A stretch of 64,000 nucleotides of DNA from Desulfamplus sp. (GTDB lineage: Bacteria; Desulfobacterota; Desulfobacteria; Desulfobacterales; Desulfobacteraceae). Position 1 is the stretch's first letter; every line of letters begins with the position of its first letter. The notes below the pieces were generated by a model, which searched no databases, was not told where the DNA came from, and saw nothing but the letters and a program-made list of their open reading frames with translations. Where the stretch lies: assembly GCA_015232465.1 (NCBI GenBank), contig JADFZO010000002.1, positions 20,919 to 84,918 on the forward strand, given 5' to 3'. The position numbers and the translations under genes were made by a program. Positions 1-64,000 of this stretch are shown one piece after another.

Positions 1-1461
1 TTTGCTGGCTCTGATACCCATAGTGTATTTAATGGCAAGAAAAAGAACCATACCAGTACCAAATGCCCAAGCAAATCCAACAGCAATGCCAATTAGCTGT
101 GCCATAAGCACTGTGGAACTAAAAGTTTCAACGCCAAAGAAGGCATAGGCGAGAGTTCCCCAAGCACCACACACACCATGAAGGCTGATACAACCCACAG
201 GATCATCAACTTTAAGAACTCGCTCAATAAAAAGAACGCTGTATATAACAAGAACTCCAGCAACAGCTCCAATTATCATTGCACCCCAAACATTTACAAC
301 ATCAACTGCGGAGCAGATAGCAACCATTCCAGCAAGAAAACCATTTACAGTCATACCAACATCGGGTTTTTTAAATTTTAACCAGACAGTTGTAATTGCA
401 GCAATTCCTCCAGCAGCAGCAGCGATGTTTGTCATAACAGCAATACGGGCAAGGTTGCCATCAAATGTGGTTGTGCTACCAGGGTTAAATCCAAACCAAC
501 CCAACCAGAGAAGAAAACCACCAATAACTGCAAATGGAAGATTATGACCTGGAATAGCCCTTGGGTTACCGTTAGCATCGAATTTACCAATTCTTGGACC
601 AACAACAATAGCGCCAGCCAAAGCGAGCCAGCCTCCAATTGAGTGGACAACAGTTGAGCCAGCAAAATCATAAAAACCAACTCCAAGCACACCCTCAAGC
701 CAGCCATTGCCATCTAAAAGACTGCCCCATGCCCAGCCGCCAAATGTGGGGTAAATAAACCCACAGATAACTATGCTGTATGCAAGATATGATGTAAATT
801 TAATCCTCTCTGCAACACCACCAGAAACGATTGTAGCTGTTGTGGCTGCAAATACGCATTGAAATAGCCAGAAGGTAAATCCCCATTGAGTTGCACTTGT
901 TTTTCCAAGAAAAAACAGCGACTCGTCAGGACCAGCAAACATAATATGAAAACCTATGGCTAAAAAGGCGATTGTGCCGATGCAAAAATCCATGATATTT
1001 TTCATCATTATATTGACCGCATTTTTAGCTCTGGTAAATCCAGACTCCACCATTGCAAACCCAGCCTGCATAATAAAGACTAAAAAGGCTGCAATGCACG
1101 TCCACAAAATATCACCTCTATATTGAAATATCTCCATATCGGTAAGGTATCGCACAATTGATGTTTTAACAGGTTTGCCATCTACTGTAACCTCTATCTC
1201 CTCTTCAATTGGGGTTATTTCATCTCTGTATGCACCAGAGGTTGGAAGCTCTTTTCGTATCTCATCTTGGGTTTTGCCTTGAAATAGAGATTCAGGATAG
1301 GTTGCAATAGCTGTTTGAAGTGCAGTTGCAGCATCATCTGCACAACTATTTGGTACAAAATTGCCCAACCAAAAAAGTGCTATCAATAGCGTAACCACAA
1401 AAGAGCAGATTTTTTTCTTCATAGATTTTGGGTTGATAGATTTAGTAGTTGTTAATTCCAT
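1..1461 (-). CDS. amtB: Ammonium transporter (Amt/MEP/Rh family), 3' end truncated by window edge
   Basis: Reverse-strand translation gives FIMQAGFAMVESGFTRAKN...GGWLALAGAIVVGPRIGKF...HGVCGAWGTLAYAFFG, typical Amt; start ATG at 1461 after a GGAG-type RBS; missing from the ORF track because it runs off the window. Confidence 0.93.
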   Translation of the reverse strand, partial: MELTTTKSINPKSMKKKICSFVVTLLIALFWLGNFVPNSCADDAATALQTAIATYPESLFQGKTQDEIRKELPTSGAYRDEITPIEEEIEVTVDGKPVKTSIVRYLTDMEIFQYRGDILWTCIAAFLVFIMQAGFAMVESGFTRAKNAVNIMMKNIMDFCIGTIAFLAIGFHIMFAGPDESLFFLGKTSATQWGFTFWLFQCVFAATTATIVSGGVAERIKFTSYLAYSIVICGFIYPTFGGWAWGSLLDGNGWLEGVLGVGFYDFAGSTVVHSIGGWLALAGAIVVGPRIGKFDANGNPRAIPGHNLPFAVIGGFLLWLGWFGFNPGSTTTFDGNLARIAVMTNIAAAAGGIAAITTVWLKFKKPDVGMTVNGFLAGMVAICSAVDVVNVWGAMIIGAVAGVLVIYSVLFIERVLKVDDPVGCISLHGVCGAWGTLAYAFFGVETFSSTVLMAQLIGIAVGFAWAFGTGMVLFLAIKYTMGIRASK

Positions 1462-1570
1462 TTTTTTAATCTCCTTCATTAATTTAAGTTAGTTTGGGTT
1501 TAATCTTCCTTAATCTTCTTTTAAATTTTTAAAATTACATGGGTTTAAACTTTTCATTGAAAAATCTCCC

Positions 1571-1589
1571 CTTGCATATAAAATACCAA
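1571..1589 (-). promoter_or_regulatory. Candidate sigma-54 (-24/-12) promoter upstream of amtB
   Basis: Minus strand TTGGTATTTTATATGCAAG: GG and GC separated by 10 nt as in TGGCAC-N5-TTGCA, about 110 bp upstream of the amtB ATG. Confidence 0.4.
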
Positions 1590-1848
1590 ACTAATTCAAA
1601 TGAGATTAAATTATTTTTTTTTTAATATAAAACTTTGATATAAAAAGATTTTAATTTTAAAAATATTAATTAATAATGGCTTAGTAGGATCGAAAATTAA
1701 GAATATTTCAATGAATGAGACAACCTTAATAACAAAAAGGTTTTTTAATTATTATATAATTACTTTTTTGTTATTTTACATAAAAAAGATGGCTTATTGC
1801 TGTATCTAAACAGTTCTGCTAATATGCCTATAAAGTAGGTATTAATTT

Positions 1849-2778
1849 ATGACTAACCCTTTAATAAATCTTAATTTTAAAAAAATGGCTAATTCAACTA
1901 CAATAAATCCAACATTAAATTCACACTCTGTAATGACCAATATTATCAGCCATCTTGACTCGTTAACCCCAAAGGGAAAGATACTTGGTAACTACATCAT
2001 GCAAAATCCAACAAAAGCTGTATTTATGACCATAAAAGAGCTTGCAGAGACCTGTAAAACAAGCGAAGCTACTGTTATCAGATTTATAGATAGCTGTGGA
2101 TATAGAGGCTATAGCGAATTTCAGCAGGCTCTTAAAAGTTTTCTTGATACTGGTCTGACCCTTCTTGATCGTGCTGATCTAAAGGGTATCCAAAAGCCTG
2201 ACATAAATCGGCTAAACCATGTAGTGCTTGAAGAGATGAGCAATCTCCAGCACCTTTACGAATCTATTGATCTAAAAAAGCTCAACGAGATTGTAGATTA
2301 CCTAATGCAAAGTCCAAACGTATATGTTGTAGGCTCAAGACTATCCTACACATTTGCCTACTTTATGGGTTGGTCTTTATCACGCATCAGAAAAGGGACA
2401 ACCATTGTTAAAGGTAGCGACACAACATCTATTGATCAGATTGCAAATGCTCCAGAAAAGAGCCTTATAATAATGGTTGCAACAACAAGATACCCAAATG
2501 AGCTTATAAAACTTGGCAAATTTATACGAAGAGAGGGGCACACTCTGATTTTAATTACAGACAACACCATGTCCCCAATTATTCAGTTTGCAAATTTTTT
2601 TCTTGTAGTTCCTATGAACTCAATCCCATTTATTGGAAACACCTCAAATATGCTCTGTGTTATCAAATATATTGTTCAGGAGTTAGCAAGCAGAATGGGT
2701 GATGATCTAAAGATTCATCAGCAAAAACTTGAGCAGACCTATTTAGAAAACGACATTCTTTTTAATATTTATACATAG
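1849..2778 (+). CDS. MurR/RpiR family transcriptional regulator (HTH + SIS domain)
   Basis: Translation: LTPKGKILGNYIMQNPTKAVFMTIKELAETCKTSEATVIRFIDSCGYRGYSEFQ (RpiR HTH) and a C-terminal SIS-like domain. Confidence 0.88.
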   Translation: MTNPLINLNFKKMANSTTINPTLNSHSVMTNIISHLDSLTPKGKILGNYIMQNPTKAVFMTIKELAETCKTSEATVIRFIDSCGYRGYSEFQQALKSFLDTGLTLLDRADLKGIQKPDINRLNHVVLEEMSNLQHLYESIDLKKLNEIVDYLMQSPNVYVVGSRLSYTFAYFMGWSLSRIRKGTTIVKGSDTTSIDQIANAPEKSLIIMVATTRYPNELIKLGKFIRREGHTLILITDNTMSPIIQFANFFLVVPMNSIPFIGNTSNMLCVIKYIVQELASRMGDDLKIHQQKLEQTYLENDILFNIYT

Positions 2779-2798
2779 AACTTGTAAGGATATAAAAA

Positions 2799-3944
2799 AT
2801 GTTTGGCTCTCAAACAGATCCAACAGATGATAAAGAAACTATAATGGTTGTAGATGATACGCCTGCAAATCTTAAACTCTTGAACAATATGCTTACAAAT
2901 GAAGGATACAGGGTGCTGACCTGCCCTAATGGTGTAACTGCACTAAAGATCGCTACAAACAACTATCCGCCTGATCTTATTCTTCTTGATATTATAATGC
3001 CTGAAATTGATGGATTTGAGGTGTGTAAACAGCTAAAATCTATTGAATCTCTCAAAGAGATTCCAGTTATCTTTATAAGTGCTTTGACAGAGACGACAGA
3101 AAAAATAAGCGCATTTAACTCAGGTGGCGTGGATTATGTAACTAAACCCTTCCACTTTGAGGAAGTTCTTGCCCGTGTAAAGGCTCATTTGGAGATAGTA
3201 AAACAGAAACGTCAATTACGGCAAGCTTACAATAGACTACAAGAGCTTGAACAGATGCGTGATAGTTTGGTGCACATGATAGTCCATGACATGCGATCTC
3301 CTATCATGTCAATTCGTGGTAATCTTGAGCTTACACTTGATGAGTTACTTCCCCCTTCTGCCAATATCTTTATAAATTCAGCTTTAGATTCAACATTAAA
3401 AATTGATAACATGATTGCAACTCTTCTTGATGTTAGTAAGATGGAAGATGGCAAAATGGTGTTAAAACAATCAAATATTGACATTATAAGCCTGATAAAA
3501 GAGGCAATAAAGATGGTTGAGCCTCGAAAAAAGGGGCGACAAATAACAGTTAAATCTCTTAATGAGACAGCGTTATTACCACCAATATTGGCAGATGCAG
3601 GGCTAATTCAGCGTGTTTTGCAAAATCTAATTGATAATGCCATAAAGTTTACCAACAAAGATAGCGGCAAGATTACCATAAGCGTTGAGGTTGTAGGAGA
3701 TGAAGATTTATATGTTTTTGTTGAAGATAATGGAAAAGGGATACCGTTAGAGTATCAAAGTAGGGTGTTTGATAAATTTTTTCAGGTGCAATCTGCTAAA
3801 AAGGCGAGTATCCACTCATCTGGTCTTGGTATGACATTTTGCAAATTGGCAGTTGAGGCACATGAGGGCAAAATTGGATTAAATAGCGAAATGGGCAAAG
3901 GGGCAATTTTCTGGTTTACTCTGCCAATCCATAAGAAAAAATAG
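2799..3944 (+). CDS. Response regulator receiver - sensor histidine kinase hybrid
   Basis: REC motif DLILLDIIMP; H-box HMIVHDMRSPIMSIRGN; N/G boxes NLIDNAIKFT, VEDNGKGIP, SSGLGMTFCK. Confidence 0.9.
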   Translation: MFGSQTDPTDDKETIMVVDDTPANLKLLNNMLTNEGYRVLTCPNGVTALKIATNNYPPDLILLDIIMPEIDGFEVCKQLKSIESLKEIPVIFISALTETTEKISAFNSGGVDYVTKPFHFEEVLARVKAHLEIVKQKRQLRQAYNRLQELEQMRDSLVHMIVHDMRSPIMSIRGNLELTLDELLPPSANIFINSALDSTLKIDNMIATLLDVSKMEDGKMVLKQSNIDIISLIKEAIKMVEPRKKGRQITVKSLNETALLPPILADAGLIQRVLQNLIDNAIKFTNKDSGKITISVEVVGDEDLYVFVEDNGKGIPLEYQSRVFDKFFQVQSAKKASIHSSGLGMTFCKLAVEAHEGKIGLNSEMGKGAIFWFTLPIHKKK

Positions 3945-3963
3945 GAGTTACCTATATTTATTA

Positions 3964-5283
3964 ATGCTTAAGAACCTAACCACAACCTCTATCTTTACCC
4001 CATACTGCAAAATAACCCTTAACAGACAAGGGTCTGATAAATACACAAAGATCAGCTTTCCATTAAAGTATGGCATATTCTCTGAAATTGAGACCTCTGA
4101 TGCAATACTGCAATTTAACCTAAACCACGAGATTATAAGGGCAAAGGGTAAGGATAGAGCATGGATTCAGCCATCTGAGTGGCTCAAACGCTCAATGGGC
4201 AATGATTGGATATACTACTCAACAGGCGGATATACAGGGGTTTTTGAATCTATTGGAGAGTATTATCTTCCAAATCTTCCATACCCCACAAACTCATTAA
4301 TTGGCGGAAAACCACTTAATGAGCCATCTGTTTTAAAAATAGTTCGATCTTGGTATGAGATTATCCAAAAATCGCTTCAGAGCGTTAAAGAGCTTACAGG
4401 CAACCAGAAAAGAGATAGCTCTAATTTTATTGAGTTTCTTGAAAATGCTCTGATAAACACCCCTGAAAATCTTGAGAAAAAAGCAAAATCTCTATTTAAG
4501 ACATCAGGGGGCAGAATTACTGTTATGCCACCAGATGCACGCCATGTTGACTACGACATAATTCCGCTAATAATATCAGATGGTTGTCTATATAAATGCA
4601 AATTTTGCAGAGTAAAATCAGATAAACCCTTTGCAATTAGAGAAAAAAAAGAGATAGACGAGCAGATTTTAAGGCTAAAAGATATTTATAAAAACGATAT
4701 TATAAACTACAACTCAATCTTTCTTGGCGATCACGATGCTTTAAATACAGCCAATCCTTTAAATAAAGATAACACCATAATTGATGCTGCAAATAAGGCA
4801 TACAGCTCTTTTGAGTTTAACAACTCATACATGAAAGGGTGCAATCTATTTATGTTTGGAAGCGTTGACTCTTTTATGAATGCCAATTTTGATCTTTTTA
4901 AATCTCTTAACAGTATGCCCTATCAAACCTACATAAATATTGGTCTTGAGTCAGCAGATCAAGAGACCCTTGATCTGATTGGCAAACCCATAACATCAAA
5001 ACAGGTTGAAGAGGCATTTATGGAGATGCAGAGGCTAAATGAGCTTTTTAGCAATATTGAGATAACAGCAAATTTTATTATGGACGAAAATCTCCCAAAA
5101 GGGCACTATCCATCTTTTTTACGGCTTGTGCGAGAAAAGATTTTAAGAGCTAAGACAAAAGGCACTATCTATCTATCCCCCCTTAGAATTAACAAACCCT
5201 CCCGTGAGGTGCTTTTTGAGTTTAACAGACTTAAAACTTTAAGCCGTCTCCCCACTTTTTTGTATATTATCCAAAGGCTTTAA
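3964..5283 (+). CDS. Radical SAM protein
   Basis: CxxxCxxC motif in ISDGCLYKCKFCRVKSD; NIGLESADQETLDLIGKP typical of radical SAM C-terminal strands. Confidence 0.85.
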   Translation: MLKNLTTTSIFTPYCKITLNRQGSDKYTKISFPLKYGIFSEIETSDAILQFNLNHEIIRAKGKDRAWIQPSEWLKRSMGNDWIYYSTGGYTGVFESIGEYYLPNLPYPTNSLIGGKPLNEPSVLKIVRSWYEIIQKSLQSVKELTGNQKRDSSNFIEFLENALINTPENLEKKAKSLFKTSGGRITVMPPDARHVDYDIIPLIISDGCLYKCKFCRVKSDKPFAIREKKEIDEQILRLKDIYKNDIINYNSIFLGDHDALNTANPLNKDNTIIDAANKAYSSFEFNNSYMKGCNLFMFGSVDSFMNANFDLFKSLNSMPYQTYINIGLESADQETLDLIGKPITSKQVEEAFMEMQRLNELFSNIEITANFIMDENLPKGHYPSFLRLVREKILRAKTKGTIYLSPLRINKPSREVLFEFNRLKTLSRLPTFLYIIQRL

Positions 5284-5320
5284 AAGCTATAATTATCAAC
5301 ATTTTGAGGCATTTAAAATT

Positions 5321-6166
5321 ATGAGCCACACAAAATATAGTTCAGTTCACGGAGGACACAGCGGACAATTTTGCAGCCATGCAAAAGATACGCTTGAAGA
5401 GATAATTTTAAAATATATTGATTTTGGTTTTGATTGGGTTGGAATTACAGAGCACATCTATCCAATTTCAAATGAGTTACGCTATCCAGACGAGATAGAG
5501 GCAAATCTTGATGTAGGCGAGCTTAAAAATAGATTTACAAATTACATTAAAACATGCAGAGAGCTTCAAGAAAAATATAGAGATAAGATCACACTTTTTG
5601 TCGCTTTTGAGACTGAAACTTATGATGGATACAAAGAATTTATTCTTGATGCAATACAAAACTTTAAGCCAGATTATGTGGTTGGCTCTGTTCACCATGT
5701 TGATAATATCTGCATTGATTATTCAAAGGAGCAGTATGATATGGTAGCAGATAGAGTTGGCGGGATTGATAATCTCTACTGCCAATACTTTGATATTCAA
5801 TATGAGATGATTAAAACAATTGAACCCGCTGTTGTTGGGCACTTTGATCTGATAAGAATTTTTGATAAAGATTACCCCAAAAGGTTAAAAAAGCCAGCTA
5901 TTTGGCAGAAAATCGTAAGAAATTTAGAGTTAATAAAAGAGCAAAATTTAATCATGGATTTTAATTTAAGGGCACTTATGAAAGGTGCACAAGAGCCATA
6001 CATATCAGCTCCAATTCTTTTGGAGGCAAAAAAGATGAAAATAGGAGTTGTTACTGGGGACGACTCTCACGGAGTTTGCGATATTGGGGTTAATATGGAA
6101 GATGGGGTTGAGATTTTAAGGGCTATAGGTTTTGATACCAATTTTGTTAGCCCATCTATTTCATAG
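5321..6166 (+). CDS. PHP-domain phosphoesterase, histidinol-phosphatase-like
   Basis: VHGGHSGQFC, GITEHIYP, VGSVHHVDNICIDYS, VVGHFDLIRIF, TGDDSHGV: PHP metal-binding motifs. Confidence 0.85.
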   Translation: MSHTKYSSVHGGHSGQFCSHAKDTLEEIILKYIDFGFDWVGITEHIYPISNELRYPDEIEANLDVGELKNRFTNYIKTCRELQEKYRDKITLFVAFETETYDGYKEFILDAIQNFKPDYVVGSVHHVDNICIDYSKEQYDMVADRVGGIDNLYCQYFDIQYEMIKTIEPAVVGHFDLIRIFDKDYPKRLKKPAIWQKIVRNLELIKEQNLIMDFNLRALMKGAQEPYISAPILLEAKKMKIGVVTGDDSHGVCDIGVNMEDGVEILRAIGFDTNFVSPSIS

Positions 6167-6191
6167 ATATAGTTAAGGAGATTGTTGCAAG

Positions 6192-7043
6192 ATGGTTGGA
6201 AAATTGCTTGAAATGGCATTTATTGAAGATTTAGGGAGCTTTGGGGACATCACAAGTGATGCACTATTTGTTAATAACCAAATAGATACCTACTGGCTTG
6301 TAGCAAAGCAAGATGGTGTGCTGTGCGGTGCTGATATTTTTATCTGCGTATTTAACTACATAGAGCAGCGGTTTGAAAAATCAGGTCAAATATCGCCAAA
6401 ATCTAAAATTGATTTCTATTTTGCAGATGGTGATCTCATAAAAAAGGGTAAAAGAGTTGCCAAAATTGAGGGAGCGATAAACACACTTCTTAAAAGCGAG
6501 CGGGTAGCACTAAACTTTATCGCCCATTTAAGCGGCATCGCTACTGAGGTTAAAAGGTGGATTGATGCAATATCTCACACCAAAACAAAGATATTAGATA
6601 CACGCAAAACCCTTCCCGGTTGGCGAGAGCTTCAAAAGTATGCTGTTAAATGTGGAGGAGGTAATAACCACAGAATGGGTCTTTACGATATGGTTATGAT
6701 AAAAGATAACCACATAGATGGAATTGGAAGCATAACAAAAGCGGTTGATATGGTGCGATCTAAATGGCAAAAACGCTTTAAAATTGAGGTTGAGACCAGA
6801 AACTTAAATGAGGTAAAAGAGGCTCTTGATTCAAATGTTGATATAATTATGCTTGATAATATGGATATTGAGACCATGAAAAAGGCTGTAAAGTTAATTA
6901 ACGGCAGAGTCCCAGCAGAAGCATCTGGAAACATGACTCTTGAGCGGGTAAAAGAGGTTGCAGAAACTGGAGTTGATTATATCTCTGTTGGTGCTTTGAC
7001 TCACAGCGTAAGGGCTTTTGATTTCTCTTTGCGTAAACTTTAA
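6192..7043 (+). CDS. nadC: Nicotinate-nucleotide pyrophosphorylase (carboxylating)
   Basis: ILDTRKTLPGWRELQKYAVKCGGGNNHRMGLYDMVMIKDNHI and VDYISVGALTHSVRAFDFSL are characteristic NadC motifs. Confidence 0.96.
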   Translation: MVGKLLEMAFIEDLGSFGDITSDALFVNNQIDTYWLVAKQDGVLCGADIFICVFNYIEQRFEKSGQISPKSKIDFYFADGDLIKKGKRVAKIEGAINTLLKSERVALNFIAHLSGIATEVKRWIDAISHTKTKILDTRKTLPGWRELQKYAVKCGGGNNHRMGLYDMVMIKDNHIDGIGSITKAVDMVRSKWQKRFKIEVETRNLNEVKEALDSNVDIIMLDNMDIETMKKAVKLINGRVPAEASGNMTLERVKEVAETGVDYISVGALTHSVRAFDFSLRKL

Positions 7044-8921
7044 TTAAACTTCTGTTAAAAAATTTTTAAAACGATCAATCTGCTCTTTGTAGTAATCTTG
7101 TTTATCTTTAGCATTGTTTAAAGCCTCTTGTGCTGCTTTAAGAGCCTCTTTATATAGCCCATTTACAAAGCATGCCTCTGCATAGGTATCAAGAATGTGA
7201 GATGAGATTGCAGCAACTCTATTTTCCTCTAAAGCTATCTTTTCAACATCTACTGCCATTTTGGCAAGTGATAACGCTCTTTTATAATCTTGAAATTTAG
7301 GATCAGGGCATGTGGCATGGAGCCAAGCAAGGTTGTTAAGTGCGTGGCTATTTTGTGGTTCACGCTCAATTGCTAAGTTGTAGTAGGAGATAGCCCTATC
7401 AAATCGCCCTTTATCGTAATAGTAATCTGCTGCTAAAATCAATGTATCAATATTGTGTGGATAGCTTTTAAGCTGCTGAGTTAAAAATTTTTCAGCAAGA
7501 AGCCCATTTATTGTATCTTTTCCATCACCAAAATTAAAATAGTAGCCAACACAGCCCACCATAAAAAGTGCAACCAGATAAATCTGAACCATTGATTTTA
7601 CACGTCTATTGTGCTTTTCTATAAATTCAGGCTTAATTTGACATAAATTTAAAAAATCAACCCGCTCTTTTATGCTGTAATGGTGCCAGTTTGGCTTATC
7701 CCAAGTTTGGCGATTTGTACCTGCAATTTTGTAAAATGTTCGTATAAGTGCAGAGGCATCAAGAAGATAACTATAGACATGAATATCAGCTTGACGCTCA
7801 AAATTTCTCATAAAAAATCCAAATACATATCTAAAATAGATCAAAAAGATCACAATCAACATAAGACTTAGCATAAGTGTAATGCCACTCTCATGGCTAA
7901 TACCAACAAATGAGATCAATTTACCCACTGGCTCTGAGTAATATGCAAGGATAATCAGATCAAAAAATGAGTATAAAGTTGCAATGTATCCTGCAAAAAA
8001 AAGAAGATAAAAGTGGATATGATGCTTCTGTATATGCCCTATCTCATGGGCAATAACAGCATCAAGCTCGTCTGGCTCAAGTCTTTCTACCATTGCTGGG
8101 GTAACTAAAATATAGCGAAATTTTCCTAAAAGCCCCATAACTCCAGCAGTTATCATTGAGCCTCCAAATAGCTCCCATTTTAGTATGTCAGCATATTTAA
8201 GTTTTGCCCGATCACAAAGAGACTCTATTCTTGATCTTACATACCCCTCTTCAAGCGAGGTGCAGCCCCAAATTTTTTGAATTAAAAATGGACCAAAACA
8301 GGCAACAGCAACCATAAATGTAAAAACATAAGATATTTCACCAAAAGGGGTGGCAAGAAAGCCTTTTGGCTGTTTAAATGGGATAAGTTCAATCAGATCA
8401 GCGGTAAAAGAGAGGATAAACCATGGTAAAAGGGCGGGTAGAGAAAATGAGATGTTAGATGTAATAAATTTTCTCTTTGATGAGTAGCCTGTAAAATATC
8501 GGTTATGAATAGCCCATGCAGAGTGCCAAACAATAACAAGATAAAGAAGAAAAACAGATAAAAATATTAAAGCCTCTAAGGTGGGAAATATCTTCAAAAG
8601 TGCTATCTTTTGAAATATCAGATTTAGCCTTAAAAAATAGAGATCACAGGCAAATAGCACAAGTGCAAAAATAGAGAGCCGTGAGATGCTCTTTTCAACA
8701 TGGTGATCTAAATTGGATATAGCATCAGAATTTAAAGCTCGTAGCTCTAACCGCTTAAATGTGAAGCGGCAGACCAGCCAAAAGATAAAAAATAGAGCTA
8801 CTGCTATAGCCAAATTTATCCCAAAAGAGTTATCAGCAAAAGCATCTATATCTGCGACTGGAAACTGGCTTGTTGAGTATAAAATAAGTGCAACAAGAAG
8901 GTATATAAAGTTAGAAAACAT
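7044..8921 (-). CDS. M48-family membrane metallopeptidase with C-terminal TPR repeats
   Basis: HEIGHIQKHH zinc motif (HExxH), several TM segments, TPR-like C-terminus (ILAADYYYDKGRFDRAISYYNLAIEREPQNSHALNNLAWLHAT). Confidence 0.88.
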   Translation of the reverse strand: MFSNFIYLLVALILYSTSQFPVADIDAFADNSFGINLAIAVALFFIFWLVCRFTFKRLELRALNSDAISNLDHHVEKSISRLSIFALVLFACDLYFLRLNLIFQKIALLKIFPTLEALIFLSVFLLYLVIVWHSAWAIHNRYFTGYSSKRKFITSNISFSLPALLPWFILSFTADLIELIPFKQPKGFLATPFGEISYVFTFMVAVACFGPFLIQKIWGCTSLEEGYVRSRIESLCDRAKLKYADILKWELFGGSMITAGVMGLLGKFRYILVTPAMVERLEPDELDAVIAHEIGHIQKHHIHFYLLFFAGYIATLYSFFDLIILAYYSEPVGKLISFVGISHESGITLMLSLMLIVIFLIYFRYVFGFFMRNFERQADIHVYSYLLDASALIRTFYKIAGTNRQTWDKPNWHHYSIKERVDFLNLCQIKPEFIEKHNRRVKSMVQIYLVALFMVGCVGYYFNFGDGKDTINGLLAEKFLTQQLKSYPHNIDTLILAADYYYDKGRFDRAISYYNLAIEREPQNSHALNNLAWLHATCPDPKFQDYKRALSLAKMAVDVEKIALEENRVAAISSHILDTYAEACFVNGLYKEALKAAQEALNNAKDKQDYYKEQIDRFKNFLTEV

Positions 8922-8922
8922 C

Positions 8923-9516
8923 TTAAATTATACCTGTTCGTGCAAATGTTGAGAGCACAATCCACGACTTTACATCAAATTTAACATTAGGGTTTAAAAG
9001 TAGCTCTTTTGCCTCTTCAGAAGATACCATCAAGACTGTAATATCTTCAGAATCTTCACTCCACTCAACAGAGGGTTTTCCTGTGCATAAAAGATAGACC
9101 AAAGAGATAGATTCATCTGTCATGCCAGTTGATGAGTAGATAGTTGGGCTTGTTCTGATAATTTCAACAACTTGAAGACCAGTCTCCTCTTTTAGCTCTC
9201 TTGTAGCTGTCTCTTCAACTGATTCGCCTCTATCCATAAGACCTGCTGGAAATCCATACTGGTAATCTCCAATTGGAACACGAAACTCCTTTATAATCAC
9301 CAGCTTTTGATGCTCTACATGAAATGGAACAATAACTACTGCATTGGGTCTGCTGCTTTGCTCTAAATCGTTATTTTTATTTTTCATAACAGCAGGAGAG
9401 TTTGATCGTGATGCAAATATCCACGATTTAAGGTTACCTATTTTGTCCATATATTTTGTGGAGAATAGATTAAGGTGGCTAAAATATGTCAATTTTTTAA
9501 CTTCTAAAATTTTCAT
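8923..9516 (-). CDS. NUDIX hydrolase
   Basis: Nudix box GLMDRGESVEETATRELKEETGL. Confidence 0.92.
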   Translation of the reverse strand: MKILEVKKLTYFSHLNLFSTKYMDKIGNLKSWIFASRSNSPAVMKNKNNDLEQSSRPNAVVIVPFHVEHQKLVIIKEFRVPIGDYQYGFPAGLMDRGESVEETATRELKEETGLQVVEIIRTSPTIYSSTGMTDESISLVYLLCTGKPSVEWSEDSEDITVLMVSSEEAKELLLNPNVKFDVKSWIVLSTFARTGII

Positions 9517-9534
9517 ACTCTTTTTTTATTCTCC

Positions 9535-11100
9535 TTATGACTCCACATAGTGGCAGCCAATAGATTTTTTATGACGCATAGCTGCATTAACAATAATTGA
9601 AGCATTGACCACTCCGTTTCTAAGCTCAATAATCTGGCGATTGAGTTTTGCACTTTTGTAGAACTTAAAAATTCTGTGGGTATGGTAGTTTAAATCTGCA
9701 TTAGCTCGCTCTAACCCCTTTTTATTACGAACAATTCCAGCATAGTTCCACATGGTAAGTTTGATCAATTTCCAATCTTGATGAAACAGCAGTGGATCAA
9801 ACTCTTCTAAATATTCAGGTGGCTCCCAATCTGGAATATTGTCAAACCGTTTTTGTTTAATCTCACTGAAGTTTAAGGCAATATGATCAGCCGCCTGTTT
9901 TGCCCACATAAGCCCCTCAAGCAAAGAGGTAGAGGCTAAACGATTTGCACCATGAAGACCCGTGCAGCTTGTCTCTCCTATTGCGTAAAGATTTTCAAGA
10001 GTTGATTTGCCAAAAAGATCAACCTTAATTCCTCCGCAAAAGTAGTGGGCTGCTGGAACAACAGGAATTGGCTCTTTTGTTATGTCAATCCCACCTTTTA
10101 GGCATGTGCTATAAACTTTAGAAAATCTCTCTGGAATTGGACGCTCCCCTTTGTAGTGAGATGCAATATCAAGCATCATAAACTCCATGCCACTTTTGCC
10201 CATCTCCTCATAAATACCGCGAGCAACAACATCACGAGGAGCAAGATCGCCAAGCTCTGAGTATGAGTGCATAAAGTGCTTGCCATTGTGGTTGATAAGT
10301 CTTGCACCTTCGCCTCTGAGTGATTCTGATATAAGAAATCTTTTAATATCACGATGAAAAAGAGAGGTTGGGTGAAATTGAACAAATTGACCATTTATAA
10401 TAGATGCTCCAGCCCTATAAGCCATACTCATACCATCGCCAGTTGCAGAGGCTGGATTTGTTGTGTGCTGATAAAGCTCTCCAAGTCCCCCAGTAGCCAA
10501 TATTACACGATGTGCGAAAAATGTCTCAACATGCCTCTGTTGATTGTTAAGAGCATAAAGCCCCATAACTTCGCATGGGCGATATAGCTCTTGTGTGTCT
10601 CTTGATCTGTGGTTGTTGGTTATAAGGTCAATTGTTGTAAAACCCTTTAAAATAGGGAGATTTATCTTTTGAGCATAATCAATAAGAGCCATCTGTATTG
10701 TATCGCCTGTGTGATCTGAGTAGTGCAAAATTCTCCGTTTAGAGTGGGCAGCCTCTTCAGTGTAATCTAATGTACCAGCCAATGTTCTGGTAAAACTGAT
10801 ACCGATTTTATTGATAAGAAAATCAAATACAAGTTCAGGACCCTTATTTGCAAGTAGCTTTACAGCCTCAACGCTGTTATAACCACAGCCTGCTCTTAAA
10901 ATATCAGCCTCAAGCAGATCAGCAGAATCTGTCTCTTCCCATGCAATAATACCGCCTTGAGCATAGTTTGTCGCTGTCTTATCAGCAGAATCCTCTTTAG
11001 TGAGCACAACAGCATTTAGACCATGCTCTTTTAACATAATTGCAGCAGATAGCCCCGCAATCCCTGTTCCAACCACAACTACATCGTAAAAATGTCTCAT
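9535..11100 (-). CDS. nadB: L-aspartate oxidase
   Basis: FAD-binding VVVVGTGIAGLSAAIMLKEHGLNAVVLTK; HPTSLFHR, GEGARLINHNGKHFM, LHGANRLASTSLLEGLMWAKQAA; adjacent to nadA. Confidence 0.95.
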   Translation of the reverse strand: MRHFYDVVVVGTGIAGLSAAIMLKEHGLNAVVLTKEDSADKTATNYAQGGIIAWEETDSADLLEADILRAGCGYNSVEAVKLLANKGPELVFDFLINKIGISFTRTLAGTLDYTEEAAHSKRRILHYSDHTGDTIQMALIDYAQKINLPILKGFTTIDLITNNHRSRDTQELYRPCEVMGLYALNNQQRHVETFFAHRVILATGGLGELYQHTTNPASATGDGMSMAYRAGASIINGQFVQFHPTSLFHRDIKRFLISESLRGEGARLINHNGKHFMHSYSELGDLAPRDVVARGIYEEMGKSGMEFMMLDIASHYKGERPIPERFSKVYSTCLKGGIDITKEPIPVVPAAHYFCGGIKVDLFGKSTLENLYAIGETSCTGLHGANRLASTSLLEGLMWAKQAADHIALNFSEIKQKRFDNIPDWEPPEYLEEFDPLLFHQDWKLIKLTMWNYAGIVRNKKGLERANADLNYHTHRIFKFYKSAKLNRQIIELRNGVVNASIIVNAAMRHKKSIGCHYVES

Positions 11101-11109
11101 ATTTTGACC

Positions 11110-12180
11110 CTATTTTCCTGACTCCACAATATCAATCATCAACTGCAACGCCCTTTTGGCATCTTTTTTATACTTTTCTGCTACTGTAATATGCTCTTTT
11201 GATGAGTTGTTAAGAATTGATGTTAATGTCTGACCAAGTTTTTCAAGTGTAATCTTGCTCATATTATGACAAATTGATCGTTTAAGAGGCACAACTTTTT
11301 TATCTTTAAATTCACTATCCATTCGCTCCACAAATCTTAATTCTGTTCCAACTGCCCACACGCTACCAGATTTACCATTTTTTATGGTTTTATATATCAT
11401 TGATGTAGAGCCTGAATAGTCAGAGCCATTTACAACATCTTCGCTACATTCAGGGTGAACAATTACATTAATCTTATCTTTAAACTCGCTGCTGCTATAT
11501 TGTTGGCGAAATGCCTTAATATCCTCGACCGTAAATACCTTGTGAACATGGCAAAAGCCGTCCCACACAAACATCTTGGCTCTTTTAACATTTGCATAAT
11601 CAAACGATAAATCTTGATTTATGGTAACTATCTCATCTTGATTTAATTTAAGCTGATTGGCTGTATTTATTCCTAAATTGTAATCAGGGGCAAAAAAGAC
11701 CGATTTATCTTGATCCAAAAAGTGCTTTACAATCTTTGCAGCATTTGAGCTTGTACAGACAGTTCCATTTTTAGATCCGCAAAAAGCCTTCATATCAGCG
11801 TAAGAGTTCATATAGACTATTGGAATGATCTCTTTGTCGCAAATATTTGATAGAGCTGAGTATATCTCTTTAGCTTGATTTGCATCAATCATCTCAGCCA
11901 TTGGGCAACCTGCTGTTCTATCTGGAATCAAGACCTTTTGATGAGGCTTTGCAAGCAGAGCTGCCCCTTCAGCCATAAACATAACACCGCAAAAGATTAT
12001 ATATTCAGACTCAGTTGCAGCACAGTCAACCGCAAGTTTGTATGAATCTCCAAGAAAATCTGCCATCTTTACAATCTCGTCCATCTCGTAGTGGTGAGCT
12101 GGAATAACAACTGATTTTCCAAGAGCCTCTCTTATTTGCATCACATTTTGAAATAGATTATCTGCCATTTTACTTTCCAA
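11110..12180 (-). CDS. nadA: Quinolinate synthase A
   Basis: HHYEMDEIVKMADFLGDSYKLA, GVMFMAEGAALLAKPHQKVLIPDRTAGCPMAEM, VHPECSEDVV: NadA motifs; likely start is the ATG at about 12168 (MADN). Confidence 0.95.
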   Translation of the reverse strand: MESKMADNLFQNVMQIREALGKSVVIPAHHYEMDEIVKMADFLGDSYKLAVDCAATESEYIIFCGVMFMAEGAALLAKPHQKVLIPDRTAGCPMAEMIDANQAKEIYSALSNICDKEIIPIVYMNSYADMKAFCGSKNGTVCTSSNAAKIVKHFLDQDKSVFFAPDYNLGINTANQLKLNQDEIVTINQDLSFDYANVKRAKMFVWDGFCHVHKVFTVEDIKAFRQQYSSSEFKDKINVIVHPECSEDVVNGSDYSGSTSMIYKTIKNGKSGSVWAVGTELRFVERMDSEFKDKKVVPLKRSICHNMSKITLEKLGQTLTSILNNSSKEHITVAEKYKKDAKRALQLMIDIVESGK

Positions 12181-12311
12181 TTTTTATCTTTTTTATATAT
12201 TTAAAGAGTTTGTCGCCAATCAAACCTTAGAAGAGTCATCAATAAATTTTTAGTGAAGAGTTTTTAACTTATATTAATTATAAAATCAACAATCCCATTT
12301 TTTAACCATCT

Positions 12312-15300
12312 CTATATCATGTTATCAATCTCTTGAGATATTTTATCTAAACGGGCAGCAGAGATTTTTATCGCTGTTTTTAGCTCTTGAGCAAACAGAG
12401 ATACCTTATACTCTTGAATCATAAAAAAGAGGTTATCAACTGCCTCAATCAGCTCTTTTGATAACTCAAACGATGATGAGCCATCTTCTGACAATTTTTT
12501 TTGCACATTTTGAAGTTTATCAACATACTTTGAAACCTCTGCCCAACGCTTTTGGTCCCTAAGCATATCCACAACTGCCCGCTCTGCCCTAATTTTTAAG
12601 GATAGGATATACCGTTTAAGCTCTTTTAATCTGTTGTATTGATACAGATCAAGAAAATTAGGTGGAACAAGCTCTTTAAGCTCTAACTCTAAATTTTCAA
12701 TAAGAGCGTACAAATTTGACCTATTCATATTTTTTAGCGCAATGTTTTGCAACGCTGCCATTGCTACTTGATACTCGTGACAAATCTCTATAACCTTTGA
12801 GATGAACTCCTGACCAGTTTGGTATAGCTTGGGTAAATTTTGGGCAGCATGAGCCTCAAAATCCTCTTTTGTTCTTATGTTGCACCAAAAAAGATGCCTT
12901 GTTATTGAGCGGTATAATGCCTGATTTAACCTATCAAACCCTCCAAAAAATTGGGAGTAAGATTTAAGCCTTGTTGCCCCTTTTATATCTTTTTTTAATG
13001 CCTCCATATCATTTGGGTAACATATTATAAATAGATTTCTTATCCCCTCTTTGTGAGCCTCCTCTGCTTCATCTGCTCTTCTAAACAGGCGAAGTGCAAC
13101 TTTTGGATTTTGATTTATGTTTAAACTATCCAAATTTTCAGCAACCAATGCCAAAAAAAGTTCAAACACGACCCTATTTATACCATCTTTAGACTCTAAC
13201 TTGATTGAGTGTGAAAGAGATTTTAGATTCAATCTATCTAAAAAATCCCATGATATTACATTATCTATCTCCCACCTACTTTTTGCACTCTTCAAACCAT
13301 CACTTGATTGAAAATCATAGCCAGACTCCTCAACGTATGGCTTAAGAGCATCTAAATCTCTTGAAGCTGCGATCTCTTTATCCTCATCATCTCTTAAGGA
13401 TATTCTCATTTTAAGGTGAGGCTCAATCCCCTCATCTGACCAGACAGATGCGGGGATATTGGCGTTAAACCTTTGTTTTACAAACCTGCTAAGTTCATAA
13501 AATAGGGGGCGACCTCTATTTTGAATCTCAGTTGCAATAATATCAGCCTTTTGAGATGCTGGAAGAAGTTTTATCCTGTGAGATTTTGGAAGATTTTTTA
13601 TAAGTGCCAATATCTTTTCACGAAAAAGACCTGGCACCAACCAATCTATTGAAGAGTTATCAAACTGACGCTCAATAAAACGAGCTGCAGTTATAGCTGG
13701 CAACTTTAGAGTTACACCGTCAGTTTCTGCACCCGGTTTAAAATCATACTCTAAATTAGCCCCCAAATCCCCTATTTTTATTGTGTCTGGAAATCCTGCT
13801 AAATGCTCCTCATCAACCGCTTTTTGGCGCAAATCCTCTAAACTCATTCGCAAAAACGAGTCATCTTTTTTATCTTTAATATATTTTGCAAATGTCTTGA
13901 TGTTGTAAAAATCACGCTCAAGGCGGCTCTGATAAAATAGATAGATATCCTCTTCTGTTACAAGAATATCGCGTTTACGCATCTTTTCTTCAACCTCTTG
14001 AAGCTCTTCAATCAGCTTTTGGTTGTGCATCATAAATCCAAATTTTCTATCAATTTCGCCTAAAACAAGAGCATGGCGGATAAATATCTCACCAGCCTCA
14101 ACAGGATTTATCTTTCCATAAGCAACTGATCTTTCAGACACAATTATAAGTCCAAATAGTGAAACCTGCTCTTTTGCAACAACCTCGCCCCTTTTTTTCT
14201 CCCAATGGGGCGATGACCAACTATATGTGCAAAGCCCTGATCCAAGCTCCTCAAGCCAATCAACATCAATAGTTGCTGCTACTCGAGCAAATAGTTGAGA
14301 TGTCTCAACATATTCAGCAGCAACAATCCAGTTTCCAGCCTTATTAAATATTGAAGAGCCGGGAAATATCATCGCTTTTTGACCCTTTGCAGCTTGATAG
14401 AGATTCTTCTCCTTTTTGTGAGCAATGCTACTTAGGTATCCACAGAGGATAGATTTATGAAGTGATGCGTAAAATTCTCCTCCAGAGGTATGCTCGCTCT
14501 TTTTATTGGCTATAACTCCATGCTCATTTAAAACCAGTATAATTTGGCGATAAATATCGCTCCACTCTCGCATCCGTCTAAATGAGAGGTAGTTATCCTT
14601 GCAAAACTTTCTTACACTGCTGCGACTCTTTAAATCGCTCTTGTCTCCATAACAGCTACTCCAAATATTTAACAAAGTTATAAAATCAGAGGCTGGGTCT
14701 TTAAAAGCTGCATGTTTTTGATCTGCCTGCTGCATTTTATCTTGGGGTCTCTGTCTTGGATCAGAGATTGAGAGTGCAGAGGCTATAATTGCAGCCTCTT
14801 GAAGGCAGCCTCTTGCGTGAGCCTCAATTAAAATTCGCGATAGCTTTGGATCAACAGGGATTTGAGCCATGATTTTGCCCTTTTGAGTTAGCTGATAACC
14901 CTTTGTTTTGCCCTTTTCTATTGCCCCAATCTCAATAAGTGTATCAAAGCCATCTTTAATTGATTTTGGAGATGGCATATCAATAAATGGAAATGATGAG
15001 ACATCGCCAAGATTTAAGGAGATCATTCTTAAAATAACCTCAGCAAGGTTGCTTCTTAAAATCTCTGGAGATGTAAACATTGCCCTTGAGTTGTAGTTTT
15101 GCTCATCATAGAGCCTGATACAGATTCCATTTTCAACACGTCCACACCGCCCTTTTCGTTGATCTGCACTGCTTCTTGATATTGGAGTTACTGGAAGAGC
15201 TGTTGTTCTGGTTCTTGGCGAGTAGTGAGGAACTCTTGCAAGACCTGTATCAACCACATACTTAATACCGGGAATGGTAAGCGAAGTTTCAGCCACATTG

Positions 15301-16271
15301 GTTGATACAATAATTTTTCTTCCCACCCCTCTATGAAATATCTTTGACTGCTCTAAAGCTGATAGCCTTGCATATAGAGGCAAAACAGTTACACCAACCC
15401 AATTTCTACCCCTTAATAGCTCAATTGTCTCTGTAATATCTTGCTCAGTTGGCATAAAGATTAAAATATCGCCCTGCCGCGACTCTCTGTTTATCATCTC
15501 AACTGCCTCAACAGCAGCCTCAACATAGCTCTGGTCATCTTGATCGTCTTGAGCCTGTTGATAGTGTTGATTGCCTTGAGCCTGTTGAGCTTGATAAAAA
15601 TCAAACTCACCTAAAATCGAATCTTTTTCTGTTTGATCAAATCTTTGTTGAGTCAGATAACGCACCTCAACAGGATACATTCTACCTGAAACCTCAATTA
15701 TTGGTGCGTTATTAAATGCCTTTGAGAACTTTTCTGTATCAATGGTGGCTGATGTGATTATAACTTTTAGATCATTTCTCTTTTTTATCAAGCCCCTTAA
15801 AATTCCAAGTGTAAAGTCTATGTTTAGGCTTCTTTCGTGTGCCTCATCAACAATTATGGTGTCATATTCATTTAAAAATGGATCACGCTGTGCTTCAGCA
15901 AGCAAAATGCCGTCAGTCATAACTTTGATTATTGTATCTGATGCTGATGTATCATCAAATCTTATCTTATACCCAACAAAATTTTCAAAATTTTGCCCAA
16001 GCTCTTCAGCTATCCTTGCAGCTACATTTATTGCAGCAATTCTTCGAGGCTGTGTGCACCCTATCTTTTTTTTAACTCCTCTGCCTGTTGCAATGCAAAA
16101 TTTTGGAATTTGAGTTGTCTTTCCAGAGCCAGTTTCGCCAGCAATAATAACAACTCGGTTTTTTTTAATAGCCTCAATTATCTCATCTTTTTTATCAGTA
16201 ATTGGAAGCTCTTTGATGTAGTTGATTGTTGGAATTTTTATCTGCTTGCGTGATCTGTTAATTTTATTCAT
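12312..16271 (-). CDS. hrpA: ATP-dependent RNA helicase HrpA (DEAH box)
   Basis: GETGSGKTTQIPKFC, DEAHERSLN, SATID, QRKGRCGR motifs; 1319 aa with the long HrpA C-terminal region. Confidence 0.95.
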   Translation of the reverse strand: MNKINRSRKQIKIPTINYIKELPITDKKDEIIEAIKKNRVVIIAGETGSGKTTQIPKFCIATGRGVKKKIGCTQPRRIAAINVAARIAEELGQNFENFVGYKIRFDDTSASDTIIKVMTDGILLAEAQRDPFLNEYDTIIVDEAHERSLNIDFTLGILRGLIKKRNDLKVIITSATIDTEKFSKAFNNAPIIEVSGRMYPVEVRYLTQQRFDQTEKDSILGEFDFYQAQQAQGNQHYQQAQDDQDDQSYVEAAVEAVEMINRESRQGDILIFMPTEQDITETIELLRGRNWVGVTVLPLYARLSALEQSKIFHRGVGRKIIVSTNVAETSLTIPGIKYVVDTGLARVPHYSPRTRTTALPVTPISRSSADQRKGRCGRVENGICIRLYDEQNYNSRAMFTSPEILRSNLAEVILRMISLNLGDVSSFPFIDMPSPKSIKDGFDTLIEIGAIEKGKTKGYQLTQKGKIMAQIPVDPKLSRILIEAHARGCLQEAAIIASALSISDPRQRPQDKMQQADQKHAAFKDPASDFITLLNIWSSCYGDKSDLKSRSSVRKFCKDNYLSFRRMREWSDIYRQIILVLNEHGVIANKKSEHTSGGEFYASLHKSILCGYLSSIAHKKEKNLYQAAKGQKAMIFPGSSIFNKAGNWIVAAEYVETSQLFARVAATIDVDWLEELGSGLCTYSWSSPHWEKKRGEVVAKEQVSLFGLIIVSERSVAYGKINPVEAGEIFIRHALVLGEIDRKFGFMMHNQKLIEELQEVEEKMRKRDILVTEEDIYLFYQSRLERDFYNIKTFAKYIKDKKDDSFLRMSLEDLRQKAVDEEHLAGFPDTIKIGDLGANLEYDFKPGAETDGVTLKLPAITAARFIERQFDNSSIDWLVPGLFREKILALIKNLPKSHRIKLLPASQKADIIATEIQNRGRPLFYELSRFVKQRFNANIPASVWSDEGIEPHLKMRISLRDDEDKEIAASRDLDALKPYVEESGYDFQSSDGLKSAKSRWEIDNVISWDFLDRLNLKSLSHSIKLESKDGINRVVFELFLALVAENLDSLNINQNPKVALRLFRRADEAEEAHKEGIRNLFIICYPNDMEALKKDIKGATRLKSYSQFFGGFDRLNQALYRSITRHLFWCNIRTKEDFEAHAAQNLPKLYQTGQEFISKVIEICHEYQVAMAALQNIALKNMNRSNLYALIENLELELKELVPPNFLDLYQYNRLKELKRYILSLKIRAERAVVDMLRDQKRWAEVSKYVDKLQNVQKKLSEDGSSSFELSKELIEAVDNLFFMIQEYKVSLFAQELKTAIKISAARLDKISQEIDNMI

Positions 16272-16358
16272 CTGGTTACTCTATTTTGTTAAAATTGGTT
16301 GACATGCGATTGATAATAAGAGAAAAATACAAAACTTTAAATAATGCGTCATAAAAAA

Positions 16359-16378
16359 TTTATGATATGCGTCATAAA
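16359..16378. promoter_or_regulatory. CRP/FNR-superfamily-like dyad upstream of the HdrD-like gene
   Basis: TTTATGA-TATGCG-TCATAAA (7-bp arms, 6-bp spacer); half-site ATGCGTCATAAA repeated at 16344-16355 and 16367-16378. Confidence 0.45.
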
Positions 16379-16471
16379 GCATTTTTAAACTGTAGCCTTA
16401 CATTGATTTTACATACTATGCCCAATATGTAAACGACTATGATTTTAATATAAATGGAGGAATTTTAAAGC

Positions 16472-17794
16472 ATGGGTGAAGCGGCAATTAAAATTGGAAG
16501 AAAGCACAAAAGCATTTTCAAAGACAAGGTGATGGACCTTCTGCCAAACGGCGGCAACCTAAACGCCTGTCTGACATGCGGAGCGTGTGCGTCTGGCTGT
16601 CCTGCTACTGGTCTTGAGGGTATGGACCCAAGAAAATTTTTGCGTATGGCAGCACTTGGAATGGACGAAGAGATATTAAATACCAATTGGGTCTGGATGT
16701 GCTCGATGTGCCAAAGGTGCATCTATGTCTGTCCAATGGAGATCAATATTCCTCAGTTGGTATTTCATGCAAGAAAATCTTGGCCCAGAGAGAAAAAGCC
16801 AAGAGGTATCGCTGGTTCTTGTGATCAGGCTCTTAAAAATGACACTTGCAGTGCTATGGGTGCAACAGAAGAGGATTTTGAGTTTGTTGTTAATGATGTT
16901 CTTGAGGAATACAGAGAAGGTCAGCCTGAGTTTGCCGAGATGACCGCAGATGTAAACAGGGAAGGTGCCCATTACGTTCTAAACCAAAACTCAAGAGAGC
17001 CTGTAACAGAACCTGATGAGATGGTGCCATTATGGAAAATTCTTCACCTTGCAGGTGCAGACTGGACATACAGCTCCAAAGGATTTGCAGCGGAAAACTA
17101 CTGCATGTTCATGGCAGAAGATGACAACTGGGAAAAAATTGTAAGAACAAAAGCAAAGGCAGTAGATGATCTTGGAGCCAAAGTCTGGCTAAATACCGAG
17201 TGAGGGCACGAACTATTTGCAGTCCTGGCAGGACTGAAAAAATTCAAAATTGAACACAAATTTGAGATTAAAAGTATAATTCAACTTTACGCCCAGTGGA
17301 TAAAAGAAGGAAAGCTCAAACCAAGTTCAGAGTGGAATAAAGAGAGAAAAATTAAATTCACAGTTCAAGACCCATGTCAGCTTGTAAGAAAGACCTTAGG
17401 TGATCCTGTTGCAGATGATCTTCGCTATATAGTTAAGGCTGTTGTTGGTGAAGAGAATTTTGTGGATATGACCCCCAATAAATCTAATAACTTCTGCTGC
17501 GGTGGCGGTGGTGGTTTCCTACAATCTGGTTTTACAGAGGCAAGAAGGGCTTATGGAGAGACAAAAGCAAATCAGATACTTGCAACAAAAGCAGAATACT
17601 GCATAACTCCTTGCCACAACTGTCATGCACAGGTGCATGATATGAGCGATGTTCATGGACATGCGTGGCAGACAGTTCATCTCTGGACGCTGTTGTGCCT
17701 CTCACTTGGTATTCTTGGTCCTAAAGAGAGAGCATATTTAGGCGATGATCTTATTGATGTTGATGTGTTCCACCCTGAGATGGCTGACGAGTAA
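16472..17794 (+). CDS. HdrD/DsrK-like (Fe-S)-binding oxidoreductase with predicted in-frame selenocysteine (UGA at 17201-17203)
   Basis: ORFs 16472..17203 and 17462..17794 are in the same frame and the 86 codons between are open. N-term has two 4Fe-4S motifs (CLTCGACASGCP, CSMCQRCIYVCP); after the UGA comes GHELFAVLAG...NFCCGGGGGF...CHNCH. UGA falls where CCG-domain proteins have Cys in 'NTECGH'; SECIS-like hairpin follows. Confidence 0.88.
17220..17236 (+). promoter_or_regulatory. Bacterial SECIS-like hairpin
   Basis: CAGTCC-TGGCA-GGACTG, 6-bp perfect stem, 5-nt loop with G at position 2, loop starts 23 nt after UGA. Confidence 0.75.
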
Positions 17795-17830
17795 TAAAAC
17801 TAATAAAAACAGATAATTTTCACGATTTAC

Positions 17831-17876
17831 AAAAAAGCCCGTTGCAGATATAATATCTCTGTAACGGGCTTTTTTA
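17831..17876 (+). terminator. Rho-independent terminator after the HdrD-like gene
   Basis: AAAAAAGCCCGTT-GCAGATATAATATCTCT-GTAACGGGCTTTTTT: GC-rich stem followed by T-run. Confidence 0.85.
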
Positions 17877-17924
17877 ATAAATAGAATTGTGGCGTAAGAT
17901 TTGGATTTTTGTAAGGAGAAGAGA

Positions 17925-20816
17925 ATGGAAAAGAGAAAAACCATACTCATTGTTGATGATCAAGCCTCGATCATAAAATCTTTGAAGAGGCTTTTACTGA
18001 CAGAAGATTACGCTATTTTATCTGCCCCGAACGGACCTGCTGCACTTGAACTTATTGCCAATAGAGGCGAACAAGATGATATTTTTCTAATCATCTCTGA
18101 TCAAAGAATGCCAAATATGACTGGACTTGAATTTTTAGAGCATAGTGTGGAGCTTTTGCCAAATGCAATAAGATTTATACTATCAGGCTACTCTGATAAT
18201 GAGATTGCCCTAAATGGCATTAAAAAAGGCACTGTGCACAGATATTTAACAAAACCGTGGAGAAACGATGAGCTTCTTTTGATAATCCATCAGGCTTATG
18301 AGTCTCCTGAAAAGGTAAGGCGACTTGCTGATTCTATTGTAAATGCAGATGATGGTGTGGCAAGCTCGTCAGAGCCAAACATAATGGAAAAAGAGATAAA
18401 AGAGTTTGACCAGAGAGCCAAAGATAGAGCTTTAGGAAAAATGGCTCTTCATCACGGTTTTATAAATCAAGAGCAGTTAAATGAGGCAATGGCTACAATG
18501 CAGATTGATCGTCAATCTGGACGAAATGTATCTCTTGAAAATATACTGCTTGAAAAGGCTTTTATCTCGTCAGACAATATTGGTAAATTGGTTGCAGCTA
18601 CACGTAGAAGGGTTGGTAAATCTTTTGGCTCTATTGCTATAAAAGATTATGGAGTAGCTCCTAAAGAGATTGAACGCTGTTTGGCGATTCAGTCAAAAGA
18701 GTTTGCTGATACCTCAACCTGCCGTCTTCTTGGTGATATTCTTGTCTTTGAAAAGCTACTGACAGAGGATCAAAAAGACTCTATCTTAATTGATATGACA
18801 TACTCAGAGAGAGAGATTTTTACATCTTCTAATGAGAAAAATAGTCAAGAGGGGGCTTTAGATCAAAACCAGAGTAATGGAAATGGTGATACACCAACAA
18901 ATGAAACAGATAAAAAAATATTGTTAAACAAAAAAAAGAGAAAATTTTTCAAGCAGCGTGCCCTTGATAAGATAATTTGTAAATCTGCAATAGAGATGAA
19001 CCTTGCAACTGAGCCAGAGGTCTTAAAGGCTTTAGAGGAGCAGCTTCTCCACTTTATGAAGATGGGTGAAATAAAAGCAATAAGAGATGTTTTTATTGAC
19101 CACTCCATAAACCTACAAACAGAAGAAGATAGCACTAAAGATAGTTCAACTACTCAAGATGTTAAGGCAAATATTATCACACTTGGGGATAAAAACTGCT
19201 TTGAAGTAGCGATAAATAGTGATGAGACTGAAGCAACAATAAAGATAGTAGCAGAGCTACCAGAGGGTATGAATGTTGATAAGTTAAAAGATTTGCTTGC
19301 TACAAACAGCATAACATACGGCATTGCTGATGATGTTGCAATTGAGCTTTTTTTAAGAGGTTGGTCTTCAAAAAGTAAGACAAATCAAGAGGGTTTTACC
19401 ATTGCAAAGGGAAAAGCTGCAAAAGAGGGTAGAAATGCTGGGGTTAAATATTTTTTTGAAGATCACAATGCTGATTTTGGAAAAGAGCTTGAATCAGGCA
19501 AATTTGATTACAGAGATAGAGGGGAGATGAGCACTGTTGAGGAAGGGGCAATTTTAGCTGAAAAAATTCCGCCCATTCCAGCACTCAACGGCATTAGTAT
19601 TTATGGCTTAGAGATTGTAGCCCCCTTGCCTGTTGATATTAATCTTGATTGCGGCAAAGGGGCAACGTTGTTAGAAGATGGATTAAAGGTTATTGCCTCT
19701 GCTAATGGGCGACCAGATATATCTCTTGGCGGAAAAATAAGCGTGCTTCCAGAGATTGTGGTTAAGGGAGATGTTGACTTTAAGACTGGCAATATCAAAT
19801 TTAACGGAAATGTTACTGTTCATGGCAATATATTGGCAGGTTTTAGCGTAGTTGCCAACAATCTTACTGTAAGCGATATTGAGGAGGCTGAGGTAAATAT
19901 TGCAAACACGCTTATTGTTAAAAATAGTATCAATGACTCAACTGTCAAAACTGGCGGAAATATAGCTGCTCAAATTATTAAAAATAGCTCAATTACTGCA
20001 CGAGGCGATGTTGTTGTCCAAAAGGAGATTATTGATTCAACAATTATAACCAGCGGCAAGGTTATTGTTCCAAGAGGACGCATTATTGCAACTACGATTC
20101 ATGCAGCAAAAGGGGTTGAGGCTATGAATATTGGCAGTGAGGTTGCCTCTCCATGCCATATTTTTCCGGGTGCAGATGAACACTCACTTGATACTATAAA
20201 TCGGTTTAATGATAAAATTAATATTCAAAAAGAGGGTCTTGCAAAACTTGAAGAGTTAAAAGCTCAATGTGAAGAGCAAAATTGGACCCAATTAAATAAT
20301 CTATCTGAAGCATCAAAGGTTCAAGAGCAGCTTACTGACGAGCATCAAGAGATTTTAAATAAGTTGGGTGTATATCAAAAAAGGGGGGTAAAACGTGAAT
20401 TAGAGGAGGCTCTATCTGAGCTTGATAAAAAGATAGTAGAGGTTGAAAAGTCAATAAACACTCTATTTGATGAAAATGAGACCATGCAGAGCAAGATAAA
20501 GCAGATTGAAGTTAAGATTGAAGGGATCAAAAAAAATATTCAGATGCTATTAAACGATAAAAGCAAATTTGAAAAGTGGTATAAAGATCAAAAAGAGCAG
20601 GCTCGTAAAGAGGGGATAGGTGTAGCGGCACAAGGGACAATCTTTGCAAGAACAGTTGTTGCAACACAAGAGTCTTCAATCACCCTTAAAAACCACATTA
20701 AAAACTCAAAAGTGCATCAGGTTCTAAACAACGAAAAGCCAAATAATCCATTCTATGAAATGAGAATAGACCCCGTAGCATCAAAGTCAAAGCAGCCCCA
20801 TGTTTATAGAAATTAA
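17925..20816 (+). CDS. Response regulator receiver + GspE-N-like middle region + DUF342/FapA domain
   Basis: REC (ILIVDDQASIIKSLKRLL...LIISDQRMPNMTG), repeated LGKMALHHGFINQEQL-type segments, beta-helix-like FapA region (IVAPLPVDINLDCGKG...NGRPDI), C-terminal coiled coil; start ATG at 17925 with AGGAG. Confidence 0.82.
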   Translation: MEKRKTILIVDDQASIIKSLKRLLLTEDYAILSAPNGPAALELIANRGEQDDIFLIISDQRMPNMTGLEFLEHSVELLPNAIRFILSGYSDNEIALNGIKKGTVHRYLTKPWRNDELLLIIHQAYESPEKVRRLADSIVNADDGVASSSEPNIMEKEIKEFDQRAKDRALGKMALHHGFINQEQLNEAMATMQIDRQSGRNVSLENILLEKAFISSDNIGKLVAATRRRVGKSFGSIAIKDYGVAPKEIERCLAIQSKEFADTSTCRLLGDILVFEKLLTEDQKDSILIDMTYSEREIFTSSNEKNSQEGALDQNQSNGNGDTPTNETDKKILLNKKKRKFFKQRALDKIICKSAIEMNLATEPEVLKALEEQLLHFMKMGEIKAIRDVFIDHSINLQTEEDSTKDSSTTQDVKANIITLGDKNCFEVAINSDETEATIKIVAELPEGMNVDKLKDLLATNSITYGIADDVAIELFLRGWSSKSKTNQEGFTIAKGKAAKEGRNAGVKYFFEDHNADFGKELESGKFDYRDRGEMSTVEEGAILAEKIPPIPALNGISIYGLEIVAPLPVDINLDCGKGATLLEDGLKVIASANGRPDISLGGKISVLPEIVVKGDVDFKTGNIKFNGNVTVHGNILAGFSVVANNLTVSDIEEAEVNIANTLIVKNSINDSTVKTGGNIAAQIIKNSSITARGDVVVQKEIIDSTIITSGKVIVPRGRIIATTIHAAKGVEAMNIGSEVASPCHIFPGADEHSLDTINRFNDKINIQKEGLAKLEELKAQCEEQNWTQLNNLSEASKVQEQLTDEHQEILNKLGVYQKRGVKRELEEALSELDKKIVEVEKSINTLFDENETMQSKIKQIEVKIEGIKKNIQMLLNDKSKFEKWYKDQKEQARKEGIGVAAQGTIFARTVVATQESSITLKNHIKNSKVHQVLNNEKPNNPFYEMRIDPVASKSKQPHVYRN

Positions 20817-20857
20817 AAAAAATAAGATAAGATAAAAACTCAGATATAGGAGGCAAA

Positions 20858-23800
20858 ATGGCAGAGAGAAACACAATATTAATAGTTGATGATCAAGAGT
20901 CAATAATCAAATCTCTAAAGCGTCTTTTATTGCCAGAGCCTTACCAAATTCTATCTGCAACTGATGGGGAGTCTGCTTTAGAGTTTATAAAAGAGCACAA
21001 CAAAGATAACCAACAAGAGGGGTTAAGCAGCATATTTTTAATAATATCTGATCAAAGAATGCCAAATATGACAGGCACACAATTTTTAGAAAAAAGTGTT
21101 GAGCTTCTGCCTAATGCCATAAGATTTATCCTATCTGGTTACGCAGATAGAGAGGACATTATAACCTCTCTTAATCAAGGTATTGCCCACAGATATTTAA
21201 CTAAACCGTGGAATAATGACGAACTTTTGATAATGGTTCGTCAGGCTTATGAATCTCCAGAACGGTTAAAAGCGGTTGTAGAGTCATATAATCCAGCATC
21301 AAAGCTGCCTGAGATCAATATCATGGATAAAGAGATCAAAAAGTTTGATGAGCATCGCAAAGATATGTTTTTAGGAAAAGCTGCTGTGCATCATGGCTTT
21401 ATCAACCAAGAGCAGCTTGAGTCATCAATTACAGCTATGCAGAGTGAAAGACAGGCTGGCAGAAATGTCTCACTTGAAAATATTCTCTTTGAGAAGGGGT
21501 TCATCTCATCAGAGGATATGGGCAAAATTGTTGCTGCTACTAAAAGAAGAATGGGCAAAAACTTTGCAAAAGCTGCAATGAGAGATTTTGGAGTCTCCCT
21601 TGAAGATATTGAAAGATGCCTTGCTATCCAATCTCAAGAGTTTAAGGACACAACCACCTGCCGAGTTCTTGATGATATTCTTGTTGCTGAAAATATCATC
21701 ACAGAAGAGCAAAAAGAGTCAATTATAATTGATCAGATTTACTCAGAAAGAGAGCTTGTAAGCTCAAATAGCACTGTTGATTATCAGCCGATTAGCGATA
21801 ATGAGCAAGATGATAGCATATCTGACAATACAGACGATAATGTAGCCATAGCTCGCAGTTATGATTTAGAGTTGCCAGTTGATGTTAGGAGTCGGGCAAA
21901 AGATGATCTAATTTTAAAGAGACGAAAGAAAAAATTTTTCAGGCAACGTGCACTTGATAAAATCTTTTGCAAAGCTGCGATAAATAGAAATTTTGCAACT
22001 GAACCAGAAGTTTTAAAGGCTCTTGAGGTTCAGATGCTCCACTTTACAAAGACATTTGAGATAAAACAGATCAAAGATATTTTAACTGAACGCTCAATAA
22101 TTTCTCAAGAGCAAGCACAAACCATTGTTAATGCACTCTCTCAAACTCAACAAGAGCGAAATTTGCAAACTAAGCAGCAAGAAGAAGAGGCGGCGGCGGA
22201 GAAAAATAAAGAAAAAGATGAGGCAGCTACCTCAGAAAAAGAGAGCACTTCAAGTATAGAGCAGATTCACTCAAAATCAAGCGATGCCTTTGAGGTTACA
22301 ATATCTTCTGATCAGCTTGAGGCAAAGATAAGGCTTGTTGGCGATATGCCAGAGGATATGACAGCAATAAGACTTAAAGAGCTTGTTGCTTCAACATACC
22401 AAATAAGTTACGGTTTTGCTGATGACACAGCAATTGAGCTTTTTTTAAAGCAGGCTCCAACAAAAAAGGAGAGCTTTGTAATTGCAAAGGGAAAACCATT
22501 AAAATTGGGTCGCAACGCACTTATAAAATACTTTTTTGAAGATCAAAACAAAATTTTTGGAAAAGAGCTTGCTTCAGGAAAGTTTGATTACAGAGATAGA
22601 GGCGAGACTCCGAATGTGATGCAAGGTGCACTGCTTGCTGAAAAAATTCCAATAATACCATCATTTAATGGCATTACTGTTCGTGGTACTGAGATCATAG
22701 CCCCTATTCCAACTGATGCAAATCTTGATTGCGGGCAAGGGGTCGGGCTATCAAAAGATGGATTAAGGGCTATTGCCATTGTAAACGGGCGACCTGATTT
22801 AGCTGTAAACGGCAAGATAAGCATTCTTCCTGAAAAGGTGATAAAGGGGAATGTTGATTTCAGGACTGGCAACATCAAATTTAGCGGAGATATTGTTATT
22901 ACTGGAACAATACTTTCCGGCTTTAGCGTAACTGGGGCAAATCTTACTGTAAACGATATTGAGGAGGCTGAGGTAAATATAACCAACTCGGTCTCTGTTA
23001 AAAATAACATCAACGCATCAACAGTCAAAACAGGTCTGCTGCTAACAGCTCAAACAATCAGCAGAAGCACCATAATTGCTCAAGGAGATGTTGTGGTTCA
23101 AAAAGAGATAATTGATTCAACCATCATCACAAGTGGAATGGTTATAGTCCCAAGGGGTAGAATTATTGCAAGCACCATTCATGCAGCAAAGGGTATTGAG
23201 GCTATGAACATTGGCAGCGAGGTTTCAACCCCTTGCCAACTATTCCCAGTCTCTGATGAACATGCCAATAGCGTTATAAAATCATTGTTGGACAATATTG
23301 CGAAACATGAGGATCATCTAAGCAAACTTGAGGCTGTTGAAAAGCAGTATGATAACCAGAGTGTTCATCAGTTAAATGAGCTATCTGAACTATCAAGGCT
23401 TCAGGAGAGGCTTATTGTGGAGAGACAAAAGATAATTAATGATAAACAGGGGGTCTCAAGCGAGATTGTAAAAAAACAGATGGACGAATTTTTAGCTGAA
23501 CTTGATAAAAGGGCTTTAAAGATGGACCAGACTATTAACAAGCTCTTTGATGAAAATGATGTGTTGGTTACAAAAAATAGTGAAGTTAAGGTAAAGATCA
23601 AGTCAGTTAAATCAGAGCGACTCAACCTTGTGAATGAAAAAAATAGGTTTGAAAAGTGGTACGCAGAGCAAAAAGCAGATATCTCTGAAGAGCCTGGAGT
23701 CTCTGCTCAGAGCACTATTTTTGCTGGAACACAGATTACTGGTAGCAAATGCTCTATAAGGGTTAAAAATCATATTAAAAACTCAAAGATTCAGCAGGTT

Positions 23801-23893
23801 ATAAACACTAAAGACCCAAATAATCCATTCCATGAGATGGCTATTTTACCATTAACCTCAAGAGGCAAGCAGCCTCATGTTTTTAGAAAATAG
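20858..23893 (+). CDS. Paralogue of the upstream REC-DUF342/FapA protein
   Basis: Collinear similarity to 17925..20816 along the full length (e.g. PRGRIIASTIHAAKGIEAMNIGSEV). Confidence 0.82.
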   Translation: MAERNTILIVDDQESIIKSLKRLLLPEPYQILSATDGESALEFIKEHNKDNQQEGLSSIFLIISDQRMPNMTGTQFLEKSVELLPNAIRFILSGYADREDIITSLNQGIAHRYLTKPWNNDELLIMVRQAYESPERLKAVVESYNPASKLPEINIMDKEIKKFDEHRKDMFLGKAAVHHGFINQEQLESSITAMQSERQAGRNVSLENILFEKGFISSEDMGKIVAATKRRMGKNFAKAAMRDFGVSLEDIERCLAIQSQEFKDTTTCRVLDDILVAENIITEEQKESIIIDQIYSERELVSSNSTVDYQPISDNEQDDSISDNTDDNVAIARSYDLELPVDVRSRAKDDLILKRRKKKFFRQRALDKIFCKAAINRNFATEPEVLKALEVQMLHFTKTFEIKQIKDILTERSIISQEQAQTIVNALSQTQQERNLQTKQQEEEAAAEKNKEKDEAATSEKESTSSIEQIHSKSSDAFEVTISSDQLEAKIRLVGDMPEDMTAIRLKELVASTYQISYGFADDTAIELFLKQAPTKKESFVIAKGKPLKLGRNALIKYFFEDQNKIFGKELASGKFDYRDRGETPNVMQGALLAEKIPIIPSFNGITVRGTEIIAPIPTDANLDCGQGVGLSKDGLRAIAIVNGRPDLAVNGKISILPEKVIKGNVDFRTGNIKFSGDIVITGTILSGFSVTGANLTVNDIEEAEVNITNSVSVKNNINASTVKTGLLLTAQTISRSTIIAQGDVVVQKEIIDSTIITSGMVIVPRGRIIASTIHAAKGIEAMNIGSEVSTPCQLFPVSDEHANSVIKSLLDNIAKHEDHLSKLEAVEKQYDNQSVHQLNELSELSRLQERLIVERQKIINDKQGVSSEIVKKQMDEFLAELDKRALKMDQTINKLFDENDVLVTKNSEVKVKIKSVKSERLNLVNEKNRFEKWYAEQKADISEEPGVSAQSTIFAGTQITGSKCSIRVKNHIKNSKIQQVINTKDPNNPFHEMAILPLTSRGKQPHVFRK

Positions 23894-23946
23894 TCTCAAT
23901 TATCAAAATAATACAATAAAATATAAAAATGGGGGAGCTTTATATA

Positions 23947-25416
23947 ATGGAGGAGAATAAGAGGATTTTAGTTGTTGATGATGATGAGGGGATACGAGGC
24001 ACATATCAATCTATATTTACGCCAGAGCAAGAGTCTGACATTCTGCAAACTGGGGCATATCTATTTGATATTAATCTGAGTCGTGAGCAAAAGAGGCAAA
24101 AACAGAAACGTAGAAAAACAATTGATTACCAGCTATCTATGGCTGAGAATGGAAATCAAGGTATTGAGCTTGTAAAGTTATCCCTAAATGAGAACAGCCC
24201 CTATGCAGTAGCCTTTATTGATATGAAGATGCCGGGTATTAATGGTGCTGAGACCTCAAAGTTGATATGGGAGATTGATCCAAAGATTAGAATTGTAATT
24301 GTTACAGCTTATAGCGAATATACACCTGATGATATAATTGCCATTGCTGGAAGAGATGATATTTTCTATTTAAGAAAACCATTTAACCATGAGGAGATTT
24401 TACAATTTGCCCGTGCTTTGACCAATGAGTGGAATTTAGAGCAAAAACAAGATGTGCTTAAAATTGAGCTTAAAGCTGCAAATCAGGCATTGGAGGATAT
24501 GAATAAAAATCTTAAAGCACAGGTTGAAAAGCAGGCTGCTTTGATTGTCCAAACAGACAAGATGGCATCTGTTGGGCTTCTTGCTGCTGGAGTTGCACAT
24601 GAGATCAACAACCCATTATCTTTTATAAACTCTAATTTATCAGCGTTAAAAAGATATATGCAAAAGATTGATTCTCTTCATAAAAAGTATAGCGATGTAG
24701 AGCTTTTTTTGCGTTACTCAGGTCTTGAAAATGCCCCTTTACTTTTAGAGGAGTTAGAAAATTTTAAAAACGATAACAAAATAGAGCTTATAATGGCTGA
24801 TATTAACGATCTTACTGATGAGTCCCTTGATGGTATAGAGCGTATTAAAACCATTGTCAGCGATCTTAAAACATTCTCAAGAATTGATGAGACTGAGTAT
24901 AATCTTCTTGATATAAACAAAGCGATTGATACAACAATAAATATTTTATGGAATGAGCTTAAATATAAAACAGCAATAGTGAAAAATTACGGACGCATTC
25001 CAGAGATCAGATGTTTTCCACAAAAGATAAGCCAAGTCTTTATGAATCTTTTGCTTAATGCTGCTCAATCAATAAAGGAGCAAGGAGAGATAAGAATCTC
25101 TACACAGCTAACCACAAAACATGCTCCACAACAGTTAAATGTCAACAAAACAGAGGCAGTAGAGACAAATGGGCATCAGGTAGAGCAAAAGAGCTATATT
25201 GAGATAAAGATGAGCGATACAGGGTGCGGTATCCCAAAAGATAACCTAAAACGTCTATTTGACCCCTTTTTTACAACAAAACCAGTTGGTCAAGGAACTG
25301 GTCTTGGACTTAGCATAACTTACGAGATTATAAAATCGCACAAAGGGACAATTGAAATATCAAGCGAGGTTGGAGTTGGCACTGAGGTTACTGTGATGCT
25401 CCCTGTTGGGTTATAA
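23947..25416 (+). CDS. REC-histidine kinase hybrid
   Basis: FIDMKMPGINGAE receiver; GVAHEINNPLSFINSNL H-box; SDTGCGIPKDNLKRLFDPFFTTKPVGQGTGLGLS. Confidence 0.9.
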   Translation: MEENKRILVVDDDEGIRGTYQSIFTPEQESDILQTGAYLFDINLSREQKRQKQKRRKTIDYQLSMAENGNQGIELVKLSLNENSPYAVAFIDMKMPGINGAETSKLIWEIDPKIRIVIVTAYSEYTPDDIIAIAGRDDIFYLRKPFNHEEILQFARALTNEWNLEQKQDVLKIELKAANQALEDMNKNLKAQVEKQAALIVQTDKMASVGLLAAGVAHEINNPLSFINSNLSALKRYMQKIDSLHKKYSDVELFLRYSGLENAPLLLEELENFKNDNKIELIMADINDLTDESLDGIERIKTIVSDLKTFSRIDETEYNLLDINKAIDTTINILWNELKYKTAIVKNYGRIPEIRCFPQKISQVFMNLLLNAAQSIKEQGEIRISTQLTTKHAPQQLNVNKTEAVETNGHQVEQKSYIEIKMSDTGCGIPKDNLKRLFDPFFTTKPVGQGTGLGLSITYEIIKSHKGTIEISSEVGVGTEVTVMLPVGL

Positions 25417-25432
25417 ACTATTTAAATAGAAG

Positions 25433-26605
25433 GTGGTGGTAATGTTAAAAAAAGAGAGTAGATCAAAAAGCCTCAAAGATAAACGGTTGATGAATCTAAA
25501 GGGGTCAAGGTTTAAAAATATTGGGGCAAAAAAATTTAGAAATCTTGAAAAAAGAGGGATAAATCTCTCAAAATGCAGACTTAGTAAAGAGCAAATGCAA
25601 ATAAAGATGGTAGATTATAACTCCATAGAGCTTGAACACCTGATAAGTCAGCTTGAGCAGTTAATAAAAGATCGAAAAAGGGAGAATGAGTATATACGAA
25701 ATGAGCTTCTAAATAAGGCGGTAGATGCTGGACGTGCACAGTTATCAGCAATGATATTACACAACATTGGCAATGCTATCACGCCTGTTGCTGTCTATAC
25801 TGAACAACTTAAACTTAGAAACCCAGAGCTGATACACTGCTATCTTTCAAAGTGTTACGAAGATTTGATGGAGCACAAAGAGCATTTGACTGAATATATC
25901 TCAATAAATCCGCGAGGTGTTGAGATTATAAATTATATGGGAAGTCTGATTGATAACATTGGGGCAGAGAATAGTAAACTTGCTGATACAATAGATAAAA
26001 TCACAACGGGCATTGATTATGTGGCACAAATTTTAACGCTACATCGAACCTATGCACCGGGAAGGGCAGAGATGAGAGAGAAGATAAATATCAATAACCT
26101 TATTTATGATGCCCTTAAAATGCAGGAGGTCTCAATATCTAAGCGTAAAATCAGCGTTGAGCACAATCTTTGCCCTACAATTGAACATATTTTAATAGAA
26201 AAAAATAAGCTGATGCAGGTTATCGTCAATTTAATAAAAAATAGTTGCGATGCAATTGATGAAAATAGGGAGCGAGGGGATCACAAACTTGAGATAACAA
26301 CCTATGAGACAGAAAGACCTCTATTTGTAATGTCTCGTGAAAAGATAAAAAATCGTATTGAAATATCAACACACTCTACTCAAAAATTTATTGGTCTAAA
26401 AATTCAAGATACAGGCATTGGAGTTGAAAGAGAGAGACAAAGAGAGATTTTTGATTTTGGGACATCAAGCAAAGGCTCGTCAGGATTTGGACTCTACTAC
26501 TGCAAAAGTTTTGTTGATGCAAATAAAGGGATTTTAATACTTGAAAGCGATGGTAGAGGATGCGGCTCTACTGTATTAATCGAGCTTCCATGCTCGCCTA
26601 CATGA
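25433..26605 (+). CDS. Sensor histidine kinase
   Basis: ILHNIGNAITPVAVYTEQL H-box variant; KNSCDAIDENRERG; SSGFGLYYCKSFVD G-box. Confidence 0.82.
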   Translation: MVVMLKKESRSKSLKDKRLMNLKGSRFKNIGAKKFRNLEKRGINLSKCRLSKEQMQIKMVDYNSIELEHLISQLEQLIKDRKRENEYIRNELLNKAVDAGRAQLSAMILHNIGNAITPVAVYTEQLKLRNPELIHCYLSKCYEDLMEHKEHLTEYISINPRGVEIINYMGSLIDNIGAENSKLADTIDKITTGIDYVAQILTLHRTYAPGRAEMREKININNLIYDALKMQEVSISKRKISVEHNLCPTIEHILIEKNKLMQVIVNLIKNSCDAIDENRERGDHKLEITTYETERPLFVMSREKIKNRIEISTHSTQKFIGLKIQDTGIGVERERQREIFDFGTSSKGSSGFGLYYCKSFVDANKGILILESDGRGCGSTVLIELPCSPT

Positions 26606-26647
26606 TATTTTAAGTAATGCCGCCTTTATTGTGGGTTTTACCTTAAA

Positions 26648-27280
26648 CTACTTTACCTTAAAGCCATTTACCATTATCTCAAAGGCTATATCAAGGGTCT
26701 GTTTTACAAAATCCTTCTCATTGTTTAAAAGCCTTTTACTATCAACCCAAAGCACAACTCCAGAGTAGGTTGCCCAGATTATATCAGCAAGAGCAACAGG
26801 GTGCTTTGCCACAAAAATCCCTTGACTTATACCCTCATTAGCAACTGAAGTTATTGCAGATAGAGCTTCAGATGATGTCTGTTTTAACTCATCAAGTACC
26901 TCATCAGATAGATTTTGCAGAGTTTCGCCAGATTGCAGATGAAATAGATTTATAAGAACCATCGGGTCATACTCATAAACATTCATAAAGGTATCTTTTA
27001 ATAGGTGCATCTTAGCCTCTGCATCAATGTCATCTCGATTGATAAATTTTTTCATCTGTGCAGTTATATACTCAAGAATATTAATTGATAAAGATGTGTG
27101 AAGCTCCTCTTTGTTCTTAAAATAGAGGTATATGGTGCCAGGGCTTAACTCTGCCTGACCAGCTATCTCTTCCATTGTGGCTCTGCTGAACCCTTTGGCT
27201 GAAAAGACTTTTCTGGCAGCTTCCATAATCTGCTTGCGTCTCTGCTCCTTTTCTCGCTGTTTTCTTTCGTGTATCCCCAT
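26648..27280 (-). CDS. TetR/AcrR family transcriptional regulator
   Basis: RKQIMEAARKVFSAKGFSRATMEEIAGQAELSPGTIYLYFKNKEELH. Confidence 0.93.
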   Translation of the reverse strand: MGIHERKQREKEQRRKQIMEAARKVFSAKGFSRATMEEIAGQAELSPGTIYLYFKNKEELHTSLSINILEYITAQMKKFINRDDIDAEAKMHLLKDTFMNVYEYDPMVLINLFHLQSGETLQNLSDEVLDELKQTSSEALSAITSVANEGISQGIFVAKHPVALADIIWATYSGVVLWVDSKRLLNNEKDFVKQTLDIAFEIMVNGFKVK

Positions 27281-27418
27281 TTTTTTACCTCATAATCATA
27301 TTTTGAACATAATTTAGTATCTGATAAATTGTTCATAAAATATATCTATTTAAATAAAATCTCAAGCAAAAACGCTAAGGAATTGAAAAGTGGCTCATTG
27401 ACACCGTGTAAAGTATAT

Positions 27419-27458
27419 AAAAAAACTGTAGGGGTGTTAGCCACTCTAACACCCCTAC
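27419..27458 (-). terminator. Strong intrinsic terminator closing the minus-strand magnetosome block
   Basis: Minus strand GTAGGGGTGTTAG-AGTGG-CTAACACCCCTAC followed by AGTTTTTTTATA: perfect 13-bp stem, 5-nt loop, T-tract. Confidence 0.9.
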
Positions 27459-27509
27459 TTATCTTTTATCTCAACTTTTTATCTTTCACTCATGCCCCTT
27501 AAAACTTAT

Positions 27510-28694
27510 TTACTCAGGGACATCCTCTGTCATTGCCATTATTAGAGCACCTTTAGCAGTTGCATTTAAGGGGTCTTGAGCAAGATGGACAGATGATATT
27601 TCAACAGGCAGACGCACCTTAGAAAGAGATTTATGGAATTTTTCAGTAAAACCCTCTGGCATTGCAGAGCCACCGCTTAAGACAATTGGAATGGGTTTGG
27701 AGATCATAGGAAGTTTATTAGATGCAGAAAATACCTTCTCCATACTCTTTTGAAGTTTTTGGATAAGCTCATTATAAAATATGTGCAGAGCAGTTGTTAT
27801 TCGATCTTTAGGCTTGGCAAGAAGTGATAGCTCTTTTTCTTTGATTGACTTAACCCTTGTTGCAGGCACTCCAACAACAGTTCCAACTGAGCTATCTATG
27901 TAGTCGCCGCCCATCTGAATACTGTATGTCAAAACAGGAAAAGATAGGTATGAGAGGCAGACATTGCACATTCCGCCGCCAATGCTAATTCCAATACCTG
28001 TGTAGTCATGTTCAGCAAGCTCAGATAGCACAACAGCCATACCCTCATTTATTGAGATTGGCGTAAAGCCTATTCTGCTTATAAACATCTTTATTATTGA
28101 CTCATGGTATGTAACAGAACCAAGCCCATCAATTGGTTCACCCGGGACACCAAAACATAAAATCTCGCCTAAACGCTTTGGCTTTTGAATCAAAGATAGG
28201 ATAATTGCCTGAATAACTGTAATCCCCTCTTTTTCATCTGATGAGAGTAGCCCCTGTTTGATCGATCTTCTTGTGTCAGTATCAAACATATTGGCAAAAT
28301 TCTCTGCAGAATATCCCACAATATAGTAAAGACCATCTTGCTCAAAGAAAAAGACATCATTTCTGACCAAAATATCTTTTGCAAATTTTGAGTGGGGGAT
28401 TGTAAAAAAGGCGTTCAACTGCTTGGTTGTCTTGATGTACCTACGCTCATTTTGGGCAACAATCACATGGCTTGTTCCAATATCAAGCCCTACTGGTCCT
28501 AAAGGCGATTCTGCAATTTCGCCCTCCTCTCTATCTCTACTTTGAACCTCTTTTTTAAACGAATGTTCAGCTTGTGCTATTTTGCTCTCAAGGCTAAACT
28601 CTTTTTTCTCACCTTCCAGCATAGCCTCACTGCCTGTTTCAGCCCTTTTAAGAGCCTCTAAACGCTCTTGAAGAGTTGTTCTATCTGCTGCCAT
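27510..28694 (-). CDS. Actin-like ATPase, second magnetosome-associated actin (Mad28-like)
   Basis: LGPVGLDIGTSHVIVAQNE phosphate-1 motif, GIGISIGGGMCNV phosphate-2, IVLSGGSAMPEGF adenosine motif; divergent from the MamK at 38379. Confidence 0.75.
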   Translation of the reverse strand: MAADRTTLQERLEALKRAETGSEAMLEGEKKEFSLESKIAQAEHSFKKEVQSRDREEGEIAESPLGPVGLDIGTSHVIVAQNERRYIKTTKQLNAFFTIPHSKFAKDILVRNDVFFFEQDGLYYIVGYSAENFANMFDTDTRRSIKQGLLSSDEKEGITVIQAIILSLIQKPKRLGEILCFGVPGEPIDGLGSVTYHESIIKMFISRIGFTPISINEGMAVVLSELAEHDYTGIGISIGGGMCNVCLSYLSFPVLTYSIQMGGDYIDSSVGTVVGVPATRVKSIKEKELSLLAKPKDRITTALHIFYNELIQKLQKSMEKVFSASNKLPMISKPIPIVLSGGSAMPEGFTEKFHKSLSKVRLPVEISSVHLAQDPLNATAKGALIMAMTEDVPE

Positions 28695-28717
28695 TACTTT
28701 ATTATACCTCCACCTGT

Positions 28718-29023
28718 TTACTTAATATTAAACAACTGCTGGAAATTGGTTGTCTCAAGAATTCTTCTTACATTGGGGTTGGGATTAACAATGTCAATCA
28801 CACCATCATCTCCTCCGCAACGCTCCCGCAATACAAGCAGCATTCCAAGCCCTGATGAGTCAACATACTCAACATCACTAAAATCTATAATCACCTTTGA
28901 AACAGACTCGATCTTATCTTTATAAGAGTCACTAAATTTTTTATATAGAGTGATGTCAAGTTTCCCCCGCACCATTATAGTAAGTGTTTTACCATCATCT
29001 GAGACTGTTGCTTCAACATTCAT
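28718..29023 (-). CDS. STAS-domain (anti-sigma factor antagonist-like) protein
   Basis: KVIIDFSDVEYVDSSGLGMLLVLRERCGG: STAS motif with conserved Ser. Confidence 0.88.
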   Translation of the reverse strand: MNVEATVSDDGKTLTIMVRGKLDITLYKKFSDSYKDKIESVSKVIIDFSDVEYVDSSGLGMLLVLRERCGGDDGVIDIVNPNPNVRRILETTNFQQLFNIK

Positions 29024-29102
29024 AATTATAATCCTTATTAAAAACAGATTGTTTTAAATTTAAAAATTAAGTGTAATTATGGAGTAATATAACAAATATA
29101 AT

Positions 29103-29495
29103 TTAAACAAACCAGTCATATTCAGTGTTATTGAGCAAAATATCTCTATCTTGCCTTTTTAGCGATAAAAAAGAGTCTGTAAAGTCTATAAACACATCAA
29201 AGGCTATGGTCTCACCTCTATATCTATCAAAAGAGGATTCAAAAAAGTGAGGCTTTTGGGCAAAACCATTATTGTTGTAGATATATTGGCACAAAATATC
29301 ATCTCTATTACCCACATCATAAAACACAAATCTTATCTTTTGTGCAATATTATCAAGCAGAAGATACTTAATATCGTTAGATAGTTTTAACTGCTCTTTT
29401 GATGACATTATCTGAAAAGAGCTGCTTATAAGGCTCAGATCGCTCTCCATAACCTCAAGCATCTTATCTAACTTCTCAATAGATAACAAAGACAT
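29103..29495 (-). CDS. Hypothetical protein
   Basis: 130-aa intact ORF in operon context. Confidence 0.6.
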   Translation of the reverse strand: MSLLSIEKLDKMLEVMESDLSLISSSFQIMSSKEQLKLSNDIKYLLLDNIAQKIRFVFYDVGNRDDILCQYIYNNNGFAQKPHFFESSFDRYRGETIAFDVFIDFTDSFLSLKRQDRDILLNNTEYDWFV

Positions 29496-29531
29496 AAAAA
29501 CTCCTCTCTCCCTTACCCCCTACCCTCTTTC

Positions 29532-30107
29532 TTACAACCTCTTTTTCATAAGTGCAGAGATCTCCATTCTATCTTGTGTCTCTCTAAGAAGATTATAAAC
29601 CTGTTTAAGAATAGAGTCGCACCCCTCTAAATTTGGGAGTCTATCAACTTGCTCCTTAGAGATTGACTTTATGCCACTCTTCACAATATCAAGACGCTTT
29701 ATAACTCGTGCCTTTTCGCTACTAATATCATTGAGTTCAGAACGCAGATTTTTATTGAGCATAGCACTTGAGCTCTCCTCAGCCCTTAGCTCTTTGACCT
29801 TAAAGTGAAGCTCATCAGTCTCTTTTATAAGCTCATCTTTTCTGCTTTTTAAAAACTCAATGTTCTTTACACAATCCTTTTTTCTCTTTTCATAAGAAAG
29901 AGTGTGGTTATTTGCAGCAGAGATGGCAATATCAACACCTTCAAGCTCACCTGAAAGAATATCAATCTCTCTTGTAAGCCTTGTCTCCTCCTCATCTAAA
30001 AAGAGCTTTATCTTTCTTAGCTCCTCAATCTCTTTGAGCAGCTCTCGCCTCTCTTTATAATCTTCATAACCAGACCCAAAATCTTTGATCAAAAGCTCTT
30101 CTTCCAT
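29532..30107 (-). CDS. Coiled-coil protein (Mad-type)
   Basis: Heptad-rich sequence; collinear with other coiled-coil ORFs in the operon. Confidence 0.7.
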   Translation of the reverse strand: MEEELLIKDFGSGYEDYKERRELLKEIEELRKIKLFLDEEETRLTREIDILSGELEGVDIAISAANNHTLSYEKRKKDCVKNIEFLKSRKDELIKETDELHFKVKELRAEESSSAMLNKNLRSELNDISSEKARVIKRLDIVKSGIKSISKEQVDRLPNLEGCDSILKQVYNLLRETQDRMEISALMKKRL

Positions 30108-30150
30108 AGCTCATTCCATCTAACGTTGTCTAACCTTTGATTTGTAAATT

Positions 30151-31020
30151 TTACGCCTCTTTTTCAGCAGCCTCTAATCTATTATCTGACCTATTGCTCT
30201 CTGCTGTCTGATAAAAGGTCTTTTTTGCCTGAAGTTTAGTTGCATTCAAAGCAGCGTGAAGCTCTCTTACAGCACTTCTTGATGCTTTAAGCTCACCCAT
30301 TAGGCGATACTTCTCATCAAGGGCATCTTTAAGCTCAATCTGCAGCGATTTTATCTTCTCCTCACCTACCAAGATTTTACCCTTTAATACGCTAATCTCT
30401 CGCTGGTGCTGTTTGCTATTTTCACTATCTGCATTTAAACGAGCCTCTAAAAAGTTGATCTCACTAATAAAATCAGCCTTTTGCTCCTCTAAAGTTGTGG
30501 CCTTTTGTTGATTACGCTCTATACCATATTTTAATTTATCTATCTTTGCCTTTAGCTCACGAATCTCAAGTTCAGCCTTGTTTCGCTCATCAATGTGATA
30601 ATCGATCTCAATCTGAAGCTCTCTTTTTGAAGGAAGCTCATCTTTCATCTTAGCAAGTTCAGCCTCAATCTCGCTATTTTGCTGGTTAAAATTTGCTATG
30701 ATCTCTTTTGAATCTTTAAGGTCCTTTTCAAGCGATGAGTTTATGGAGAGCACCCCACTAAGCTGGGATTCCATACTCTTCATAACCTGAAACATATCAT
30801 TTATGGTCTTTTCAAGATCAATTGAATACATACCCTTTTTAAGAAGCTCAATCTCTTTTATTCGTGGGAACTCAACAAAAGCATTTGATTTTGCAGCACC
30901 TTTTTTCAACACATCTTTAACCTGCATATCAATCTTTGCAATGCTATCCATAACCCTGAATTGTTCTGCAAATTCACTCTCTCTGTAATCCTCTCTTGTC
31001 TTTAAATCAACTGTTGTCAT
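30151..31020 (-). CDS. Coiled-coil protein (Mad-type)
   Basis: Long heptad pattern; start overlaps the previous ORF. Confidence 0.72.
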   Translation of the reverse strand: MTTVDLKTREDYRESEFAEQFRVMDSIAKIDMQVKDVLKKGAAKSNAFVEFPRIKEIELLKKGMYSIDLEKTINDMFQVMKSMESQLSGVLSINSSLEKDLKDSKEIIANFNQQNSEIEAELAKMKDELPSKRELQIEIDYHIDERNKAELEIRELKAKIDKLKYGIERNQQKATTLEEQKADFISEINFLEARLNADSENSKQHQREISVLKGKILVGEEKIKSLQIELKDALDEKYRLMGELKASRSAVRELHAALNATKLQAKKTFYQTAESNRSDNRLEAAEKEA

Positions 31021-31738
31021 GGCGACCTCTTGATTCTCCCTTAATATTGTAATAGTGGGCTTTTGCAGATTTTTCTATGCTGTGCATTCTTCCATAAAGC
31101 GACTCAAGAGCCTTTACCGCCCCAAAAATCGAATCATCAAGCCCCTCAACATGAGAACTCTTCTCTGGTATATCGGTCTCAAGCCTGCCAATTCTATCTA
31201 TCAAAGCACCAGTTTCACCCTTTATAAAACCAATATCTTTAACAGATTTCTCGACCGCTCGGATACTTGACTCCATCTTGAGAGTAAGTTTGTCTAAAAC
31301 ATCTGAAATATCGGCTTTTTCAGAGTTGTAGAACTCAATCTCGTTTGTAAGGCTACTCTCCTCAGTAAGAAGTTTGAGTAGCTCCCTATTTTGCCCATCT
31401 GCCCTCTGCTCTGCTTTTGCCTTCTCTCGCAACTTCTCTTTAATCGCAAATTTAATATCATGAAGCTGCCTTGATGATAGATGGTTCTTATTCTCAAGAG
31501 CCTCAATTTCAGATTGAAGTTTGTCTCTCTCCTTTAACATCTCATCTCTGCTCAATTTAAGCAGATTTCTATTGTCATCAGAAAGATTTGAAATAAGAGC
31601 ACTCTTTTTATTCTCAAGCTCACTTGAAAGCTCGTCAGAAGCAGGAGAAGAAGAAGACGAAGAGGCGGCGGAGCGGTATCGCCTCTGCTGCTGCTTTTCC
31701 TCCTGCTGCTCATGTTTAAAATCATCTTCATTTAACAT
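31007..31738 (-). CDS. Coiled-coil protein (Mad-type)
   Basis: Heptad-rich; low-complexity N-terminus QQEEKQQQRRYRSAASSSSSSP. Confidence 0.7.
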   Translation of the reverse strand: MLNEDDFKHEQQEEKQQQRRYRSAASSSSSSPASDELSSELENKKSALISNLSDDNRNLLKLSRDEMLKERDKLQSEIEALENKNHLSSRQLHDIKFAIKEKLREKAKAEQRADGQNRELLKLLTEESSLTNEIEFYNSEKADISDVLDKLTLKMESSIRAVEKSVKDIGFIKGETGALIDRIGRLETDIPEKSSHVEGLDDSIFGAVKALESLYGRMHSIEKSAKAHYYNIKGESRGRHDNS

Positions 31739-31741
31739 AGC

Positions 31742-33583
31742 TTACACACCAAGCTCTGCATTTTCTTTTTCGTCAATAGATAAGTCTTCTTCTTTTTGGG
31801 CTTGATAACTAACATCTTCTTCTGAATCCTCATCTGCTTCTAATGATAACTCTGAACTTAGCTCAACATCATCAGCCTCTTCTTCTTTTTCTGTATAAGA
31901 GCCATTGTCATCATCGTCAATCAGATTTTCAACATCAGGAAGATAATCTTCGTTATCTGACTCTGCTTTAGCCTCTTCTGACTCATCTTGATAGCCATCT
32001 TCTTCTATAATTTCATCTATTGGAGCAAGCTCTGGCTCTAACTCTAACTTGATTTTTGCATCGCTATCTTCATCTTCTTTAATTGCTTCTTCTTCAAGCT
32101 CATCAAAAGCTGCCTCAACAGACTCCTCAACGCTTGTCTGCTCTAAAACTTCGCCCTTTGTAATAGCCTCTTCTTGATCAATCGCCTCTTCATCTTCATC
32201 ACTTAAAGCCTCTTTAATCTTGCTTGAAAGCTCATCTTTTAAGCTGTAATCATACTCAGAAGCTCTTTCATCATCAACATCACCATCTCCAACAAGATCA
32301 TCAGAATCAATACCAGTAATAGCAGATTCGCCCTCAGCATCACCCTTAACTTTGGTCATTCTCTCATCTTGCCACCACTGCTTTAGCTTTAAAACTGCCT
32401 CAGATAGCTCCGCTCCAGCAGCATTAACATCAAACTCAATATTTTCACCAGTAATTGCCCTGATAGCCTCTAACGCCTTTTCGCGTATCTCAAGCTCCTT
32501 ATCGCCAAGCACCTTAATTAAAGAGAGTACAGATGACTCATCTTTTAAATTTGCAAGAGCAGATACAGCAGCCTTTCTCACCCGTGCCTCCTCATCAATC
32601 AGACATTGTGAGACTGCTGGGACTGCATCTTCTGGGTCTTTCCAGCCGATAAATGTAAGGGCTGTTCTTCGCACTTCAGGATGATCATCGCGAAGAGCCT
32701 CAATAAGTGCTGGCATTGAGACATCCTCTCCAGCAAGTTTAAAAAGACCACGCAAACAACCAATACGCACCCTATACTTTTCAGATTTTAGCTCTTTGAT
32801 AAAAAGCGGAACAGCTCGCGAATCACCAATACTTATGAGCGAGTTGATAATCTCAGCAGTAAGATCAGGATCATCATATCGAACAGCGTCCATAAGAATT
32901 GGAACACCAGCATCATTGCCTATTTTTCCAATTTCAGCAGCAGCAAGATATTTGATCTCCATCTCACTATCTAAAAGGTCATGGGCAACTTTATAAAAAA
33001 TCTCCTCTTCAGAACGGGACTCAAACACACCTGTTTTTAGTGCAGTGTTAATCGAATTTTCAACAACCTTATTTATCTGCTCAATTGATGCTTTTTCTTT
33101 ACTCACCTTCTCTTTTAGCTTTGCAAAAGCAGCCTCTTTTTTAAGCTCTTTTTGACGTATCTTTGCAGCTATCTTCTCCTCTTTTAGTTCAGAAATACGA
33201 TTTTTTAGCCTCTCAATCTCTTTTTCATACTCCTTTACATCAGCAAGAAGCTGCTTTAAGTTGTCTGACTCTAAAATTGTGTTACCATCAGCACTTCGAG
33301 CACCCTCTTTACCAATCTCAAAATAGAGGGCTTTTATCTCTTTTTCATACTCAGCAATCTTTTTCTCAAGTTTTCCTATCTCACCAGTCTTTATAAAACC
33401 AAGACCTTTTGTAAACATACCCTTAGGAACAGGCTGAAAATCAGGCACCTTTTTAACTGCTGACCAAACTTTATTCAGACCATTTGCAGTTGCATCATAC
33501 ACCCATACAGTTGAGCTACCCACTGCATTAAGAGCACTTGCAAACCTACCCCTTGATTCTCTTTGATTAATCTCTTTTTCCAT
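31742..33583 (-). CDS. Coiled-coil/HEAT-repeat protein with acidic C-terminal tail
   Basis: HEAT-like repeats (GVPILMDAVRYDDPDLTAEIINSLISIGDSRAVPLFIKEL...VSALANLKDESSVLSLIKVLGDKE) followed by an Asp/Glu-rich tail. Confidence 0.8.
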   Translation of the reverse strand: MEKEINQRESRGRFASALNAVGSSTVWVYDATANGLNKVWSAVKKVPDFQPVPKGMFTKGLGFIKTGEIGKLEKKIAEYEKEIKALYFEIGKEGARSADGNTILESDNLKQLLADVKEYEKEIERLKNRISELKEEKIAAKIRQKELKKEAAFAKLKEKVSKEKASIEQINKVVENSINTALKTGVFESRSEEEIFYKVAHDLLDSEMEIKYLAAAEIGKIGNDAGVPILMDAVRYDDPDLTAEIINSLISIGDSRAVPLFIKELKSEKYRVRIGCLRGLFKLAGEDVSMPALIEALRDDHPEVRRTALTFIGWKDPEDAVPAVSQCLIDEEARVRKAAVSALANLKDESSVLSLIKVLGDKELEIREKALEAIRAITGENIEFDVNAAGAELSEAVLKLKQWWQDERMTKVKGDAEGESAITGIDSDDLVGDGDVDDERASEYDYSLKDELSSKIKEALSDEDEEAIDQEEAITKGEVLEQTSVEESVEAAFDELEEEAIKEDEDSDAKIKLELEPELAPIDEIIEEDGYQDESEEAKAESDNEDYLPDVENLIDDDDNGSYTEKEEEADDVELSSELSLEADEDSEEDVSYQAQKEEDLSIDEKENAELGV

Positions 33584-33616
33584 ACTAAATTCTCCCCCTG
33601 TTTAAGCTACTTGATC

Positions 33617-34813
33617 TTAAGCTACCTGATCTATTGCATTATCAAAATTGTCAAGCTCTATGTTAAACGACTCATAAATAGATTTAAGCCTTTGATTCAT
33701 AGAAACCATATCTGATTTTATATTGTTTATAATATCAAACATTGAGTGTTTAATATTGTGCTCAGATTTAGCTTCAAGCACCATTGCCCTGATACGTTTT
33801 AGCTCCTGTTCAATATCTTCCATATCTCCAACTTTACGTTTTAGCTCAAGGAGATTTTCATACTTTTTATTTAGATCAACAACCATATTCTGCTTTGTTA
33901 TTATAGAGCCATCAATATCTTTAATCTGCAATGATGCACTATCAATATCTGCATTAAGATTAGAGTTTTGCTCAGATATCTCCCCATCTTTACTTTTCAA
34001 CTTTTCAAGCTCTGCAAAGATTAAAGACTCATCAACCATTTGAGACTCTAAGACCCTTTGTGCCTCACGCTCAAGAGAGATTTTCTCTGGTCTTATGCGT
34101 CTTAACACCTCTTGTTCAAGCGAAATCTGATGCTCCATCTCTGCCTTTTTTGCTTTAACCTCTGCAATTTGCGACTCAATCTCATCATAATAACTTTGGA
34201 TACACTGCTCAAAGTTTAGAGTTATGTTGTCAATAAGTCCAGCACTGTAACCATCAGGCAATATTCCGTAAAGCAAACCCCGTGTCCCTCTCATAATTGA
34301 AATCTCCTGCTCAAGACTTGAGAGTGTAATATCAGCTTTACTTAACGACTCCTCTAACTCTTGCTTCTCATCGCTTATGCTTATGTGTCTCCACTCCTCC
34401 TCTAAGGGCTTTAGAGTCTGAGTAAGTGATTCAATAGCACTTTTGTTCTCTGTAACTGAGCCTTTAAGCTGAGGCAGGATAGAGAGCAGCTCTTCCACCT
34501 CTTTTTGCATCTGCTTAAGCTCTGCCCACTCATTAACCTTTTTATTGCTGCTATCTTTAAAGAGTCCTGATAAGGCACTTTTTGATCTATTTACCTCTTG
34601 ATTGAGCCTCTCTATTGATGAGTCAGTCTGATGAATCTCTTTTTGAATCATCGAAATTTTATTGTTTAAAAAAGTTATCTCTTTTTCTCTGTTCTTAATC
34701 TCATAGGCAAGGAGGACTCTGGTCTTTTTATCTATCTGTTCTGCATTAATCTCCTCAACTTTTCTCTTTATCATCTGTTGATTGGAATCTAATGAGCTGC
34801 TATGGAACATCAT
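33617..34813 (-). CDS. Coiled-coil protein (Mad-type)
   Basis: Heptad-rich 398 aa ORF. Confidence 0.7.
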   Translation of the reverse strand: MMFHSSSLDSNQQMIKRKVEEINAEQIDKKTRVLLAYEIKNREKEITFLNNKISMIQKEIHQTDSSIERLNQEVNRSKSALSGLFKDSSNKKVNEWAELKQMQKEVEELLSILPQLKGSVTENKSAIESLTQTLKPLEEEWRHISISDEKQELEESLSKADITLSSLEQEISIMRGTRGLLYGILPDGYSAGLIDNITLNFEQCIQSYYDEIESQIAEVKAKKAEMEHQISLEQEVLRRIRPEKISLEREAQRVLESQMVDESLIFAELEKLKSKDGEISEQNSNLNADIDSASLQIKDIDGSIITKQNMVVDLNKKYENLLELKRKVGDMEDIEQELKRIRAMVLEAKSEHNIKHSMFDIINNIKSDMVSMNQRLKSIYESFNIELDNFDNAIDQVA

Positions 34814-34870
34814 TGTCTCTATTTTCTCCTGATAGCTATAAGTTTAAACATTAAAAAATGTCATTGCCTT

Positions 34871-35893
34871 TTATTGTGCAAGCTCTAAAATACTAAACTC
34901 TAAACTCTCAATATTTTGCCAAATGGTATCGTAATTCTCTTCTAAAACTGCCTTTTGAACCATAATATCTAAAAGTTCATCAAGAGCCTTATTTTGCTCT
35001 TCTGATAAATCTGCAACACGTTTTTTATGCTCATTAAGCTCAGATAGAGCCTTATCAATTTTAATAAGATTATCATCTGATATAGATGCGATCTGGTTCT
35101 GCTGCGTCTCAACTATTGATGCCACAGAGTCAAACTGCCCCTGTTTATTTATAAGCTCAATCTGTAATTCAGAGTATCTAACGCTAAGAGATCGCTGCTC
35201 TTTTGCTTTTTGTGTAATACTCTCTTGTAGTTTTTTAATCTCAGCCACACTCTCAATCTGATTTTTGAACATATCAATACTTGCAAACATGCTCTCAATC
35301 TCCTTTTTAATAGCTGTAAGGCTATTTTTAACATCAGAGCGTTCTGTAAGGCTAAGGACAAATTCGTTGTTCAAATCTTGAGCTTTTTTCTCAAACTCAT
35401 CTCTTTCAATAGAGGTTGCAGATAAAAATTTGGAGATTTCGGTTGAGAGTATTGTTCTCTCTTTTTTAAGAGATACGATCTTTTTTTGGTTTATATTATT
35501 TGTCTTTGAAATAGTGGCAATCTCTTTTGAAGCCTCTAAAATAGTTTGATTCAACTCCTTGATTCTACTCTCTAACCTCTTTTTTTTGCCATTTAGCTCA
35601 AAGAGCAGAACCTCTTTTTTAGATACAGCCCCTTTGAGTAAAATCAGGGCATCTTCCATCTCTGTCCGTTTTTTATTTAAGATAAACTTGCTATTTTTGC
35701 TATCTTTTAGCTGCTTGTCAATCAACGCCATTTGGCTGTTTAGGCTTGATAATCGCCCTTTTTTCTCTTTTAAAACAGCCTCCAAACGAACAAATTTATT
35801 GTAAAGCGTCCCATACTCGTAGGCTCTCTGCTTGCCTCTTCTTTGTAACTCTGCAACGCTCAATGACCAAATATCTTCAAAGCTGTATGACAT
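34871..35893 (-). CDS. Coiled-coil protein (Mad-type)
   Basis: Heptad-rich 340 aa ORF. Confidence 0.7.
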   Translation of the reverse strand: MSYSFEDIWSLSVAELQRRGKQRAYEYGTLYNKFVRLEAVLKEKKGRLSSLNSQMALIDKQLKDSKNSKFILNKKRTEMEDALILLKGAVSKKEVLLFELNGKKKRLESRIKELNQTILEASKEIATISKTNNINQKKIVSLKKERTILSTEISKFLSATSIERDEFEKKAQDLNNEFVLSLTERSDVKNSLTAIKKEIESMFASIDMFKNQIESVAEIKKLQESITQKAKEQRSLSVRYSELQIELINKQGQFDSVASIVETQQNQIASISDDNLIKIDKALSELNEHKKRVADLSEEQNKALDELLDIMVQKAVLEENYDTIWQNIESLEFSILELAQ

Positions 35894-35937
35894 GATTAAC
35901 TCCGAGAATAGCTATTTTGTGTTTGTATAAATAGATT

Positions 35938-36195
35938 TTACAAGCTTATTATTTTGTCATATTCTGCATGGCTTCCAATCCAAAACCATAAAAATCCAAT
36001 GTCAATTGGTGCTGCAACAGAACGATAATGCAAACCAACACGAACAGACCAGACTTTTCCAACTTTTTTAAACTGCAAAGAAGGATGTGAAGGATTATCC
36101 TTAAGCAGTTTAAAATTTTTATCAGCAAGTATTTGAATTTCTAATGAAAGAGATTCATAACAAGCCCAAAAACTGGAAGATGTTTTATGAATCAA
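35938..36195 (-). CDS. RelE/ParE-like type II toxin
   Basis: 85 aa; LLKDNPSHPSLQFKKVGKVWSVRVGLHYRSVAAPIDIGFLWFWIGSHAEYDKII is RelE/HigB-fold-like; overlaps upstream small ORF by 4 nt. Confidence 0.65.
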   Translation of the reverse strand: MIHKTSSSFWACYESLSLEIQILADKNFKLLKDNPSHPSLQFKKVGKVWSVRVGLHYRSVAAPIDIGFLWFWIGSHAEYDKIISL

Positions 36196-36392
36196 AGCTC
36201 TCTTGTCTTTCCTGATTTATATTCAGCAATTGCAGCATTTATGAGAAAATCAAGCTTACCTGAATTAGAATCAGCTTCAAGTTGCCTATCCCAACGATCC
36301 TGATCAAACTCTATAAACCACTCACGAAATTTTAAAAAAGAGTCATCATCTAACTCTTTAACGCTTCTTTCCAATAGCTCAACTTGAGTCAT
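36192..36392 (-). CDS. Small acidic protein, probable antitoxin partner
   Basis: 66 aa MTQVELLERSVKELDDDSFLKFREWFIEFDQDRWDRQLEADSNSGKLDFLINAAIAEYKSGKTREL, stop/start overlap with toxin-like ORF. Confidence 0.6.
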   Translation of the reverse strand: MTQVELLERSVKELDDDSFLKFREWFIEFDQDRWDRQLEADSNSGKLDFLINAAIAEYKSGKTREL

Positions 36393-36448
36393 ATAAATTA
36401 TCCTTCCTTAATCCTACACAAATACAAATTTTTCTTGAATATTATCTT

Positions 36449-37900
36449 TTAAAGAGTATTGTTCCACTGCTCCATGAGCCGTTCATATTTTTGCTCAATT
36501 TTTGCCTTCTCTTTAGCTGCTGATTCAGCAATTGCAACCGCATCATCTAACTGATTTTCAAGTGATTTCACCCTCTGTTTTAAAGATTGAATCTCCTCTT
36601 TTACGCTGTTTTCAGTCTCTTGAAGTTTGGCAAGTGCCCTTTTCTTCTCGACCCCTTCTTTTTCAGCTACGCTTAAAGCCTGATCCCTCTCTTTTTCAGC
36701 CTGAGCTAATGATGTAAGTGCATCATCTTTTTGAGCTTCAACCCTCTTTATAGTGCTTAGAGACTTGTCTCTCTCCATTTTGAGTGATTCATTTAAAACT
36801 TGAAGCTCATCTTTTTCTGATTCTGCCTTTTTGAGAGCTTTTAGAGCCTTCTCTTTCTCCTCTTCTGCCTTTTCTGCAACTTTTAAAGCATCATCTTTTT
36901 CTGATTCTGCCTTTTTGGCAGCTTTTATAGCTTTTTCTTTTTCCTCTTCAGCTTTTTCTGCAACCTTTAAAGCATCATCTTTTTCTGCCACAGCTTTTTT
37001 TGTAGCCTCAAGAGCTTTTTGCTTATCTTCTTCTGATTTTGCTGCTTTTTCTAAAGCTAACTCTTTCTCATCATCAGCCTTTTGAGCTTTTTTTGTAGCC
37101 TCAAGAGCTTTTTCTTTTTCATCTTCTGCTCTTTTTATAGCCTCTGCTTTATCAGATTCAGCCTTTTGAGCTTTTTTAATGGCATCTTCCATATCAGATT
37201 TAGCAGATGCAGACTTTTTGATAGCTTCATCACGTTCACTATTGGCTTTTCTTGCAGATTCAAGAGCTTTTTCTTTTTCTGCCTCTGCCTCTAAAGCCTT
37301 TTTTAAAGCTGTCTCTTTATCAGATTCAGCCTTTTGAGCCTTTTTTAAAGCATCCTCTTTTGCAAGTTCAGCCTCTTTTGCATTAGATATTGCCCTATTT
37401 TTTTCAGATTCAGATTTTTCAGCATGATCCAAAGCTGCCGATGTCTCTTGATGAGATTTTTGAAGCTCTTTTTCTAATCTTTGAATCTCTTGAGTCTGTT
37501 CAGCCGCTTTGCTCTGACTCTTTACCATCTCTTCGTTTAGCAGCGTTATAATAGCATCATGTTGTTGCTTTGACTCTCTAATCAGGCGATCATGATCTGG
37601 TAGCTTTGCTGTTAAATCAACTTTAAGATTTCTCACCATCTGGTGGAGCCGTGCCACCATGTTTGATTTTTCCCTAAAAACAACCTCTTTAGGAGTTCTT
37701 ATTTCAGTAACAGGCGATACAGATGGGAGCAGATAATCAGTCAAAATAACATCATAGTCGTATTGAGATGCTTTTCTCATTGCATCTTCTGAATTTGCCG
37801 CTAAAGTTACAGTGTAATGATGGGAAAATAGTTGATAAACATCATCTTTATTTTTAGTGTTATCGGCTAAAATCATCATTGTTTTTTTATCTTCAGACAT
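36449..37900 (-). CDS. Receiver-like domain fused to a long repetitive coiled coil
   Basis: N-terminal MMILADNTKNKDDVYQLFSHHYTVTLAANSEDAMRKASQYDYDVILTDYLLP; then tandem EKAEEEKEKAIKAAKKAESEKDDALKVA repeats. Confidence 0.75.
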   Translation of the reverse strand: MSEDKKTMMILADNTKNKDDVYQLFSHHYTVTLAANSEDAMRKASQYDYDVILTDYLLPSVSPVTEIRTPKEVVFREKSNMVARLHQMVRNLKVDLTAKLPDHDRLIRESKQQHDAIITLLNEEMVKSQSKAAEQTQEIQRLEKELQKSHQETSAALDHAEKSESEKNRAISNAKEAELAKEDALKKAQKAESDKETALKKALEAEAEKEKALESARKANSERDEAIKKSASAKSDMEDAIKKAQKAESDKAEAIKRAEDEKEKALEATKKAQKADDEKELALEKAAKSEEDKQKALEATKKAVAEKDDALKVAEKAEEEKEKAIKAAKKAESEKDDALKVAEKAEEEKEKALKALKKAESEKDELQVLNESLKMERDKSLSTIKRVEAQKDDALTSLAQAEKERDQALSVAEKEGVEKKRALAKLQETENSVKEEIQSLKQRVKSLENQLDDAVAIAESAAKEKAKIEQKYERLMEQWNNTL

Positions 37901-37927
37901 ATTCCCACCTCAAGTTTATAGTTTTTT

Positions 37928-38365
37928 TTAAATACACTGCTCTTTCATAGCCCTTTTAGGATAGAGCCTCTCTTCTCGCTCATAGATACTTGCATTGATA
38001 TTTTTCTCTATCTTTGCAAGGTCTGAAAATAGATTTAAAAGCACCTCATCATCAAAAATTTCAAGTAGAGGAGATTGCTCTTTAATCTTTGAGACCCTTT
38101 CACCAATCTTTCTGTGAAGTTTTCGTTTTCTCTTTTTTAGCTCATGGATATTGTAGGTAAGAGAGATGCCCTTAGTAGAAGAGGAGGCAGAACTCCATAA
38201 TCTATCAAAAGCATCAACTACAATATCACCAAGATGGGTCATCTTGTATCTTATACCTTTTTTATCCTGCTCTTTTACTATCCTCTCTCTTTGCTCCTCT
38301 ATTATCTGCTCATAACTTTGACCATCTTCAATGTTTTGGCTATATTCCCACTCTTCTTGTTGCAT
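37928..38365 (-). CDS. Hypothetical helical protein of magnetosome operon
   Basis: 145-aa ORF immediately downstream of mamK. Confidence 0.6.
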   Translation of the reverse strand: MQQEEWEYSQNIEDGQSYEQIIEEQRERIVKEQDKKGIRYKMTHLGDIVVDAFDRLWSSASSSTKGISLTYNIHELKKRKRKLHRKIGERVSKIKEQSPLLEIFDDEVLLNLFSDLAKIEKNINASIYEREERLYPKRAMKEQCI

Positions 38366-38378
38366 CTATATCATCTCC

Positions 38379-39434
38379 TTATCGTTTTTTAAGTTGATCC
38401 CAATACTCTTGAGGCATATCTTTACAAAGCATTAATGCTCCGCTTGCACCTGCATAAAGAGGCTCTTCAACCTTAGTTACCTTGCCATAACCTAATGTTT
38501 TTTTCATATACCTTTCTATCTCCCTTTGCAGACCAACAATCTGACTTCCACCACCTGCAAGGATAACATTCTGCTTAAGTCCATCTTGAAACTCAGGGTC
38601 AAATGTTGCTACAAGTTTCCTAATGCCATCAACAATTTCAGGCACAATTGAACGACATGCAGCTTTTATCTCATCAGTAACATCGCACTGAGTCGGCTTT
38701 CCATTAATTGGAAGCTCAATAAATATGCTTTCAGTTTGAGATGAGAGTATAGAATTCTCCTCTTTAAACCGTTTAACCATGTTAATCGTCAAAGTTGCAT
38801 CACTATATTTTTTCTTTATAAGCTCAAGAAATACTCTATCTATATGATCTCCAGCTTTAAATGTTGTTAGCTGATCCTCTTGTGTTGGGATTGTGCCGTG
38901 CATTCTGCATAAATCAGTCGTGCCAGCACCTATATCAATTATCATTGCATTTGAGTAAAGATTAAGTCCATAAGCAACAGTAAATGGCTCAGAGGCAATA
39001 AGAACATCATCAAGAATATTATCAGCAATATCAAGAAGGTCTTTTTTATTGTTCTGAGTTGCAAGTGCAGGAGCACCAATAACACCCCTTAAAATAGTCC
39101 CCTCTGGTTCGTCCTTTGCAACCTGAAATACAAGCTGTCTTAAAAGCTCTCTTGCAACACTTTTTGCTTTATTGTATTCATCAAGATTGGTTTCAGGAGA
39201 GTCAGAGTGCAGAAGAACTCCTCTATCAAAAGGGCGATATAAATTTAAAGCAAGCCTGTTTTTTAAAGCATCTTCACCAAATATGATCTCTTTTCCTAAC
39301 ATCTTTTTAGAAACAGCATCTTTAGGATAGCCCACATAGCTTGACATATAAGCTCTTATTCCATTATCACAGGCAATAACGCTTCTTGATGTTCCAAGAT
39401 CAATCCCAATATTTAATACTCTGTTCTCTCCCAT
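38379..39434 (-). CDS. mamK: Actin-like magnetosome filament protein MamK
   Basis: NIGIDLGTSRSVIACDNGIRAYMSSYVGYPKD...LRGVIGAPALAT...AMIIDIGAGTTDLCRMHG...VILAGGGSQIVGL. Confidence 0.88.
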   Translation of the reverse strand: MGENRVLNIGIDLGTSRSVIACDNGIRAYMSSYVGYPKDAVSKKMLGKEIIFGEDALKNRLALNLYRPFDRGVLLHSDSPETNLDEYNKAKSVARELLRQLVFQVAKDEPEGTILRGVIGAPALATQNNKKDLLDIADNILDDVLIASEPFTVAYGLNLYSNAMIIDIGAGTTDLCRMHGTIPTQEDQLTTFKAGDHIDRVFLELIKKKYSDATLTINMVKRFKEENSILSSQTESIFIELPINGKPTQCDVTDEIKAACRSIVPEIVDGIRKLVATFDPEFQDGLKQNVILAGGGSQIVGLQREIERYMKKTLGYGKVTKVEEPLYAGASGALMLCKDMPQEYWDQLKKR

Positions 39435-39479
39435 ATTTTTTATATACACTCCAAAAGTTACCCCAAACTTAAATTTTTT

Positions 39480-39986
39480 TTATGACTCTCGTAATGCCCT
39501 ATTTTCGTCCACAATGGCTTGAAGCAAAGCACTCTTTTGGCTGGTCAACACATTTTGCTGCTTAAAAATCTCTTTTTGCCCACCACTATTTATGGGTGAG
39601 GAGGCGAGCCTTACACCATTTTTTTCAAGCTCTAAAAGCTGCTTTTCAATTTGTGCAATCTTATCTTCTAAGAGACTTATTTTGTGGTTATTAAGAGCAG
39701 TGTTGGTTACAATGCTATCTTCAAGAACCATCTCTCTTAAGAGTTTAGCATGTTCTTTAACGTGCCTGTTTATAGCTTTAAGCTGTTTTTCCTGAAGCGA
39801 TTTTGCCCGCCTATCTTTAAAATAGACAAACGGCTTTGCAGCAACATTGGCTACTGGTGTGGCTATTTTTTTAAATCCGCACGAAATAGCACACCCGCTC
39901 CTCTTTAGATAACTTATTGAGACTCTACCTGCATATTCAAATGTTGCTGCACTATACTTTCCAGCAGTTACCATTATAGCCATCAA
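39480..39986 (-). CDS. Coiled-coil magnetosome-cluster protein
   Basis: 168 aa; N-terminal SYLKRSGCAISCGFKK, helical C-terminus. Confidence 0.6.
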   Translation of the reverse strand: MMAIMVTAGKYSAATFEYAGRVSISYLKRSGCAISCGFKKIATPVANVAAKPFVYFKDRRAKSLQEKQLKAINRHVKEHAKLLREMVLEDSIVTNTALNNHKISLLEDKIAQIEKQLLELEKNGVRLASSPINSGGQKEIFKQQNVLTSQKSALLQAIVDENRALRES

Positions 39987-40053
39987 CTCACCTCGTTCAA
40001 AAATCCAATTCAGATTTTAAAAACTCGTTCAAGAGATAATTTAAAAATATATT

Positions 40054-40115
40054 TTATTAATAACACTATATTGAAAATATTTTTTTTTCAATAACGAAAT
40101 ATCTGGTTATTAATA
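40054..40115. repeat. Nested inverted repeats in the divergent intergenic region
   Basis: Outer arms TATTAATAAC (ending 40064) / GTTATTAATA (40106-40115); inner arms ATTGAAAA (40070-40077) / TTTTCAAT (40085-40092). Confidence 0.6.
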
Positions 40116-40262
40116 TAAGTTATGGCTCAATTGCCCATATTTTCATTAAAGTAAAAATTGCCTTGATCATATTTTGGCTTCTGCTATAACCTCTTCAATC
40201 AACTATTGCTTGAGGGTATTTTGTTAAAATAGTAATATTTATTGGATTTAATTTAATGGATT

Positions 40263-40667
40263 ATGGGTTACAAAATAAATAATAATTGCATTGGCTGCGG
40301 CAGTTGTGCCAAAAAATGCCCTGAAAACGCTATTGAAGGTAAAATAAAAGCTCGCTTTGAAATTGATGAGTTTATGTGTGTTGAGTGCGGCAATTGCTTT
40401 AATACCTGTAAAATGGGAGCAATTACCGATCCGCTTGGCAACACATCTCCTAAAAAGGGCAAAAAACAGAATGAATCAAAATCGCACATTGACCCTGAAC
40501 TCTGTGCTGGCTGCAAGAACTGCTATTTAAACTGCCCTATGGACGCCATAACCATAGTAAAAAAGGGGTTCTTAGGAGGCACATACTGCCGTATTAATCC
40601 AGATTTATGCTCAGGTTGTGGCACATGTATTAAAAACTGCATAACTGGCGCTGCAATTATTGAGTAA
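40263..40667 (+). CDS. Multi-cluster 4Fe-4S ferredoxin
   Basis: Four Cys clusters: CIGCGSCAKKCP, CVECGNCFNTCK, CAGCKNCYLNCP, CSGCGTCIKNC. Confidence 0.9.
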   Translation: MGYKINNNCIGCGSCAKKCPENAIEGKIKARFEIDEFMCVECGNCFNTCKMGAITDPLGNTSPKKGKKQNESKSHIDPELCAGCKNCYLNCPMDAITIVKKGFLGGTYCRINPDLCSGCGTCIKNCITGAAIIE

Positions 40668-40713
40668 TTCTGTTATTGCAAGAGACTAAAATTCTCATAG
40701 CCTCTCTTATTTA

Positions 40714-40977
40714 TTAATCGCTCTCACTCATAAAGACTCTGTAATGGTAACCACAAGATGGGCAATAGCTGACTGTCTGCTTAGATGTGTATTGATAGAC
40801 ACCAAGCAGCATTAATGGAACACCAAGAATGGGTCCACCAATAAATAGGGTGCATGTTGCCCCTAAAGCCACGAATGTTGCGGGCCACTTTGCTGAGTGC
40901 CTTTTGACTGTAATTAGATCCATTTTATCGCCGCACTGGCGGCACTCTATAAATTTTTTTGTTTTTGTAACTGTCAT
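40714..40977 (-). CDS. Small membrane protein with two CxxC pairs (zinc-ribbon-like)
   Basis: ECRQCGDKM ... hydrophobic hairpin ... YCPSCGYHYRV. Confidence 0.65.
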   Translation of the reverse strand: MTVTKTKKFIECRQCGDKMDLITVKRHSAKWPATFVALGATCTLFIGGPILGVPLMLLGVYQYTSKQTVSYCPSCGYHYRVFMSESD

Positions 40978-41047
40978 CTATAAAACCTCTCTATTAATTA
41001 ATAGAACTCTGCTCTATATCTCTTTTCTACATCTTAATTTTACTTGT

Positions 41048-41410
41048 TTATAGAGCCTCTTTCTCCTTTTTTTTCTTAACACTATGAAGCCCCCAGCTTA
41101 AACCAGCAGCACCACCAACAACTCCAGCAATCTTAGTGATAGCCCCAGTTATCACAACCTCTGCCGCGCTTGCCGCAACAGCTATAGCAGCCACGCCCCC
41201 TAAAAGCCCAATACCGCCACCAATCAGCACTTTACTGCCAACCTGCATAACATCAGTAAAGCCAACTCTCTTATCCTCCCAGATGCTATTGCTATCATCA
41301 TACTCATAATCATCATAGGAAAAACCCTTAGGTCTCATGCTCTTGAAATACTCTTTTTTTGAGTAAATCTCTTTTTTACGATCTTCATAGCTCTTAAAAT
41401 TATCAGCCAT
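41048..41410 (-). CDS. Small Gly/Ala-rich membrane protein
   Basis: GSKVLIGGGIGLLGGVAAIAVAASAAEVVITGAITKIAGVVGGAAGLSWG. Confidence 0.65.
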   Translation of the reverse strand: MADNFKSYEDRKKEIYSKKEYFKSMRPKGFSYDDYEYDDSNSIWEDKRVGFTDVMQVGSKVLIGGGIGLLGGVAAIAVAASAAEVVITGAITKIAGVVGGAAGLSWGLHSVKKKKEKEAL

Positions 41411-41861
41411 TTACGTTACCTCCAGTTAATGTCAAAGGGAAGTAAAAGTGTCTTCTCTTTTTGTTATTGTTTTTATGCTGTTTACGTGCCTTTGAGGTCG
41501 GTTTGCCAAGCTCTTCTTCTTCGCAATGTTTTGTTTTGCGGGCAATATTTATTCCAGCCCCAGCAACAGTGCCACCAGCCCCAGCACTGACCTTAGCTAC
41601 AGCAACATGACCAAACAGAGCTTTAAGAGCAACAGATGGAATTAAAGCCACGCTTCCGCACGCAGCTACCAATCCGATACCAGCACCTACTGCTGCTGTT
41701 TTTCCATATTTTGCTATTGGAGAGGCAGGGCAGCTATCAGAAGAGTCAAGGTTTTTTGCATTGGCATGAAATGTCTTTGCCATGTTTCTAATGTGTAGTT
41801 TACATAGCTCAGGGCTGTACCCTTTCATAGCACAAGAGTCGCATTTAGATTTTACGTTCAT
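41403..41861 (-). CDS. Small Cys-containing Gly/Ala-rich membrane protein with basic tail
   Basis: KCDSCAMKGYSPELCKLHI N-terminus; glycine-rich hydrophobic core; KARKQHKNNNKKRRH tail. Confidence 0.65.
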   Translation of the reverse strand: MNVKSKCDSCAMKGYSPELCKLHIRNMAKTFHANAKNLDSSDSCPASPIAKYGKTAAVGAGIGLVAACGSVALIPSVALKALFGHVAVAKVSAGAGGTVAGAGINIARKTKHCEEEELGKPTSKARKQHKNNNKKRRHFYFPLTLTGGNVNG

Positions 41862-41887
41862 AATAGTAGCTCCAACTTTATAGTAAT

Positions 41888-43798
41888 TTAAGCCATGTTA
41901 AGTAAAAATATATAACAACTTGAAATAATTAAAAATATAATAGCAATAGGAATCCCTATCCCTGAAAACTGACTAAAGGTGAATCTTATCCCTCCCCCCA
42001 TTTTAAACCTATATTTTGTATTGAAATTTTCCACAAGGGTTGTTGCAACTGGACCAGCAGTTGCTCCAGTTATGGTTGCAGATGAGCCTGCAAGAACTCC
42101 AAGAGATAAAGACCACCACATTATATGGTTAGCTGGCATAATCCCTATTCCAGCAACAACTGGAAAAAATAGGGCTGTTGTAGGTCCTGCACTTAAAAAT
42201 GCTGTAAAAAGTGCTGCTACCCACATAAGAATTAGACAACATAACCAAGGTTTGCCCATTGATATTTGAGTTATAAATTGGGTTACATATTTAAGTCCAC
42301 CAGATGCCTCAAGCCCCCCTACTATTATAAAAAGCCCTGTAAAAAATAGGACATCGTTAAATGAAATACGCTTAACAAGAGCATTTTTATCCATGCCAGA
42401 GAATAGAAAAACAGAAAGCCCTCCTGTTAAAGCAATTGCAGATGGGTTAAGTGATAAAAGATCAGATAGGCTAAATAAAACCAGCATGTGAAATAGTATA
42501 AATAGTGCCCTCTTAACAGTTTTAGTCTCATTTATGTTAAATTTTGGCATTGCGATAAGCCTTTTTGTAGATGCTCTAACCCTGCTATGTTTAATAACCT
42601 CGTATTGGTTCTCTTCGTCCTCTTCTAAATCCTCTAAATCTTGGTTATGGCTATGTTTATTATCAAAGTAGTCTAATTTTGACTTTAAATAAAAGAGCAT
42701 AATTCCAAAAAGTATCATGCAGATTGGCATCATAAAAATTATAAACTGATTAAACCCAACACCAGCCTCTGAGGCTATCAACATATTAGGAAAATCGCCT
42801 ATCATGGTTGATGCCCCGCCAATATTTGAGGCTATTATCTCACCAATAACCACAGGTCTTGGATCAAATCCTATTCTTGCAGCAAGGTTGAGAGTCATTG
42901 GCACCATTACCAATATTGTTGTCAAATTATTAACAAGCAGAGAGAATAGATAGGTAATAATGCAGAACATTATAAATATTTTTGTTCTATCTGTGCCTGA
43001 AAATTGGTAAATTTGATACGCCACATAATCAAAAAAACCAGCCTGATCAAGTGTGGTAGAGATTATATACATTCCAAGCAACAGAGATATTGTATTGAAC
43101 TTTATCGAAAAAAAGGCATCAACAGGATAATATATACCTAAAAAAGACCCAACCATCACCACAATAGCAGAGGCAACAAGAACAGCGTGCATCCTAATTT
43201 CAATATTTTTATAGATAAATAAAAAAAGAACAACTGTCAGCTTTAGAAACATCAACATTGCAAGAAAATGGACACCACGAGAGATATTATTGCTTCTAAA
43301 ACTCTTATCTCTGATTGTCATTGTTGGTAGATGGATATGAATATCTTTTTGTCTATTATCACGCAAAACTGTTATCTTTAGGGTATCCCCAACTTTTTTA
43401 CTGCTTAATATCTGTGTTGCCATATCAGGGGAGGATATTATATGACCATCGAGACCAACTATCTTATCCCCTGTTTTAAGCCCTGATCTCTGTGCTGGAG
43501 AGTTTGGCATCACTTGACCAACAATAAGATGAGATTGAGCCCCCCCGCCCCCTGAATATGAGAGCACTATTTCAGCACCAATCTTTCCTGTGTATGGCTC
43601 CTCTCCATAAACTCTCTTCTCAAGCCTATCTCCAAAAAATGCCCATGCAATCAAAAATAGCAACAAGAGAACAAATAGATAGACTCGCCATGAGCTTGTA
43701 GTATTAACAAGTTTGGCTCTATCTCTTTTTTGTGCTCTTTGTGCAACTATTGCCCCCATTGCTTTTGCACGGCTTTTTTTTGTGGCTATCAATTGCAT
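41888..43798 (-). CDS. mamN: MamN-like ion permease (ArsB/NhaD/SLC13-like) with N-terminal PDZ domain
   Basis: PDZ region GGGAQSHLIVGQVMPNSPAQRSGLKTGDKIVGLDGHII, then about 10 TM segments incl. LVNNLTTILVMVPMTLNLA and FLSAGPTTALFFPVV. Confidence 0.65.
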   Translation of the reverse strand: MQLIATKKSRAKAMGAIVAQRAQKRDRAKLVNTTSSWRVYLFVLLLLFLIAWAFFGDRLEKRVYGEEPYTGKIGAEIVLSYSGGGGAQSHLIVGQVMPNSPAQRSGLKTGDKIVGLDGHIISSPDMATQILSSKKVGDTLKITVLRDNRQKDIHIHLPTMTIRDKSFRSNNISRGVHFLAMLMFLKLTVVLFLFIYKNIEIRMHAVLVASAIVVMVGSFLGIYYPVDAFFSIKFNTISLLLGMYIISTTLDQAGFFDYVAYQIYQFSGTDRTKIFIMFCIITYLFSLLVNNLTTILVMVPMTLNLAARIGFDPRPVVIGEIIASNIGGASTMIGDFPNMLIASEAGVGFNQFIIFMMPICMILFGIMLFYLKSKLDYFDNKHSHNQDLEDLEEDEENQYEVIKHSRVRASTKRLIAMPKFNINETKTVKRALFILFHMLVLFSLSDLLSLNPSAIALTGGLSVFLFSGMDKNALVKRISFNDVLFFTGLFIIVGGLEASGGLKYVTQFITQISMGKPWLCCLILMWVAALFTAFLSAGPTTALFFPVVAGIGIMPANHIMWWSLSLGVLAGSSATITGATAGPVATTLVENFNTKYRFKMGGGIRFTFSQFSGIGIPIAIIFLIISSCYIFLLNMA

Positions 43799-43806
43799 CT
43801 TAAAAA

Positions 43807-44709
43807 TTACTCCTCAAGCGGCTTTAGGTGAACTATAACCCTCTCAAGATCATTGACCTGTTCTAAAAGGATAGATTTTACCTTAGCAGCAATATTCTCA
43901 CCATGCTCCATTGTGCAGTCAGCATTAACCTTTATATCAACCTCAGCCCATATCTTTTGACCAATATGCCTTGTCTTTAAATCTGCAATTCCATGAACAC
44001 CCTCTATATTTGAGATAATATCTGTTATCTCCTCACCGTAAAGGTGGTTGACAGATGAATCCATAAGCGATTTTATAGACTCAATAAGTATGCTGATACT
44101 AACTTTTATTATAATAGCCACAACAACAAGAGCACATATTGGATCAAGATGGTGAAAGCCAAGTCTTGATCCAAGAACGCCAACAATTACAGCCATTGAT
44201 GAGAAAGCATCAGCCCTATTTGCCCAAGCATTTGCCATCATTGTCTGACTTTTTAGCCTTGTGCCAACGCATCTCATATAACGAAATAGCATCTCATTTA
44301 CTAAAATTGAGATAATGGCAGCTAAGATTGCAGATAGGTGAGGCGGAGCAGTTGGCTCACGCATCAGATGATCAATTGAGGCAGTTATCAGCATTATTGC
44401 AGCACCAATAATAAATAGTGATGTAAAGCCAGCAGCAATAAACTCAACCTTTCCAAATCCAAATGGAAAACTTTCGCTTTTTGCCTTTTTAGTAAGTTTT
44501 TGGCTAACTATAATTGCAAATGCAGTAACAATATTTGATGTTGAGTGAAGCCCGTCAGCAAGACAAGCCTTACTACCGCTTGTTACTCCAACTATCAGCT
44601 TCATAATAACCATTATCACGTTAGTTACAATGCCAACAAGAGCCACACGCTCTCCACATCTTTCACATTTTGCTCGATCAATTCCAAGAGAATCAAAGTT
44701 CATCATCAT
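43807..44709 (-). CDS. mamB: Magnetosome cation diffusion facilitator (MamB-like)
   Basis: CERCGERVALVGIVTNVIMVIMKLIVGVTSGSKACLADGLHSTSNIV...SLMDSSVNH; start likely the ATG cluster near 44709 overlapping the mamL stop. Confidence 0.75.
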   Translation of the reverse strand: MMMNFDSLGIDRAKCERCGERVALVGIVTNVIMVIMKLIVGVTSGSKACLADGLHSTSNIVTAFAIIVSQKLTKKAKSESFPFGFGKVEFIAAGFTSLFIIGAAIMLITASIDHLMREPTAPPHLSAILAAIISILVNEMLFRYMRCVGTRLKSQTMMANAWANRADAFSSMAVIVGVLGSRLGFHHLDPICALVVVAIIIKVSISILIESIKSLMDSSVNHLYGEEITDIISNIEGVHGIADLKTRHIGQKIWAEVDIKVNADCTMEHGENIAAKVKSILLEQVNDLERVIVHLKPLEE

Positions 44710-45007
44710 CAAAATCCTCAACCACCCTCTCTTCCCTTCTGTTATTGGCAATTTTTTTCTTACCGTTTACCCCACTGCCTCTTCGTCTTAAAATATCCTG
44801 AAGCTGACGCTTTAAACGCTCCTCTGTGGCGATTGCTGAAAAATGGCGAATTAGGTATCCGATAAGCCCAGAAATGGCTATCACAAACACAAGCCTAATG
44901 CTTACAGGTTTGCCCGCAACAAAGGAGACAGGCACATGATCAAAATTCTCTATTGAGAATAGAACCACCAGCACAGTAACAATTATAGTCATAATTGTCT
45001 TAAACAT
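44693..45007 (-). CDS. mamL: MamL-like small membrane protein (LapA-like)
   Basis: Two TM segments (TIIVTVLVVLFSIENFDHVPVSFV...IRLVFVIAISGLIGYLIRHF) and a basic C-terminus, upstream of mamB. Confidence 0.65.
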   Translation of the reverse strand: MFKTIMTIIVTVLVVLFSIENFDHVPVSFVAGKPVSIRLVFVIAISGLIGYLIRHFSAIATEERLKRQLQDILRRRGSGVNGKKKIANNRREERVVEDFDDDEL

Positions 45008-45135
45008 TTTTCACCGCCATCTGATATATTTTGTTGTTTCATCTCTTTTTGGTTAGGTTTGATATTTTGCATTAAAAAAAATCACATTACAAATCGCACT
45101 ACCTTTAATTACACTAATGATTACACTAACTTTTG

Positions 45136-45150
45136 CCGACCACCTGTCGG
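45136..45150 (-). promoter_or_regulatory. Bacterial SECIS-like hairpin downstream of UGA 45164
   Basis: Minus strand CCGAC-AGGTG-GTCGG; perfect 5-bp stem, loop starts 19 nt after UGA with G at position 2; lies beyond the UAA. Confidence 0.6.
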
Positions 45151-45154
45151 TTAA

Positions 45155-45517
45155 TTATGGTGGTCAACCAAATGCTGCAAGTGTGTAGTTTGGCTGCACA
45201 GCACCTGACCTACCAGGCAGAGGCATCCAAACTGGAGAGTTTAAAGCTGCTGGGTGGTATAGCAGAGGTTGGGTGCCCATGCCCGGTTGCCACTCTTGAA
45301 TATTAAATAGTTGGCTAAACTGAGCAGCAACGTATGCTTGAGGGCTATCTGGTTTCTCTTTTTCGCGATTATAAACAATCATAAGAACAATAACCAAACA
45401 CAAGAAAACAGTCCCAATGATAGCCCAGACAGTTCGCTCCCCCATCTTCTCTTCAGATAGTGGCGATTCTAAATCATCATCAAAATCATCAAGCGTGTCA
45501 ATATCCACTTTTTTCAT
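45155..45517 (-). CDS. Small single-TM magnetosome-cluster protein with predicted C-terminal selenocysteine (...NYTLAAFG-U-PP)
   Basis: ORF 45164..45517 ends in TGA (45164-45166) followed in frame by CCA CCA TAA; same LAAxG-UGA-Pro-Pro context as two sites at 46512 and 46893; hairpin at 45136-45150. Confidence 0.65.
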
Positions 45518-45550
45518 AAAACAGCTCCAAAATAGATAAAATCTCTCAAT

Positions 45551-46399
45551 TTAGGTAATTTTATCAACATACCCCTTTTTACTTGATAAAAACGGGGTCC
45601 GCACCCTTACATGGTTGCACTTTGTGCACTCAAGACAGCGAATACACTCACCAGAGTTGCCATCAATAGATACATTAATATCCACAGGACATAAATCTTG
45701 GCATATATTGCAACCATCACAATCTTTGCTAACCTCAAGCCTTACCATGCTATACCTGTTAAAAAGTGCAAGCAGAGCACCCATCGGGCAGGCTACTCTA
45801 CAAAATGGTCTTTTGGTAAGAACAAAAAATATTAGAAAAAGGGCTAAAATTGTTAAAGAGACAAAGAAGGTAATCCCTATGCCAGAGGCAAGCACTCGCT
45901 CCCCAGTCTGAGGATTTATAGGATCCCACAATACCCAAGGAATGCCAGCAGTAAGCGAACCAGCCGGGCAAATTTTTGAAAAAACCGTCTCTGCTGTTAA
46001 ATAGGGTAGAATAATAACAAGCAGAACCAGCACCAGATATTTAAAATATTTAAAATAGGTTGGTATCTTTAGTTTAGGGGAGGGAATTTTATACATCAAA
46101 TCTTGGATAAATCCAAACGGACAGAGCCAACCACACCCCATTCTTCCAATAGTTAAGCCAACAAGAGCGATAAAACTTATCATGTAATAGGGTATTACAC
46201 GAATAGTCATAAAGTGCTGCAATGTGCCGATAGGACAAGAAAATACGGCTGAAGGACAAGCATAACAGTTCAAAAAAGGGACACATATCCCTTTTAGCGG
46301 TCCTGTGCTGATGTTCTTTGTGCCCAAAACACCAACATAGCCATTTGACAATATCGTGCTTGCAAGCTGCATCAGTTGTCTGGTTCTGGAAAGCATCAT
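45551..46399 (-). CDS. NapH/MauN-like polyferredoxin membrane protein (4Fe-4S)
   Basis: GCGWLCPFGFIQDLMYKIP, CRVACPMGALLALF, CDGCNICQDLCP, CIRCLECTKCNHV with TM helices. Confidence 0.85.
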   Translation of the reverse strand: MMLSRTRQLMQLASTILSNGYVGVLGTKNISTGPLKGICVPFLNCYACPSAVFSCPIGTLQHFMTIRVIPYYMISFIALVGLTIGRMGCGWLCPFGFIQDLMYKIPSPKLKIPTYFKYFKYLVLVLLVIILPYLTAETVFSKICPAGSLTAGIPWVLWDPINPQTGERVLASGIGITFFVSLTILALFLIFFVLTKRPFCRVACPMGALLALFNRYSMVRLEVSKDCDGCNICQDLCPVDINVSIDGNSGECIRCLECTKCNHVRVRTPFLSSKKGYVDKIT

Positions 46400-46451
46400 A
46401 ATAAAATACTCTTCCTTTATAAAATCCTCTTAAAAATTAAAGATGTTCTAC

Positions 46452-47063
46452 TTAAAAAAATGTTCTATGATTTCCTGCCATGCCGCCGGCTTGGACTCCT
46501 GCTGGAGGCGGTCAACCACCGGCTGCAAGTGCTAAATTGCCTATTGGGGCACTATTTGTTGCTGTGCCTCCTGTGGTGGCGTGAAACTGCATAATGTTAT
46601 CTCCTAACGGGCAAACTGGAGCACCTGAAGCATTAAACTGAGGTAGTCCAACAGCACCATGAACAGGACACACATACTGCCCTGAGATGCTGGTATTTGG
46701 TTGAGATGCTATCCCGTTTGAGAATGTTTGGGGCCGCATCTGTTGCTGTTGATATGGCTGAACTTGCTGATACTGTTGCATTGGCTGCTGAAGCTGCATT
46801 GGTTGTTGATATGGCTGAACTGTTGCTACATCGACCATTCCGCCGCCTGCTACTCCTCCTGCCTGACCTCCGGTCTGGCCTGCTGGAGGGGGTCAACCAA
46901 CTGCCGCAAGCATCAGATCAGATGCAATCTGCACATTTTTATTCCACGATTCAAAGCCAAAAATGAACCAGTATAGAAACGTGGTCAAAATAGCAACCAC
47001 AACCACCAAACTGGAAAACCATGCTACCCTCTTAAAATCAATACCCAAATAATCTTCAAGCAT
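46452..47063 (-). CDS. Predicted double-selenocysteine membrane protein (MLEDYLG...LMLAAVG-U-PPPAG...CPVHG...CPLGD...LALAAGG-U-PPPAGVQAGGMAGNHRTFF)
   Basis: ATG 47063 opens a TM segment; in-frame TGA at 46893-46895 and at 46512-46514 (127 codons apart), frame open to TAA at 46452; both TGA in near-identical context GGTTGACCSCCTCCAGCAGG; hairpins follow each. Confidence 0.75.
46478..46494 (-). promoter_or_regulatory. Bacterial SECIS-like hairpin after UGA 46512
   Basis: Minus strand CCA-A-GCC-GGC-GGC-A-TGG: 6 bp with the same A.A mismatch, GGC loop starts 25 nt after UGA. Confidence 0.6.
46861..46879 (-). promoter_or_regulatory. Bacterial SECIS-like hairpin after UGA 46893
   Basis: Minus strand GCC-A-GACC-GGA-GGTC-A-GGC: 7 bp with one A.A mismatch, GGA loop starts 22 nt after UGA. 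Confidence 0.65.
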
Positions 47064-47147
47064 CTGATATGCCTCCTTTTTAACTCTTTTGTTTATTAGC
47101 TCTATAGTAAAATTTTTTATTAGCTCTTATGGTTTTCTTAAAATAGA

Positions 47148-47164
47148 TGGGTTATCCTAACCCA
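47148..47164 (-). promoter_or_regulatory. Bacterial SECIS-like hairpin after UGA 47176
   Basis: Minus strand TGGGTTA-GGA-TAACCCA: perfect 7-bp stem, GGA loop starts 19 nt after UGA; spans the stop codon. Confidence 0.7.
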
Positions 47165-47286
47165 ATACATGAAGTTCAAAGTGTAGCACCATTTTGCCAC
47201 GTCTCAACAAACTCGCCTGTAACAGCTCCAAAAATAAGCATGGCAAAAAATAGAGCCATGATGACCATTTTTAGTGAAATCTCCAT
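47152..47286 (-). CDS. Predicted 44-aa membrane selenopeptide MEISLKMVIMALFFAMLIFGAVTGEFVETWQNGATL-U-TSCIGLG
   Basis: ATG at 47286 after AGGGGA; TGA at 47176-47178; open to TAA at 47152; UxxC motif; not in the ORF track because of length. Confidence 0.65.
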
Positions 47287-47307
47287 CTTAAAATCCCCTA
47301 CCCCACT

Positions 47308-48237
47308 CTATATATTGCTGTTGATAAACCTTAAAATATCGTTAATAGGAATAGCAAAGCCAATACCTGAATATTGGTTATCAGGCATAAAGGTTGCCAT
47401 GTTTATCCCCACAACTTCACCCTTGATATTGACAAGAGGTCCGCCATCATTGCCTTGATTTATGGCAGCATCAGTCTGAATCATATCTGGATACCTTATG
47501 CCGTTGATTGTCAGACTTCTGTTGTGGCTACTTACAATCCCCATTGTTACTGTTTGAGAAAATCCAAATGGGCTTCCAATTGCAAATACAATATCTCCCA
47601 CCTCAACAAGATTGGAGTTTCCAAGAACAACTGCTGGAAATTTTCCCTGTGCCCTTAGCTTTAAAACAACAAGATCAGTTGCCTTATCAACTGCAACAAC
47701 ATCAGCTTGATAACTCTGATCTTTTGCTGAAAATAGCTTCACATTGACCACAGTATCGCTGCCTACAGTCTGAAAGGTTGTTAGCACATAACCCCTTGGA
47801 TCAATAATTACACCAGAACCTTCAGATTTTGAACCAGATTTAAAAGATGGTATGTAAGATAGCCCACCATTATAAGCCAGTTTCTCTTGAGATTGTGCTG
47901 TTGTTCTAAATACACCAACCACAGAAGGCTTAATAAGTGATACAACATGGCTGATACCCTCTTGAACCATAAGTGCTGTTATAGGCGAGCCATTAGCCCC
48001 TGATGGTGCAAATGTAGAAGATGGCTGACTCTGATTTGCCAATCCATTCATAACATTTCCACCAGAACCGTTCATTACTGAACCATTTGTCATTGGATAG
48101 AGTCCACTATTTTGATCAGATATTGAGCTTTGCAACATCAATCCAGAGTTTGCCCATATAACTCCAATAACAAGAAGAGCAACCGTAGTTGTAACCCATA
48201 CCATATTTTTTACTTTAAAATTTTTATTCTTTTTCAT
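47308..48237 (-). CDS. mamO: MamO-like degenerate trypsin-like protein (catalytic His and Ser replaced)
   Basis: DegP-like fold motifs GSGVIIDPRGYVLTTFQTV (Gln for His), IGSPFGFSQTVTMGIVSS, NQGNDGGPLVNIKGEVVGINMA (Asp for Ser). Confidence 0.7.
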   Translation of the reverse strand: MKKNKNFKVKNMVWVTTTVALLVIGVIWANSGLMLQSSISDQNSGLYPMTNGSVMNGSGGNVMNGLANQSQPSSTFAPSGANGSPITALMVQEGISHVVSLIKPSVVGVFRTTAQSQEKLAYNGGLSYIPSFKSGSKSEGSGVIIDPRGYVLTTFQTVGSDTVVNVKLFSAKDQSYQADVVAVDKATDLVVLKLRAQGKFPAVVLGNSNLVEVGDIVFAIGSPFGFSQTVTMGIVSSHNRSLTINGIRYPDMIQTDAAINQGNDGGPLVNIKGEVVGINMATFMPDNQYSGIGFAIPINDILRFINSNI

Positions 48238-48293
48238 GGCTATTATCTTCTCATATCTTCTCAAATTCATTGGGAAAATTGATTACATTAAAA

Positions 48294-50285
48294 TTAAAAT
48301 ACCCTTAAAACCATCCATACTCCAACTACACTTAGAACAAATGCAAATATAAATCTAAGAAGGTTGCTCTCTGACCCACGAGATATTCTTGAACCAATCT
48401 GAGCACCAACAATAGTGATAGCTGAAAGGATAGCCGCAAGCCTTATATCAAAACTGCCAGCAAGGCTATGACCTAAAAATCCTGATAAAGCTGTCAAAGG
48501 AACCATTAAAGATGCAGTTGCAATTGCGATCTTCATTGGTATATTTAACATAATGACCATAATTGGTATCTTTATCCAACTTGCTGCAAGTCCAAGTAGC
48601 CCCCCAAAAAATCCAGTAATAAAGGTTACTGGAATAGAGAATCCTAAGTCAATATTTACCTGCCGTCCTCTAAACTCATGTTGCCACTTAAATGGACTTA
48701 TTGAGATACGTTTTTTGTTATCACCATCTGCTACGCTAATATCATCATCTCGCATCATAAAATAGCTTCCCAAAAATAGCGTACATGAGAACATTATTGA
48801 TAGTGCATCAACATTAAATTGGTGGGCAAGCATACCCCCTAAAAACGCACCTACCATAGTAGGAGGCTCAAGCACCCAAGCAAGCCTTAAATCAACAAGC
48901 CCTGATCTAAAAAAGGTGTAGAGTGCTGAAAATTGAGATAGAGTTATCATCATCAAGCTGGTTGATGCTGCTGTATAAAAGTCAATTCCGCATGATAACA
49001 AAAGAGGAACATAGACAAAACCACCGCCAAGCCCAAGCATTGAAAAGAGCATTGATGCCACAAAGGTCATAAGACCAAGTTTTACTATAATTTTAGATAA
49101 AAGATCGGTAAAGGTCTCATTTAATGTTGAAAATGCACTCTTTGGAGCATCAGTCAACTGGTTCATTGTGGAGCCTCCTCCAGCTATTGGCATAATAGGC
49201 GATACATGGGGCAATGCACCTAATGAGTAGTTGGAGTCTCCAGGGCTAACACCAGATAGTGGAACCGTATTTGCTACAGCCACAGCACCCTTAGTTGTTG
49301 GCGGATCGTTTGTGATGATATGGCAGAGATCACAAGCCCCAACTGGAGGGTGAGGCATTGGGGTCTGCATACTTATTACCATCTTTTGAGTTATGGTGTG
49401 GCACTTTAGGCAGTCAGAAAACTCCTGATGAATCGCATCATTTGGCTTTTTTTTGTTAAGGTTAATTGGCTCTTTTGGCTGCGTTGGCGTAACTTGAGTT
49501 ATTGCTGCTGCCCTTACCAATGCCCCAGTAACTCTTGTAAAAAAATGTTTGGTTCTATTTATTGGAATTGCAAAACCAACGCCTCTGTAAGTCCCATCTG
49601 GTGCATATATTGCCGTTCCAACCCCCACCACATTGCCATATATATCAACCACAGGTCCACCACTATTGCCCTCATTTATAACAGCATCAGTCTGAATCAT
49701 ATCTTTATAAGTTACACCATCTATAACCATCTCTCTGTGAAGATCACTTACAATACCCATAGTTACAGTGTGGCTAAAACCAAATGGACTTCCAATACAG
49801 ACAACATAGTTGCCAGTTTTAAGGGTTGTTGAGTCTCCAAGCTCTGCTGCAATAAATCTCTGATTAGACTCTATCTTTAATAGAGCAAGATCAAGGTTTG
49901 AATCTTGATCAACTATTTTTGCAGGAAAGATGTTATCTTTTGAACGCCACAAAGATACTTCAATATTTTCAGAGCCATTAACAACATGAAGATTGGTCAA
50001 AATATAGCCTCTTGAATCAACAATAAATCCAGAACCAATACTTTGAAACCAGACAAAATCGTTCTGCCCACCGCCTGAAGCAAGCTGCCTTTTTTGTGCC
50101 CTTACACTAACAACAGATGGACGAGCCTTTGCCACAGCCTGACTTATGCTCTCTTGCAAGTTTAGAAGCAGAGCATCACCTGTGTAACCAAAAGCTAATT
50201 GTGAGCCAGCCTTAGGCATCTGGTCTGCAAATATAGCTAAAATTAGTGCTGTTATTATGATTGCTGCTCTTTTGATTGTCTGCAT
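48294..50285 (-). CDS. MamE/MamO-type fusion: trypsin-like protease + two CXXCH + TauE/SafE permease domain
   Basis: GYILTNLHVVNGSENIEV, DLALLKI, NEGNSGGPVVDIYGNVVGV (triad intact); CLKCH and CDLCH; C-terminal TauE-like TM domain (MLGLGGGFVYVPLLLSCGIDFYTAASTSLMMI). Confidence 0.82.
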   Translation of the reverse strand: MQTIKRAAIIITALILAIFADQMPKAGSQLAFGYTGDALLLNLQESISQAVAKARPSVVSVRAQKRQLASGGGQNDFVWFQSIGSGFIVDSRGYILTNLHVVNGSENIEVSLWRSKDNIFPAKIVDQDSNLDLALLKIESNQRFIAAELGDSTTLKTGNYVVCIGSPFGFSHTVTMGIVSDLHREMVIDGVTYKDMIQTDAVINEGNSGGPVVDIYGNVVGVGTAIYAPDGTYRGVGFAIPINRTKHFFTRVTGALVRAAAITQVTPTQPKEPINLNKKKPNDAIHQEFSDCLKCHTITQKMVISMQTPMPHPPVGACDLCHIITNDPPTTKGAVAVANTVPLSGVSPGDSNYSLGALPHVSPIMPIAGGGSTMNQLTDAPKSAFSTLNETFTDLLSKIIVKLGLMTFVASMLFSMLGLGGGFVYVPLLLSCGIDFYTAASTSLMMITLSQFSALYTFFRSGLVDLRLAWVLEPPTMVGAFLGGMLAHQFNVDALSIMFSCTLFLGSYFMMRDDDISVADGDNKKRISISPFKWQHEFRGRQVNIDLGFSIPVTFITGFFGGLLGLAASWIKIPIMVIMLNIPMKIAIATASLMVPLTALSGFLGHSLAGSFDIRLAAILSAITIVGAQIGSRISRGSESNLLRFIFAFVLSVVGVWMVLRVF

Positions 50286-50362
50286 TTTATCTGCCTGATT
50301 TATCTTATCTCTATCTCTTATCTATAGGGAATCTCTTATCTATTAAATTTCTAAGCCCTTTT

Positions 50363-52138
50363 TTAAAAACCTCTGCTCGGTGTCAAACAGCCAGATTCGT
50401 ATAGATTAATCGCACTATTTGGAGTGCCAATCACACCAGCATAAATGGTGATCCCCCTTGATGAAAGTTCTGATGCTGTCTCTTTTGAAATATCGCTACA
50501 CACAAGGGCAGCAAGGTTATTACTGCTAAAGGTGTCAGATATATTTCCAATATTTGAGGGGGCAACAACTGCAAAAGAGTTACTGCTTAAATCAACCATG
50601 ATTAAATACGGGGTGTGAAATCTGTTGCCATAAACTGTGCTGTTCAGATCAGGAGTTGATGCAAATATTCCAAATCTTTTTGCCAACTGCTGAGGCTGAG
50701 AAGGTGTTACTGCTGGGCATGGCTGCATTGTCTGCTGACTCTGAGGCTGCACCACTGGGGCAGTCATTGCAACCTGTTTTATCTTGTTATCAAGCGGTTG
50801 ATTTATCTTTGTACCCTGTTGGGTAAAACCTGGGGGAGGCACGCTGATAAAGATGTGTTTGTTGCCTCTGATAACATCAACAACAGCACTATTCTGCTGC
50901 TGGGTTGCACTCTCAAAGTGCTTCATATCAGGGGTTGGCTGACCATTTACAGCAACAATAACATCACCAGTTATAAAGCCAACCATTGTTGCTGGCGGAC
51001 TTTCAACATCATTAACCAAAATACCTTTAGTTCCAACTGGAAGCCCAAGGTCAGCAGCTCCATTGCTTGTAAGCTCTCCTACGTCCATTCCAATCCATGT
51101 ACCCTCAATTGCTATATCAGCAGGACCAATAAATGGTATTGTCTCTGGCGGTGGTGTCTGCTCTCCAAGAACAAGTGGAAGATTTAGCTGTGCCCCTTTC
51201 CTTAGAACTGTAAGCTGTATCTGTTTTCCGGGCTGAGATTTTAAAATCAGAGATTGAAGCTGACTTACATCTCTTATTCGCGTATCGTTAAACCGTCTTA
51301 TAACATCTCCAGTCTCAAGACCTGCCCTCATTGCTGGAGAGTTTGCAGTAACATGGCTAACTATAACTCCTCTTGTATCTGGCAGAGAAAATTGTAGCTG
51401 CATTACAGCATCAATATCTTGAATATCAGCACCCATCCATATTTTAGCTGTAGGAGGAGGCGGCTCAAATGGATTTTTAGCTGTGCTATTTTGCTGTGCT
51501 AAAGCCCCATTTTGCTGAGTTGTAACTCCACTCTGTTGGGTTATAATTGGACTATTTGTGGTGTTAGGTGAAGCCTCAAGTTTTATATGAAACGACTTTT
51601 TTACCCCATTTCTGTTGACAACCAATTTTATAACATCACCAACCTTTTTGTTTTTAAGAATATCTCCAACCTGCTGGTGAGCCACTGTATTTTTGCCATC
51701 AACCTTTAATATAACGTCTCCTACCTTAACCCCAGCCTTCTCTGCTGGTGATGCCACTGCAACACTTTTAACATAGACACCAGTAGATTGGGCTAATTTT
51801 AACTGAGCTGCAACATTAGGCGGAACATCGTCTAAACCCATTCCAAGATATGGCACTCCAGAGGCGGGCTGATTTATAAGAATTATCTGCCCATTTCCAA
51901 CACCAGAAGGGAATGTAGGCTTGTTTATAAGTTGAATCTGACCATTTCCAATCCCTGCTGGAAATGTGGGGTTGTTTATAAGTTGAGTCTGATTAGCTGC
52001 TGTATTTAACTCTGGTCTCTCTGGAGTCTCACCACCCATATTGGTATCCATAGTGTCAACCCAGCCATACATAACAGCCAGCAAAACTACAAAAACAAGA
52101 ACCGATATTGGAGCAAGAATAGTTAATAGCTTATTCAT
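50363..52138 (-). CDS. Multi-PDZ magnetosome protein with C-terminal NifX/NifB-like (FeMo-cofactor-binding-type) domain
   Basis: Three PDZ-like units (GVYVKSVAVASPAEKAGVKVGDVILKVDGKN; GVIVSHVTANSPAMRAGLETGDVIRRFND; GILVNDVESPPATMVGFITGDVIVAVNGQ) and C-term RFGIFASTPDLNSTVYGNRFHTPYLIMVDL...ALVCSDISKETASELSSRGITIYAGV. Confidence 0.75.
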   Translation of the reverse strand: MNKLLTILAPISVLVFVVLLAVMYGWVDTMDTNMGGETPERPELNTAANQTQLINNPTFPAGIGNGQIQLINKPTFPSGVGNGQIILINQPASGVPYLGMGLDDVPPNVAAQLKLAQSTGVYVKSVAVASPAEKAGVKVGDVILKVDGKNTVAHQQVGDILKNKKVGDVIKLVVNRNGVKKSFHIKLEASPNTTNSPIITQQSGVTTQQNGALAQQNSTAKNPFEPPPPTAKIWMGADIQDIDAVMQLQFSLPDTRGVIVSHVTANSPAMRAGLETGDVIRRFNDTRIRDVSQLQSLILKSQPGKQIQLTVLRKGAQLNLPLVLGEQTPPPETIPFIGPADIAIEGTWIGMDVGELTSNGAADLGLPVGTKGILVNDVESPPATMVGFITGDVIVAVNGQPTPDMKHFESATQQQNSAVVDVIRGNKHIFISVPPPGFTQQGTKINQPLDNKIKQVAMTAPVVQPQSQQTMQPCPAVTPSQPQQLAKRFGIFASTPDLNSTVYGNRFHTPYLIMVDLSSNSFAVVAPSNIGNISDTFSSNNLAALVCSDISKETASELSSRGITIYAGVIGTPNSAINLYESGCLTPSRGF

Positions 52139-52165
52139 AAACTTAAGATTCCTTAAATTGACCTA

Positions 52166-53719
52166 TCAGTATAGTGTTTGAGTTTGAACATTGCCTCCAA
52201 ATCCCCCTGTACCTGTTGAGTAGGGATATGGTGCGACAGTCTGATTTGATGGCATTGTAGCTGAAGGCATGGTTGAGACTCCTGTAATGTTTGATGGGAT
52301 AAGATACCCTGCTAAGTAAGAGTTTAAAACATCACGTACAGAGCCAGTAAGACCGGGATAGACATTAACCATCAAAACATGAAATGCGTTGAGTGCATCT
52401 TGAGTAAAACTTCCAGCAATAACATTGCTTACACCAAGATCAACCATATATTGAGCACTTTGAGCACCCTGCCCAAAGAGATCATTGACATTTGGATTTG
52501 TCGCAACATTGTAACTGTTTTGAGTTGGATCAAAGACAACAAAGTATGGACTCTTTTCAAACTGGGCAGAGACCTGATATGTAGCACCAGGACCTGTTGA
52601 CGCTACAGCCACTTTGCCAAAATTTAGATTTGCCACAACTTGACCATTTTGCCCATTTTGTGCTTGAAGAGCCTGATTTACAGCCTGCTGCGTCTTTGGA
52701 ACTCCTAACTGCTCGGCTAATGTCTCTACCTGATTTTGCGTCATTGGAGCTTGAGCCGCACCACCTTGCTGAATTGGCTGCATCTGCTGATGAACTATAC
52801 CACCTTGCTGCACTGGCTGTCTCTGCTGCTGAAGACCAGCACCTCCTACTGGTGGGGCTGCTTGAGTAGTATGCTGCTGAGCCTGAAGAGCCTGATTTAC
52901 AGCCTGCTGCGTCTTTGGCACACCTAACTGCTCGGCTAATGTCTCTACTTGATTTTGCGTCATTGGAGCAGTTGCTGCTGCTGCCATTGCACCGCTCGTA
53001 GCAGATGGGATTTTAATAAAGATGCTTCTCTGCTTTTTGCCTGTATATATGGTCATTTTAATTTCAGCTCCCGGCTTGGCTGAACTCAAAGCTCTATCAA
53101 AATCGTTGAGCGTCTCTTGGCGAACCTTATCAATTCTGATAATCTCATCACCCTTTTTTAATCCAGCAGTGTGAGCCGCAGAGTTTGGAGCAACCGCAGT
53201 AACAAGAAGCCCATCTTCATTTGCTAAACCCATATTTTTCATCATAGTTGCTGTTACTGGTTGCAAAGTTAAACCAAGTGTCTCTGGAGTAATTGTATTG
53301 AATGCTACTGGCTTTGCCCCATTATTTGCATTTGCTCCCCCTTTGGCTGGAGGCTGAAAACCATCAGTAACCTTATGGCACAATAGGCAGTTGCCCCAGT
53401 AGTCATGGAGCATCTTATCATTAATTGAGATAGGGGGACCTGACATAACTTGGGATACAGGCTTTCCAGCATCAGTGGTTATATGGCATTTGTTGCAGTT
53501 ACCCCAATAAGGGTGGAGCATCTTATCATTCACTTTAATAGGAGGTCCCATGGGTTGAGTTGCTGCTGCCATTCTAAAATCTCTCATCTGAGGTGTTCTT
53601 GTGCAGTGGTACCCTGTCCAACCAAGGACAATCACTAAAAGAACCGTAATGCCAACAATTGCCATTTTAAACTGGCTCATGCAAAATTCATATTCAGTAT
53701 TGTTTTTCATAAGTATCAA
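52166..53719 (-). CDS. mamP: MamP-like magnetochrome protein: TM + two CXXCH + PDZ + Gln-rich linker + NifX-like domain
   Basis: NDKMLHPYWGNCNKCHITT and NDKMLHDYWGNCLLCHKVT; PDZ DGLLVTAVAPNSAAHTAGLKKGDEIIRIDKVR; C-term KVAVASTGPGATYQVSAQFEKSPYFVVFD. Confidence 0.7.
   Translation of the reverse strand: MILMKNNTEYEFCMSQFKMAIVGITVLLVIVLGWTGYHCTRTPQMRDFRMAAATQPMGPPIKVNDKMLHPYWGNCNKCHITTDAGKPVSQVMSGPPISINDKMLHDYWGNCLLCHKVTDGFQPPAKGGANANNGAKPVAFNTITPETLGLTLQPVTATMMKNMGLANEDGLLVTAVAPNSAAHTAGLKKGDEIIRIDKVRQETLNDFDRALSSAKPGAEIKMTIYTGKKQRSIFIKIPSATSGAMAAAATAPMTQNQVETLAEQLGVPKTQQAVNQALQAQQHTTQAAPPVGGAGLQQQRQPVQQGGIVHQQMQPIQQGGAAQAPMTQNQVETLAEQLGVPKTQQAVNQALQAQNGQNGQVVANLNFGKVAVASTGPGATYQVSAQFEKSPYFVVFDPTQNSYNVATNPNVNDLFGQGAQSAQYMVDLGVSNVIAGSFTQDALNAFHVLMVNVYPGLTGSVRDVLNSYLAGYLIPSNITGVSTMPSATMPSNQTVAPYPYSTGTGGFGGNVQTQTLY
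52662..52750. repeat. 89-bp near-identical direct repeat, copy 1
   Basis: Encodes (M)TQNQVETLAEQLGVPKTQQAVNQALQAQ. Confidence 0.9.
52881..52969. repeat. 89-bp near-identical direct repeat, copy 2
   Basis: Only a few substitutions from 52662-52750; same encoded peptide. Confidence 0.9.
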
Positions 53720-53781
53720 CCCTGTGCAATCTGTTTTATTTTCTTAAAATCTTTATGCTTTTTATAAAAACTTGTAAGGCT

Positions 53782-54789
53782 TTAACTAATCTGTTGTGCT
53801 GCAAATAGACGAACCCTTACAGTTGATTTTCTATCTACAATCTCATTTACAATGTTGTGAGCATCTTGTTTTATGCTCTCTCCAGCTTTGATAGATATAT
53901 CTGGTAAGACATAGAGACATATCTCAAACTCAAGTATTGGTCCAAGCTCTCTTGCAATCACCTTTTTTATTCCAGCAATATTTGGCATACCTTGAAGAGC
54001 CTTGTTTATATCATCTATATAATCTTCATCATAAGCTCTATCCATAAGGTTAAGGACAGCATACTTGACCTGCTCAACGCATATTTTAAGGATAATCACA
54101 CCAACTATCACAGCAGCAAGTGGATCCATAAAATGAAAACCCATCTTAGCCCCAATAATTCCAATAAGAACAGCAAGCGATGAATAGACATCAGATCGAG
54201 ACTCCCAAGCCTTTGCCTGCATTGAGGGGCTGTTTATGTGTCTTCCAGCACAGATGCTTTGACGGAACATAAGCTCATTTATTGCAATTGAAAATATAGC
54301 TCCCCAAGCTGCTGATAGACATGGATTTACAAGCCTGCCCTCAACAATGGTCATAATACCGTTGTATATGATAAAAGAGCCTATACCGAACAAAAAGAGA
54401 TAGATACATATTGAGACTATATACTCAGCCTTGCCATAACCATAAGGATAAAGCTCGTCTGTCTTTTTGTCTGATATTCGCAAGCCAATAATCATTATTA
54501 TTGTAGCAAGAAGATCAGCGCTTGAGTGGATAGCATCTGCAATCAACCCCTTACTTCTGCCAGCAACACCCATATAACCCTTGATACATATCATCAATAT
54601 ATTGCCGATGATATTAACAACCCCAACCCGTTGAGCACACTTTTGACAAGATACGCCAGAGCAACTTCCACCTTTGCCACCATTAGCAGCCCTGTTTTCT
54701 GCCTCAAGCTGAGATGCCCCTCTGTAAAGAAACGCCGCAAAGATTATAATGGCTGAAATAAGCAATACTGCGAAAAATTTTAGAATCAT
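53782..54789 (-). CDS. mamM: Magnetosome cation diffusion facilitator (MamM-like) with an extra N-terminal TM segment
   Basis: CDF signature SKGLIADAIHSSADLLATIIMIIGLRISDKKTDELYPYGYGKAEYIV; N-terminal MILKFFAVLLISAIIIFAAFLYRG before CSGVSCQKC. Confidence 0.65.
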   Translation of the reverse strand: MILKFFAVLLISAIIIFAAFLYRGASQLEAENRAANGGKGGSCSGVSCQKCAQRVGVVNIIGNILMICIKGYMGVAGRSKGLIADAIHSSADLLATIIMIIGLRISDKKTDELYPYGYGKAEYIVSICIYLFLFGIGSFIIYNGIMTIVEGRLVNPCLSAAWGAIFSIAINELMFRQSICAGRHINSPSMQAKAWESRSDVYSSLAVLIGIIGAKMGFHFMDPLAAVIVGVIILKICVEQVKYAVLNLMDRAYDEDYIDDINKALQGMPNIAGIKKVIARELGPILEFEICLYVLPDISIKAGESIKQDAHNIVNEIVDRKSTVRVRLFAAQQIS

Positions 54790-54831
54790 ACTCTCAATCT
54801 TCCATATCTTAAGCTACTGATAACATATTGA

Positions 54832-55332
54832 TTAAATAACATAATGCCCTTTGAGCATTGCAAAAATCATAATGAAAAAGAGAATCTGCTGTGTATGCAG
54901 AAGATACATGCCCTTTTTAACCTTTCCAGGTTGATACTTAAACCACATAAGAAATCCTCCAAATGTGAGCCACCCCATCATAAAGAGTGCAGCAATTAAC
55001 CAATCATTTGACCACATTGAGACATAACAGTGGATACATGCAGCAATAAATGAAAATGTATTAAGCCAGATATGCCACACCAATAGGCTGTTAAATTGAG
55101 GCTGAACATTTTTTATCCCATACTTAAGGCGTATCCTCTTTGCAGGAAAATAGACATTTGCAGCTAAAAACAGAACCATGCAGAGATTACCAGAGCCAGT
55201 TGCAAGATTGTAATCTGAACTAACCGCATAAATTATCCCGATAATGACAAGAACACTGACAAATATAACCCGTGTCTTTATAGGACCTCTGCCAAAAAGT
55301 GCTATGTCGTATGGTTTTATTCTGTTGTCCAA
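54832..55332 (-). CDS. His-containing integral membrane protein of magnetosome cluster (Mad2-like?)
   Basis: Four-plus TM segments with in-membrane His (LLVWHIWLNTFSFIAACIHCYVS; LLHTQQILFF), between mamQ and mamM. Confidence 0.6.
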   Translation of the reverse strand: MDNRIKPYDIALFGRGPIKTRVIFVSVLVIIGIIYAVSSDYNLATGSGNLCMVLFLAANVYFPAKRIRLKYGIKNVQPQFNSLLVWHIWLNTFSFIAACIHCYVSMWSNDWLIAALFMMGWLTFGGFLMWFKYQPGKVKKGMYLLHTQQILFFIMIFAMLKGHYVI

Positions 55333-55347
55333 AGTTATTAAACTCCA

Positions 55348-56154
55348 TTAATATTGTATTGGAACAAGAGCTTTTGCATCATCTGTAGAGCTAAAGTAGG
55401 CTTTTTCAGGAAAGTTAAACAGATATGCAAAAAAATTACCCGGAAACATTGCTGTAATGGTTGTATATTTATTGACCTGATCGTTATACTTTAGCCTCTC
55501 AGTTGCAAGGTCTTTTTCAACCTCAATCAGTGCTGTCATAAGGCTTGTAAATGTTGTTGAGAGTTTAAGATCAGGATACTGCTCGGCAACTGCCATAAGT
55601 TTACTCAAAGGGTTTAAATTGCCCAATGAGCTTAGTATGCTATCCTCTGATGTAAGGTTAGAAACCGATTTAGCCTCCTGCTGCAGCTCATCAACAACAA
55701 CCTTATCTGTTGGCTCTCCAGCAAGTTTTTTTAGTGCCTCACCCTTTTTATCATCAGCAGATACTAATGTTCTAAGAGCTACGATCCCAGTCATAACATC
55801 ACGTTCATACTTTGAATAGTCAAGAACAGCCTTTGCAAGGTTGATTGAAATATCATTACGCCTCTGCATCAGAGCCTCAACTTTGCTTGCTCCAGTATCA
55901 ACATTTTGAAGGCAGATCATAATGGAGTTGTAGTAATATATGGTGCCAATGGCAAAGATGATGATAGAAACTGTAAGTGTAATGTGTATCCACTTATTCT
56001 TTAAAAAATCAACCAGAGGCGATAGGTGTGAGAGGTAATCTCTGATTAAGTGCTCACCATAAATAGATGGTTCAGCTATCTCATAAGTATCAAGATTGTA
56101 TCGTCTTCCATAGGCATTTCTGATTATGCGTGTCATTGTAGTTTTTGAAGCCAT
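55348..56154 (-). CDS. mamQ: MamQ (LemA family)
   Basis: YYNSIMICLQNVDTGASKVEALMQRRNDISINLAKAVLDYSKYERDVM ... LNPLSKLMAVAEQYPDLKLSTTFTSLMTALIEVEKDLATERLKYNDQVNKYTTITAMFPGNFFAYLFNF: LemA fold. Confidence 0.88.
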   Translation of the reverse strand: MASKTTMTRIIRNAYGRRYNLDTYEIAEPSIYGEHLIRDYLSHLSPLVDFLKNKWIHITLTVSIIIFAIGTIYYYNSIMICLQNVDTGASKVEALMQRRNDISINLAKAVLDYSKYERDVMTGIVALRTLVSADDKKGEALKKLAGEPTDKVVVDELQQEAKSVSNLTSEDSILSSLGNLNPLSKLMAVAEQYPDLKLSTTFTSLMTALIEVEKDLATERLKYNDQVNKYTTITAMFPGNFFAYLFNFPEKAYFSSTDDAKALVPIQY

Positions 56155-56202
56155 TTTTGCATTATCCTTAAAAATTGCCCTTAAAAAAATTAACGACTCA
56201 AG

Positions 56203-56538
56203 TTATTTAAGTTTCATAATTCCATACACAAGAGATACTGATCCAGCACAGACAAGAAGTATTGGGAAAAAACCGTAAAAGAAATCTAAAACAGCATAAT
56301 ACTCATCATAAAGCCCGTAAAAGCCAACTACTAATAACAATCCAGCAAGAATAGAGTTTATTGTTCTGTAAACTTTCTTGCCGACCAGTGCACTCATCAG
56401 TGCAACAAAACCTAAAATTATGGTAACTGGCTGAATCGCCCCTTTGATGAACTCAACAACCATTGCACTGTTCATGTATGCAAAAAAAAGCCCTGTACCA
56501 AAAATAATCAAACCCGAGATAATATGACCCTTTCTCAT
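56203..56538 (-). CDS. Four-TM protein whose C-terminal half resembles MamI
   Basis: GLLLVVGFYGLYDEYYAVLDFFYGFFPILLVCAGSVSLVYGI aligns by eye to MamI at 58566. Confidence 0.7.
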   Translation of the reverse strand: MRKGHIISGLIIFGTGLFFAYMNSAMVVEFIKGAIQPVTIILGFVALMSALVGKKVYRTINSILAGLLLVVGFYGLYDEYYAVLDFFYGFFPILLVCAGSVSLVYGIMKLK

Positions 56539-56607
56539 AATTTACACCTGCTCCTGTAAATCTTGTAAAATTCTATAATTTAAATTAAATCTTTATTGTC
56601 TAAGTAT

Positions 56608-57561
56608 CTATCTTGGAGCACCCTTATCTACCCACAATATGATAAGTTTAGCATCAGGACCTGCAAATCTGTGCATAGCCCCGCCCCTTTGCACCAATGA
56701 TCTTAAAAGACCATTATCAACATAGACCTTTACATTCTCATAAGTGGTTAGATTGCGAAACTTATCAGAATGACACCCAAGACAATCTCTTGCAAACACA
56801 TACTGTATTGTATTGGTGTAGGTTATCTTATCTATTGGAACATCAGGGACAAACATCTGGTTAGAAGGGCAACCAGTCGGCTGATTCATGGTTGAGAAAA
56901 AATTTACAGTAGCTCCTCCCCCAGCTTTTTCCTGTGCTCCGCTATTTATCCAATCCAATATTGTTCCAGCATCATTTCCAGCAAAACGGCTCATACTGCC
57001 TTGAACCATCGCAGCAAGCATACCGCTATCAGCATACATTTTAAGATTGTCATAATCCATCAAGTTGCGAGAGGCTCCAGAGTGGCATCTGGCACAATCT
57101 TTGTTAATAATATCCTTTATGGTTGGATCGTAATAGACTCTCTTAGTTGCAGCAAGGGTTATTGGATTTAAAGATTGAGGTTGAGGTTGAGCTGGCTGAA
57201 AATTTACAACTGTCCCACCAGCAGGTTTTTCTTGTGCTCCGCTATCTATCCACGCCAATATTGTTCCAGCATCATTTCCAGCAAACTGATTCATTGGACC
57301 CTGCACCATCGCAGCAAGCATACCGCTATCAGCATACATTTTAAGATTATCATAATCCATCAAATTGCGAGAAGGTCCAGAGTGGCATCTGCTACAATCT
57401 TGTATAATGATATTTTTGATAGTAGGCTCATAATATACAGTGTTTGCAGCCAAAAGAGCCTTGCTTGAAACCACCCAAATTGCACATGTGTAGATGAGCA
57501 GGATTGCTATCTTTGCAATTATAGATTTATAACTCATAATATTGACTCTTCTCTCAGACAT
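56608..57561 (-). CDS. Triheme CXXCH cytochrome-like protein (Mad1-like)
   Basis: Three CXXCH: CSRCHSGPSRNLMDYDNLKMYADSGMLAAMVQG, CARCHSGASRNLMDYDNLKMYADSGMLAAMVQG, CLGCHSDKFRNLTTYENVKVYVDNGLLRSLVQ. Confidence 0.82.
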   Translation of the reverse strand: MSERRVNIMSYKSIIAKIAILLIYTCAIWVVSSKALLAANTVYYEPTIKNIIIQDCSRCHSGPSRNLMDYDNLKMYADSGMLAAMVQGPMNQFAGNDAGTILAWIDSGAQEKPAGGTVVNFQPAQPQPQSLNPITLAATKRVYYDPTIKDIINKDCARCHSGASRNLMDYDNLKMYADSGMLAAMVQGSMSRFAGNDAGTILDWINSGAQEKAGGGATVNFFSTMNQPTGCPSNQMFVPDVPIDKITYTNTIQYVFARDCLGCHSDKFRNLTTYENVKVYVDNGLLRSLVQRGGAMHRFAGPDAKLIILWVDKGAPR

Positions 57562-57620
57562 GATAGCTCTTTAAAAAATTTTAGCTTTTGTAAAAAAACA
57601 TTTTAGCCAGTTAAAGCCAA

Positions 57621-58562
57621 TTAATAAGACTCTTCCTCATCATCTTCTTCCATCTCACGCTCAAGCTCCATAACCTTTGTAAAGGATTTGGCAGCAGTTT
57701 TGTGATCATCTTTACTAACATTCAAAAAGCCAAGATGTTGATGGTATTTTATCTCATCAGGATCAAGCTCTATTGCCCGCTCTAAAGCCTCAATCGCCTT
57801 ATCAATATCGCCAAGCCCCTCACAAGCTATTGCATAGAGATAGAAAAACTTTGGATTTTCACCATCAATTGCAATTGCCTTTTGAATCTCGTCTGTTGCT
57901 GCTTTAAAATCTTTAGTTTTAAGAAAAATTGAGCATCTACGATGAATTGCCCCTAAATGCTCTGGATCAAGATTGAGAACTTTAGAAAATACACCCAATG
58001 CACTCTTTTTGTTGCCTGAGGTCGCAAGTGCGATTCCAAGCTGATAAAGTGGCTCTGGATTTTTTGGATCAAGTTTGCTCCACTCTTTAAGATAACTTAG
58101 AGCCTTATCATACAGCCCCTTGTTGATGTAGTGTTTGCTTATATTACTGTAAAGTTTTGCCTTATCTTTTGGGTTAAGATCAAAAAATTGGTTATAAAAA
58201 TCGAGCACCGTATGTATTATTCGCCCGCTGTAAAGCAAAAAAGAGTGCCAATAAAAAACTGATGAGTATTGGGTATCAGAGTCAACATCTTCTTTTGCCC
58301 CCTTCTTGCCTGACTTTGCATCTGAAAATTTAACCTTCTGCTTTACTTTTGCCTTAACTGAAATCTCATCATCTTCAATATCTTCTTGTACTCTGCTTTT
58401 CATCTTCTTCTCTCTTATCTTTGGCTCCTGATCTTTATCTTTGGTATTAGTAGATTGCTCTTGAGCCTCCTTTAGAGTAGGCTCCTGCCCCTTGCCACCA
58501 TCTTGCCCCTTTTCTTCTGCTTTAATTTCAGCTTCTCTCGCCTCTTCTTCATTCCTACCCAT
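57621..58562 (-). CDS. mamA: MamA (TPR protein) with long charged N-terminal extension
   Basis: Tandem TPRs (YINKGLYDKALSYLKEWSKLDPKNPEPLYQLGIALATSGNKKSALGVFSKVLNLDPEH...), adjacent to mamI. Confidence 0.78.
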   Translation of the reverse strand: MGRNEEEAREAEIKAEEKGQDGGKGQEPTLKEAQEQSTNTKDKDQEPKIREKKMKSRVQEDIEDDEISVKAKVKQKVKFSDAKSGKKGAKEDVDSDTQYSSVFYWHSFLLYSGRIIHTVLDFYNQFFDLNPKDKAKLYSNISKHYINKGLYDKALSYLKEWSKLDPKNPEPLYQLGIALATSGNKKSALGVFSKVLNLDPEHLGAIHRRCSIFLKTKDFKAATDEIQKAIAIDGENPKFFYLYAIACEGLGDIDKAIEALERAIELDPDEIKYHQHLGFLNVSKDDHKTAAKSFTKVMELEREMEEDDEEESY

Positions 58563-58565
58563 TTT

Positions 58566-58739
58566 TTAAATTCTCCCATTTTTTGGCGGAATGAATCCAG
58601 CCAATGTTCCAACCAAACCCAATAACATCAAAAATATTGGTAAGCCCCCTTTTATTACGTCAGCAACATAATAATACTCGTCATAAAGCCCCCAAATACC
58701 TACTGCAATTAAAAATAGTCCAACAATTATATGGAGCAT
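58566..58739 (-). CDS. mamI: MamI (small two-TM magnetosome protein)
   Basis: 57 aa MLHIIVGLFLIAVGIWGLYDEYYYVADVIKGGLPIFLMLLGLVGTLAGFIPPKNGRI; AGGAGG RBS; below ORF-track length cutoff. Confidence 0.8.
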   Translation of the reverse strand: MLHIIVGLFLIAVGIWGLYDEYYYVADVIKGGLPIFLMLLGLVGTLAGFIPPKNGRI

Positions 58740-59302
58740 ATTTTACCCTCCTGACAATTAAACGTTAAATTTATTGGTATGTATGTATGTATGTATGTAT
58801 GTATGTATGTATGTATCGAACAAAAGATACACTCTTTTTTCTCTCTCTTTTGTTGTCCTCCTGCCTCAACTGGAGTTACTAAATATTTTTTAGACTCTAC
58901 CTGACCAACTTTTGAAGATTTAGATCGTTTAATCGAGCTTTTAAGCAGATTTACTCTACTGATTATCTGCTCAATATTAAGTCGATTTGAAAAGATAAGA
59001 CCCCCCTTCTGCCTGATACTTTTTTGAAGTTGTTTGCAATCAAAAGAGTTGTATTCAGATAGGAGCATGATATGAGTGCGAGGATAATCTTTTAAAATAT
59101 TATCAATAAAAGATAGGGCACTGCTTTTAGCAATATGTGTATTGGTTAATATAAGATCAGGCGGAGATGCCATTAGCTTTTTGTTAGCATCAAGAAAGCT
59201 ATGAGACTCTATAATAGATAGACCACTAACATTTTGTTGGAGTATCTTTTTAAAGGCGAGCCTTAAATTTAGATTGTTTTCTAAAATCAAAAGGTTGAGC
59301 AT
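58727..59302 (-). CDS. Receiver-like protein with no output domain, likely lacking the phospho-Asp, containing a tetranucleotide-repeat-encoded tail
   Basis: LNLLILENNLNLRLAFKKIL...PDLILTNTHIAKS (Asn where Asp is expected); tail IHTYIHTYIHTYIP; likely start at 59302. Confidence 0.65.
   Translation of the reverse strand: MLNLLILENNLNLRLAFKKILQQNVSGLSIIESHSFLDANKKLMASPPDLILTNTHIAKSSALSFIDNILKDYPRTHIMLLSEYNSFDCKQLQKSIRQKGGLIFSNRLNIEQIISRVNLLKSSIKRSKSSKVGQVESKKYLVTPVEAGGQQKREKKECIFCSIHTYIHTYIHTYIPINLTFNCQEGKICSI
58777..58816. repeat. Tetranucleotide microsatellite (GTAT)10
   Basis: Ten perfect GTAT units directly upstream of the mamI RBS and within the upstream ORF. Confidence 0.97.
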
Positions 59303-59509
59303 AGCAATCTTATCTCCATTTGTTATTTTGCTGTTTAACTTTAAAAAAAATCTCACAGCCTCTCCTTTTCACAGAAGATATTTATTATGGTAATTGATTT
59401 ACTAAACAAAAAGATAATGATAAATAGTGCATACCATGTATTTTTATCTGCAAAACACTGTATTTTTTTATGAGGTTATCTTAAAGCGGTTCAATATTTA
59501 CGAGGTGTA

Positions 59510-60205
59510 ATGTTTAATAGCAAAAAGACTCGGATAGTATTAGTTGAAGACCATGAGATGGTAAGACAGGGGTTTAAGGCTCTTTTAAGCTCTGTGCCAG
59601 AGCTTGAGATCATTGGCGAGGCAGATAACGGAATTCAGGCTGTAAAGTCTATTTTGGAGCTAAAGCCTGATCTTGTCTTTTTGGATCTATCTCTACCTAA
59701 ACGAAATGGGATATGTGTTATTGAAGAGGTTAAAAAATTCAACCCATTAACCAAATTCATAATATTGACAGCCCACAACACAGATGAGCATGTTCATGCC
59801 TGTTTTGGGGCAGGAGCAAGCGGATTTGTCTCAAAATCAGCCTGCTTTAATGAGATTGAGATGGCAATAAAGAGCATTTTAAAGGGAAAGACCTTTATAA
59901 GTCCAGAGGTAGCATCAAAGGTTATTGACGGTTATCTTGATGGAAAAAAACAAGAGTGCAACACAACAAGACTTAGCACCCTTACAAAGCGAGAAAAGGA
60001 GGTTTTAGTGCTAATTGCTGAGGGGCATAAAAGCAGAGATATTGCAGAGGCGCTATTTATAAGCCTAAAAACAGTGGAGAGACACAGGGCAAATTTGATG
60101 AAAAAACTTGATCTTCACAACTCAGCAGCCCTTACATCTTATGCAATCCAAAACAAACTTATCTCACCTGAAAACTTAACCCCATTGGTTGATGAAGAAA
60201 ATTAA
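59510..60205 (+). CDS. NarL/FixJ-family response regulator
   Basis: DLVFLDLSLPKRNG receiver; LTKREKEVLVLIAEGHKSRDIAEALFISLKTVERHRANLMKKL LuxR HTH. Confidence 0.93.
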   Translation: MFNSKKTRIVLVEDHEMVRQGFKALLSSVPELEIIGEADNGIQAVKSILELKPDLVFLDLSLPKRNGICVIEEVKKFNPLTKFIILTAHNTDEHVHACFGAGASGFVSKSACFNEIEMAIKSILKGKTFISPEVASKVIDGYLDGKKQECNTTRLSTLTKREKEVLVLIAEGHKSRDIAEALFISLKTVERHRANLMKKLDLHNSAALTSYAIQNKLISPENLTPLVDEEN

Positions 60206-60243
60206 AACAAAAGGGGTAAAATTACTTTTTATCAATTTATCTT

Positions 60244-61101
60244 TTAGTTATTTTCAGTTATCTTCCAGCACGCTGTGATTGTAGTGCCCAACTCAACTGA
60301 CGATTTAAGCTCAAATGTTCCGCCTGAAAACTTACACCTCTCCTTCATACTTAACAGCCCTAAACCTTTTGGCGTAATATCTTCAAGCTGCTTTACCTCA
60401 TCTTGAATGGCTAATGTGCCGAAGTTACATTTTTTGATGGGGGGGGTAAAACCTTTGCCATTATCTGCAACGATAAACCTTACCCCTCTGATTAATGTTT
60501 TATCAACCTTAGAGGCTGGCTCAAAAAATTTTTCTAAAGTGATGTCAATATTTTTGCAGTTGCTGTGTTTTATGCTGTTATTCATAGCCTCTTGTAAAAT
60601 TCTAAAAATGACAATTTTAATGCTATCTGGGATATAGCTCTCCTCAACATTTATCGCCTGATTGATAAAAACCCAAGGGTATATCCGCTCAAATTCTCTT
60701 GAATACCACGATATAGTTGCAACAATACCAAGATCAGAGAGCACAGGGGGCCAAAGGCTGGTAGTTATCTCACGAGTCTCTTTTATTGTCTCTTGAACCA
60801 TAACCACAACATCTTGAAGCTGTTTTATGCTATTTTTATTTCTCCACCTGCCCATTGTCAAAATAGCATGTTCAACTGAAAATTTAATGGCTGTAAGAGA
60901 TTTTCCAAGAACATCATGCAACTCAAAAGCCATCTGTTTCCTTTCGTTCTCTTGAGCCTCAATAATCCTTGAATAGACATCATTGTGGTCTTGTCTGCAA
61001 GTCTCTAAAGATTGCTCACATAAGTTTAACTGTGCTTTTGTCCTTGATAGCTCATCTTTTAGTTTGAGATTCTCTTCTATCAACTCATCAAAGTTTGTCA
61101 T
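60244..61101 (-). CDS. NarX-type (HisKA_3) sensor histidine kinase
   Basis: QMAFELHDVLGKSLTAIKFSVEHA H-box; NSIKHSNCKNIDITLE; VADNGKGF; GLGLLSMKERC. Confidence 0.9.
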   Translation of the reverse strand: MTNFDELIEENLKLKDELSRTKAQLNLCEQSLETCRQDHNDVYSRIIEAQENERKQMAFELHDVLGKSLTAIKFSVEHAILTMGRWRNKNSIKQLQDVVVMVQETIKETREITTSLWPPVLSDLGIVATISWYSREFERIYPWVFINQAINVEESYIPDSIKIVIFRILQEAMNNSIKHSNCKNIDITLEKFFEPASKVDKTLIRGVRFIVADNGKGFTPPIKKCNFGTLAIQDEVKQLEDITPKGLGLLSMKERCKFSGGTFELKSSVELGTTITACWKITENN

Positions 61102-61132
61102 AATTTCCTGATATTTATCTTAAAATATGTTT

Positions 61133-62830
61133 TTATGCTGTATGGAGTCTTTTGATCTCCATCTTTATATCTTCAGTTGTAACACGAGATTTATGAACCA
61201 TATTGCAATAGGAACAAGCCCCATCAATAAGCGATATAGCCTTACCCGGCAGATACTCATCAGGCAGGTAACTTTTGCTTAACTTTATTGCTGCAATTAT
61301 TGCACCATCATCAATAGAGACAGCATGATGATGCTCAAAATTTGGGGCAACTCCTCGCAGTATCTCAACTGCCTCATCAAATTTTGGCTCATTAACAATG
61401 ATCTTTTTAAATCTTCTGGCAAGTGCTGGGTCTTTTGAAAATAGTTCAGCACCCTCAAATGTTGTTGCACCAATACATGGAAATTCACCCCTTGCAAGCA
61501 GAGGCTTTAAAAATTCACTTGCACCCATTGCCCCTTCAGTTGAGCCAGCATCAATAAGTGTGTGAATCTCATCAATAAAAATTATTACTCTATCCTTTTG
61601 GCAAAGAACCTCGTCCATCAACCCTTGTAACCTAATCTCAAGCTCACCTCGATATTTTGTCCCTGCAATAAGGCTGTTAAGAGATAGTGAATAGATATGT
61701 TTTCCACTAATGCGAGATGAGAGAGTACCGCTTAAAATAGCCCTTGCAAGCCCCTCTACCACAGCAGTTTTTCCAACTCCAGGGTAGCCAACAATAAGGG
61801 GATTATTTATCTCCATCTGACTTAAAACCTGCACAAGCCTTGCAATTGTTAATTCTGCACCAATTAAAGGTTTTGTATTCTTTAAATATTGTGCATCTGT
61901 CAATAACTGGGCATATCTATCAAGATACCCTTCAGCACGCCTTGCAACTTTAGAAGATTTGGAAAAAAATATGGCAAGTTCAGGAGGCATATCATAAGAG
62001 GCTGGAACAAAAAGATAGACCTCATCTTCTCTTTCCGATCTATCTGTAAGTGCCCGATTTAGCTCTTTTATAAGAGATCTAATCTCACCAACTGAAGGAT
62101 TTACAACATCTTTTTCACCAATATAGTGGTGAAAATCCTCTAAAATATAGGCAACTCTCACCTGCGGTCTATTTATGATAAACCTAATAATCTCCTTTGG
62201 GTCTGCTGTCTTTGATGCGTTAATATCAGAAAAGAGGGGGTATTGCTTTGAGAGGTGTTTTAGGATAATCCCCCTTGCTTTGCTCCACAAAACAGGAATC
62301 TTGCCCTGTGATATAAGATCAGCGACAAGTGTTTCCATCTCCTCAATTGGATCGTTATATTTTACAACTAAAAGAGCCCTATCTGAATCAGCTCCTCTTG
62401 ATTTTGGCGAAACTTTTTGATCTGATGAAAAATCTTCTTGATTGGAGCTAAAATCTAAATCGCCAAAAGCCTCATCATCTTCTGGCAACGGCTCAATCTT
62501 ACTAAATGGAGAATCTAACTCTGCAACAATATTGCCACCTCTGCTAAATAGTTTAACCCTACCTTTGCCATTAATAAGAATCTCACTTGCAACTTTGTAT
62601 AATCTAACCTTATCAATATTTTGAAAATAACCCTGCTTTATGCTCTGCAACATCTGTTGAACAATTAAAGGGGTAACTGGTCTATCTCCAGCATCCTCTC
62701 GTAACTCAAGCACATTTTGCTTAGAGAAGATAACAAGAGACTCCTCAAGACTCTCCACAATATCGGTTGGATCAAAGGAGAGTTCTGTCTCAGTAAGAGA
62801 CAGATTTGTTCCACTAAAAAAATCTTTCAT
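61133..62830 (-). CDS. AAA+ ATPase, ClpA/B-NBD1-like
   Basis: GYPGVGKTAVVEGLARAI Walker A, RVIIFIDEIHTLIDAG Walker B, CIGATTFEG sensor region, ALARRFKKI; start ATG at 62830 with AGGAG. Confidence 0.82.
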   Translation of the reverse strand: MKDFFSGTNLSLTETELSFDPTDIVESLEESLVIFSKQNVLELREDAGDRPVTPLIVQQMLQSIKQGYFQNIDKVRLYKVASEILINGKGRVKLFSRGGNIVAELDSPFSKIEPLPEDDEAFGDLDFSSNQEDFSSDQKVSPKSRGADSDRALLVVKYNDPIEEMETLVADLISQGKIPVLWSKARGIILKHLSKQYPLFSDINASKTADPKEIIRFIINRPQVRVAYILEDFHHYIGEKDVVNPSVGEIRSLIKELNRALTDRSEREDEVYLFVPASYDMPPELAIFFSKSSKVARRAEGYLDRYAQLLTDAQYLKNTKPLIGAELTIARLVQVLSQMEINNPLIVGYPGVGKTAVVEGLARAILSGTLSSRISGKHIYSLSLNSLIAGTKYRGELEIRLQGLMDEVLCQKDRVIIFIDEIHTLIDAGSTEGAMGASEFLKPLLARGEFPCIGATTFEGAELFSKDPALARRFKKIIVNEPKFDEAVEILRGVAPNFEHHHAVSIDDGAIIAAIKLSKSYLPDEYLPGKAISLIDGACSYCNMVHKSRVTTEDIKMEIKRLHTA

Positions 62831-62864
62831 AACAACTCCTAAAAAAAGAGGAAAGCTGTCAACT

Positions 62865-64000
62865 TTAGCACAATCCATAAGCCAACTTAAGGGCATCTCT
62901 CTTTTCAGCTTCTGCCCGATTCAATGACTGTAAGGCTCTCTCCAGCTTATATTCAGCCTCCATCACCTTACCAATTGAAGCCCTTGCAATAGCTTCAGCC
63001 TCTTTTTTTTCATCTTCAGCCCTCTTTATTGCAATAAGAGCATTGTCAGCAACCTTTTTAGCTGCAATCAGCTCGGCAATAAGCTGCTCTTTCTCTTTCA
63101 AAAGCTGTGCCTGAATCTTACGCTCCTCACTGATAACCATCTCTTTTTGACTATTTTCCTGTTCTAAGGCATCAAATGCAGCATTCATTCTATCTACCGC
63201 AACCTCTCTATCTTGCCTCTCTTTTTCAGCAATTAAAAATGCAGTTCGCCGCTCCTCTACTGCTATAAGAGCCTCATCAAAGGCTTTTTTCTTTTGAATC
63301 ATAGCTTTTTTAAGCTCATCTTGTGCAACCATTTTTGCCTTTAGGGCTGCATCAAGCTCTGATTGTAGTCTATTTTTTTCAAAACTTATCTTCTCAAGCT
63401 CTTTTAATGACCGCTCTTTTAACTCTTCCTCATTTTTGAGCCTATTTAAAGTAATCTCTGAAACTGCGGTTGTCTTTTTAATTATAGCCTCATACTTTGC
63501 AGCCTTTTCTAAAGCACTATCTCTTTGAATCTCAACCTCTTTTACCATCTTAAGAGCTTTAGCATCTGATGCTTTTTTATCTGCCTCTATATCTTTATTG
63601 AGCTTTGCAATAATAGATAGTAGATGTTTTAACTCTGCCTCTAATAGCTCTTTCTCTTTTGTAATATCCTCTTTATCCTTTTGAGAAGCCTCTATCGCAG
63701 CATGAGCCATCTCTATTTCAGACTTTAGCCTTGCAACCTCTTTTAAAGCCTCATCTTTTTGAGCCTCAGCCTTTAGCTTTTCCTCGTCAGCCTTTTGAGC
63801 AAGATTGACCGCCCCCTCCATAAAAAGCTCTATTTTATCATCTTGCCTCAACTCTTTTAAACGCTTAAGCCCCTTTGTTGTGAGCATCACAAAAGAGCTA
63901 TCTTCTGCTAAATCTTGAGCAGCACCACCTTTAGCATCAAATATTTTTATGTCGATAAGCTCCTCTTTATGGATAAAAGAGATAAGAGATACAAGCTCAT
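62865..64000 (-). CDS. Coiled-coil protein, 5' end beyond window edge
   Basis: Heptad-rich ORF; frame remains open through the window end (upstream reads ...ELVSLISFIHKEELIDIKIFDAKGG). Confidence 0.7.
   Translation of the reverse strand, partial: ELVSLISFIHKEELIDIKIFDAKGGAAQDLAEDSSFVMLTTKGLKRLKELRQDDKIELFMEGAVNLAQKADEEKLKAEAQKDEALKEVARLKSEIEMAHAAIEASQKDKEDITKEKELLEAELKHLLSIIAKLNKDIEADKKASDAKALKMVKEVEIQRDSALEKAAKYEAIIKKTTAVSEITLNRLKNEEELKERSLKELEKISFEKNRLQSELDAALKAKMVAQDELKKAMIQKKKAFDEALIAVEERRTAFLIAEKERQDREVAVDRMNAAFDALEQENSQKEMVISEERKIQAQLLKEKEQLIAELIAAKKVADNALIAIKRAEDEKKEAEAIARASIGKVMEAEYKLERALQSLNRAEAEKRDALKLAYGLC

Follow-up and report, generated by a model that had tools for sequence, protein, structure and literature searches.

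A selenoprotein family called "Fe-S oxidoreductase-like," with a UGH motif that contains the selenocysteine (Sec) residue, has been established by bioinformatics, and its function is uncharacterised (PMC1794560; PMC13188914). Its members in Deltaproteobacteria are also listed under the name "GlpC" (PTHR43551; PMC1794560; PMC13188914, Table 1). A Sec-containing HdrD4, a soluble fusion of HdrC and HdrB, has been reported in the related marine sulfate reducer Desulfobacterium autotrophicum HRM2 (PMC2702500). Among proteins in the PDB, the ones to be compared here are HdrB and HdrC from methanogens (5odc, 7bkb, and 8rvu) and EtfD from M. smegmatis (9ojn). In EtfD, Cys581 ligates a linear [3Fe-4S] cluster, and a noncubane cluster, D2, is completed by His583. 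D2 is fully coordinated via this His, is noncatalytic according to the authors, and has been proposed to act as a relay (PMC13083937).

We analysed a gene within a 64,000-nucleotide stretch of DNA from Desulfamplus sp. (referred to as the window). The gene adds a new, well-supported member to a selenoprotein family already known from sulfate-reducing bacteria and does not represent a new kind of selenoprotein; judged by its sequence, the encoded protein belongs to the "Fe-S oxidoreductase-like (GlpC), motif UGH" family. The best explanation as a whole, which we regard as highly probable, is that of one intact gene for a 440-residue selenoprotein, an HdrD-type fusion with a presumed electron path to the site of Sec244. 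That Sec variants of Hdr- and GlpC-type Fe-S oxidoreductases are known in deltaproteobacteria, as the initial annotation of this DNA had stated, agrees with the literature (PMC1794560; PMC13188914; PMC2702500).

The in-frame UGA, the downstream hairpin, and the Sec machinery

The gene consists of a single reading frame whose sole in-frame TGA is codon 244 (Table 1). The initial annotation had joined two open reading frames (ORFs), 16472-17203 and 17462-17794, together with the intervening gap, into one full-length selenoprotein gene split by UGA. The three parts indeed share one frame, which ends with TAA at 17792-17794, and the UGA lies in the motif NTE-U-GH with a CCG motif (C342-C343-G) and a CxxC motif (C381/C384) intact downstream, just as it had stated. 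Standard gene callers will mis-annotate the gene as two fragments, in this genome as well as in its relatives. The terminator-like repeat beyond the gene, which is absent from the list obtained in a terminator scan of the window, weakly suggests a single-gene transcript.

Table 1. Features of the Sec-containing HdrD-like gene (positions in the window)
Feature	Position	Strand	Basis
Full-length selenoprotein coding sequence, 440 aa plus TAA, predicted HdrD-type HdrC + HdrB fusion	16472..17794	+	Homologues full-length, 70-97% identity through the TGA
Sec244 UGA codon, in-frame	17201..17203	+	TGA at codon 244 of homologues; Cys (TGC/TGT) in 18 others
Bacterial SECIS-type hairpin, 7-bp stem, loop GGC at 17227-17229	17220..17236	+	Stem kept with Sec, lost with Cys; compensatory changes
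2x[4Fe-4S] ferredoxin-type domain, N-terminal, residues 29-91	16556..16744	+	Pfam Fer4_8/Fer4_17; similar to HdrC chains
CCG domain, C-terminal, complete motif C302-C342C343-C381xxC384	17360..17635	+	Pfam PF02754; Cys invariant in 36 homologues
GGAGGA, Shine-Dalgarno-like, 10 nt 5' of ATG	16456..16461	+	Seen directly in sequence
Inverted repeat plus T run, possibly a terminator	17831..17876	+	Seen directly in sequence; weak

The nearest homologues, identified by tblastn with the read-through protein against public genomes, comprise 79 distinct loci with 70-97% identity, and codon 244 is TGA in 79/79. Both L013 and L014 have a second, tandem copy, in which codon 244 is likewise TGA. Homologues were also read base by base from an independent sample spanning the phylum (297 genomes, of which 90 gave matches); an internal TGA is present in 54, at codon 244 in 54/54, and the remaining homologues read have TGC or TGT there. 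Altogether, 18 homologues harbor a Cys codon in place of TGA, and no homologue terminating at NTE was seen among the 79 nearest loci or in the phylum sample. The in-frame UGA is thus aligned with a Cys of homologues, and the protein is well conserved on both sides of it. The split returned by a standard ORF caller would fit a pseudogene or a sequencing error, the two ORFs being what remains after a true nonsense mutation. However, considerably more than 100 homologues, drawn from separate assemblies, share the identical TGA, the protein is highly conserved on both sides, and the hairpin described below is under selection; the conserved TGA refutes this explanation, whose probability we consider negligible. 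Our comparison of homologues demonstrates instead that selection maintains UGA244 as a sense codon at the position of a conserved Cys, and together with the hairpin it supports the reading as a full-length selenoprotein.

The hairpin directly downstream has arms at 17220-17226 and 17230-17236, and its loop lies 23 nt from the UGA. The hairpin and this spacing had been recognised in the initial annotation, with a stem written one pair too short. Folding of the single sequence is unexceptional (z = -1.0; 30/200 shuffles fold equally well) and uninformative, so that the significance of the hairpin is comparative, deriving from stem retention and covariation in the presence of Sec and from loss in the presence of Cys. 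Among homologues with at least 50% identity in both groups, 6.92 of the 7 stem pairs are kept in 119 Sec homologues, whereas the 13 Cys homologues keep 3.08/7. The 6.92 pairs observed for the 111 distinct Sec sequences exceed both the 4.12 obtained with synonymous codon resampling (maximum 4.40 in 300 runs) and the 6.33 obtained when codons were permuted within columns inside amino-acid classes (maximum 6.48 in 1000 runs). Covariation is 0.231, versus 0.086 when shuffled, and pairing is destroyed when the partner is slid. The innermost pair varies among G-C, U-A, and G-U, which are compensatory changes; one base of this pair falls on the second position of a Leu/Arg codon, its partner on a third codon position. 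The first base of the loop is G in 137/137 Sec homologues. Those with less than 50% identity keep loops that begin with G and fit the fixed 7-pair register less well (4.2/7), apparently because their stem is shorter or shifted. These comparisons demonstrate that UGA244 is directly followed by a SECIS-type hairpin with a G-start loop, selected in Sec homologues and not in Cys homologues.

The genome itself harbors selA (contig C22, 594 bits), selB (C61, 372 bits), and selD (C143, 363 bits), all above curated cut-offs; selD itself carries one TGA. A first Rfam search of the genome for tRNA-Sec returned other tRNAs only, and ARAGORN did not report tRNA-Sec either. The tRNA-Sec gene is intact in 6/7 related genomes, and the selC region of a relative, used as a guide, led to contig C65, whose end truncates a tRNA-Sec gene of near-identical sequence after 75 nt (L195 420-494, corresponding to G000:C65 37219-37293; Rfam RF01852, 39.3 bits, 72/91 model positions, truncated at the 3' end). 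The apparent absence of tRNA-Sec is therefore due to an assembly break inside the gene, as a result of which automatic annotation would label the genome selC-negative. The Sec machinery, without which the initial annotation would have been untenable, is thus represented by selA, selB, selD, and a selC truncated by the contig end.

Taken together, the sequence comparisons strongly imply that Sec is inserted at codon 244 by SelB and tRNA-Sec. Decoding of the UGA as another residue, either as Trp via a changed code or by near-cognate readthrough, would draw on the fact that readthrough is known in general; no support for it was found in the sequence. Homologues without TGA carry Cys and never Trp, the genome has selABD and tRNA-Sec, and the other TGA-interrupted genes seen (hdrA, mvhD, mvhA, and selD) all belong to known selenoprotein families (PMC13188914), which renders such decoding extremely improbable. 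The gene is evidence that UGA is very probably read as Sec in this Desulfamplus-like organism, whose genome is shown to have the decoding capacity. The initial annotation had suggested such decoding and had taken it as support for further novel candidates. The latter step does not hold, as decoding capacity alone is insufficient and each candidate needs comparative evidence of its own.

Other TGA-split frames in the window, screened with at least 70 aa before and at least 50 aa after the TGA, are found at 32682, 42267, 42489, 53172, and 63526 on the forward strand and at 19156 and 46895 on the reverse strand. Within this screen none has a convincing hairpin, and 63526 alone is accompanied by a SECIS-like hairpin, of 5 bp.

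Domain architecture and relatives of the predicted protein

The predicted protein is an HdrC+HdrB fusion of the HdrD type, with an HdrC-type 2x[4Fe-4S] region and an HdrB-type CCG region in a single chain. Pfam places a 4Fe-4S dicluster at residues 30-91 and CCG at residues 297-388. Sequence matches in the PDB are to HdrC for the N terminus and to EtfD (9ojn) and HdrB for the C-terminal part, and a Foldseek search with an AlphaFold model (pLDDT 84) gave EtfD as the best match (TM 0.65), followed by HdrB chains. The term "HdrD-like" in the initial annotation was thus appropriate for both domains and fold, whereas DsrK is no more than distantly related to the protein (107 bits, for a cut-off of 400).

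The HdrC-like N terminus contains two predicted cubane [4Fe-4S] cluster motifs (C33, C36, C39, C43, C77, C80, C83, and C87), and the five-Cys set for a putative noncubane cluster is present in the second CCG domain only. HdrB has two complete five-Cys CCG motifs and this protein one; the first CCG domain is degenerate, its other Cys residues having been lost with Sec244 as the sole remnant. Invariant positions across 36 diverse homologues include the eight Cys residues of the ferredoxin type, His246, C302/C342/C343/C381/C384, and position 244, where either Cys or Sec is found. In an HMM alignment to EtfD, residue 244 corresponds to Cys581, His246 to His583, and W198-T199 to Cys538-Thr539, from which the loss of the first-site Cys residues and the retention of Sec244 can be tentatively placed relative to EtfD. 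This comparison with the 2026 EtfD structure provides a concrete, checkable placement of Sec beside a noncubane cluster.

Each of the known systems resembles the protein in part. It shares the UGH Sec, located in a CCG-domain Fe-S protein, and the bacterial SECIS with the "GlpC" selenoproteins (motif of PMC13188914). The literature name is nevertheless loose for it, as GlpC proper, the anaerobic glycerol-3-phosphate dehydrogenase subunit C, is matched in NCBIfam with only 38 and 36 bits against cut-offs of 278 and 280. HdrD4 of D. autotrophicum HRM2, as described, is likewise an HdrC+HdrB fusion with Sec (PMC2702500). The N terminus matches HdrC and the C terminus HdrB of methanogens, but the two are fused in one chain with one complete CCG motif rather than two, and with Sec. 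EtfD is the best PDB match in both fold and sequence, and its C-terminal noncubane Cys set and C-x-H align (PMC13083937); unlike the protein of the window, it has a membrane domain, Cys at position 581, and three more ligands of the linear [3Fe-4S] cluster. The overall architecture is also that of DsrK, TmcB, and HmcF, whose relatives L004 and L005 retain the Cys of an E-C-G-H motif.

The top NCBIfam matches, HmcF (145 bits), TmcB (134 bits), and DsrK (107 bits), could be taken to indicate that the protein is itself one of these subunits of sulfate-respiration membrane complexes. The scores are far below the curated cut-offs of 750, 735, and 400, respectively, no membrane or cytochrome subunit gene adjoins, and the distant superfamily members L004 and L005 (25-29% identity), which have Cys rather than Sec, are separate genes of the same genome. 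We thus regard this assignment as very improbable and retain that of an HdrD-type fusion.

Paralogues, gene neighbourhood, and the possible role of Sec244

The window copy stands alone between an hrpA-type helicase gene and response-regulator genes; in many relatives the hrpA neighbour is kept and parA-parB is on the opposite side. In this it differs from the operon described for the "GlpC" selenoprotein family, which is represented elsewhere in the same genome. A Sec paralogue with 72% identity to the window copy is located on contig C125 (L185, G000:C125 3096-12226), in the order hydrogenase protease, hdrA(U), mvhD(U), SecHdrD, frhB, mvhG, mvhA(U). Four genes of this Sec-rich operon are TGA-interrupted, with the further Sec motifs DCAM-U in hdrA, IIMG-U in mvhD (frhD), and AYDP-U-VSC in mvhA (frhA), and the arrangement, including mvhG (frhG), matches the selenoprotein operon of PMC1794560. 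Other homologues are found beside hdrA, NAD(P)/FAD oxidoreductase, and metV/metF genes, a grouping similar to MetFV-HdrABC-MvhD (PMC5861303). In these operons, SecHdrD would occupy the place of HdrB-HdrC. As the window gene is solo, its partner is deduced from the paralogues, and based on the C125 operon its product is likely an electron-transfer subunit at the disulfide end of an HdrA-type complex.

By analogy, electrons would come from an HdrA-type flavoprotein, itself supplied by MvhD/hydrogenase or an NAD(P)H unit, and would pass through the two cubane clusters and the noncubane cluster to the Sec244 site and on to a disulfide or another acceptor. The presence of dsrC in the genome makes DsrC a possible disulfide partner. 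Sec244 would be at the noncubane-cluster site, two residues from His246, which aligns with a cluster ligand of EtfD, and might either attack a substrate disulfide (e.g., that of DsrC) or be a labile cluster ligand. That it coordinates the noncubane [4Fe-4S] cluster of the second CCG domain, either directly as a selenolate or as a displaceable bridge, seems unlikely to us; if true, this would constitute a natural, so far uncharacterised Fe-Se site catalysing disulfide reduction.

The alignment of His246 with EtfD His583, which completes a fully coordinated and reportedly noncatalytic cluster (PMC13083937), raises the possibility that the site is a pure electron relay. The protein would then contain Sec and not be a disulfide reductase, and Sec244 would tune the potential or protect the cluster; EtfD as the best fold match and the existence of Cys variants are consistent with this. 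On the other hand, the operon partners of the paralogue are HdrA/MvhD/hydrogenase units, the HdrB partner in methanogens is a disulfide reductase, and residue 244 is invariantly Cys or Sec despite the loss of the first-site Cys residues, as would be expected of a reactive residue. A relay function is somewhat unlikely in our view, and reduction of a disulfide, possibly that of DsrC, is the role suggested by the chemistry of the family.

A third paralogue of the genome, with Cys at the Sec position, is found downstream of a rhodanese-like gene and is cut by a contig end (L186, G000:C32 3134-4064; 60-62% identity). With two Sec copies (window and C125) and one Cys copy (C32), the genome provides natural Sec/Cys pairs for testing what Sec does at a redox site of the CCG domain. 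In a tree of 102 homologues, 9 Sec/Cys switches are needed, at least 6 of them forced by well-supported branches, and Sec is found in every deep ingroup branch. This pattern suggests repeated Sec-to-Cys losses, a direction that we do not claim because the root is on long branches. The window copy groups with Desulfamplus and Desulfocicer.

Tandem pairs of Sec HdrD-like genes, of the UGHVTFSV and UGHELFAV types, are present in relatives at L013 (1102-4144) and L014 (4223-7314); the window has one copy here. Downstream of the gene, at 17901-25416, the window harbors two tandem proteins of ~1000 aa followed by a receiver/histidine-kinase-like gene. The first of the tandem proteins (17901-20816) contains response-regulator receiver and FapA domains, an unusual combination, and the second looks alike.
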